Virus record (IMG/VR): IMGVR_UViG_3300032299_000851
Location: 1-29,745 of that record
Reading direction: 5' to 3' (one strand)
Source of the DNA: a virus
DNA length: 29,745 bases
A program made the translations under genes and the position numbers. Positions 1 through 29,745 of this stretch are shown here, piece after piece. Numbering within the stretch: the first letter of the stretch is position 1; every line of letters begins with the position of its first letter. Under the pieces are notes generated by a model. That model was not told the DNA's origin. It saw only the letters and a program-made list of their open reading frames with translations, and ran no database searches.

Positions 1-83
1 ACGCCGTAGACGGTCGGGGAGGTTTTTCGGTTTTTGTTACCGAACGGGTTTCGGTTCGGAACTCGAACCGTTACACTCGGCGA
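1..83. other. leader region before first gene, hairpin
   Basis: Non-coding left end. It holds a T-rich stretch (21-37) and a perfect 7-bp inverted repeat, CGGTTCG (52-58) and CGAACCG (64-70), just upstream of the -10 box of the first gene. Its position suits an operator or RNA hairpin. If the window ends are joined, CGACCG at 29734-29739 and CGGTCG at 11-16 would also pair across the junction, followed by a G/T-rich run, which resembles a terminator behind the HNH gene. No cos site can be proven from sequence alone. Confidence 0.4.
72..83 (+). promoter_or_regulatory. leaderless -10 promoter for first gene
   Basis: TACACT (72-77) is followed by CGGCGA and then the ATG at 84, so transcription should begin at or next to the start codon, as in actinobacterial leaderless genes. 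The ATG has no Shine-Dalgarno sequence, which fits. The same layout (TANNCT, NNNCGA, ATG) recurs at 27036 and 28354, and without the ATG at 20782. No convincing -35 box is visible. Confidence 0.55.
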
Positions 84-584
84 ATGAGTAAACCCCTACG
101 GAATCGAATCGTCGGACTCGGGGCGGAAGATCCCGAGCAGCTCCTCGCGAACCCCGGTAATTTCCGCGGTCACCCGATCCGACAACGGGACGCACTCCTC
201 GCACTGCTCGACGAAGTCGGGTTCGTCGCACCCGTGATCGTGAACCGTACAACGGGCCATCTCGTCGACGGGCATCTTCGCGTCGAGCTCGCTCTCTCGC
301 GAGACGAGAAAGCGATCCCCGTCTCGTACGTCGAACTTACCGAAGACGAGGAGCGTCTCGTCCTCGCAACGTACGACCCGGTCGGAGATCTCGCCTATGC
401 GGACTCGGCGCGTCTCCGTGAGCTACTCGAAGACGTGACGTCGAGCGAAGCCGCAGTTATGCAGCTCCTCGAATCCGTCGCGACGGAAGCGGGCGTCCTC
501 GACGCAGTCGTCAACCCGACGCCCAAGCCCGAGCGGAAGGTAACTTGCCCGAGCTGCGGCGAGGAGTTCGCTCCTCGTGGGTAG
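84..584 (+). CDS. ParB/Srx-fold N-terminal domain protein
   Basis: A 166-residue protein resembling the ParB nuclease-like (ParB N-terminal) domain found beside terminases in many phages. Visible signs are the early NPGNFRGHPIRQ stretch followed by VIVNRTTGHLVDGHLRVELAL, which matches the VDGHxR core of that fold that binds or hydrolyses CTP/ATP in relatives. The C-terminus carries a CPSCG motif near residues 155-159, but a second cysteine pair for a full zinc ribbon is missing. ParB-like phage proteins are often fused to or adjacent to methylases or packaging genes. Here it immediately precedes and overlaps the small terminase, so a role in DNA recognition during packaging is plausible but inferred. 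Start: leaderless ATG at 84. Confidence 0.75.
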   Translation: MSKPLRNRIVGLGAEDPEQLLANPGNFRGHPIRQRDALLALLDEVGFVAPVIVNRTTGHLVDGHLRVELALSRDEKAIPVSYVELTEDEERLVLATYDPVGDLAYADSARLRELLEDVTSSEAAVMQLLESVATEAGVLDAVVNPTPKPERKVTCPSCGEEFAPRG

Positions 585-1062
585 CCGAGGGCCGCAACCG
601 AAGCCGACGCGGTTAAAGCTTCTCTCCGGGGAGACGCGTCCGAGCGTGATTAACTACGCCGAGCCGATGCCCTCGGGCGGATCGATGACTCCTCCGAGCG
701 ATCTTCGACCCGAAGCTCGCGTCGTATGGGAACGCGTAATCGACGCTCTCGGTTCGACGGGCGTCTTAACGTCGGCGGATAAGGATATCCTTCGGCTTTA
801 CTGCGAAGCCTACGTCCGCTATGTTGAAGCCGAGACAATGCTCGCGAAGACGGGGCCTCTCTTGAAAGGGCGAGCGGGAGAGTTCGTAAAGAATCCGCTG
901 CACCAAATCGTCCGCGATAATGCGGAGAGTGTGAAGAAGTACGCGCGAGAGTTGGGCTTAACCCCGGCGGCTCGCTCGGGATTGCGAGGCGTAATCGATG
1001 ACGGAGCGAACTCCGCGACGGCGAAGCTCGAAGCGATCATTAAAGCCGCGCGTCGAGCGTAA
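577..1062 (+). CDS. terS: terminase small subunit, P27 family
   Basis: 161 residues; recognises the packaging site and recruits the large subunit. The N-terminal GSRGPQPKPTRLKLLSG is the hallmark opening of P27-type small terminases, followed by the conserved helical region (PEARVVWERVIDALGSTGVL, then DILRLYCEAYVRYVEAE) and the C-terminal NPLHQIVRDNAESVKKYARELGLTPAARS signature, given here in part. Starts with GTG at 577, overlapping the upstream stop, with GAGGAG about 10 bases before it. The 3' end overlaps the large terminase by 65 bases, giving tight translational coupling. Confidence 0.93.
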   Translation: MGSRGPQPKPTRLKLLSGETRPSVINYAEPMPSGGSMTPPSDLRPEARVVWERVIDALGSTGVLTSADKDILRLYCEAYVRYVEAETMLAKTGPLLKGRAGEFVKNPLHQIVRDNAESVKKYARELGLTPAARSGLRGVIDDGANSATAKLEAIIKAARRA

Positions 1063-2512
1063 GTCCGAGGGGCATCTCGTCGCGGAATTTATCGAGACGT
1101 TTTGCCGACTCTCGAAGGGAGACGGTGCGGGGAAGTTGATTACGCTTCGCCCGTGGCAAAAGGAGATCCTCGACGAACTCTTCGAGATTAAAGAAGACGG
1201 TCGACGCCGCAAGCGTCGCGGTCTTCTCCTCCTCCCGAGAAAGAATGGGAAGTCCCTGCTCGCTTCGGGGATCGCTCTTTATTCGCTCTTTACCGAAGTC
1301 GGAGCGTACGTAGGGGTCGTCGCGTCGGATCGAGCCCAAGCCCGAATCGTCTTTCGCGAGTGCGCGCGTATGGTTGAACTCGACCCCGTCCTCTCGTCGA
1401 AGCTTCGCGTTCTCCGCGACGTGATCGAATATCCCGAGACGGGCTCCGTCCTCCGCGTCCTCTCGTCCGACTCCGACGCTGCGGAAGGGTACGACTTCTC
1501 CGCTCTTATCTTCGACGAGCTGCATACGCAACCGAACGACCGACTATGGGCGACCGTTAACCTCGGCTCCGGTACGCGGAAGAATCCGCTCGTACTCGCG
1601 ATCTCGACGGCGGGTTCGAAGACGGACGCGAAGGGTCAAGATTCAATTTGCTATCGACTTTTTCAATACGGCCAACGGCTCGCGTCGGGAGAGATCGAGG
1701 ACGAGTCTTTTTACTTCCGATACTTCCACGCGGACGACTCGCTCGAATGGGATTCTCCGGAAGCGTGGCAAGCTGCGAACCCCGCATACGGAGACTTTCT
1801 CGACCCCGAGGATTTTAGTTCGGCGGTTAAGTCACTCCCGCGCGACGCATTCGAGACGAAGCGTCTTAACCGTTGGATTACCGCAGGGGCGGCGGCGTGG
1901 CTTCCTGCGGGCGTCTTCGATAAGTGTCGAACCGATCGACGCTTGCAACCGGGGGAGAAGATCGTAGCGGCGTGGGACGGAAGCTTCGACGGAGATAGTT
2001 CAGTCCTCGTAGCGTCGACGCTCGACGGGTATATCGAACCGCTCCTCGTCTACGAACGCCCGCTCGACGACTCGCATTGGCGCGTCGATATCGGCGACGT
2101 CGAGGAAGCCGTCCTCGCGCTGCGATCGAAGTATGAGATCGTCGAACTATGCGCCGACCCGTACCGTTGGCAACGATCCCTCGAACGATTCGAGAAGGAA
2201 GGAATGAACGTTACCGAATACCCGCAATCCGCCTCCCGAATGGTGAACTGCACGCAAGCGGCGTTCGAGGCGATCACGCAAGAATCGTTGACGTGGGGCG
2301 GGGAGCCGGTGCTCGCCGCAGCTCTCGCGAGGCACGTCGACAACTCTCGAATTAAGATCGACCGCTTCGGCCCTCGGCTCACAAAAGAAGGGAGATCCTC
2401 CCCCAGGAAAATCGATTGTGCGGTCGCCCTATGTATGGCGTTGGATCGGGCGAGGTATTATGCAGCGGAAGCCGCGAAGCCGGCTCGTAGCGTGGGGTTT
2501 TTTAGTCTATGA
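998..2512 (+). CDS. terL: terminase large subunit (ATPase-nuclease)
   Basis: 504 residues, usual length for Terminase_1-type large subunits. It pumps DNA into the prohead and cuts it. The ATPase half shows the Walker A-like PRKNGKS (residues 80-86) and Walker B LIFDE ending at D173-E174. The nuclease half shows acidic positions in AWDGSFDGDSS, ELCADPYRW and KIDCAVALCMALD, as expected for the RNase H-like fold. The only usable start codon near the beginning is ATG 998, inside terS, with a weak ribosome site, so coupling is likely. This gene contains the only CCAG tetranucleotide I found in the window (2403-2406). Confidence 0.96.
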   Translation: MTERTPRRRSSKRSLKPRVERKSEGHLVAEFIETFCRLSKGDGAGKLITLRPWQKEILDELFEIKEDGRRRKRRGLLLLPRKNGKSLLASGIALYSLFTEVGAYVGVVASDRAQARIVFRECARMVELDPVLSSKLRVLRDVIEYPETGSVLRVLSSDSDAAEGYDFSALIFDELHTQPNDRLWATVNLGSGTRKNPLVLAISTAGSKTDAKGQDSICYRLFQYGQRLASGEIEDESFYFRYFHADDSLEWDSPEAWQAANPAYGDFLDPEDFSSAVKSLPRDAFETKRLNRWITAGAAAWLPAGVFDKCRTDRRLQPGEKIVAAWDGSFDGDSSVLVASTLDGYIEPLLVYERPLDDSHWRVDIGDVEEAVLALRSKYEIVELCADPYRWQRSLERFEKEGMNVTEYPQSASRMVNCTQAAFEAITQESLTWGGEPVLAAALARHVDNSRIKIDRFGPRLTKEGRSSPRKIDCAVALCMALDRARYYAAEAAKPARSVGFFSL

Positions 2513-2643
2513 TTTCGAACGTTATTGAACTCTCAGGGATCGCACTCCTTCTCGTCGCCGCGTGGATTCTGCACCCGGCGATTATTATCGGACTCGCGGG
2601 GATCTCGTTAATCGCAATCGGATATACAAGGGGTAAGAAGTGA
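2509..2643 (+). CDS. small two-helix membrane protein
   Basis: 44 residues, with start ATG overlapping the terL stop (ATGA) and its own TGA overlapping the portal GTG. Two hydrophobic helices are visible (about residues 8-20 and 24-38) separated by the short LHPA turn, followed by a basic tail TRGKK. Small membrane peptides between terminase and portal occur in other actinophages, but no function is established that I can name. The overlapping stop and start codons on both sides argue that it is really translated. It could be a holin-like accessory, but the lysis genes lie elsewhere. Confidence 0.7.
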   Translation: MISNVIELSGIALLLVAAWILHPAIIIGLAGISLIAIGYTRGKK

Positions 2644-3983
2644 GCGTTATTCGTCGCATTCTTTCGGGGAGATCCGAGGAGCGAAACCTAAACGGTCTCG
2701 GTCTTCTTCCGCAAGCGTTCGACCGCGTCCCTTCGTTGACGATTCAACGCGTCGACCCGAAGTCCGTCCTCGGACTTTCGACGGCTTGGGCGTGCGTGCG
2801 GATCTTGGCCGACCTAACCTCGACAATGCCTCTCGACGCGTTCCGCAGGGATCAGGGTCAACGCCGACCATATCGACCCGGCGGCGTCAAGCCGAATTGG
2901 ATTCTACAACCCGTACCGAACGAAGTCTCGTATTCGATTCAATCGGTCATCTCGGAAATCGTAACCTCGTTAATGCTTTCGGGGAACGCATACGTCTACG
3001 CTCCACGTGACCCCGAGACGCTCGAACCGCTAATGGTGAAAGTCCTGCACCCGGAGTCGGTCACCATTACGCGAACGAATGGCAAGCTGCAATATATCGT
3101 CCGTAACTCCGACCAAGTCGAGGGAACGATCTTCGGCTCCGAAACGATTTTGCATATCCCGCTTATTCGTCTTCCGGGTGCGGACTACGGACTCTCTCCG
3201 CTTGACGCGCTGCGGAATACGTTCGCCCTCGGGCTTACCGTCGAGGAATACGCGCAACGCTTCTTCGCAACGGGTAGCACGCCGACCGGCGTAATCGAAG
3301 TCGCCGATTCTTCCTTGACTCCCGACCAAGTGAAAGCGATTAAAGAAGGTTGGATTCGGCATCACACCGGAGCGAATATGCACACTCCGGGCGTACTCGT
3401 CGGGGCGACGTTTAAAGCTCTCTCGTTCCGACCCGAGGACGCGCAGCTCCTCGGCTCGCGAGAGTTCACCGTTAACGAGATCGCCCGAATCTATCGCGTG
3501 CCTCCCGCACTCCTCGCGGTCACGACGCCGGGTGCTATGTCGTACGGATCGGTCGAGCAGTTAAGCGAGGACTTCGTCCGCTTTACACTTCGGCCATTGG
3601 CGGAGCTTTTGGAACGCGCACTCTCGACGCTAATCCCGCTCCCCGAGGCATTCGTAAAGTTGAATATGGATTCGCTTCTCCGCGGCTCGACCGAGGCTCG
3701 ATACAACGCATACGCGAAGGGGCTCGCTTCCGGTTGGTTGAGCGTTTCGGAGATTCGTCGAAGCGAGGATCTCTCGCCGATCGACGATCAAGCCGCCGAC
3801 GCATATCGTCAACCGCTAAACGAAGCCGACGCGACGCTCGCCGCTGCACGTCAAAAAGCGGATATCTTGGGAATCCTCGTACGTGCGGGATACGACCCGG
3901 CGGACGCCGCGAAGATTATCGGTCTCGACGTCAAGCATACGGGAGCCGTTCCGGTCACGGTATCGACCGAGCCGAACGCGTAA
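2640..3983 (+). CDS. portal protein, HK97 family
   Basis: 447 residues, a typical length for HK97/SPP1-like portals, which form the dodecameric ring at the head vertex through which DNA passes. Family features include the N-terminal STAWACVRILADLTSTMPL, the NAYVYAPRD strand, HPESVTITR, and the region RIYRVPPALLAV leading to QLSEDFVRFTLRPLAELLE. The start is GTG at 2640, four bases before the end of the membrane peptide, with AAGGGG upstream. The C-terminal tail (ADAYRQPLNEADATL onward) is the usual variable end. Confidence 0.95.
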   Translation: MSVIRRILSGRSEERNLNGLGLLPQAFDRVPSLTIQRVDPKSVLGLSTAWACVRILADLTSTMPLDAFRRDQGQRRPYRPGGVKPNWILQPVPNEVSYSIQSVISEIVTSLMLSGNAYVYAPRDPETLEPLMVKVLHPESVTITRTNGKLQYIVRNSDQVEGTIFGSETILHIPLIRLPGADYGLSPLDALRNTFALGLTVEEYAQRFFATGSTPTGVIEVADSSLTPDQVKAIKEGWIRHHTGANMHTPGVLVGATFKALSFRPEDAQLLGSREFTVNEIARIYRVPPALLAVTTPGAMSYGSVEQLSEDFVRFTLRPLAELLERALSTLIPLPEAFVKLNMDSLLRGSTEARYNAYAKGLASGWLSVSEIRRSEDLSPIDDQAADAYRQPLNEADATLAAARQKADILGILVRAGYDPADAAKIIGLDVKHTGAVPVTVSTEPNA

Positions 3984-3986
3984 CGA

Positions 3987-4253
3987 ATGTCGATTTCCGT
4001 CGCCGTCGGAACTGCTACCGGAACCGCGTCTCTTGCGTTCGATTGTCGAGCGGAGGTATGCCTCCTCTCGTTTAACAATCATTCGGGAGATCCTCTCTTT
4101 ATCGGGGGAGCCGCAGTCACGACTTCGACCGGATATCGAATTGCAGCCGGAGCGATCGCGCAAATCACGATTTACAACGGGGATAAACTTTACGTCGTTT
4201 CGCAGGGAGCCCACCGCGCGTACGATATCCTCCATACGCAGCCGAACCCGTGA
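3987..4253 (+). CDS. small beta-rich protein of head module
   Basis: 88 residues. The sequence looks all-beta (VAVGTATGTASL, then CLLSFNNHSGDPLFIGG, then AAGAIAQITIYNGDKLYVVS), with alternating hydrophobic residues and an FIGGAAVTT...GYRIAAG pattern similar to small virion proteins in other phages. Starts three bases after the portal stop, and its stop overlaps the GTG of the protease gene. A head accessory or decoration protein is a reasonable guess from position and fold type, but I do not recognise the family with certainty. Confidence 0.65.
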   Translation: MSISVAVGTATGTASLAFDCRAEVCLLSFNNHSGDPLFIGGAAVTTSTGYRIAAGAIAQITIYNGDKLYVVSQGAHRAYDILHTQPNP

Positions 4254-6031
4254 GCTCGATTGTTATCGACGTCGACGGGACGATCGATCTAAACGGGGAG
4301 CCGAACGAACCGCTCGTCGCTGCACTTAATCGACGCGTCGCCGAGGGCGATCGAATCGTCGTCGTCTCCTCCCGTCAAGAGTCCCGACTCCGAGAGACGA
4401 AATTCTTCCTCGACGATGCGGGGCTCGGGTATTCCGAGATCTACCTTTCGGACTTCCCCGAAGGGCCGAACGCGGGGAATGCGTTCAAGTCGTATAAAGT
4501 TTTTAAGCTAATCGAGGACGGCTACGAGATCGACGAGGCGATCGATAATGACGCCGAGATCCGTCGCATCTATCGGGGAATGGGGATCGACGCGTTTACG
4601 GCGGACGAGTACCTCGACAATAACTCGCGTTCGACCGAGGGTCGAGCGATCGATCCGAACGGCTACGAGCCGAACGCAGCGATGCGCGAAGAAGCCGAAC
4701 GCGGTCTCGAATGGCGGCGTGAATACAACCGAGGCGGGACGCTTGTCGGCGTCGCGCGAGCTCGCGATATCGCCGCAGGGAAGAGACTCCCCGCGGATAC
4801 CGTCCTCCGTATGCGATCATATTTCGCACGTCACGAAGTCGATAAAGAGGCGCAGGGATTCCGACCGGGGGAAGACGGCTTCCCGTCGGCGGGTAGAATT
4901 GCGTGGGCATTGTGGGGAGGAGATCCCGCGCAAGCGTGGGTCGAGTCTATTATCGAATCATTCTCCGAGGAGAAGTCAACGAATAAGACGGGAGACGAAA
5001 TGGGAATCGAGTTCCGAACCGCTACGGCGCACCTACGCGCAGTCGACCCGGAGGGAATGACGTTCGAGGGGTACGCTTCGCTTTTCGATTCGCCGAGCGG
5101 CGAAGGAGTCGATCCCGAGATCGTCAAGAAGGGCGCATTCTCCCGAAGCCTCGCCGCTGCGCGACGCGGCGAATGGGACGTCCGCGCGTATCAGGATCAC
5201 GACCCGAAGCTTCTCCTCGGTACGACGAAGTCGGGAACGCTTGAACTTGAAGAAAACGACAAGGGCCTCCTCGCCCGTATCCGTCTTAACCCGAAGATCT
5301 CTTTTCACCGTGACCTCGCCGAGCTCGTCCGTACGATGCAATCGTCCCTCGGAATGAGCTTCGGTTTTTATTCAACTCGCGCGAATACGATTAACGATGA
5401 CGGCGTCCGCGAACTGCGCGACGTAAAGCTCGTCGAAGTCTCCGCGTTGACGGGGCTCCAACCGTACTACCCGGGAACGCTCTCCCTCGTCGCCGTCCGA
5501 TCCCTCGCGGATAAAGCGGGCGTCGATACGACCGAACTCCGAGACGCACTCTCCGCGATGCTCGCAGGGAAACTGCGCGGGAATCACGCGAAGTCGATTA
5601 CTGCGGCTCTCGAAGTCTCGCTCCGAGACGTCGAAGGAGTCCCGACGAAGTTCCCCGAAGATGCGGAGAAGCCCGTCGAGAAGATCGAGGAGCCCGTCGT
5701 CGAGGACGAGAAGAAGCCCGAGGAGAAGCGTTCAGTCGCAGACGATCTCGGGATCGTCGTCTCGGATCTCTCCGAAGCCGTCGCCGCTGCGGACGCAGGG
5801 CTCGCGACTGCGGAGCAGCTCGCCCTTATCGTCACCGCTGCGAAAGGTGTTATCGACGAGGCCGCCGCGGAGCCCGTCGAGCTCGACGTAATGCCGGGCG
5901 AGATGGCTCCGTCCGAATATGTCGACGAGCACGAGGGCGGCGAGAAGATTAAAATCGAGATCGAGGTAACCGTTCCACGATCCATTCGTGAGAAGGAGCT
6001 CGAACTCCTCGATCTTTCGCGTAAGATTTAA
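4250..6031 (+). CDS. HAD domain - conserved domain - prohead protease fusion
   Basis: 593 residues with at least three modules. Residues 1-125 look like a HAD-type phosphatase (DVDGT at 7-11, VVSSRQ as motif II, DNDAEIRRIY as motif III). Residues about 150-237 form a domain with RGGTLVGVARARDIA and GFPSAGRIAWALWGGD, known from the N-termini of phage head proteins. From about residue 251 it is an S78 prohead protease with FEGYASLFDS, probable catalytic H317 (QDHDP) and S370 (GMSFGF). The Glu/Lys-rich C-terminal 150 residues look like a scaffold segment. A second, in-frame start at 5000 could make the protease alone. GTG start overlaps the previous stop. Confidence 0.9.
   Translation: MSSIVIDVDGTIDLNGEPNEPLVAALNRRVAEGDRIVVVSSRQESRLRETKFFLDDAGLGYSEIYLSDFPEGPNAGNAFKSYKVFKLIEDGYEIDEAIDNDAEIRRIYRGMGIDAFTADEYLDNNSRSTEGRAIDPNGYEPNAAMREEAERGLEWRREYNRGGTLVGVARARDIAAGKRLPADTVLRMRSYFARHEVDKEAQGFRPGEDGFPSAGRIAWALWGGDPAQAWVESIIESFSEEKSTNKTGDEMGIEFRTATAHLRAVDPEGMTFEGYASLFDSPSGEGVDPEIVKKGAFSRSLAAARRGEWDVRAYQDHDPKLLLGTTKSGTLELEENDKGLLARIRLNPKISFHRDLAELVRTMQSSLGMSFGFYSTRANTINDDGVRELRDVKLVEVSALTGLQPYYPGTLSLVAVRSLADKAGVDTTELRDALSAMLAGKLRGNHAKSITAALEVSLRDVEGVPTKFPEDAEKPVEKIEEPVVEDEKKPEEKRSVADDLGIVVSDLSEAVAAADAGLATAEQLALIVTAAKGVIDEAAAEPVELDVMPGEMAPSEYVDEHEGGEKIKIEIEVTVPRSIREKELELLDLSRKI
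5000..6031 (+). CDS. possible internal-start prohead protease/scaffold product
   Basis: Within the fusion gene, ATG 5000 is preceded by GGGAG about 6 bases upstream and begins MGIEFRTATAHLRAVDPEG, which looks like the natural N-terminus of free-standing prohead proteases. It would yield a 343-residue protease with scaffold tail, without the HAD and GRIAW domains. The short linker before it (EEKSTNKTGDE) is a typical low-complexity joint. Whether both forms are made is inferred, not shown. Confidence 0.4.
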   Translation: MGIEFRTATAHLRAVDPEGMTFEGYASLFDSPSGEGVDPEIVKKGAFSRSLAAARRGEWDVRAYQDHDPKLLLGTTKSGTLELEENDKGLLARIRLNPKISFHRDLAELVRTMQSSLGMSFGFYSTRANTINDDGVRELRDVKLVEVSALTGLQPYYPGTLSLVAVRSLADKAGVDTTELRDALSAMLAGKLRGNHAKSITAALEVSLRDVEGVPTKFPEDAEKPVEKIEEPVVEDEKKPEEKRSVADDLGIVVSDLSEAVAAADAGLATAEQLALIVTAAKGVIDEAAAEPVELDVMPGEMAPSEYVDEHEGGEKIKIEIEVTVPRSIREKELELLDLSRKI

Positions 6032-6147
6032 GAAGCCTAAACTCTAAGGATCGCAGTCGACTTAGGTTATCCCCGGATAACCGCTCGCTTCGATACCGCA
6101 GTCGCGGCGAAGAATAGTTTTCCCGTAATGGGAAGAAGGGGTTTTAA
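6032..6147 (+). promoter_or_regulatory. structured leader of the capsid gene
   Basis: A 116-base gap upstream of the most highly needed gene. It contains a perfect 8-bp palindrome GGTTATCC-CC-GGATAACC (6065-6082), a smaller hairpin around CCGC-AGTC-GCGG, and TTCCC-GTAAT-GGGAA (6119-6133). TAGTTT at 6115-6120 could be a -10 box. A seven-codon reading frame, ATG 6128 to TGA 6149-6151, overlaps the capsid ATG. GAAGAAGGGG at about 6132-6141 is a good ribosome site. It may boost or time capsid synthesis; this is inference. Confidence 0.45.
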
Positions 6148-7326
6148 ATGACGCAGGAACTAACCGCTCGACTGCACGACGCATACCGTCGTGACTTCGA
6201 GGCCGCGAAGAATCTCGTAACCGCAGCCGCGGACGAGAAGCGGGAACTCACAGCCGAGGAAGAGGCGCAGTACGCGAAGCTTTCCGACGCTATGAATTCG
6301 AAGCTTGCCAAGATCGACGATCTCGGCAAGAACGAGGAGCGTGCAGCGAAGCTCGGCGCAATGGCCGATCGCCTCGAAGTAACCGCTTCCGCACCAATCG
6401 ACAATGACGCCGACCTTCTCCGCGCGGTACTCGCGGGCGAGAAGAATCGCGCGACGTTCGAGATGCGCGCACTCGCGACCGCTACGGCTACTACGCCCGT
6501 GACGTTCGCGGACTTTGTGGTAGAGGCTCTCGTTTCAGGGAACGCTATCTACGAAGGCGCAACGAAGGTTCGCACCGCGGACGCTCGAAACATCACCGTC
6601 CCGGTAATGGCGGGGACGGCTCCGAGTGCCGCGTTCACGTCGCAGGGCGGGACGATCACTACGGGAGATCCCGTTTTCACGAGCATTACTCTCGGAGCAA
6701 ATGCTCTCGCAACGTTGACCCTCGCCTCGAACGATTTGATTCGGAGCGCAGGATTCAACCTCGTGGAATATATCGGTCGGGCCGCCGGTAGAGCTATTAG
6801 CTATACAGCGGGTTCAGCTTGCGCACTCGGTACGGGAACGGTGCAGCCTAACGGCTTCGTAACCGCTCTTAATGCTGCGGGCGCACTTTCGACCGCAACC
6901 GGCTCGGCATTCTTTAACGCGAGCGATCTTATTACCGCGGTTTATGCGTTGTCTCCCGAGTATCGCCGACCGGCGACCGCTTGGCAGATGAGCACGTCCG
7001 CCGTCTCGAAGACTCGCAAGCTTACCGATACGCAAGGTCAGTTCCTTCTACAGCCGTCCCTCGCAGCCGGTCAGCCCGAGACTCTTCTCGGGTTCGTCGT
7101 CCACGAGAACGTGCATATGGCCGCAGTCGGCTCCGCGTCGAAGTCCGTCGTGCTCATTCACGAGCCGTCGTACTATATTCGCGAAGTCGGTTCGGTTGAC
7201 GTCGCAACCTCGGCGGATCGTTACTTCGAGATCAACTCGACGGGCGTCCGTTCGATCTATACGTTCGACGGTCAGCTCCCGGACGCCGCGAACGCGGGTC
7301 GAATTCTCGTCTCGGCGAATAGCTAA
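6148..7326 (+). CDS. major capsid protein, HK97 fold
   Basis: 392 residues. The first 75 or so are a charged, heptad-like helical segment (LHDAYRRDFEAAKNLV through KEL-type repeats and LSDAMNSKLAKIDDL), matching the delta/scaffold domain of HK97-type capsids that the upstream protease removes. The body contains the expected beta pattern (TPVTFADFVVEALVSGNAIYEGATKVRT, then SAAFTSQGGTI, then LLGFVVHENVHM) and the typical C-terminal YYIREVGSVDVATSADRYF. Strong GAAGGGG-type ribosome site, and hairpins on both sides of the gene. Length is normal for the family. Confidence 0.95.
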   Translation: MTQELTARLHDAYRRDFEAAKNLVTAAADEKRELTAEEEAQYAKLSDAMNSKLAKIDDLGKNEERAAKLGAMADRLEVTASAPIDNDADLLRAVLAGEKNRATFEMRALATATATTPVTFADFVVEALVSGNAIYEGATKVRTADARNITVPVMAGTAPSAAFTSQGGTITTGDPVFTSITLGANALATLTLASNDLIRSAGFNLVEYIGRAAGRAISYTAGSACALGTGTVQPNGFVTALNAAGALSTATGSAFFNASDLITAVYALSPEYRRPATAWQMSTSAVSKTRKLTDTQGQFLLQPSLAAGQPETLLGFVVHENVHMAAVGSASKSVVLIHEPSYYIREVGSVDVATSADRYFEINSTGVRSIYTFDGQLPDAANAGRILVSANS

Positions 7327-7335
7327 GACGAACCC

Positions 7336-7391
7336 CGTCTACGAGGTGTAGACGTCGAGCCCGGAATCCGATAAAGTCGGGTTCCGGGCTC
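7336..7391 (+). terminator. tandem hairpins after capsid gene
   Basis: Two back-to-back stem-loops. The first is CGTCTAC-GAGGT-GTAGACG (7336-7354), 7 bp. The second has a 15-bp stem, GAGCCCGGAATCCGA (7357-7371) against TCGGGTTCCGGGCTC (7377-7391), with a TAAAG loop and one G-U pair. The downstream sequence is TA-rich rather than a clean U run (GTATAATTT), so it may act as a partial terminator or as a 3'-end stabiliser of capsid mRNA. Confidence 0.65.
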
Positions 7392-7392
7392 G

Positions 7393-7398
7393 TATAAT
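7393..7398 (+). promoter_or_regulatory. possible -10 box TATAAT before glycosylation genes
   Basis: A perfect TATAAT lies two bases after the 15-bp hairpin and is followed by AAGGAGG and the ATG at 7412. The position 17 bases upstream (GATAAA) is a poor -35 box, so promoter activity is uncertain. If active it would give the glycosyltransferase genes expression independent of read-through from the capsid gene. Confidence 0.35.
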
Positions 7399-7411
7399 TT
7401 AAGGAGGCTTT

Positions 7412-8644
7412 ATGAGAATCGCGATCGCTTCGAACGCTCCGTGGACTCCGACCGGCTACGGTCAGCAAGTCGCCGAGCTCGCTCCGAAATTGAAGGAGGC
7501 GGGTCACGAGGTAGCAGTCCTCGCGAACTATGGCCTCGCGGGAACGTCTCTCGAATGGAACGGAATCCCCGTACTACCGCAAGGGATCGACGGCTATTCG
7601 AACGATATTACGCCCGCGCAAATTGCGAACTTTATCGGGGACGGCGTCGGCTTCGGAATGACGCTCTTCGACGTATGGGTTTATAAAGCTCCGCAATGGG
7701 ATACGCTCCCGCTCCTTTCGTGGACTCCGATCGATCACTCTCCCGTCCCCGACGAGGTGCGTCAATTCTTCACGCGCGGCGGTACGAAGTATGCAGTCGC
7801 TATGTCGAGGTTCGGAGAGAAGGAACTTCTTAACGCGGGGATCGCTCGCGATAAAGTCTTTTACGCACCGCACTCGATTAATACTTCGGTCTTCGCTCCG
7901 GGTGCGTCGACGATGCGGTCGAAGATGCAACTCCCCGAGGGTGCGCACGTCTCAATGATTAACGCAGCGAATAAGGGGACGACCCCGATCCGTAAGTCTT
8001 TCGGGGAGATGCTCCTCGCTTGGTCGAGGTTCGCGGCTCGTCACGAAGACGCATATCTTTATCTTCACACCGAAGCCCTCGGGCTCGCGAACGGCATTAA
8101 CTTCGAGCGTCTTATCGCTGCGGTTAAAGCTCCGATCGATCGAATCCGAATCGTTCCGCAGTACGAATACCGAATGGGAATCCCGAACTCTACCGTCGCG
8201 GATCTTTACCGCGCGGCGGACGTGCTCCTTTCGACGTCTCGCGGCGAAGGGTTCGGACTATGTGTACTCGAAGCGCAAGCGTGCGGAGTCCCTGCGATCG
8301 TGACGGATTGGACGGCGCAACCGGAACTCTTGGGGGCGGGTTGGAAGATCGACGGCGAGCTCGATTACGACCCGTACCAAAACTCGTTTTGGAAGATCCC
8401 GAGTACGGACGGAATCGTCGACGCACTCGAAGCCTCGTACTCGTTGAAGGGTAAGACGGACGACGCGAAGAAAGCGTCGGAGACGGCGGTTCAGTTCGCC
8501 TCGCAATACGAGACGGGACGAGTCTTCACCGAGCATTGGTCACCGATCCTCAAAACCGCGGAGGAGATCTTCCGCGAGTTCAAGCGAGGCCCGATCCCCG
8601 TCAATCGAGAAGCCCGTCGAGCTGCAATGAGGGCGAAGAAGTGA
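7412..8644 (+). CDS. glycosyltransferase, GT-B fold, GT4-like
   Basis: 410 residues; transfers a sugar from an activated nucleotide donor, probably in the host cytoplasm. It shows the N-terminal Gly-rich loop of GT-B enzymes (SNAPWTPTGYGQQVAELAPKL, in part), and the C-terminal donor site STSRGEGFGLCVLEAQACGVPAIVTD, which carries the E-x7-E arrangement of GT4 enzymes. Excellent AAGGAGG site. It is the first of three tightly overlapping sugar genes (stop/start overlaps at 8641 and 9177), placed between capsid and connector genes, which points to modification of a virion protein. DNA modification or host-surface alteration are alternatives. Confidence 0.88.
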   Translation: MRIAIASNAPWTPTGYGQQVAELAPKLKEAGHEVAVLANYGLAGTSLEWNGIPVLPQGIDGYSNDITPAQIANFIGDGVGFGMTLFDVWVYKAPQWDTLPLLSWTPIDHSPVPDEVRQFFTRGGTKYAVAMSRFGEKELLNAGIARDKVFYAPHSINTSVFAPGASTMRSKMQLPEGAHVSMINAANKGTTPIRKSFGEMLLAWSRFAARHEDAYLYLHTEALGLANGINFERLIAAVKAPIDRIRIVPQYEYRMGIPNSTVADLYRAADVLLSTSRGEGFGLCVLEAQACGVPAIVTDWTAQPELLGAGWKIDGELDYDPYQNSFWKIPSTDGIVDALEASYSLKGKTDDAKKASETAVQFASQYETGRVFTEHWSPILKTAEEIFREFKRGPIPVNREARRAAMRAKK

Positions 8645-9180
8645 AAGACGTTACGGTCATTACCGCAAGCCTCCCGGGTCGAGAGGCGCAGCGAGCCGAG
8701 GCGATCGCCTCCGTCGCCGCGCAGACAATCCTTCCCGCGGATCACCTCGTCGGGATTGACTATCGACGGGAGGGCGGGCATAGGGTACGGAATATCCTCG
8801 CCTCCGCCGTCGAGACGACGTGGACGCATATCCTCGACGACGACGATCTTCTCCTCCCCGAGCATATCGAGACGCTCCTCGATCACGCCGAGGAAGCCGA
8901 TATCGTCTATACCTACGCCCAAGTAATCGGCGATCCGAACTTTGATCTTTATAACCGACCGTTCGATCCCGCACTCCTTCGGCAATCGTCGATCGTCTCG
9001 CACGTCGCGATGATTCGAACCGAACTCCTTCTCGATCTCGGAGGTTGGCGCGCGGAGAAGGGGTACGATTGGAAGCTATGGGTACGAGCCCTCGACGCCG
9101 GGGCGAAGTTCGTCGCAGTTCCCGAGAAGACGTGGATCTACCGTCTCTCCCCGGATTGGATTCACGAGTCCCGACCGTGA
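8641..9180 (+). CDS. small glycosyltransferase, GT-A fold, GT2-like
   Basis: 179 residues starting at GTG 8641, overlapping the preceding stop. The opening VTVITASLPGREAQRAEAIASV is that of GT2 nucleotide-diphospho-sugar transferases, and HILDDDDLLLPEH supplies the DXD motif binding metal and the sugar nucleotide. GGWRAEKGYDWKLWVRA resembles the acceptor-side ED-type motif with a DW. It is shorter than full-length GT2 enzymes but contains the core. Cotranslated with the genes on both sides. Confidence 0.85.
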   Translation: MKDVTVITASLPGREAQRAEAIASVAAQTILPADHLVGIDYRREGGHRVRNILASAVETTWTHILDDDDLLLPEHIETLLDHAEEADIVYTYAQVIGDPNFDLYNRPFDPALLRQSSIVSHVAMIRTELLLDLGGWRAEKGYDWKLWVRALDAGAKFVAVPEKTWIYRLSPDWIHESRP

Positions 9181-9875
9181 AGCGGAACGCAGTCATTCTC
9201 GCGGCGGGTAAGTCGACGCGGCTCGGCGGCTCGAATAAGCTTCTCGTCGAGGCGGGCGGGCTTCCCGTTCACGCGTGGCACGAGCGGCTTCTCGACGGTA
9301 TCCCGACCGCAGTCGTTACTCGCACCGAGGAGGCGGCGGAAGTCGCCCTCGCTCTTCCGTGGGTAGCGCGGGTAATCGGTCACTCCAAGTACGACGGCCC
9401 GGTCGGTGCTCTCGCTGCGTACCTCGAAGCCTATACCGACGAGGGCGAACTCCTCGTCCTCTTCGCCGATACCCTTATCGCTCCCCAACCGCAAATCCCT
9501 TCGGGAGATTGGGTCGGCGTCGCCTACGCACCCGCTCGCCGTTGGGACTTCCCGACCCCGGAGGGTTGGTACTCGCGGGGCGTCCCGCTCGTCGAGGTAT
9601 GCGTCGGGGTGTATTCCTTCTCGTGCATAGGGGACGTAAAGAAAGCGATCGTACAAGCCCGCGCGGAAGCTGCGCAAGCGGGAGAAGTCGACGTCGCAAT
9701 GACTCGCCTCCTTAATGCGTATATGCGGGATCACCGTCTCGACCCGCTCCACGTTTACTCGTGGCACGACGCAGGGGATTGGGACGCAATCGACCGCGTT
9801 CCCGACTATCGATCCGCTACAATCGACGCGCGCGTCCCTCGCGTGGGAGGGAACCTTCGGATCGCTTACGAGTAG
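9177..9875 (+). CDS. sugar nucleotidylyltransferase-like (MobA/NTP transferase)
   Basis: 232 residues from GTG 9177. The opening VILAAGKSTRLGGSNKLL is the nucleotide-binding signature of the NTP-transferase family, and LFADTLI supplies the metal-binding aspartate in the expected place. The end DAGDWDAIDRVPDYR resembles the sugar-nucleotidyltransferase closing motif. It probably charges a sugar phosphate (or related small molecule) to make the donor used by the two glycosyltransferases just upstream. Substrate cannot be told from sequence. Confidence 0.8.
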   Translation: MKRNAVILAAGKSTRLGGSNKLLVEAGGLPVHAWHERLLDGIPTAVVTRTEEAAEVALALPWVARVIGHSKYDGPVGALAAYLEAYTDEGELLVLFADTLIAPQPQIPSGDWVGVAYAPARRWDFPTPEGWYSRGVPLVEVCVGVYSFSCIGDVKKAIVQARAEAAQAGEVDVAMTRLLNAYMRDHRLDPLHVYSWHDAGDWDAIDRVPDYRSATIDARVPRVGGNLRIAYE

Positions 9876-9912
9876 TAAGGTTCGCGGGTCAACTTAAGAC
9901 GAAGGAGTCGAT

Positions 9913-10263
9913 ATGGCGAATACTTACACTCTCACCGTTAATCAAGGAGAGACGCTTTCTCTCGTCGCGACGTGGAAGGATTCCACGGGGACGCCCGTCA
10001 ACCTCAACGGATATACGGCGGCGGCGACGCTACGAGAAACGTACTCGTCTTCGGGAACGGTGCTCTATCTCGCGACGACAAATTCGGGGATCGCTCTTGG
10101 CGGAACTGCGGGAACGATCACGCTTACCGCTGCGGCGACTGCTACCCGAGCTCTTACCGCTCCGCAGTCCGGCGTTTATGATCTCGAACTTACTTCGGGC
10201 GGAGGCGTTGTGACTCGTCTTCTCGAAGGGCAATTTAACGTTACGCCGGAAGTCACCCGCTAA
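9913..10263 (+). CDS. Ig-like beta-sandwich virion protein
   Basis: 116 residues with a good GAAGGAG ribosome site. The pattern YTLTVNQGETLSLVATWKD, then VNLNGYTAAATLRE, then GVYDLELTSGGG resembles the N-terminal domain of phage baseplate/fibre adaptor proteins (BppU_N-like), an immunoglobulin-like sandwich. Its stop overlaps the start of the collagen-like fibre, so it may anchor that fibre to the virion. Head decoration is the other possibility, given the location between capsid and connector genes. Confidence 0.7.
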   Translation: MANTYTLTVNQGETLSLVATWKDSTGTPVNLNGYTAAATLRETYSSSGTVLYLATTNSGIALGGTAGTITLTAAATATRALTAPQSGVYDLELTSGGGVVTRLLEGQFNVTPEVTR

Positions 10264-11465
10264 TGAGTCTCACCGTTACGAAGATTCTTTATACCGTCGA
10301 TATCGTCGATGGTAGCGGGGATACGGTAACGGTCTCTCCGATCACGCAGTCCGTCGACGTGGCTTCACCCGGGCCGCAGGGCGCAACCGGGGCGCAGGGT
10401 AGCGCGGGGCCGCAGGGTAGCGCGGGAGCGCAGGGTTCAGCCGCGACGATTGCCGCGGGCTCGGTTACAACACTCCCCGCAGGTTCAGCGGCGACGGTTA
10501 CGAATACGGGGACTTCGGGAGCTGCGGTATTCGCATTCGGAATCCCGCAGGGTCTCGCAGGATCGAACGGCTCCGCGGCGACGATCTCCGTCGGAACGGT
10601 TACGACGCTCGCCGCAGGATCACCCGCTACGGTTACAAATACCGGAACCTCGTCGGCGGCGGTCTTCTCGTTCGGTATCCCCGCGGGTAGTGCGGGGGCG
10701 CAGGGTAGCGCGGGAACTTCGGGCGTCGTCACCGTCAACGATCCGCTTACCAATTCGGGAACGTCGGGCTCCGCGAATATCTCGATCGGAACCGCTGCGA
10801 CGGGCGGAGTCTATGGAGTGACGACCCTCACGGACTCCACGAGCTCGACCTCGACGACAACGGCCGCAACTCCCGCGAGTGTGAAGTCGTCGTATGATCT
10901 CGCGGCGGCGGCAGTCGCGGCGGATAACTTCCATCTCGCGCAAGGGTTCACGGCGACGACGATCGAGACGTTCGCCCGCAACGCTAACCTCCCGAATACT
11001 ATTAGTTGGACTTCCACGGGACGCGTTTACTTCGCAATCTTTACGCCCGTAAAGAACCTCACAATCGGAACCGCGTCTTTTTATTGTACGGCTACCCCGA
11101 CGACGACGACGACCGCGCGAATGGGACTCTATACGTGGAGCAACGCGACGGGAACCGCGACGCTCGTCGCGCGAACCGCGAACGATCCGACCCTCTTTGG
11201 AACGGCGGCAGTCTTACAATCTCGCGCGTTCGATACTGCGGGCGATTATCCCGCAACCTATACGCTCACGGCGGGGAGCACGTATGCGTTTGGAATGATC
11301 TTCGTCGGAACGGGTTTTCCGACGGTTGGCGCGCTCACGATTACGAACACGGCCCTCGCGGGACTCACCCCGCGAACGGCGGGACAACGAATCTCACAAT
11401 CCGATCTCGTGACGATCGGATCGTTGACGGATACGGCTCTTCGTATTTGGGGGAGGTTTTCGTGA
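10263..11465 (+). CDS. collagen-like fibre protein
   Basis: 400 residues. Residues 37-59 are Gly-X-Y repeats (GPQGATGAQGSAGPQGSAG), a trimeric collagen-like stalk. Two 38-residue tandem repeats follow (about 60-97 and 105-142, each ending FGIPxG), then a second short collagen-like segment, then a helical or linker part, and a C-terminal beta domain of about 160 residues rich in Thr (VYFAIFTPVKNLTIG to the final WGRFS) that looks like a trimeric sandwich head. Its place beside glycosyltransferases and upstream of the connector suggests a head fibre rather than a tail fibre, but this is inferred. Start overlaps the preceding stop (TAATG). Confidence 0.8.
   Translation: MSLTVTKILYTVDIVDGSGDTVTVSPITQSVDVASPGPQGATGAQGSAGPQGSAGAQGSAATIAAGSVTTLPAGSAATVTNTGTSGAAVFAFGIPQGLAGSNGSAATISVGTVTTLAAGSPATVTNTGTSSAAVFSFGIPAGSAGAQGSAGTSGVVTVNDPLTNSGTSGSANISIGTAATGGVYGVTTLTDSTSSTSTTTAATPASVKSSYDLAAAAVAADNFHLAQGFTATTIETFARNANLPNTISWTSTGRVYFAIFTPVKNLTIGTASFYCTATPTTTTTARMGLYTWSNATGTATLVARTANDPTLFGTAAVLQSRAFDTAGDYPATYTLTAGSTYAFGMIFVGTGFPTVGALTITNTALAGLTPRTAGQRISQSDLVTIGSLTDTALRIWGRFS
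10371..10439 (+). repeat. collagen-like Gly-X-Y coding repeat
   Basis: Twenty-three codons in Gly-X-Y register with recurring nucleotide units such as GGGCCGCAGGGTAGCGCG and GGAGCGCAGGG. The repeated DNA can recombine and change stalk length. A shorter copy of the same unit recurs near 10687-10715. Confidence 0.85.
10440..10688 (+). repeat. two 38-codon repeats in fibre gene
   Basis: Units 10440-10553 and 10575-10688 are equal in length (114 bases) and encode closely similar proteins (AATI, VTTL.AGS.ATVTNTGTS.AAVF and FGIP.G shared). They are joined by a 7-residue spacer LAGSNGS. Similar beta-repeat modules flank collagen-like stalks in other phage fibres. Confidence 0.8.
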
Positions 11466-11617
11466 CCGACGAACTCGCACCCGTTCCCGTTGAATACTCT
11501 CCGTGGGTGCTCGATCCTGCGTCGGGTATGCTCGTCTCGATCGTCCGTCGAACGGATACCGGAGAGATTATCGGTCGGGCGGAACGCTCGCCGAATAACG
11601 AAGAGGAGTCGGAATAA
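11462..11617 (+). CDS. small acidic protein of unknown function
   Basis: 51 residues from GTG 11462, overlapping the stop of the fibre gene. Its own stop overlaps the ATG of the connector gene. The N-terminal half has ELAPVPVEYSPWVLDPASG, and the tail is acidic and polar (RSPNNEEESE). No family recognised. Overlaps on both sides and good codon usage support translation; a small fibre-associated protein or chaperone is conceivable. Confidence 0.6.
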   Translation: MTDELAPVPVEYSPWVLDPASGMLVSIVRRTDTGEIIGRAERSPNNEEESE

Positions 11618-12222
11618 TGGCAATCGTGAACGGATACGTTTCGAGGGACGACGTCAAGAATGCACTCGGCCTCGGCGTAGCTGCAATGAATCCCGAGGAT
11701 CTCGAAATCGATCAGGTTATTAACTCCGTTTCGCGCGCGATCGACGACGCGTGCGGACGCTTCTTTTATTCGACCGCGGGAACGGTGCTCTATACGGCGG
11801 AGGATTTCCTCTATCTCCCGATCGATGACTTCTCGGCAATTACCGAGATTAAGATCGACGAGATGAACGCAGGGACGGCGAATGTCACCCTCTCGGCGAC
11901 GACCGATTACCGCGGCGAAGCGGTTACGGCGATCCCCGGATTCCCCTATACCGCGGTTCGTATTACGAGCTTCGGGACGAAGACGTTTCCCGTCGGCGTA
12001 ACCGAAGGAATTTCCGTACGAGGCACGAGAGGCTTCGCGGCAATCCCTCAACCGATTATTGCCGCAACGCTGCTACAATGTGTACGCACGCACGCGAGGC
12101 GGAATTCGCCGTACGGCGTGGCGGGCTCGCCCGATGGGTCAATTATCCGACTCCTCTCCCGCCTCGACCCCGACGTCGAGCTAATGATCCGACCGTACCG
12201 TCGCGTTAAGGAAGCGGTTTAA
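11617..12222 (+). CDS. head-tail connector protein (gp6-like)
   Basis: 201 residues. The N-terminal helical part (YVSRDDVKNALGL, then DLEIDQVINSVSRAIDDACGRFF) is typical of HK97 gp6/SPP1 gp15-type adaptors that bind beneath the portal. A beta region follows (TEIKIDE, then GISVRGTRGFAAIP), and the C-terminal helices LLQCVRTHARRNSPYG complete the pattern. Position before the tail terminator and tube genes agrees. Confidence 0.82.
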   Translation: MAIVNGYVSRDDVKNALGLGVAAMNPEDLEIDQVINSVSRAIDDACGRFFYSTAGTVLYTAEDFLYLPIDDFSAITEIKIDEMNAGTANVTLSATTDYRGEAVTAIPGFPYTAVRITSFGTKTFPVGVTEGISVRGTRGFAAIPQPIIAATLLQCVRTHARRNSPYGVAGSPDGSIIRLLSRLDPDVELMIRPYRRVKEAV

Positions 12223-12659
12223 TGGACGACGTAACCGTCCTCGAAGCCCTCGCGGATCACGTCCGAGGAAAGACTCCTCCGCAGGGACGGGTCGTAAAGA
12301 AAGTCTTCGCCTACCCGGTCGAGTCAATCTCCGGGGCTCTCCCTGCGGTCGTGCTCTACTCGGGAGCGGACTCGGTCGAATACGGCGCGTCGAACCGTCG
12401 GACGACCCTTACCGTGAAGCTCGCCCTCTACCTCCCGCTCGTTGAATACGCGGCGCAATACAAGATCCTTAATACGTGGCGCGCGTGGGTGCGGGATCTC
12501 CTTATCGACGGGGTTACCCTAAACTCGACGGACGGAGTATCGCAAGCGTCGGTCACGTCGACGGATATAAACTCGACGGAATACGCAGAGGCTCCGGTAA
12601 TCGAAGTCAGTTGTAATATTGAAATCGTCGGGGTCGAAGCGATCTCGACGAGTGCATAA
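12222..12659 (+). CDS. tail terminator-like protein
   Basis: 145 residues, start overlapping the connector stop. Mixed alpha/beta protein: an N-terminal helix (VLEALADHVRG), strands around VFAYPVESISGALPAVVLYSG, helices near YKILNTWRAWVRDLL and terminal strands VIEVSCNIEIVGVEAI. Size, fold pattern and position directly before the tail tube gene match tail terminator or completion proteins, but no diagnostic motif is present. Confidence 0.65.
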   Translation: MDDVTVLEALADHVRGKTPPQGRVVKKVFAYPVESISGALPAVVLYSGADSVEYGASNRRTTLTVKLALYLPLVEYAAQYKILNTWRAWVRDLLIDGVTLNSTDGVSQASVTSTDINSTEYAEAPVIEVSCNIEIVGVEAISTSA

Positions 12660-12673
12660 AGTAAGGAGTAAAA

Positions 12674-13696
12674 ATGCCGGTCGCGAATTCGGGAAATATT
12701 CTCTTCTCGTCCCTTATCGGTAGGGCCGAGGGTACGGCGGGTACGTCTCCTTCCTTCGGGACGGCGGGGCGAAAGTTCCTCGTCGAGCCGACCGGCGTAA
12801 TTACAATCGGTAAGACGTGGGAGCTCGGAGCCGAGCGTTCCGTCTCGCTGCGTAACCCAATCGTCGCGACGACCGCGACGCTCGTATCGAACGAGCCCGA
12901 GCTCTCGGTCTCCGTTCCTGCGATCTCCGTCGGCGAGCTTCCGATTTGGCTTTCGATGATGGGCTCCGCTACCGTCGCGGGAACCGCGGCTCCGTATACG
13001 TGGGACTTTAATCCGACGATGGGAACCGGTTCGAATAACCCGAAGTCTTTCTCGTTTATTAGCGCGGACGCCGTCGGCGGAACCGCTGCGGGCGGGAACG
13101 CGTACCTCTTGAATTACTGCCTTCCAACCGAGATCACCATCTCAGCCGATCGTTCTTCGTTGACTGCACTCTCCGCGAATCTCTTTGCGCAAGACGTCGC
13201 AGCTACGACCGCAGTCCCCGCAGCGTCGACCGTCGTCCCGACGTCTTCGTTTATGTCGGGTCGGCTATGGAACGTCGCCGTCGGAACCGCTCTCGGAACC
13301 GCGTCAACGTTTACCGCATATAACTACGCGCTCGATTTCAACCTCACGATTAATACGGGGATTACCCGGCAAGCCTACCTCGCAGGAACTTCGACGATGG
13401 TTACGCACGCGGAAGCGGGCGCATTCGGCGGGGAGATTACGCTTACCGTTCAATCGAATAAAGCCGCTAACGATGAATGGGTTCTCGGCGCGCAGAAGTT
13501 CGTTAAGTTGTCTTGGACGGACGGTACGTATTCGGTCGCGATCTACGCGTCGATCATTGTCTCCGACCTCCAACCGATCGCAGGAAACGAGGACGGGCTT
13601 ACGACGCTAACGCTCACGGGAACGCTTGCGTATGATCCGGTCTCCGCGGGGACGATTCGGATTGTCGTCGGTTCGGATACGGCCGTCCTTCCGTAA
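12674..13696 (+). CDS. major tail tube protein
   Basis: 340 residues with TAAGGAG ribosome site. Beta-rich, starting NSGNILFSSLIGRAEGTAG, with repeated GTA/TS segments, IDFNL-type strands and a C-terminal part (DEWVLGAQKFVKLSWTDG, then YSVAIYASIIVSDLQPI, then LTLTGTLAYDP) typical of long tail tube proteins in siphophages. It is followed directly by the frameshifted chaperone pair, the canonical neighbourhood. Length above 300 suggests an extra surface domain. Confidence 0.85.
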   Translation: MPVANSGNILFSSLIGRAEGTAGTSPSFGTAGRKFLVEPTGVITIGKTWELGAERSVSLRNPIVATTATLVSNEPELSVSVPAISVGELPIWLSMMGSATVAGTAAPYTWDFNPTMGTGSNNPKSFSFISADAVGGTAAGGNAYLLNYCLPTEITISADRSSLTALSANLFAQDVAATTAVPAASTVVPTSSFMSGRLWNVAVGTALGTASTFTAYNYALDFNLTINTGITRQAYLAGTSTMVTHAEAGAFGGEITLTVQSNKAANDEWVLGAQKFVKLSWTDGTYSVAIYASIIVSDLQPIAGNEDGLTTLTLTGTLAYDPVSAGTIRIVVGSDTAVLP

Positions 13697-13729
13697 TCTC
13701 GGAAGCGGGTCAATAGCAGGGGAGGCACT

Positions 13730-14023
13730 ATGCCGGGAGAAGTTCGTTCCGATCGTAAACTTCGCGTAGAACTATCGGCTCCGTTCGATGGTTGGTTCGC
13801 GGAGATGAAGCTCCACGTCCCGTTTAAAATGGCTCTTCTCCTTGAATCGGAGAAGCCCGAGGATCGCGTAAACGCGATCCGTTCGCTTATCGTCGCGCAC
13901 AACTTCCGCGAAGAAGTCGGGTACGACGAGATCCTCGACGACCCGACGGACGCACCGGACGACGCGATCGATCAGCTACTAACGAAATGGGCAGCGGTTA
14001 AGGGAGCCCTCCCTTCCGCATAA
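13730..14023 (+). CDS. tail assembly chaperone, short form
   Basis: 97 residues with a GGGGAGG ribosome site. An N-terminal beta segment (RKLRVELSAPFDGWFAEMKLHVPF) precedes helices including DRVNAIRSLIVAHNFRE and an acidic loop DDPTDAPDDAIDQLL. It is the gpG-equivalent that coats the tape measure during tail assembly. A -1 frameshift near its end extends it. Confidence 0.8.
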   Translation: MPGEVRSDRKLRVELSAPFDGWFAEMKLHVPFKMALLLESEKPEDRVNAIRSLIVAHNFREEVGYDEILDDPTDAPDDAIDQLLTKWAAVKGALPSA

Positions 14024-14220
14024 GGCGAGCGGCGCAACGGATCGCCCTCGGCGATTCAAGAGTCAGCTCGCCTCCAATCGTTACCGCAGTAATCCTCGCG
14101 AAAGAGTTCGGCGTCTTACCGTCGGCTATTCTCGAATCGGACTTCGGGGACGTCGTACAATGGGCGGCGATTCTCTCGGACTTGAATACTACGAAGGGCG
14201 GTAACCGTGGCACGAGGTAG
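13730..14220 (+). CDS. tail assembly chaperone, frameshifted long form
   Basis: After the short form stops at 14021-14023, the -1 frame stays open to TAG 14218-14220. It encodes a clearly protein-like extension (RIRRAAQRIALGDS, then VILAKEFGVLPSAILESDF, then VVQWAAILSDLN) that resembles gpT parts of gpG-gpT pairs. The -1 frame has a stop at 13999-14001, so slippage must happen between about 14002 and 14020. No classic X-XXY-YYZ heptamer is there; G-GGA-GCC and C-CCT-TCC are the nearest candidates. Expected product about 160 residues. Overlaps the next gene by 14 bases. Confidence 0.75.
14003..14020 (+). promoter_or_regulatory. programmed -1 frameshift window
   Basis: The window is bounded upstream by a -1 frame stop at 13999-14001 and downstream by the zero-frame stop at 14021. 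It contains runs GGGA, CCC and CCCTTCC on which Gly or Pro tRNA could slip, but not a textbook heptamer. Confidence 0.5.
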
Positions 14221-14791
14221 CGTCGCGCAATCGAGGGTCGATCTCGTCCTCGATAAGAAGTCGATCGAGTCTATGTCGAGTCTTGCGATCGCGTTTGCTG
14301 CGGGCTTCGACGAGAAGAAGATCGATAAAGCCCTTCAAGCCGCGTCGAACGCGGCCGCTAAGTCGATGATTAAACCCGTTCGAGCTGCGGCTCCTCGACG
14401 TTCGGGTCGCCTCGCGCGAGCGGTGCGATCTAATAAAGTTCAGCGAGACAAGCCCGGAGCCTACGTCGGCATTCGTCCGGGCAAGAGTCGCAATGACCCG
14501 AGCGGGGCGTATTACCGATGGATCGTCACGAGCGGAGTCTCTCGCGTCCCGTACGTAATCGCACCGAACCGACGATCGTCGGCGGGCGGTCTCTCCCTCC
14601 CGAATGCCGTCAACGGGTCGAGCGTGCGCGGGTCGGTCACGAGGACGGCGAGAATCCCGGGTCGACCGTTCGTCTCGGAAGCGGTCTCGCGAAATATCGG
14701 AACGGCGAAAACCGTTTTCGAGGATACCCTTCGCGGTATTATCGAACGCGGTATCCCTGCTAAGGGTGCAATAAAGATTCCGAAGAAGTAA
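14207..14791 (+). CDS. HK97 gp10-like minor protein
   Basis: 194 residues from GTG 14207. It shows the family pattern of an N-terminal helix followed by AAKSMIKPVRAAAPRRSGRLARAV (given in part), then YVGIRPG, YYRWIVTSG and RIPGRPFVSEAV, which is the conserved GRPF near the C-terminus. Such proteins usually sit between connector and tail tube genes; here it lies between the chaperones and the tape measure, which is unusual. It overlaps the frameshifted chaperone. Confidence 0.75.
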   Translation: MARGSVAQSRVDLVLDKKSIESMSSLAIAFAAGFDEKKIDKALQAASNAAAKSMIKPVRAAAPRRSGRLARAVRSNKVQRDKPGAYVGIRPGKSRNDPSGAYYRWIVTSGVSRVPYVIAPNRRSSAGGLSLPNAVNGSSVRGSVTRTARIPGRPFVSEAVSRNIGTAKTVFEDTLRGIIERGIPAKGAIKIPKK

Positions 14792-14800
14792 GGGGAAACT

Positions 14801-16402
14801 ATGGCGGGCAATAGCGCGCAAGTCACGTTCGCATTCCTCGCGAAAGATCTCGCGTCGGGGACGATTCGAGGTATCTCGAAGTCCCTCGCGAACGTTAAGG
14901 AGAACGCGCGCAATCTCGGCGGAGCTCTTAAAACCGCTCTCAAAATCGGAGCGGGTGCGATCGCTGCGATCGGAGCCGGGGCGATCGCTGCGTCCGTCGC
15001 ATTCACGAAAGCCGCGATCGAGGACGAGGCCGCTAATAACCGACTAATCTCCGTCCTCCAAGCCCGCAAGCTTGCGAGCGAGGCGAATCTAAAAGTCGTC
15101 GACGAGCTAATCGCGAAGGGCGCGCAACTTGCGTTTACCGACGACGAGGTTCGAGCCGGTATTGCGACGGCGACGCAGTTTACGAAGAAGTTCGCCGACG
15201 CGCAAAAGATCCTCGCACGCGCGCAGGATCTTGCACGCGCGAAGAATATCTCTCTCGAAGAGGCGACGAAGATCGTCGGTAAAGCGTATCAAGGAAATAC
15301 GAAGGGACTAAAAGCCCTCGGTATTGAAACGAAGAAGGGAGCGAAGGGTCTTACGATCCTTACCGCAGTCTCCGCGAAGTTCGGAAAGTCTGCGGCGGCA
15401 TACGCCGAGACGACCGAGGGGAAGTTCGCAGCGTTGAAGATCGCAATCGACGAGACGAAGGAGTCGGTCGGCGGCGTCTTCTTGAACGCATTAAAGAAAG
15501 TCTTCGCAGCTCTTCAACCGTATATGATGAAGTTCCTCTCCGAGATCGAGAAGAGACTTCCCGATCTTGAAAAGTTCGTCGACAAGATCGCGAACGATCT
15601 CGTAAAGAATCTTCCCGGGTATATCGCCGTCGCGAAGCGGGAGATCCCTCCGCTCATTAAGAAGTTTCAAGGATTCTTTACCGAAGTCGTAGCGTTCGGA
15701 AAGCGAGCGGCGGAGTTCCTCGGGAAAGACGGAGCGGTTACCGGCGGTCTCGCGTTAATTGGCGCGAAGATCGGCGGTCTTAAAGGAGCGATCTCGGGCG
15801 TCCTCTCGAAAGCATTCTCCGACTTCGGGTTCGGGCCGTTTGAATCGCTGCTACTCGGAACCGTATCCTCCGCAGTAATCGCGGGTATGACCGAGGGTAT
15901 CGCGGGGCAAGTCACGCAACGATTAATCGCAGCGTTCGCGTTGAAGATTAAAGCGGCGTCGACGCCGATCCCCGGAGTAGGCGGAGGCGGAGGCGGCGGA
16001 GGAGGCATTCCGCCGATCATTCCGAAAGTCGGAGGAGCTGCGGCGACTTCGGGGCTCGGTGCTCTCGCGGCTTCGTTCGCCGTTCCTGCGGGAATCATTG
16101 CCGCGGGCGGAGCGGCGTTACTAAGCGTCTTCGCGATCGGCGGAAAGTTATTGTCGGGCGGAAAGTCGGTCGAGGAACGCGAGCGAGAATGGGCGGAATG
16201 GTCGGCAAGCTTGAAGCCCCCTCGCGTCGATCCGATGACGGATAAGTATACGAGCCGAACGTTTAACCCGGTTATCGATCCGATGACGGCGAAGTATTCA
16301 AGCCCGACGTTTAACGTTTACGTCGGAGCCGATACCGTCGCCGACGCAGTCGTACCGGTAATCGCCCGCACCGTTGCGACGACTCCTCGCGGCGGTCGAT
16401 AA
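14801..16402 (+). CDS. tail tape measure protein
   Basis: 533 residues, short for the family. By the usual proportionality this suggests a tail of very roughly 80 nm. N-terminal helices carry hydrophobic stretches (ALKIGAGAIAAIGAGAIAAS), then repeated Lys/Glu helices, a second hydrophobic zone, a Gly-rich hinge (GVGGGGGGGGGIPP) and another hydrophobic patch LLSVFAIGGKLL. The C-terminal end has two copies of DPMTxKYxSxTFN (16229-16267 and 16277-16315). Position after the chaperones is canonical. Confidence 0.9.
   Translation: MAGNSAQVTFAFLAKDLASGTIRGISKSLANVKENARNLGGALKTALKIGAGAIAAIGAGAIAASVAFTKAAIEDEAANNRLISVLQARKLASEANLKVVDELIAKGAQLAFTDDEVRAGIATATQFTKKFADAQKILARAQDLARAKNISLEEATKIVGKAYQGNTKGLKALGIETKKGAKGLTILTAVSAKFGKSAAAYAETTEGKFAALKIAIDETKESVGGVFLNALKKVFAALQPYMMKFLSEIEKRLPDLEKFVDKIANDLVKNLPGYIAVAKREIPPLIKKFQGFFTEVVAFGKRAAEFLGKDGAVTGGLALIGAKIGGLKGAISGVLSKAFSDFGFGPFESLLLGTVSSAVIAGMTEGIAGQVTQRLIAAFALKIKAASTPIPGVGGGGGGGGGIPPIIPKVGGAAATSGLGALAASFAVPAGIIAAGGAALLSVFAIGGKLLSGGKSVEEREREWAEWSASLKPPRVDPMTDKYTSRTFNPVIDPMTAKYSSPTFNVYVGADTVADAVVPVIARTVATTPRGGR
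16229..16315 (+). repeat. 13-codon duplication in tape measure end
   Basis: Two direct copies encoding DPMTDKYTSRTFN and DPMTAKYSSPTFN, spaced 48 bases start to start. They lie at the C-terminus, where the tape measure meets the tail tip. A duplicated docking motif is possible. Confidence 0.75.
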
Positions 16403-17844
16403 TGGGGGCGTTCCCGTGGGAGCTGCGGGTCGACGGCGTTAACGGCGGAGCGAATCTCTTTACGCTCCCGACGTACGCGCAAGCCGGAACGCCGTACGTG
16501 CTCCCCGAAAGCGTCTCGGTCAGTCAAGCCGCGAACGGCGGAGGAGCGTCGATCTCCTTCGAGGTGATCGAATCTCTTTCGGTCGGGAGCCCGTGGTTCG
16601 CACTCTCGACGTTGAACGATAACGCCCGCGTCCGCTTCTTCGATACCCGGTATTCGGGCTCGACTCCGATCGCCCTCGGATATATAACGTCGATCGACGT
16701 CTCGCTTCTCCCGAATGGCGTCGGTACGAAAGCGTCCGTAACTGCAAGCGATCCGACCGCGTGGCTCGAAAAGATTGTCGTCCGTAAAGGGAAGATCGGA
16801 TCGGCGACGCAGCAACCGGTCGGGAACTTCACCGCCGCGGGTACGACCGACCAAGAAATTATTACGTCGATCCTCGGTTACGTGAACGGTGCGACGAACG
16901 GGTCATATACGCAAGACGCCGCGACGAAGCTTATCTTCGATGCGTCTCTCGCTCCGACGTACGTCGGGTCGGCGACGGTGATCGCGTCCGCGTCGAAGCC
17001 GTTCCTCGTCGAAGTGCAGACTCTCGCCTCGGTGCTCGATACGATTCGCGGTCTCGCCGAAGGAGTCGACGGAGTGATTCGTCGGTATTGGGTCGACGCT
17101 ACCGGGCGGCTTAACTATGGGACGACGGGAACCGCACCCGCGAATCCGACCGCACCCTTCGCCGTCATTACCTCGGGGACTCCCGTTACCGGTTCGAGCT
17201 CGGCGAGGACGACGGTTTACGCGAACTCGCTTACGGTGAGCCTCGATCACGACGCGACGATCGACCGAATCTTTACGAAAGCCGCCTCGTACCAATCCGA
17301 CCTCGATCGCGGTCGAGGGAATCTCGCGACTCGTACGGGCGCATTCACGACGGGGAATACCGTCGATCCGTACGTACGAACGGCGGGCTCCGCTGCGCCT
17401 CGCGGCCCGGGTACGGCGTACGCGCGAAGCGGCCCGAGGGCGGAGCAGCTCTTCGAACTCTCTTCGTTCCGCGGTCTCGACAATGCGAACCGCGCGGACT
17501 ATATCGACCGCTTCACGGGTGCGACGTTTAATCTTAATTACCAACCGAAGCGAACGATCTCGCTCTCGGTCGTAGGGTCGGGCTCCTCGACTGCGACGCC
17601 CGATCACGAATACGGATTCGTTCAGGGGTATACGGGCGGCTCGCCGTTCACCCTTACGAAGCGCATTCAAGCGGGAGATTATATTCTCCTTACTGCACCC
17701 GCTCTCGATCTCGGTACGGCGACGATGTTTAGAATCGAATCCCTTACGCTCGGATTCGAGCCGGGCTCTTCGACCGCGAGGCTTGATCTCGAATTGAACT
17801 TCCGTAAAAAGGGTCTACGAGAAATCATTCTCGGGGAGGGTTGA
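16402..17844 (+). CDS. minor tail / tail tip beta protein
   Basis: 480 residues, start overlapping the tape measure stop. Predominantly beta with frequent Thr/Ser/Gly; segments such as PYVLPESVSVSQAANGGGA, ASVTASDPTAWLEKI and RIESLTLGFEPGSSTARLDLEL recall distal-tail or tail-hub proteins that form the tail tip. The position right after the tape measure supports this. No enzymatic motif seen; specific homology not recognised. Confidence 0.75.
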   Translation: MGAFPWELRVDGVNGGANLFTLPTYAQAGTPYVLPESVSVSQAANGGGASISFEVIESLSVGSPWFALSTLNDNARVRFFDTRYSGSTPIALGYITSIDVSLLPNGVGTKASVTASDPTAWLEKIVVRKGKIGSATQQPVGNFTAAGTTDQEIITSILGYVNGATNGSYTQDAATKLIFDASLAPTYVGSATVIASASKPFLVEVQTLASVLDTIRGLAEGVDGVIRRYWVDATGRLNYGTTGTAPANPTAPFAVITSGTPVTGSSSARTTVYANSLTVSLDHDATIDRIFTKAASYQSDLDRGRGNLATRTGAFTTGNTVDPYVRTAGSAAPRGPGTAYARSGPRAEQLFELSSFRGLDNANRADYIDRFTGATFNLNYQPKRTISLSVVGSGSSTATPDHEYGFVQGYTGGSPFTLTKRIQAGDYILLTAPALDLGTATMFRIESLTLGFEPGSSTARLDLELNFRKKGLREIILGEG

Positions 17845-17847
17845 GAA

Positions 17848-19458
17848 ATGCGCAACAAATACGGTACGGACGAAGTCGTCTTTCAGACTCTTACCGGAAC
17901 GCTGCAATCCGACGACGGCTCTCCGCTTCTCTCGACGTCTTCCGACGGCGGGACGGCGTACGCAATCGGCGACGCACTCTCCGCAGGGATCTATTCCGGC
18001 ATTCAAAACGGAAACCTTTCCGCGCCTCCGCAAGCGGTCGGAAGTGCCGATCCGATTTCCGACTCGAATCCGCTTCCGTACTTTACGTTCGTCGACGAAT
18101 CGTCGGGGAGGATTACCGCATTCGCCGTCGAGGATTCCCTGCAAGCGAACGGATTCTCGATTCGCTTTCTCGCGATCGGCGCGCAGTCGGGCGACCGCGT
18201 CTACCTTGAACGCAGGGTCTCGGCTCCGAGCTCGCGCGCGCAGTCGTACGTTTATTCGGCTCGCGGTGCGTTTACTGCGGCCTCGAATACTGCGGGGTAT
18301 TCCGCGTTCGTCGAAACGCAGTATTTAAAAGCCGACGGGACGACGACGACGGGCGCAGCGAATACCGCGACGCAAGCCGGAACGGTAATCCAAGCGTACA
18401 ACTCGACCGCGCTCGAACTCGTCTCGTATCCTGCGGCGGGCGGCGCAGTCCCTTCGGACGGTGCGTCGATTCTCTTCCGAACGGGAATCACCTTCTCGAC
18501 CGCAGTCGCGGGGACGGTCTCGATCGATCTCGTCGAAATGCGTCTCGTGCGAGGGACGACGGTCGTCCCGTTCGTCGACCAATCGTTCCCCGGAGAGTCG
18601 GGCGGAATCGTCGCGCAGACGGGGCGAACGATGATCCTTCACTCGAACTCGCTCGGGACTGCGGGCTTTAATCCGAAGATCGAACTCTCGACGAATACGG
18701 GGACGATTTATTTAAACGCCGCGGGAACGATCACGGGAGGCGGGACTCCGACGAGCGGCGATATCGAGCTCCGAACGAAAGACGGCGGGTACGTTTACTT
18801 CGGCGCAGGAACCGCGAACGCGGACGTCCGCCTATGGGTCAACAATGCGAACGAGCTACGAACCGACGATAGGTTTATCGTCGGAGATCGAACCTCGGCG
18901 AGCATTAACCAAATTGACTCGCCGGGGGTACTTCTTGACCCGACCTCGGGCTTCGCGTGGATCGATCGAAGTCCGATTGATGCGGTTACCGATTCTTCGC
19001 TTTTCTTAACGTCGGGCTTCTTGAATGCGAACCTACAAATGGTTCGCTTCTTCCGAAAGATTACGTCGGGCGGAACGGCCCTAACTGCGACGGGGCATAT
19101 CCTCGTCGCAAATAACTCGACGACCGCTCCTTCCTTCGCTGCGGGTTCCGACTATCGGTTGAAGACGGATATCCGTTTAGCTTCCGAAGAGATCGACTTC
19201 GTCGAGAAGATCGACGCACTCCGACCCGTCCTCTTCACGAACCGAGAGTCGGGAGATAAAGATCTCCTCGGCTTTATCGCGCACGAAGTCGCACCGGTTA
19301 TCCCCGAAGCGGTCGAGGGCGAGAAAGACGCAGTCGACGACGAGGGTAATCCCGCGTATCAGTCACTCGCCGCGGCTAAGATGATTCCGTACCTCGTCGG
19401 TGCGGTGCGTGATCTCTCCGCGCGCATTAAGGAACTCGAAAGGAACGCCGCAGAATGA
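17848..19458 (+). CDS. tail fibre with S74 self-cleaving chaperone
   Basis: 536 residues. The long N-terminal part is beta-rich and probably the receptor-binding fibre (repeats of GTxYLNAAGTI type). The C-terminal about 100 residues form an intramolecular chaperone of the peptidase S74 family. The cleavage motif GSDYRLKTDI gives the Ser-Lys dyad S434 and K439, and DLLGFIAHEVAPVIPEAV and MIPYLVGAVRDL complete the domain, ending in a coiled coil. Cleavage before S434 would release a fibre of 433 residues. GGGGAGGG ribosome site. Confidence 0.88.
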   Translation: MRNKYGTDEVVFQTLTGTLQSDDGSPLLSTSSDGGTAYAIGDALSAGIYSGIQNGNLSAPPQAVGSADPISDSNPLPYFTFVDESSGRITAFAVEDSLQANGFSIRFLAIGAQSGDRVYLERRVSAPSSRAQSYVYSARGAFTAASNTAGYSAFVETQYLKADGTTTTGAANTATQAGTVIQAYNSTALELVSYPAAGGAVPSDGASILFRTGITFSTAVAGTVSIDLVEMRLVRGTTVVPFVDQSFPGESGGIVAQTGRTMILHSNSLGTAGFNPKIELSTNTGTIYLNAAGTITGGGTPTSGDIELRTKDGGYVYFGAGTANADVRLWVNNANELRTDDRFIVGDRTSASINQIDSPGVLLDPTSGFAWIDRSPIDAVTDSSLFLTSGFLNANLQMVRFFRKITSGGTALTATGHILVANNSTTAPSFAAGSDYRLKTDIRLASEEIDFVEKIDALRPVLFTNRESGDKDLLGFIAHEVAPVIPEAVEGEKDAVDDEGNPAYQSLAAAKMIPYLVGAVRDLSARIKELERNAAE

Positions 19459-19628
19459 CCCGCTCGCAAGTCGACGCAATCCTCGACCGTCTCGACGCCC
19501 ATTCGCAAAAGCTCGACGAGGTTCGTTCCGACGTCGATAAAATCAAGGGCGGTCTTTTGGTCATTGGCGCGGCTCTCGGTGCAGGGCTTCTCGGAGCGTT
19601 AATGCAACTCTTCGGGGCGGCTAATTAA
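19455..19628 (+). CDS. XhlA-like small membrane protein
   Basis: 57 residues, start overlapping the fibre stop (ATGA). The N-terminal half is an amphipathic coiled coil (VDAILDRLDAHSQKLDEV), and the C-terminal half a single transmembrane helix (LLVIGAALGAGLLGALMQLF). This is the layout of XhlA-type haemolysin/holin-associated proteins, which sit just upstream of the endolysin. It likely anchors to the membrane and aids lysis. A holin role of its own is possible. Confidence 0.75.
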   Translation: MTRSQVDAILDRLDAHSQKLDEVRSDVDKIKGGLLVIGAALGAGLLGALMQLFGAAN

Positions 19629-19630
19629 CG

Positions 19631-20761
19631 ATGCCTCTTAAAGTCTTCTCGCAGCTTCCGCACGCCGAGAATGGACTTATCGACGACTGCGGCCTCGCTG
19701 CACTCGCTATGACGATTCACCATTCGTCGAAGGGTGCGGTCTCTCCCGGTGTAAAAGCCGCGATCGACGCGGCGACGAAAGCGGGTCGGATCGATCGCTT
19801 CGGCAAGTCCGACCCGACGACGTTCGCCCATATGATCGCAGCGGGGAAGATCCTCGGCGCGACGCTCGTCCCTGCGAGCTCGTGGAAGATCGCAGTCTCC
19901 GAGATGCGCAAGGGGAAAGGCGCGATCGTCGCCCTCTCCGCGCATAACGCGATTCCCGCGCACGCTCTCTCGGCGTGGCAGCGGTCGAATATGCGGCGTC
20001 GTCCGGGTCACTCGTACCGTCACGCCGTCGCCCTCGCGATCGTCGACGGAAAGTTTTACCTCGCCGATCCGACGCTCTCGGGCAAGGGGAAGGAAGCCGA
20101 GGGAATCGAGATCACCGAGGGCGAAGCCCGCACCCTTGCGCATTGGGGGCTTGACCCCGTCAACGCGAAGCGTCCTCGTCCTATGTTGTGGATTGTGACC
20201 GTCAAGATTCCGAAGACGGCTCCCGCTCCGGTGCTCGCACCCGACGAGGCGATCGACCCGATCGTCGAACTACCGTCTCCGAAGCCCGTAGCGGCTGCGA
20301 AAGCGGTCGAGCCCATCATTACGCCAAAACCTACGGTCGAAGCCTCTACGAGCCGCGTTCCCCGCTCTACGGCGAAATCGGGGTATCCGAGCCCGCGAGA
20401 GATTCTCGGTCGGGTAAATTGGAACGAGGCGGGGAAGCTCCTCGCCCGAGGCTTGGAAGAGACAAGGGGTCGAACGATGGTTGAACGGATTAAATGGTTA
20501 TTCGTGAGCACCGGCGCAGGAACGGCTCTTCTCGAAGCCGCACGCGTCGGGCTCTCGACCGGAATCGCGGTAATGCTCGCGACGGGTGCGCCAATCCTCG
20601 ATATGACGGCGCAGGATTTTCGAACGGTGCTCTCTGCGATCGTCGCGTCTTCACTAACCGTGATCGCCGCGGCCCTCAATCCCGAGGATAAGCGGTACGG
20701 CGTCGGGAAAGTCCAAGCCGTCCGAGCCGCGGAGAAGCGAAGCCGCCGAGCCGCGAGGTAG
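19631..20761 (+). CDS. C39-like cysteine peptidase endolysin fused to holin
   Basis: 376 residues. Residues 1-195 resemble papain-fold C39-like peptidases: C20 in IDDCGLAALAM, H131 in HSYRHAVALAI and D146 in YLADP form a catalytic triad in the right order. Residues about 200-270 are a Pro/Ala-rich linker. Residues 283-376 contain two hydrophobic helices (LLEAARVGLSTGIAVMLAT and VLSAIVASSLTVIAAAL) and the motif NPEDKRYGVGK seen in actinophage holins. An in-frame ATG at 20477 with its own ribosome site probably yields the holin alone. The peptidase would cut peptide bridges of the wall; this activity is inferred. Confidence 0.8.
   Translation: MPLKVFSQLPHAENGLIDDCGLAALAMTIHHSSKGAVSPGVKAAIDAATKAGRIDRFGKSDPTTFAHMIAAGKILGATLVPASSWKIAVSEMRKGKGAIVALSAHNAIPAHALSAWQRSNMRRRPGHSYRHAVALAIVDGKFYLADPTLSGKGKEAEGIEITEGEARTLAHWGLDPVNAKRPRPMLWIVTVKIPKTAPAPVLAPDEAIDPIVELPSPKPVAAAKAVEPIITPKPTVEASTSRVPRSTAKSGYPSPREILGRVNWNEAGKLLARGLEETRGRTMVERIKWLFVSTGAGTALLEAARVGLSTGIAVMLATGAPILDMTAQDFRTVLSAIVASSLTVIAAALNPEDKRYGVGKVQAVRAAEKRSRRAAR
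20477..20761 (+). CDS. nested holin from internal start
   Basis: 94 residues in the same frame as the endolysin. ATG 20477 is preceded by AAGGGG (20464-20469), 7 bases upstream, an obvious internal ribosome site. The product begins MVERIKWLFVSTG, has two transmembrane helices and ends in NPEDKRYGVGK plus a basic tail, matching class II-like holins of actinophages in size and topology. The full-length gene may therefore encode both a membrane-tethered lysin and a free holin. Translation from this start is predicted, not demonstrated. Confidence 0.6.
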   Translation: MVERIKWLFVSTGAGTALLEAARVGLSTGIAVMLATGAPILDMTAQDFRTVLSAIVASSLTVIAAALNPEDKRYGVGKVQAVRAAEKRSRRAAR

Positions 20762-20770
20762 ACGAGCCCG

Positions 20771-20802
20771 GCTCGGGAGTGTACGCTCGGCGAATCCCGA
20801 GC
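20771..20802 (+). promoter_or_regulatory. hairpin and -10 box before HTH-like gene
   Basis: An 8-bp inverted repeat, GCTCGGGA (20771-20778) and TCCCGAGC (20795-20802), flanks TACGCT (20782-20787) followed by CGGCGA. The inner element matches the leaderless-promoter motif of this genome, here with a leader and AAGGAGG before ATG 20833. The palindrome could be an operator covering the promoter or a weak terminator of the lysis operon. Confidence 0.45.
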
Positions 20803-20832
20803 TTGCAATCGGGGAAGTAAGGAGGCGAAGAT

Positions 20833-21081
20833 ATGTCGAAGATCGAGGACGCCCTCGCTCTACAACCGCGGAACGCGATCGCGGTTCGATGCCACGTCGC
20901 GAAGCTGCGATCGGAATTGCCCGAGGAGGAACGAGTCGCACTCGACCGCGTCCTCGACCCGAGTAACTCCGCGTCGCACTCTGCGATTACGCGAGCGATT
21001 CAAGCCGCGTACGGATCGGATATCGGACGGAATTCCGTCGCGCGTCATAGGGTCGGCGAGTGCCGCTGCGGGAGGCTTTAA
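20833..21081 (+). CDS. small DNA-binding-like protein
   Basis: 82 residues with AAGGAGG. Helical throughout (IEDALALQ, RCHVAKLRSELPEEERVALD, SHSAITRAIQAAYG, IGRNSVARHRVGECRC). The last part resembles a helix-turn-helix followed by RHRxGxCxC, a pattern common in short phage DNA-binding or regulatory proteins. No named family. Its first eight residues MSKIEDAL are identical to those of the next gene. Confidence 0.65.
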   Translation: MSKIEDALALQPRNAIAVRCHVAKLRSELPEEERVALDRVLDPSNSASHSAITRAIQAAYGSDIGRNSVARHRVGECRCGRL

Positions 21082-21083
21082 CT

Positions 21084-22124
21084 ATGTCGAAGATCGAAGA
21101 CGCTCTCGAAGTCGCGAAAGAATCCGAGTCCGTCGCCGAGTTACGAGAGGCGCATAAACGCGTCTTGCGTCAACTCGAAAAAGCGAAGCGTTCGCAAGAC
21201 GAGCTCGTCGATGCGGTCTACAACGCGGCGCGCGATGCGGCCGCGGGAATGCGGGTTCCTCCGGTTCCTTCTCCGAAGATCGACAAGCGAAAGAAAGACG
21301 CGGAAGTCGCGGTCTTACTGCTCGCGGATTGGCAAGTCGGGAAAGTAACCCCGACGTATAACTCCGAGATCGCAGCGGATCGCGTAAAGAAACTCGCCGA
21401 GAAAGTCGAGAAGCTCGTCGCAATTCAGCGAGAGGATCACCCGGTACGCGAGGCGTACGTCTTCCTCCTCGGAGACTTCGTCGAGGGCGACGGGAATATC
21501 TTCCCGGGTCAGTCGTACCTCGTCGACTCTTCGCTTTACTCGCAGATTTTCTCGACCGCAGAAATGCTCGCGGGTCTTATCCGTAAGCTCGCGGCGAACT
21601 TCGAGAAAGTCCACGTCGTCGGCGTGATCGGTAATCACGGACGCCTCGGTCGATACGGCGAGTCGGCTCCCGAATCGAACGCGGACGCGATCGCGTATCG
21701 AACCGCAGCGATGCTCGTTCGAGACGAGAAGCGGATTACGTGGAAGGAGACGTATACGAAGGGCGAGCGGCATTGGCACGAGTACGTCGAAGTCCTCGGT
21801 CGGAAATGGCTTCTCTTTCACGGTGACCAATTGAAGGGCGGGAGCTTCGGCTTCCCGTGGTACTCGCTCGCGAAGCGTCTCGGAGGTTGGTCTCTTGCAC
21901 TCGACGGAGGGAAGCCGGATTACGCAGCGTTCGGGCATTGGCACACACCCGTCCGAGTCGTCGCGGCGGACGGCCGTATAACCGCATTCGGCGCGGGGTC
22001 GATCGAATCCTCGAATACGTACGCGCAAGAATGGGTCGCAGCGTCGGGCGAGCCGGCGCAATGGCTCATCTTCCAAGCTCCCTCGGGGCTTAGTGCGGAG
22101 TACCTCGTCCGACTCGAATCGTGA
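21084..22124 (+). CDS. calcineurin-like metallophosphoesterase
   Basis: 346 residues starting at ATG 21084 (GGAGG upstream). After a 65-residue helical N-terminus come the metallophosphoesterase motifs in order: ADWQ (D82), GDFVEGD (D131), GNHGR (N184-H185), LLFHGDQ and FGHWHTP. This places two metal ions for phosphodiester cleavage. Related phage enzymes process nucleic acid ends or nucleotides, substrate unknown. It is the last gene before a strong terminator. The N-terminal coiled-coil segment may mediate oligomerisation. Confidence 0.88.
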   Translation: MSKIEDALEVAKESESVAELREAHKRVLRQLEKAKRSQDELVDAVYNAARDAAAGMRVPPVPSPKIDKRKKDAEVAVLLLADWQVGKVTPTYNSEIAADRVKKLAEKVEKLVAIQREDHPVREAYVFLLGDFVEGDGNIFPGQSYLVDSSLYSQIFSTAEMLAGLIRKLAANFEKVHVVGVIGNHGRLGRYGESAPESNADAIAYRTAAMLVRDEKRITWKETYTKGERHWHEYVEVLGRKWLLFHGDQLKGGSFGFPWYSLAKRLGGWSLALDGGKPDYAAFGHWHTPVRVVAADGRITAFGAGSIESSNTYAQEWVAASGEPAQWLIFQAPSGLSAEYLVRLES

Positions 22125-22145
22125 CCTCGTAAGATCTCGGGTACG

Positions 22146-22187
22146 CCGCGTTTCGGGAGCCTCCCCCGGGACGCGGCTCCTCCTTTT
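22146..22187 (+). terminator. strong intrinsic terminator
   Basis: A 12-bp stem (22146-22157 with 22165-22176, two G-U pairs) with a 7-base loop, followed by a pyrimidine-rich tail containing TTTT at 22184-22187. It ends the rightward operon that includes the metallophosphoesterase and insulates the early promoter just downstream. Confidence 0.75.
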
Positions 22188-22240
22188 CGTGCTCAATTAC
22201 GCACGAAATCGACCCTCCTTGCGGGTTTTGGGAACGGGGC

Positions 22241-22269
22241 TTGCGCGGGAACGCCCGTTCCCGTATAGT
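22241..22269 (+). promoter_or_regulatory. early promoter with SOS-type operator
   Basis: -35 TTGCGC (22241-22246), 17-base spacer, -10 TATAGT (22264-22269). The spacer is a perfect palindrome GGGAACGCCCGTTCCC (22247-22262) whose core GAAC-N4-GTTC equals the LexA box of Gram-positive and actinobacterial hosts. A half-site GGGAACG lies 17 bases upstream (22230-22236). Binding here would block RNA polymerase, so the early genes should be repressed and released by DNA damage or by loss of a phage repressor. Confidence 0.75.
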
Positions 22270-22279
22270 GCTCGTAGAT

Positions 22280-22294
22280 CGGGGAAGTTCCCCG
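22280..22294 (+). promoter_or_regulatory. palindrome in early leader
   Basis: CGGGGAA-G-TTCCCCG, 7-bp arms around one central base, just after the expected transcription start. Such a short centre fits protein binding to DNA better than an RNA hairpin. It differs from the GAAC-N4-GTTC box, so a second regulator may act. Confidence 0.55.
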
Positions 22295-22318
22295 TGAAGA
22301 AACGAAGGAGGCTACGAA

Positions 22319-22522
22319 ATGTCAGCATTTCTCGTACGGGTTCACGGGAGCTCGAAGTCCGAAAGCGTCAACTGCGGCGAATGCACGAATGCGACCCTTG
22401 CCGCGAATCCGGGAGTCGACTTCGAACTCGTCGAGCTCGGGGATCTCGATCGCGCGAAGCTTCGGTTTAACGAATGCGACTCGTGCGACGCGGCCCTCGA
22501 TTCGAATCGAATCGCAGAATGA
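22319..22522 (+). CDS. small cysteine-rich early protein
   Basis: 67 residues, first early gene, AAGGAGG upstream. Contains CGEC at about residues 19-22 and CDSC near 56-59, two CxxC knuckles that could bind one zinc ion. N-terminal strand FLVRVHG. No family recognised. First-transcribed early genes of phages are often host-takeover factors; this is only positional inference. Confidence 0.65.
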   Translation: MSAFLVRVHGSSKSESVNCGECTNATLAANPGVDFELVELGDLDRAKLRFNECDSCDAALDSNRIAE

Positions 22523-22674
22523 GTAAGGAGGAGGCGAAGAAGGTTCAACTCGAAGACGCCGATCACCTCGGGCAATGCCCGACGTGCGGCAAATACCGGA
22601 AGAAGATCGAAGCGGGGAAACTTCGACCCTGCTACGAATGGGAACGAGTCGAAGTAAAGGAGGCGCAAGAATGA
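22519..22674 (+). CDS. small zinc-knuckle protein
   Basis: 51 residues, start overlapping the preceding stop (ATGA). Contains CPTCGKYRKK and a further Cys (RPCYEW), plus a basic/acidic helix at the C-terminus (VEVKEAQE). Zinc binding is possible though one ligand is not obvious. Unknown function. Confidence 0.6.
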   Translation: MSKEEAKKVQLEDADHLGQCPTCGKYRKKIEAGKLRPCYEWERVEVKEAQE

Positions 22675-22775
22675 GAGAGGCAATTCGTCAAGGGATTATT
22701 CGCGGAGTGATGATCGGGTCGTGGGTCGTCCTCGGGTATTTGATCGCCCGAGAGATTATGCGGGGCTCGTTGTGA
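22671..22775 (+). CDS. 34-residue single-helix membrane peptide
   Basis: Start ATG overlaps the preceding stop (ATGA), and its stop overlaps the next GTG. Basic N-terminus (MREAIRQGIIRG) followed by the helix VMIGSWVVLGYLIA and an ERM-like basic end. Only the tight overlaps and AAGGAGG at 22656 argue for translation. Confidence 0.5.
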   Translation: MREAIRQGIIRGVMIGSWVVLGYLIAREIMRGSL

Positions 22776-23269
22776 TCGCCGTCAAATATCGATCGCTCTT
22801 CGATACGAAGCCCGTCGGATCGTTTACCGATTGGGAGCAGCTCGTCGAGGCTTTCTCGACGAGCGTCGAATCGATCGATAAGGAACGCGGGGCTCTATGG
22901 GCTCCGGTCACGTTGACCGAGGGCGGACGTCGCAGGAATGCGGACGTCGAGCGGGTAACTGCACTCGTCCTCGACGTCGACGGCGGGACGGCGTACGCCG
23001 ACGCGAGAGAAGCTCTTCGCGAGAAGACGTGGATCGCGTACTCGACGTACTCGCACACTCCCGAGAATCCTCGCTTTCACGTCGTAATGCGGCTCGACGA
23101 AGCGGTCTCGGGGAGCCTATGGCCGACCGAGTACCGGAAGTTAAAGGAGCGAATCGGGTTCGGGGATAACCTTCCCGCTCCGTCTCACTCGTACTTTTTG
23201 CCGCAGCATAAGCCGGGGGCGGAATGGTTTTTTGAATCATACGCACCGAAGAAGGAGGGGAAGAAGTGA
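22772..23269 (+). CDS. primase-like (AEP) domain protein
   Basis: 165 residues from GTG 22772. VTALVLDVDGG supplies a D-x-D pair, WIAYSTYSHTPENPRFHVVMRLDE matches the strand with T/S-x-SH and the nearby R-H pattern of archaeo-eukaryotic primase-like domains in phage and plasmid replication proteins, and SHSYFLPQHKPGAEW is the usual end. Probably a primase-polymerase or a replication initiator domain standing alone. A helicase partner is not seen in this window, so the host helicase would be recruited. Confidence 0.7.
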   Translation: MIAVKYRSLFDTKPVGSFTDWEQLVEAFSTSVESIDKERGALWAPVTLTEGGRRRNADVERVTALVLDVDGGTAYADAREALREKTWIAYSTYSHTPENPRFHVVMRLDEAVSGSLWPTEYRKLKERIGFGDNLPAPSHSYFLPQHKPGAEWFFESYAPKKEGKK

Positions 23270-23436
23270 AGCTTCGTAAAGAGACGACTCCGATCGTTTA
23301 TCGGAGTCTTAAAGTTCGGGACGACGCATACGAGGAATTCCTCCGACGTGAGCATACGGCGGAACGTCGGAGGATCACGATCGCAGCGGTCGTATTCCTC
23401 GTGCTCTTCGCCCTCTTTATGGAGGGGCTTCGATGA
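23266..23436 (+). CDS. small C-terminally anchored membrane protein
   Basis: 56 residues from GTG 23266, with overlaps on both sides. N-terminal 35 residues are charged (KLRKETT, DDAYEEFLRREHTAERRR), then one transmembrane helix ITIAAVVFLVLFALF and EGLR at the end. GGAGGGG precedes the start. Unknown function. Confidence 0.6.
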   Translation: MKLRKETTPIVYRSLKVRDDAYEEFLRREHTAERRRITIAAVVFLVLFALFMEGLR

Positions 23437-24314
23437 GCCCCGCGGCGATCTCGAAAGCAATCGACCCGAAGCGAACGGGGATCTCGAAGTCCCTTATCAC
23501 CTCGACCGCTCTATGCGGTCGGAAGGGTTGGTTCTCCGAGCACGTGCGGCTACCCGACGGCTCCCGCGTTCCGTGGATTCTCCCGGAGCGAGTCGCATTT
23601 GGCGCAGCTCTCGACGAGGCCGTCCTCTCGATCGCGTTCGCCGAGCGAACTAATACGGCGTGGAATCCGTACGAGGTACTCGCCGACGGAATGGGAGCAG
23701 TTCGAGGGAAGAAGACGGAAGCCGGTATCGATTGGTTGAAGTTCGAGGACGATCTCAAAGTCGCGATCGATCTCTTCGTCTTCGACGTGCTCCGTCACGG
23801 AACCTCGGACGCTCCGCTCGTGGACTTCCACGGGTCGAAGCTGCAAGGGCTCGACGGCGAATCGCTGCGGGTTGGGGATCTTATCGGGACGCCCGACTTC
23901 ATTCTCTCGGGAGATACCCGACCGAATGGGCGGACGTTAATCCTCGACTTGAAAGCGTCCGCTCGGTCGAAGTCCGAGAAGGATCTCCGCTCGGCGGAGC
24001 TCTCTTATTACGCTTGGTTATGGGCGGCGTATACGAAGGGGGATCTTCCCGACGTGGGTTATTTGACCTACGTTCGGAAGACGAAGCCTACGTATCAGCT
24101 CTTAACCGGGAGCGTTACGTCGGCGCAACTCCTCCTCGCGGAAGAGTACGTAAAGACGACGCGTTCGATTATGTCGGCGAAGACGCAGGAAGACGTCGGA
24201 TTCTCGACGAACTTTTGCGGCTCGTGCGAATGGCGGAAGCCGAACCCGGACGCAGGGTTCGAGGGTTGTAGCGTCGGCTCGCTTGTCGCGGCCGAGGAAG
24301 AGGAGGCGGAATAA
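23433..24314 (+). CDS. Cas4/RecB-like PD-(D/E)XK exonuclease with Fe-S cysteines
   Basis: 293 residues. The nuclease core is GTPDFIL (D155), then ILDLKAS (D172, K174) and a downstream SAELSYYAWLWA helix with the expected Q/Y-like motif. Cysteines C28, C262, C265 and C279 follow the C-n-CxxC-n-C layout that holds a 4Fe-4S cluster in Cas4 and AddB. Together with the annealing protein directly downstream it forms a two-part recombination system analogous in logic to an exonuclease plus single-strand annealing protein. It is not near any CRISPR array. Confidence 0.85.
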   Translation: MSPAAISKAIDPKRTGISKSLITSTALCGRKGWFSEHVRLPDGSRVPWILPERVAFGAALDEAVLSIAFAERTNTAWNPYEVLADGMGAVRGKKTEAGIDWLKFEDDLKVAIDLFVFDVLRHGTSDAPLVDFHGSKLQGLDGESLRVGDLIGTPDFILSGDTRPNGRTLILDLKASARSKSEKDLRSAELSYYAWLWAAYTKGDLPDVGYLTYVRKTKPTYQLLTGSVTSAQLLLAEEYVKTTRSIMSAKTQEDVGFSTNFCGSCEWRKPNPDAGFEGCSVGSLVAAEEEEAE

Positions 24315-24976
24315 TGGGATTCGAACTATCGAAGGATTATATCGACGTCGCGGAGAGGCTCCGCGAATGGTACGAGAAGTATCCGCTCGGACGAGTGACG
24401 ACGGCGATCGTCGAGCTTACCGAAAAGAAAGTCGTCGTAAAAGCGGAAGCGTTCCGCGATGCGACGGCGACGATTCCCGCGGGAGTCGGTCACTCCGCGA
24501 TGGTTATTCCGGGCTCGACCCCGTATACCCGGGGATCGGAACTTGAAAACTGCGAGACGTCCGCAGTCGGTCGGGCTCTCGTAATGGCGGGACTCGCCTC
24601 GAAGCGGATCGCCTCGGCGGACGAGATCGAGGCGAAGCGGGCTCCCGAGGGAACTCCGACCGTCTTCCCCGTATCGGAACCCTCGGCGGCGATTTCGCAA
24701 GCCTCTACGGGCGGCAAATCCGCCTCTGCGTCGATCTCCGAAGACGACGCTCTCGTCTTCGCTGCGCGGGCTATGGGATTCGTCGAGGCGGACGAGGCGA
24801 AGGGATCGGGCGTATGCCCGAAGCACGCTCGACCGTGGAAGCTTCGGGAAGGAACGGGAGCGAAGGGGCCGTACTCGTTTTATAGCTGCGGAGCGAAAGA
24901 CGATACGGAGCGTTCCGGTTGGTGCAATCTTCGACCGTCGATCGCGTGGGTCAACGCCCAAGCGGGCGGACGATGA
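24314..24976 (+). CDS. single-strand annealing protein, Rad52/ERF-like
   Basis: 220 residues, start overlapping the exonuclease stop. The N-terminal half has RLREWYEKYPLGRVTT, VVVKAEAFRD and the diagnostic TRGSELENCETSAVGRALVMAG region (here in part), which matches ERF/Rad52-type phage recombinases. The C-terminal half is a linker followed by a Cys-containing region (VCPKHARPWK, YSCGA, GWC), probably a zinc domain. It would coat and anneal single strands during replication or end repair. Confidence 0.82.
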   Translation: MGFELSKDYIDVAERLREWYEKYPLGRVTTAIVELTEKKVVVKAEAFRDATATIPAGVGHSAMVIPGSTPYTRGSELENCETSAVGRALVMAGLASKRIASADEIEAKRAPEGTPTVFPVSEPSAAISQASTGGKSASASISEDDALVFAARAMGFVEADEAKGSGVCPKHARPWKLREGTGAKGPYSFYSCGAKDDTERSGWCNLRPSIAWVNAQAGGR

Positions 24977-25416
24977 AGGGTCGTCCGTGGGCGAAGTTCG
25001 ACGTCGGTATGCCGAAAGACGGAAAAGTCGCGACGCTCTCTTCGGACGGGGTTCGATGGGCGTTCGTCGCGATCGTGCTCGCTGCGAAAGAGCAGGATCG
25101 GCAAGGATTCTTCGATTCACTCGCGCACCTAAAAGCGGTCGTCTCGACGACCGTCGCGGACTGCGTCGAGGAGCTCGTCGATAAGGGTCTCCTCTCGGTT
25201 GACCCGGACGGCGTGATTCACGTCTCGCGTTGGACTCGATACCAAATTGACCCGACCGCAGCGGCTCGGGCGAAAGCGTATCGGGAGCGAAAGCCGGAGC
25301 CCGTCTCGGACGTACCCGCAGGGGTGCGCTTCCGTGACCGCGTTCCTCCTCCTCGTTCCTCGAAGGGGACGCCGCAGTCGATCGCCTCGATCGTTAAAAA
25401 GACGGTCGAATCGTGA
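24973..25416 (+). CDS. winged-helix replication initiator-like protein
   Basis: 147 residues, ATG overlapping the upstream stop. Segments MPKDGKVATLSSDGVRWAFV, VVSTTVADCVEELVDKGLLS and VIHVSRWTRYQ form a winged helix as in the N-terminal halves of phage replisome organisers (DnaD/gpO style). The basic C-terminal tail (RERKPEPVS through SIVKKTVES) has no recognised partner-binding motif. It may bind the replication origin, which I did not locate. Confidence 0.7.
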   Translation: MKGRPWAKFDVGMPKDGKVATLSSDGVRWAFVAIVLAAKEQDRQGFFDSLAHLKAVVSTTVADCVEELVDKGLLSVDPDGVIHVSRWTRYQIDPTAAARAKAYRERKPEPVSDVPAGVRFRDRVPPPRSSKGTPQSIASIVKKTVES

Positions 25417-25997
25417 GCGGGTACGGAATGCGGATCGTGATCGACGACGAACTCCGGGCGAGGGCTCGTGAGCTCTACCCGAAGGGACTCGCACCGGAGA
25501 CGGCGTATCTCGGCGAGGAAGCCCTCGTCGCGGGTGCGTTCGGAGAGGCCGCGTTCGAGCGGGCGATCGAGATCCTCGAACTCCCGAACCCCGAATACGT
25601 CGGGTCGCAGCGTCTCCCGTGGGACTTTATCGGCGAGCCGTACGGACGGGTCGACGTGAAGACGAAGCCTCGGAGCGTCCCTCCGAGGGTCGAATACGAG
25701 GCGGGGATCGCAGCGGAGCAGCTCGCGAAGCCGGATCTCCCCGACGTCTTCGTCTTCGTCTCGTTGTATCCGAAAGCGGCTCGTCCGGGGTACTACTACG
25801 AGGAGGCGTGGATCGTCGGGTATATGCCCGTCGAACGGTTTAAGAAGTTCTCGCACCTCGTCCCGGCGGGCTCGCCGATGGGGAACGGAACCTCGAAGTC
25901 GTGGCGGGATATGCACGACGTAAAGCTCGGTCAACTATGGCCGATCGAATGGCTTATCCCGTACGAGAAACGTGACGGAGCCGTTCGTAAAACGTGA
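25413..25997 (+). CDS. PD-(D/E)XK nuclease-like protein
   Basis: 194 residues from GTG 25413. GAFGEAAFERAIEI carries a helix with conserved Glu, LPWDFIG the Asp strand and GRVDVKTK the D-x-K catalytic strand of the PD-(D/E)XK superfamily. The rest (EEAWIVGYMP, SWRDMHDVKLGQLWPI) is unfamiliar. Likely a restriction-like or repair nuclease. It sits at the end of the recombination block; a hairpin overlaps its stop codon. Confidence 0.7.
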   Translation: MSGYGMRIVIDDELRARARELYPKGLAPETAYLGEEALVAGAFGEAAFERAIEILELPNPEYVGSQRLPWDFIGEPYGRVDVKTKPRSVPPRVEYEAGIAAEQLAKPDLPDVFVFVSLYPKAARPGYYYEEAWIVGYMPVERFKKFSHLVPAGSPMGNGTSKSWRDMHDVKLGQLWPIEWLIPYEKRDGAVRKT

Positions 25998-26015
25998 CGG
26001 ATCGTACGCGTCACG
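25993..26015 (+). terminator. hairpin at end of recombination block
   Basis: Perfect 7-bp stem CGTGACG (25993-25999) and CGTCACG (26009-26015) with a 9-base loop, overlapping the stop codon of the upstream gene. No U run follows, so it may attenuate rather than terminate. Confidence 0.4.
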
Positions 26016-26025
26016 GTACGAGACA

Positions 26026-26056
26026 TAGACTTGATACGTAGACTTAGACTTAGACT
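26026..26056 (+). repeat. four copies of TAGACT in intergenic region
   Basis: TAGACT occurs at 26026, 26039, 26045 and 26051; the last three are directly tandem. TAGACT is also the -10 element of the leaderless gene at 27048, so this stretch may be a set of overlapping promoters or a binding array. TTGATA (26031-26036) could serve as a -35 box, but the distance of 14 to the last TAGACT is short. Confidence 0.55.
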
Positions 26057-26086
26057 CTTGTTAAAGAGGGAAAGTGAGGCTTGAAA

Positions 26087-26518
26087 ATGAGCGAGGCAAT
26101 GCACCCGGAGAAGGAGCTGCTCCCGATTTTGCACGATGGGCAAGGACGCCCATTCTTCGAATATCTCCTCTTCCCGTACTACGCGGAGGCGTTCGAGATT
26201 CTTGTCGAGCGTCAAGGGAAATACGGCCCCAAGAATATCCTCGACGCAGGGGTTTACGGGGTGGTCGAGCAGCTACGAAATAAAGTCGAGCGAGCCTCGG
26301 CGCAACTCCACGGAACGGTCGTCGACGGGCGGGTCGTCCTCGAACCTATGGACGAGGAGACGAAGAAAGTCTTTCGGGACTCGCTCCTCGATCTTGCGAA
26401 CTATTCGATGATCGCCCTCGCTCTTATTGAGGGGCTATGGGTCGCCGATATGGTGCTCGACCCGACGAAACCGGCTCGACCCTATGGGCTCGACGTTTCG
26501 TGGATTGGGGAGGGTTGA
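26087..26518 (+). CDS. Nmad1-like (DUF1599) nucleotide-modification-associated protein
   Basis: 143 residues. ERQGKYGPKNILDAGVYGVVEQLRNKVERA and FRDSLLDLANYSMIALALIEGLW carry the conserved pattern of the nucleotide modification associated domain 1 family, a fold with acidic metal-binding positions. Family members lie near DNA base-modifying or nucleotide-handling genes in phages; a dNTP or modified-base role has been proposed for them. I chose ATG 26087 (GTGAGG 8 bases upstream) over TTG 26081. It opens an operon with the LexA-like gene. Confidence 0.72.
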   Translation: MSEAMHPEKELLPILHDGQGRPFFEYLLFPYYAEAFEILVERQGKYGPKNILDAGVYGVVEQLRNKVERASAQLHGTVVDGRVVLEPMDEETKKVFRDSLLDLANYSMIALALIEGLWVADMVLDPTKPARPYGLDVSWIGEG

Positions 26519-26520
26519 AG

Positions 26521-26730
26521 ATGAGGGAAGAGACGCAGGATCTCCTTTACGCAATCCGTTCCTTCGTACGGATTCACGGGTACGCACCGACCGTCCGGGA
26601 ACTTGCCGAGGAGCTCGGGGTCGGTCACTCTACGGTCGCGAAGGGTTTAAACGAGTTAATAAACTTCGACAAGATCCGCCGAGACGCAGGGGTCGCGCGC
26701 GGGATTGTCGTACGGGAGGAGGGTCGATAA
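26521..26730 (+). CDS. LexA-type DNA-binding domain protein, no protease part
   Basis: 69 residues, GGGGAGG upstream. DLLYAIRSFVRIHGYAPTVRE, then LAEELGVGHSTVAKGLNELI and KIRRDAGVARGIVV match the LexA N-terminal winged helix, including the recognition helix around HSTVAKGLNEL. The autocleavage domain (Ser-Lys) of LexA is absent. It could bind GAAC-N4-GTTC sites such as that in the early promoter and compete with, or be controlled by, host LexA. Sits in an operon downstream of the Nmad1-like gene. Confidence 0.8.
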   Translation: MREETQDLLYAIRSFVRIHGYAPTVRELAEELGVGHSTVAKGLNELINFDKIRRDAGVARGIVVREEGR

Positions 26731-27038
26731 TGGCCGAGGTATCAGTTAAGCGAGCCGAGCTCTCGTATCGAGATTCGTACGACGTCGACGACGTCCGTCT
26801 CGAAATCCGAGAGGGTCGGTATCCCTGCGGGAACGTGAAGCTCGAAGCGATTAACGTCGACTCGACGTTCACCTATGCGACGCTCTCGCAAGACGTCGAA
26901 GTCCCGCTCCCGGAGGGGATCTTTCAGCTTCGAGATTGGGGTCACGTCAACGAGTTAGCGGTAACGCTCGTCTCTCTTGGGATTATCGAATCGGCGGACG
27001 ACGAGGGGATCTTCTTCCGTCTCGTCGACGTCGGGTAG
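26730..27038 (+). CDS. conserved-looking early protein, unknown
   Basis: 102 residues, start overlapping the previous stop (TAATG). Mixed charged protein with DVRLEIREGRYPCGNVKLEAINV in part, then ATLSQDVEVPLPEGIFQLRDWG and a helix ELAVTLVSLGIIESADDEGIF. No family recognised. Good coding composition. Confidence 0.6.
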   Translation: MAEVSVKRAELSYRDSYDVDDVRLEIREGRYPCGNVKLEAINVDSTFTYATLSQDVEVPLPEGIFQLRDWGHVNELAVTLVSLGIIESADDEGIFFRLVDVG

Positions 27039-27047
27039 ACTTCCCGA
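27036..27047 (+). promoter_or_regulatory. leaderless -10 promoter
   Basis: TAGACT (27036-27041), then TCCCGA, then ATG 27048, overlapping the stop codon of the upstream gene. It shares TANNCT-NNNCGA-ATG with the promoters at 72 and 28354. No Shine-Dalgarno precedes this ATG. Confidence 0.5.
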
Positions 27048-27248
27048 ATGGCGGGAGTTAAGACGCAAAAGGGAGGGCCTCGACGCGAGCCCGTATGGGC
27101 GGCGAAGCCCTGCGCGGATTGTCGCGAGGAGATCGTAAAGTTCGCCGACGCTTCACGCGTTAAGGAGATCTCCTTCCCGGTAGGGTCGGGGCGTCGCACC
27201 TCGTATCGTTGGGTTCACCGAAAGCATTTATTCGCAGGGGCGAAGTAA
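27048..27248 (+). CDS. small basic protein, leaderless
   Basis: 66 residues, rich in Lys/Arg (KTQKGGPRREP, RVKEIS, GSGRRTSYRW), with one CADC motif and HRKH near the end. These Cys/His residues (C-x2-C...H-x3-H) could form a zinc site. Start lacks a ribosome site but follows a -10 box directly. Its stop overlaps the start of the resolvase-like gene. Confidence 0.6.
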   Translation: MAGVKTQKGGPRREPVWAAKPCADCREEIVKFADASRVKEISFPVGSGRRTSYRWVHRKHLFAGAK

Positions 27249-27640
27249 TGGGACGCGTTAAGGATCTCGCGATCGACGAGGCGAACGAGGAGAGGCGCAA
27301 GCGAGGAGCCCGCAGTAATAACCGCGGGAAAGCGTTCGAGAGGGAGATCGCAGGGAAGCTCGGCGAGGACGCAAAACGTACGGGGCAATGGGGCGGGAAA
27401 ACCGACGTCGAGGCTCCGTGGATTCAAATTCAAACGAAACTCGGAAACGGGTATTTCCCAACGCGTCTCGATAACGCACTCCGAGCGATTAACCCGAGGG
27501 GCGACCAACTTCGAGCCGTCGTCGTCGGGAATCGGCCCGAGACTCCGGGCGTAAAGCGGACGACGCTAATCGTCCTCGACTTCGAGCAGTTCGTAGCGTG
27601 GTTCGGGGGGCGCAACGATGAAACGATTAACGAGGAGTAA
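27248..27640 (+). CDS. Holliday junction resolvase-like PD-(D/E)XK nuclease
   Basis: 130 residues from ATG 27248. NRGKAFEREIAGKLG gives the Glu helix, GGKTDVEAPW the catalytic Asp strand and IQIQTKLG the Q-x-K strand, as in Hjc-like and phage resolvases. KERRKRGAR-type basic N-terminus supports DNA binding. Such nucleases resolve branched replication or packaging intermediates. Overlaps its neighbours at both ends. Confidence 0.72.
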   Translation: MGRVKDLAIDEANEERRKRGARSNNRGKAFEREIAGKLGEDAKRTGQWGGKTDVEAPWIQIQTKLGNGYFPTRLDNALRAINPRGDQLRAVVVGNRPETPGVKRTTLIVLDFEQFVAWFGGRNDETINEE

Positions 27641-27830
27641 CCGACCCGTCGACGCTATCGAGCTCGTGCTCGCGTTGACGCAAGCCCGGATCATTGGGGA
27701 GTCGACTCTTAAAGACGCTCCCGAATATCTTCGAGGGTACGAGGACGGAATCCGCGTCGCGATCGAATTAATCCGAGCCTCGGACGGAATGCTAAAAGCG
27801 GTCGACGATCGGGAGTACGAGAAGCGATGA
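27618..27830 (+). CDS. small helical protein
   Basis: 70 residues, starting 23 bases inside the resolvase-like gene. Two helices (VDAIELVLALTQARII and EYLRGYEDGIRVAIELIRA). Ends ATGA-style into the next gene. Unknown function; overlaps and coding composition support it. Confidence 0.55.
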   Translation: MKRLTRSNRPVDAIELVLALTQARIIGESTLKDAPEYLRGYEDGIRVAIELIRASDGMLKAVDDREYEKR

Positions 27831-28333
27831 CCGGATTCGTGCGAACCCTCGTCGGGGTCGTACTAATCGCCGCAGTCCTCGCGGTCGGTGCAATCCCTCC
27901 GCGCGTGATCGTTTACCCGTCTCCCTCTCCCTCAGTTGAAGTAACCCCCGAGCCGTCGCCGACGGACGCATTTCTCTCGATCTCCGGTCGTGCGACGTAT
28001 TACGACGCAACTCGGAACGGGGCTTGGTTTACTCGTGCAGCTCGTCCCGGCTCTAAGAAGTATCACCAAGACGGAGCACCGTATCCGTTTTACGCTGCGG
28101 CCTCTCCCGCTCTTCGTAAGCTGCGGGCGTTTCGTTGGGGATCGGAGCCGTACCGCGTGATCGTCTCGAATACGAAGACGAACGTCTCGATCGTTGTATG
28201 GATTGTCGACGAGTGCGCTTGCGTCGGCGGAAGCGTTATCGATTTAAGTCCGCTTGCGTGGAAGACGCTCGGCGAAGGGAAGATCCCATTCTCTCGCGGA
28301 GTGCAAGACGTCCGGGTCGAGATCCTTCCGTAA
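27827..28333 (+). CDS. secreted RlpA-like double-psi-barrel protein
   Basis: 168 residues, start overlapping the upstream stop. N-terminal transmembrane anchor or signal (LVGVVLIAAVLAVGAIPP), then a Pro-rich extracellular linker (SPSPSVEVTPEPSP), then a double-psi beta-barrel domain: GRATYYDATRNGAW, FYAAASPALRKL, YRVIVSNTKTN and VIDLSPLAWKTLG, with the Asp in VIDLS equivalent to the catalytic position of RlpA/expansin-type proteins. C-x-C (DECAC) may form a disulfide. Probably acts on the host cell wall, outside the main lysis cassette. Confidence 0.75.
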   Translation: MTGFVRTLVGVVLIAAVLAVGAIPPRVIVYPSPSPSVEVTPEPSPTDAFLSISGRATYYDATRNGAWFTRAARPGSKKYHQDGAPYPFYAAASPALRKLRAFRWGSEPYRVIVSNTKTNVSIVVWIVDECACVGGSVIDLSPLAWKTLGEGKIPFSRGVQDVRVEILP

Positions 28334-28353
28334 CGCGCATCTCCCGATTCGGG

Positions 28354-28365
28354 TATCCTGCGCGA
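28354..28365 (+). promoter_or_regulatory. leaderless -10 promoter
   Basis: TATCCT (28354-28359), GCGCGA, then ATG 28366. Third copy of the TANNCT-NNNCGA-ATG arrangement; no Shine-Dalgarno present. Confidence 0.5.
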
Positions 28366-28863
28366 ATGGGCGGAGAATGGCGGCGCAAGGATCGAGACGA
28401 GAAGTCGAAGAGTAACCTCGCGCGTCCCGAGGCGAAGATCTTTTATGCGATGGTGAAAGAGGCTCGCGGCAATAAGCGAGCTCTCGCCGGAGTAAGTATC
28501 GCGCAAGACGAACTCGGACTCCCGACGTCGTGGCTTCGTGAACGCGTCGCGGGTCGAATTCGGGTTAAACCCGTCGATCTCGAAGTCTTGCAGCGGCTAA
28601 TTAATATTGCGAAGTCTCGCGTCTTCCATTCGGGGATTACCGTCGAGGAGGCGACGGCTCGACGCCGAGAGAATGCGAAGCCGTCCGCGGAGCTTGCGGA
28701 GTATCGACGAGCCGTTCGGCGTATGTGCCGAGAGTGCGTCGGGTGCGACGGTCGGGATAAAGACGAGGATCTCGAATGCCCGGACGGATCTTGCCCGCTG
28801 CGTCCGATCTCTCCGCTTAAACTTTCCGCGAAGCCGATCGTCGTCGGGGAGACGTGGGAGTAA
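28366..28863 (+). CDS. cysteine-rich late-early protein, possible regulator
   Basis: 165 residues, leaderless. N-terminus is basic (GGEWRRKDRDEKSKSNLARP), followed by helices, including SIAQDELGLPTSWLRERVAG, which resembles a helix-turn-helix. The C-terminal third has a cysteine cluster (MCRECVGCDG, DLECPDGSCPLRP), a plausible zinc site. Positioned last on the + strand before the zincin/HNH pair. A transcription regulator of late genes is a guess. Confidence 0.6.
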   Translation: MGGEWRRKDRDEKSKSNLARPEAKIFYAMVKEARGNKRALAGVSIAQDELGLPTSWLRERVAGRIRVKPVDLEVLQRLINIAKSRVFHSGITVEEATARRRENAKPSAELAEYRRAVRRMCRECVGCDGRDKDEDLECPDGSCPLRPISPLKLSAKPIVVGETWE

Positions 28864-28872
28864 ACTCTCGAC

Positions 28873-28947
28873 GGGGCCGCGTGGACGCTTCGCTTTATCC
28901 CGAGAGATAAGCGGGGGAACCCGAGGTTCGACTCCTCGGCGGCTCCA
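28873..28947 (+). other. tRNA-like element (T arm and acceptor), degenerate
   Basis: GAGGTTCGACTCCTC at 28924-28937 and its flanks give a textbook T stem (28922-28926 with 28934-28938) and T loop TTCGACT. GGGGCCGC (28873-28880) pairs with GCGGCTCC (28939-28946) as an 8-bp acceptor, and the total length of 75 suits a tRNA. The middle instead folds into an 8-bp hairpin with one bulge (28891-28913) and gives neither a normal D arm nor a 7-base anticodon loop with U33. No CCA follows (ATCA). A decayed tRNA, an attachment-site remnant or a regulatory tRNA mimic are options. Confidence 0.4.
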
Positions 28948-29388
28948 TCATCTCCGACCGCACGCTTCTCCTCGACGCTCCTTCGGTGCAGCGAAGCCGT
29001 ACTTAGCGGCGAAGACGGGACGAGCCGATCGATACTCGATCGCGAGGACTCGGTCGGCGTGAAGGGCTTTCTTCGGCGAGAGATACTTCGAATGCAGTCG
29101 CATTGTCTCGATCGCCCATTTCCGCGAGTGATAATCGTTTACGGATAAGTGCGCGAGCTCGTGAAGGATTGTCTCCTTATCTTGCCCGGAGCATAGGGTT
29201 ACGGTGTATTCGTCGAAGTCTGCCTCGCCGTCATAGCACCCGAGCGACCCTTCGGGGTGCGAGTGCAGGATCACCGCTTCGACGCGAATCTTCTCGGCCT
29301 CGGCGACTCGTTCGAGGAACGCGATCGTCGGCTTCCACGCGTCGACTTTCTCGACGGGTTTATCCTCGGGAATGATTAGTCGAATCAT
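28948..29388 (-). CDS. zincin-like metallopeptidase, only minus-strand gene
   Basis: 146 residues starting at MIRLIIPEDKP (ATG at 29386-29388). The zinc-binding HELAH helix is in ETILHELAHLSVNDYHS, with a further HSHPEGSLG strand. The pattern resembles SprT-like or other short phage metallopeptidases with unknown substrate. Longer upstream extension exists but lacks a sensible start; there is no ribosome site, so it may also be leaderless. It diverges from the HNH gene with 13 bases between starts, with a palindrome across its own start. Confidence 0.7.
   Translation of the reverse strand: MIRLIIPEDKPVEKVDAWKPTIAFLERVAEAEKIRVEAVILHSHPEGSLGCYDGEADFDEYTVTLCSGQDKETILHELAHLSVNDYHSRKWAIETMRLHSKYLSPKKALHADRVLAIEYRSARPVFAAKYGFAAPKERRGEACGRR
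29372..29388. promoter_or_regulatory. palindrome across minus-strand gene start
   Basis: ATGATT (29372-29377) and AATCAT (29383-29388) form 6-bp arms around a 5-base centre, covering the zincin start codon. With the HNH start 14 bases away, both divergent genes could share one control site. Confidence 0.4.
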
Positions 29389-29401
29389 AGGGGGAGATCT
29401 T

Positions 29402-29710
29402 ATGCGGAAACCTTGCCTCGTATGCGGAGCAGTCTCGGAGGGTTCACGATGCCCGGAGCACGCTCTACGGGATACCCGGAAGCGAGAAGGATACGGGTAC
29501 GCGTGGGCGGTACGCAGTAAGGAATTCCGAAAGCGATATCCGTTCTGCGCCATATGCAACCGAGGCGGAAACGGGATCGAGCTCCACGTCGATCATATCG
29601 TCCCGCGATCCCTCGGCGGTTCGGACGATTACTCGAATCTTCGGACGTTGTGCGGGGATTGTCACCGTCGATACGGTCGGACGCGACGCTCGAAGGGGCA
29701 TACCGGGTAG
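29402..29710 (+). CDS. HNH endonuclease
   Basis: 102 residues from ATG 29402, with AGGGGGA upstream. CLVCG and RCPEH begin the protein; CAICN, ELHVDHIVPRSLGG and NLRTLCGDCHRRYG form the HNH motif with zinc-binding cysteines. Phages with HK97-type packaging often place an HNH nuclease next to the terminases, where it aids genome cutting. If the ends of this window are joined, this gene precedes the ParB-like and terminase genes. Confidence 0.9.
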   Translation: MRKPCLVCGAVSEGSRCPEHALRDTRKREGYGYAWAVRSKEFRKRYPFCAICNRGGNGIELHVDHIVPRSLGGSDDYSNLRTLCGDCHRRYGRTRRSKGHTG

Positions 29711-29745
29711 GGGGGTTTATTTGCAGCGGCGCACGACCGCAGTAT
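29711..29745. other. right-end non-coding tail
   Basis: GC-rich 35 bases after the HNH stop, with a short T-run and GCAGCGGCGCACGACCGCAG. It may border the packaging site. No feature can be supported further. Confidence 0.3.

Follow-up and report, generated by a model that had tools for sequence, protein, structure and literature searches.

Phage lysis in its textbook form depends on a pair of genes, one encoding a holin and the other an endolysin. The locus that we examine here raises the question of whether the two can be joined in a single gene and, if they are, whether the holin could still be made on its own. It lies in a virus record whose 29,745 bases, the whole stretch of DNA analysed (hereafter, the window), contain terminase, portal, head protease, major head protein, tape measure and tail-fibre genes. 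Immediately upstream of the open reading frame (ORF) at 19631-20761 on the plus strand, which a preliminary description had read as an endolysin and a holin in one frame, are a tail-fibre (S74) gene and a gene for a 57-aa protein with a single transmembrane (TM) helix. Elsewhere in the window, the ORF at 4250-6031 is an unusual joined one: it encodes a head maturation protease (Peptidase_S78), and the N-terminal ~130 residues show matches to both a polynucleotide-kinase and a phosphoheptose-isomerase PHROG.

The single-frame joining is real in the sequence. The ORF at 19631-20761 is open throughout its 376 codons, and its 376-aa product couples a C39-like cysteine-peptidase fold to a 94-residue, two-helix, holin-like module. 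The features of the locus are as follows.

19455..19628, plus strand: gene of the 57-aa protein, whose N-terminus resembles a coiled coil and whose C-terminus has one TM helix.
19631..20206, plus strand: C39-like/papain-fold cysteine peptidase domain, residues 1-192 (AlphaFold2, Foldseek, Cys20/His131).
20207..20392, plus strand: Pro/Ala-rich flexible linker, residues 193-254 (pLDDT <50 for much of 209-249).
20393..20461, plus strand: short helical segment, residues 255-277, '..GRVNW..AGKLLARGL', found in fused proteins (AlphaFold2).
20464-20469, plus strand: AAGGGG, Shine-Dalgarno (SD)-like, 7 nt before the internal ATG (duplex energy -6.9 kcal/mol).
20477..20761, plus strand: internal ORF with an in-frame ATG, the 94-aa two-helix holin-like module, homologous to the stand-alone gene of relatives.
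20516..20584, plus strand: hydrophobic helix 1, module residues 14-36 (AlphaFold2, hydropathy).
20609..20677, plus strand: hydrophobic helix 2, module residues 45-67 (AlphaFold2, hydropathy).

An AlphaFold2 model of the entire protein, built on a 91-sequence alignment, had a mean pLDDT of 82, and its N-terminal papain/C39-like domain was predicted with confidence (pLDDT about 90+). The preliminary description had listed C20, H131 and D146 for this domain. The fold and the first two residues are borne out, C20 and H131 being invariant in 91/91 aligned homologues; D146 does not hold as a conserved catalytic residue, since the expected Asp is present in only 19/91 homologues and is replaced by Cys in 72/91. 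The substituted Cys sits in a motif, ACPTRSGKG. In the curated families the peptidase had no Pfam match, and the one PHROG match (E 0.94) covered only the C-terminus of the fused protein. The N-terminal signal-arrest-release TM segment that marks SAR endolysins is absent; the strongest hydrophobic 19-residue windows all start at residues 298-334, within the C-terminal module, and membership of that class was therefore rejected.

We presume that the domain is the enzyme of a putative endolysin, which would cleave the cell wall. The peptidase could instead serve in processing, in the virion or in an interaction with the host, with a membrane protein of some other function as its anchor or partner. 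Such a role would agree with the lack of any curated endolysin or holin family match, with the Cys at residue 146 in most homologues and with some of the solved relatives, since the Foldseek matches of the domain include bacteriocin-processing C39 peptidases and staphopain (C39-like 3erv and the PCAT1 and ComA peptidase domains were matched at E 1e-4 to 5e-3). However, the top fold match is PeiR, a pseudomurein endoisopeptidase (8z4h, E 1.1e-4) that cuts pseudomurein, and a further match is to a protein named 'Endolysin' from a Synechococcus phage. Moreover, a tail-fibre gene precedes the gene and small TM genes are its neighbours, the window proteins that were scanned included no further recognisable wall hydrolase, and the membrane partner matches proteins named 'Holin'. 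We consequently regard a function outside lysis as improbable.

Beyond the peptidase, the model shows a linker that is disordered over about residues 205-250 and then four helices (264-277, 283-294, 297-318 and 327-349), so that the term two-helix module is correct for the hydrophobic core of this C-terminal part. The loop between the two hydrophobic helices is acidic (net -2.2) and both flanks are net-positive, which suggests an N-in/C-in hairpin with both ends of the module in the cytoplasm. The layout of class II holins (a short protein with two TM helices, N-in/C-in by the positive-inside rule) fits the module as a prediction only. The sequence NPEDKRYGVGK is indeed present, followed by a basic tail, but we could not confirm its earlier attribution to actinophage holins; the 'Holin' proteins that the module matches come from uncultured phages (BFVD entries A0A6J5R152 and A0A6J7X250, 46-49% identity). 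Its similarity to r1t-type holins was not significant (rank 11, E 1.9 in BFVD), neither Pfam nor PHROG yielded a holin family for it, and sequence searches of the PDB with either domain gave nothing convincing. Among the GenBank phages, tblastn retrieved neither a relative of the peptidase nor one of the fused protein, and in 50,697 phage records the module had only distant matches and the enzyme none. Only the membrane protein has a clear relative there, and a short one: a hypothetical protein of the lake-derived Actinomycetia phage DSL-LC01, which a shorter relative of the module (L077 type) matches at 47%.

The product of the small upstream gene, which resembles XhlA/BhlA only in its appearance, is a second candidate for a membrane protein of lysis; its Pfam/PHROG matches were weak and below the cutoff. 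Small TM genes precede the fusion gene in many loci, their types differing from one locus to another, and the holin role may thus be shared. A near-identical copy of the 57-aa gene occupies the same place in two relatives, L001 and L236, even though the fused proteins of L236 and the window are otherwise only 32-39% identical; to judge from these sequences, this suggests a recent exchange of single lysis genes.

Five scans of IMG/VR for relatives of the fused gene gave 97 distinct genes of the fused kind and 52 distinct pairs of the split kind; for a further 6 peptidases no partner was recognised. In the split pairs the peptidase has its own stop, and the membrane gene usually begins 7-26 nt after it with a strong SD ahead. 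The existence of relatives with a stop between the two parts might be taken to mean that the window has simply lost one through an assembly or sequencing artefact. This we reject, its probability being negligible: the 97 fused genes come from many metagenomes, and one more (L251) comes from a MAG contig of independent assembly, whose assignment to a Rhodobacteraceae bin is weak evidence of the host. Fused proteins, furthermore, have linker segments of their own, and a CxxCG tail is found in 34/52 split peptidases and in no fused protein. Because so many distinct fused genes also exist, the stop between the parts is a real alternative state and no sign of error; the fusion is confirmed as natural, and not the result of a frameshift or a sequencing mistake. 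Measured by HMM-to-HMM distance, the linkers of the 97 genes span 82-127 residues, and a frame that has stayed open across ~100 codons in all of them indicates that the fusion product is kept. The phages that carry the fused gene are a large uncultured group, probably of freshwater habitats.

Two further observations concern the region between the domains. The split peptidases (L003, L004, L011, L093 and others) often end in a CPxCGGTG tail that resembles a zinc knuckle. In linkers of the L113/L111 type, some 84-95 codons ahead of the internal start, a short stretch (~GTA CAG/GAG GCA CCT AGG) has undergone very little synonymous change (observed/expected 0.07-0.14), unlike its surroundings, and possibly marks an RNA element or a recombination site.

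The split homologues also strengthen the idea of an internal start, because their stand-alone membrane gene begins precisely where the internal ATG of the fused gene lies. As the preliminary description had noted, ATG 20477 is in frame, specifies 94 residues and has AAGGGG 7 nt ahead of it. A start codon occupies this position in 95/97 fused genes (85 ATG, 10 GTG); two related ones, L237 and L239, have no ATG, GTG or TTG at the junction. The background of ATG in the linkers is low (13/2915 codons, 0.45%). Every Val that replaces the start Met is encoded by GTG, although linker Val codons are evenly spread (GTG 91, GTA 83, GTC 78, GTT 66); this is a modest point, since a single mutation separates GTG from ATG and a group of close relatives is among the ten cases. 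In an alignment of 30 representatives anchored on the start, Met is present in 90% and GTG supplies the rest, with no other position within 20 residues exceeding 77%. From the start to an N[TS]G motif the distance is not constant (9, 10, 13 and 14) and agrees with that in the stand-alone genes, the codon thus keeping to the start and not to the domain. For a Met of structural importance a fixed distance would be expected, which a start codon does not require, and thus the internal one behaves as a start codon.

The context of the codon is likewise that of a start. The median SD energy at the internal start is -7.0 (n=30), as against -3.0 at other in-frame ATGs (n=117; p 5e-10), -5.9 at the fused gene's own start and -7.9 at stand-alone starts. 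Local mRNA structure is weak (-5.9 vs a background of -11.2, p 4e-9; gene starts, -6.1), a difference that partly follows the lower local GC (47% vs 59%). Shuffling of synonymous codons revealed no selection for the SD beyond that on the amino acids used (Fisher p 0.68), and there was no dip in the synonymous rate at the SD (ratio 0.90, rank 146/414); both tests have low power in Lys/Glu/Gly codons and say little, because such a run is purine-rich under almost any choice of codon.

Could the internal start nonetheless be a relic of a split ancestor, with only the fused protein of any consequence, its module anchoring the lysin while a different gene, for instance 19455-19628, encodes the holin? 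In Hafnia phage Enc34 (PMC8943055) and phage AP1 (PMC8879335), endolysins that have a TM domain at the C-terminus act in this manner; the frequency of small upstream TM genes, the two fused genes that lack the start and the negative synonymous tests are all compatible with it. Yet a relic should decay, and this codon has been kept in all but two genes while neighbouring linker positions turned over; its only replacement is GTG, and in SD strength and accessibility alike it is on a par with real starts. We accordingly judge the relic explanation unlikely, and consider it probable that lysin and holin are naturally fused at this locus and that internal initiation has been conserved, so that a tethered lysin and a free holin would both be made. 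This was the essence of the preliminary interpretation, which is supported in part: the preserved start speaks for it, and conservation lends no support to a catalytic role of D146.

Relative to the window protein, L008 is 32% identical in the peptidase and 64% in the linker plus holin, whereas L040 shows the reverse (59% and 28%); by such comparisons, the peptidase and membrane modules move independently. A single fused clade is rejected on the tree of the membrane module (p-AU 0.0025) but not on that of the peptidase (p-AU 0.57); a single origin of the fusion is thus opposed by the first tree and not rejected by the second. Since the two results differ, we claim repeated change or module swapping and place no number on the fusions.

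Internal in-frame starts are common in endolysins, being predicted in about half of those from phages of Gram-positive bacteria (PMC9430671). Two-polypeptide endolysins such as Ms6 LysA/Lys241, CTP1L, phi2638A and LysIME-EF1 (PMC3111421, PMC4777826, PMC12203907, PMC7098653, PMC9430671) share with our locus an in-frame internal start with a ribosome-binding site, its conservation in relatives and a common stop. The short products reported for them, however, either are soluble parts that bind the cell wall or combine a second catalytic domain with a binding domain, whereas the putative short product here is a two-helix holin-like membrane protein, elsewhere the product of a separate gene. The endolysins of the Enc34/M4Lys type (PMC8943055, PMC7143992) and LysAP of AP1 (PMC8879335) likewise place a C-terminal TM domain, of two helices in Enc34, behind an N-terminal enzyme; as far as the accessible text of these reports extends, no internal start that frees the TM part and no stand-alone TM homologue is described. 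The Enc34 enzyme is an unrelated lysozyme-fold domain (PHA02564) from a phage of Gram-negative hosts; as the fold in our protein is papain/C39-like, we rejected membership of that type. Class II holins, and the r1t-type holins of actinophages, resemble the module in having two hydrophobic helices, a short acidic loop, net-positive flanks, a size of about 70-130 aa and a position in the lysis cassette, and some relatives of the module bear the same name, 'Holin'; the module differs in being fused to an enzyme and in its lack of a Pfam match and of significant r1t-type similarity. The dual-start holin S105/S107 of lambda (discussed in PMC9671378) is also one gene with two starts and two membrane products, but only two residues separate its forms, whereas those predicted here differ by the linker and the complete enzyme domain. 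In the open-licence literature we found no report of a holin-like module being freed by an internal start, and such a start appears to be undescribed there.

In the mechanism that we propose, the endolysin, a C39-like cysteine peptidase, would have been fused to a class-II-type two-helix holin-like protein whose old start survived in frame. The full-length product would hold the peptidase on a flexible linker of ~60 residues, tethered at the inner face of the membrane, and the short product from ATG 20477 would be a free 94-residue holin-like protein and the main pore former. The predicted N-in/C-in hairpin would keep the tethered enzyme cytoplasmic until the membrane module co-assembles and opens; the enzyme would then be freed or become exposed where the lesion has formed. 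Assembly could, in addition, be slowed or adjusted by the bulk of the long form, as it is slowed in lambda by the long holin isoform. It is possible, and we put it forward tentatively, that the locus is a single-gene lysis device in which the long form is a holin subunit bearing its own enzyme and co-assembling with the short form, the ratio of the two starts setting both the time of lysis and the delivery of the enzyme; phages might then have switched between fused and split states, or exchanged modules, without losing the start.

Dozens of distinct genes of uncultured phages thus join holin and endolysin, the holin apparently still separately translatable as far as sequence can tell. They point to a widespread, unannotated family of lysins and holins that no Pfam or PHROG match names, and their membrane module would add a third class to the known internal-start endolysins. 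L237 and L239, without the internal start, offer a natural way to learn whether the fused form is sufficient by itself, and the fused genes as a whole are a natural system in which to ask whether the coupling of enzyme and pore alters the timing of lysis.

Follow-up and report, generated by a model that had tools for sequence, protein, structure and literature searches.

A candidate LexA-type operator in the early promoter of a predicted lytic actinophage group, with a protease-less LexA-like protein as its likely ligand

The stretch of DNA analysed here, which we call the window, corresponds to an IMG/VR virus record in its entirety (29,745 bases). Most of its right-hand part is taken up by a presumed early operon, which also includes a gene that we take to be RlpA-like, and a ParB-like protein is encoded at 84-584. 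The early operon is preceded by a promoter whose hexamers, TTGCGC and TATAGT, are separated by the 17 nucleotides GGGAACGCCCGTTCCCG; the features of this region are collected in Table 1. The contig of a relative, L002, connects the end of the window with its start, to within about 12 bases, which indicates a nearly complete genome with a circular or permuted map.

Table 1. Positions in the window of the early promoter, its neighbouring features and the LexA-like gene, with GTAC operators from relatives
Feature	Position	Strand	Basis
Intrinsic terminator-like hairpin closing the upstream (late/exonuclease) operon	22145-22177	+	13-pair stem, T-rich tail
-35 element TTGCGC of the early promoter	22241-22246	+	sequence; TTGCAC/TTGCAG/TTGACG/TTGACA at the equivalent place in relatives
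Operator, LexA-type palindrome CGGGAACG-CC-CGTTCCCG, in the promoter spacer	22246-22263	unstranded	sequence
-10 element TATAGT	22264-22269	+	sequence; relatives TATTCT, TATACT, TACAGT, others
5'-UTR hairpin CGGGG-AAGTT-CCCCG, a few bases past the predicted start	22280-22294	+	alignment of 13 sequences
Ribosome-binding site AAGGAGG of the first early gene	22305-22311	+	sequence
First early gene, 67 aa, no assigned function	22319-22522	+	ORF
Presumed early operon (primase-like, PD-(D/E)XK nuclease, replication-initiation-like, LexA-like, others)	22319-28863	+	ORFs, Pfam/PHROG
LexA DNA-binding-domain protein without protease part, 69 aa, presumed early-promoter repressor	26521-26730	+	Pfam, AlphaFold2 model, dN/dS
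Helix 3 (residues 36-48), presumed recognition helix HSTVAKGLNELIN	26626-26664	+	model secondary structure; HMMER alignment to LexA recognition helix
GTAC operators of L090/L091/L100: GGGTAC-TCTT-GTACCC / TGGTAC-TGAT-GTACCC / GCGTAC-GGGC-GTACTA			
GTAC operators of L101/L115/L146: CGGTAC-GCCT-GTACAG / ATGTAC-AGAT-GTACAC / TGGTAC-GGGT-GTACCA			

Direct reading of the sequence confirmed that a LexA-type box lies within the TTGCGC/TATAGT spacer, as had been proposed in an earlier, sequence-only reading of this DNA. That reading described the 17-base spacer as a perfect palindrome with the core GAAC-N4-GTTC; the core is indeed present, but the symmetry is not perfect over the spacer alone, since two 8-bp arms flank a non-complementary CC and the first base of the palindrome is the last base of the -35 hexamer. 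With the transcription start predicted at about 22276, the operator is centred at about -22. The palindrome was also considered as an RNA hairpin and rejected because it sits upstream of this start. The -35 hexamer is weak (3/6), and the promoter scanner did not call the TTGCGC/TATAGT pair (8/12 matches). Although the core is that of the actinobacterial SOS box, the flanks of the window box read GGGAAC..GTTCCC and do not conform to the tCG..CGa of the SOS box. A further dyad, TTCGTGC..GCACGAA, lies just upstream of the promoter.

On its own, the box in this one genome is weak evidence, and the motif is not significant by itself. Shuffles of the window contain GAACN4GTTC 1.12 times on average and at least once in 65 of 100 cases; a scan of the window for further copies, suggested in the sequence-only reading, found none, leaving a single copy against those 1.12 expected by chance. 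The looser pattern GWACN4GTWC likewise occurs once in the window, inside the promoter gap. When the 194-bp gap is shuffled, 4.7% of the resulting sequences contain an arm of 8 bp by chance, and four other palindromes in the window have arms of at least 8 bp around a 2-nt centre. What raises the box convincingly above chance is its conservation in relatives.

We fetched relatives via the LexA-like protein, the upstream metallophosphoesterase-type exonuclease and the large terminase, and defined the module as a -35 element, GWAC-N4-GTWC and a -10 element ahead of the early operon. The tally was confined to 22 contigs that have a LexA-like gene and cover the site, all collected without use of the module; L146 and L153 were left out because the module search itself had found them, and L041 because its contig begins within the early operon. 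The full strict module was present in 17 of the 22 contigs (the window, L002, L004, L090, L091, L092, L099, L100, L101, L104, L105, L107, L108, L109, L110, L112 and L115). Because many of the 22 are near-duplicates, they represent about a dozen lineages. In L004 the contig ends within the LexA-like gene, of which just the first part is present. The remaining five carry a degenerate copy in which one GTAC half is intact (L006/L093, L007/L097, L008/L095, L010/L096 and L098), as in TGGGAC-GGGC-GTACCA of L010/L096 and GGGAGC-GGAT-GTACCA of L098. Matches to GWACN4GTWC that lie outside the promoter module in L095, L096 and L009 were not counted as operators.

The full module pattern had no match on either strand of 80 bacterial control contigs (1,380,905 bases, of differing base composition), and none in the four TerL relatives that have 10 kb of upstream sequence and no LexA-like gene (L054, L062, L063 and L066). 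The pattern of TTG plus operator was seen in 13 of 18 upstream regions, against 0.27 regions expected from dinucleotide shuffles. Because the base compositions of the controls differ and the contigs are related to one another, we read these tallies as indications and not as p-values. Judged from the contigs compared, the LexA-type box goes with the presence of the LexA-like gene across the phage group.

In the two closest relatives that cover the promoter the arms are unchanged and the -35/-10 context is kept, while the centre changes from GCCC in the window to GGGC (L002) and GAAT (L004). In more distant relatives the architecture is the same but GTAC replaces GAAC, as it does in most sister operators, and L092 and L099 have mixed GTAC/GAAC operators. 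The operator of the window clade fills the spacer right after the -35 element, whereas most others lie further downstream, abutting or overlapping the -10 element. A form that stays constant while its position relative to the -10 element shifts between lineages argues that the operator is not a by-product of the promoter.

The LexA-like protein that the sequence-only reading had pointed to, a 69-residue DNA-binding domain without a protease, proved real. Pfam LexA_DNA_bind (PF01726) matches residues 6-61 at 3.6e-8, above the cut-off, and a profile built from eight relatives matches LexA chains in the PDB. Foldseek, run with an AlphaFold2 model of mean pLDDT 78.5 in which the wing is poorly predicted, ranked LexA 3k2z (1.1e-4, TM 0.83) and the LexA-DNA complex 3jso/3jsp first. 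At only 69 residues the protein does not contain the self-cleaving, dimerising S24 C-terminal domain, and the hinge and the cleavage site are missing as well; S24 peptidase (PF00717) was found in none of 14 records. Pairwise dN/dS values among the window, L002 and L003 are 0.16, 0.05 and 0.11, and the gene is syntenic and, by these values, under purifying selection.

Neither tyrosine integrase (PF00589) nor serine recombinase (PF00239) was found in any of the 14 records, some of which may be fragments. TerL relatives in cellular genomes are distant (36-44% in the four best-ranked, from Actinomycetes, and about 31% in Clostridia), which allows the host to be assigned to phylum only, and weakly; it is probably a member of the Actinomycetota. 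The nearest named phage by terminase, at 41%, is Pontimonas phage phiPsal1, which has been described as lytic and as having a circular map (PMC6106888). As a candidate for a named relative sharing the switch it was set aside, its annotation having two cI/Cro-type HTH proteins and no LexA-like gene.

The geometry of the phage operators is that of known LexA boxes. The Bacillus box is given as CGAACN4GTTCG and the Nostoc box as RGTACNNNDGTWCB (PMC3091678), and the phage operators, GWAC-N4-GTWC, span the range between them. For Streptomyces LexA the motif is tCGAAC-N4-GNNCGa, with TCGTACGTACGTTC accepted at dnaE2 and some GTAC half-sites tolerated (dnaE2-1) (PMC9380542), and this tolerance makes the GTAC variants compatible with binding by a host LexA. 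The base just outside the core (position -1), however, is G in 24 of 34 phage half-sites and C in only 3, and an outer G rather than C favours a related but different reader, namely the phage protein.

In E. coli LexA the DNA-contacting residues of helix III are Ser39, Asn41, Ala42, Glu44 and Glu45 (PMC3091678), and in our HMMER alignment residues 37, 38, 40 and 41 of the window protein (S, T, A and K) fall opposite Asn41, Ala42, Glu44 and Glu45. At residue 40 the GAAC clade (window, L002) has A, and the other module-bearing phages whose protein could be read have Q, a split that is suggestive of tracking the GAAC and GTAC operators. A strict code (A for GAAC, Q for GTAC) is contradicted by the L092 contig, where a Q-type protein occurs with a second module of GAAC/GAAC type besides one of GTAC/GAAC type.

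Our preferred reading, to which we give a probability of about 0.6, is that the box serves as operator for the early promoter and most likely has the 69-residue LexA-like protein as its ligand, which would act by autorepression in the fashion of Cro in a predicted lytic actinophage group. RNA polymerase would enter at TTGCGC/TATAGT and transcribe the early operon, including the LexA-like gene about 4.3 kb downstream, whose product would then accumulate. Two of its winged-helix domains would occupy the two GAAC half-sites in the spacer, and the bound protein would block polymerase and so lower early transcription. The layout is Cro-like, with the candidate operator inside the early promoter and the gene downstream on the same strand; if the early genes form one transcript, this arrangement would give negative feedback. 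With the operator centred at about -22, bound protein should block sigma contacts, and the 17-18 bp spacing together with an operator inside the core promoter would fit repression and not activation of the MerR type, which we rejected on spacer length (17-18). The missing dimerisation domain makes the affinity of the protein for a single site uncertain.

The sequence-only reading had left a choice between an early switch responsive to DNA damage and a LexA-mimicking phage repressor incapable of self-cleavage. The latter is better supported, by the co-occurrence of box and gene and by the absence of S24 peptidase from the 14 records: a phage protein that has no protease would undergo neither self-cleavage nor RecA-dependent release, so its timing would be set by protein level and not by DNA damage. 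A switch responsive to DNA damage found no support beyond the shared core, given the GG..CC flanks, the mostly GTAC sister operators and the lack of any integrase in those records.

Cro-type proteins of lambdoid and telomere phages are small early autorepressors. The LexA-like protein resembles them as a small DNA-binding protein proposed to lower its own early promoter; it belongs to another fold family, and the window shows neither a CI partner nor a divergent lysogeny promoter. Its best match among annotated phages is the 69-aa F116p12 of Pseudomonas phage F116 (45% identity), and in F116, a temperate podovirus of a gammaproteobacterium, and its relatives the LexA-domain gene lies near recombination and DNA-metabolism genes, as it does here. 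The nearest studied case of a phage-encoded LexA DNA-binding domain without a protease is gp6 of the Bacillus thuringiensis phage GIL01, a temperate tectivirus which employs host LexA in lysogeny; gp6 is described as a shortened LexA that switches on a late promoter by binding a palindrome at -43.5 (GaCACAC GTGTGaC) overlapping the -35 element (PMC6182141), whereas in the window a GWAC-N4-GTWC site lies inside an early promoter and would serve repression. With the Gram-positive and cyanobacterial LexA proteins, as described (PMC3091678), the phage protein shares the winged-helix domain and the box geometry GWAC-N4-GTWC; it differs from them in lacking the hinge, the cleavage site and the S24 protease/dimerisation domain, and its box has other flanks. 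A search of titles and abstracts, mainly of openly accessible papers, returned no description of a LexA-domain-only protein as an early autorepressor. Early repression would give the protease-less LexA domain of phages a second role, beside late activation in GIL01, and operator and probable repressor together offer a testable regulatory circuit for an uncultured phage group. The naturally occurring GAAC and GTAC operators, with their matching proteins, are also well suited to deciphering how LexA domains read DNA.

In one elaboration, host LexA and the uncleavable phage copy would compete for a single site, the box having the same core and spacing as the SOS box of the host. The phage group as a whole may then have cut LexA down to its DNA-binding domain and kept the box, reading the SOS state of the host on entry and overriding it later; we consider this elaboration unlikely. 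Similarly unlikely is a shared operator at which both proteins bind and the phage protein keeps the promoter off once host LexA has been cleaved. The host-like core and spacing, the LexA-family membership of the phage protein and the account of two LexA family members acting at one GIL01 promoter speak for sharing; but those two proteins are described as binding different sequences (PMC6182141), the flanks here differ from the host box and we saw no lysogeny functions.

That host LexA by itself holds the early promoter off until DNA damage, the phage listening to the SOS state of its host, we regard as quite improbable. The phage GIL01 offers a precedent for the use of host LexA (PMC6182141), the GAAC-N4-GTTC core is common to the actinobacterial and Gram-positive boxes, and the TerL relatives point to a probable host in the Actinomycetota. 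Set against this are the outer bases of the operators (GG..CC for tCG..CGa, with C at position -1 in 3 of 34 half-sites), the prevalence of GTAC in sister operators, the way the site tracks the phage LexA-like gene, and an integrase count of 0 in 14 records, hence no sign of an inducible prophage. It is very improbable that some other phage or host regulator binds the palindrome while the LexA-like protein acts elsewhere: a site of LexA-type geometry is paired with a protein of LexA type and the two co-occur, even if further small early proteins are unclassified and the covariation of the recognition helix is imperfect. Least likely, finally, is a mini-LexA that works as an activator and a box that recruits polymerase, for although the closest experimentally studied phage LexA-domain protein, gp6, activates and the -35 hexamer of the window is weak, the gp6 site at -43.5 overlaps the -35 element (PMC6182141), whereas the box discussed here falls between -35 and -10, or over -10 in relatives, as expected for occlusion of polymerase, and the relatives have strong TTGACA/TTGACG boxes.

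The proposed repressor may have more than one target in some of these phages. The L092 and L099 contigs each carry two modules: besides the copy ahead of the early operon there is another that follows the HNH gene and precedes the packaging genes, and L041, despite beginning inside the early operon, shows the second; modules at another operon start suggest a small regulon. The window has a single module and no second copy. Second modules between the HNH and terminase genes were seen in one subgroup, with the hairpin in most (L092 at 13469, L099 at 13445, L041 at 7489, L038 at 1517, L042 at 2283 and L045 at about 107). In L101, L104, L105, L107, L108, L109 and L112 a second operator lies on the opposite strand upstream of the early promoter, in a TTGACA promoter of its own. 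This leftward promoter, with a GGTAC-N4-GTACC operator (L101 at about 4959; L104, L107 and L112), faces the late genes behind a terminator-like hairpin and possibly yields an antisense transcript.

Other palindromes occupy the region just upstream of the early promoter in several relatives: one of the type ATATTCA-n3-TGAATAT in L098, L140, L144, L146, L152 and L153, and a different dyad, GGTTAAG..CTTAACC, in L004. At the equivalent place in L062 (position 595), which is without a LexA-like gene, the palindrome TTGACGG-N7-CCGTCAA covers the -35 element of a promoter-like site, possibly for a different repressor in the same role.

The hairpin in the 5'-UTR is conserved along with the promoter. 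Across 13 distinct sequences including the window, all 65 of 65 cells of its 5-bp stem are paired, with compensatory change at two of the five pairs (three cells), against at most 72% pairing in slid controls. Variants include CCGAG/CTCGG in L090 (4082-4103) and CCGGG/CCCGG in L091 (4074-4095), and the L101 group has an unrelated stem, GACCAG/CTGGTC, at the same place. Single-sequence RNA folding draws the hairpin at a z of -0.6, which is not significant, so that the case for it is carried wholly by the alignment; Rfam had no match anywhere in the window. The hairpin probably protects the early message or aids its translation. The gene or genes directly after the early promoter vary by lineage (window 22319-22522; L002 about 5131-5580; L004 from about 11254; L090-L146). 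Promoter, operator and hairpin thus stay constant while the first early slot varies, as expected of counter-defence or host-takeover genes.

Downstream of the early operon, the intergenic stretch 28864-28947 resembles the 3' part of a tRNA (GGTTCGACTCC); neither ARAGORN nor Rfam called a tRNA there, and it is perhaps a tRNA relic. It is followed at 28948-29385 by the only apparent minus-strand gene of the window, which has a weak PHROG match to a metallo-protease and whose product contains a HELAHL motif that we take to be zinc-peptidase-like.
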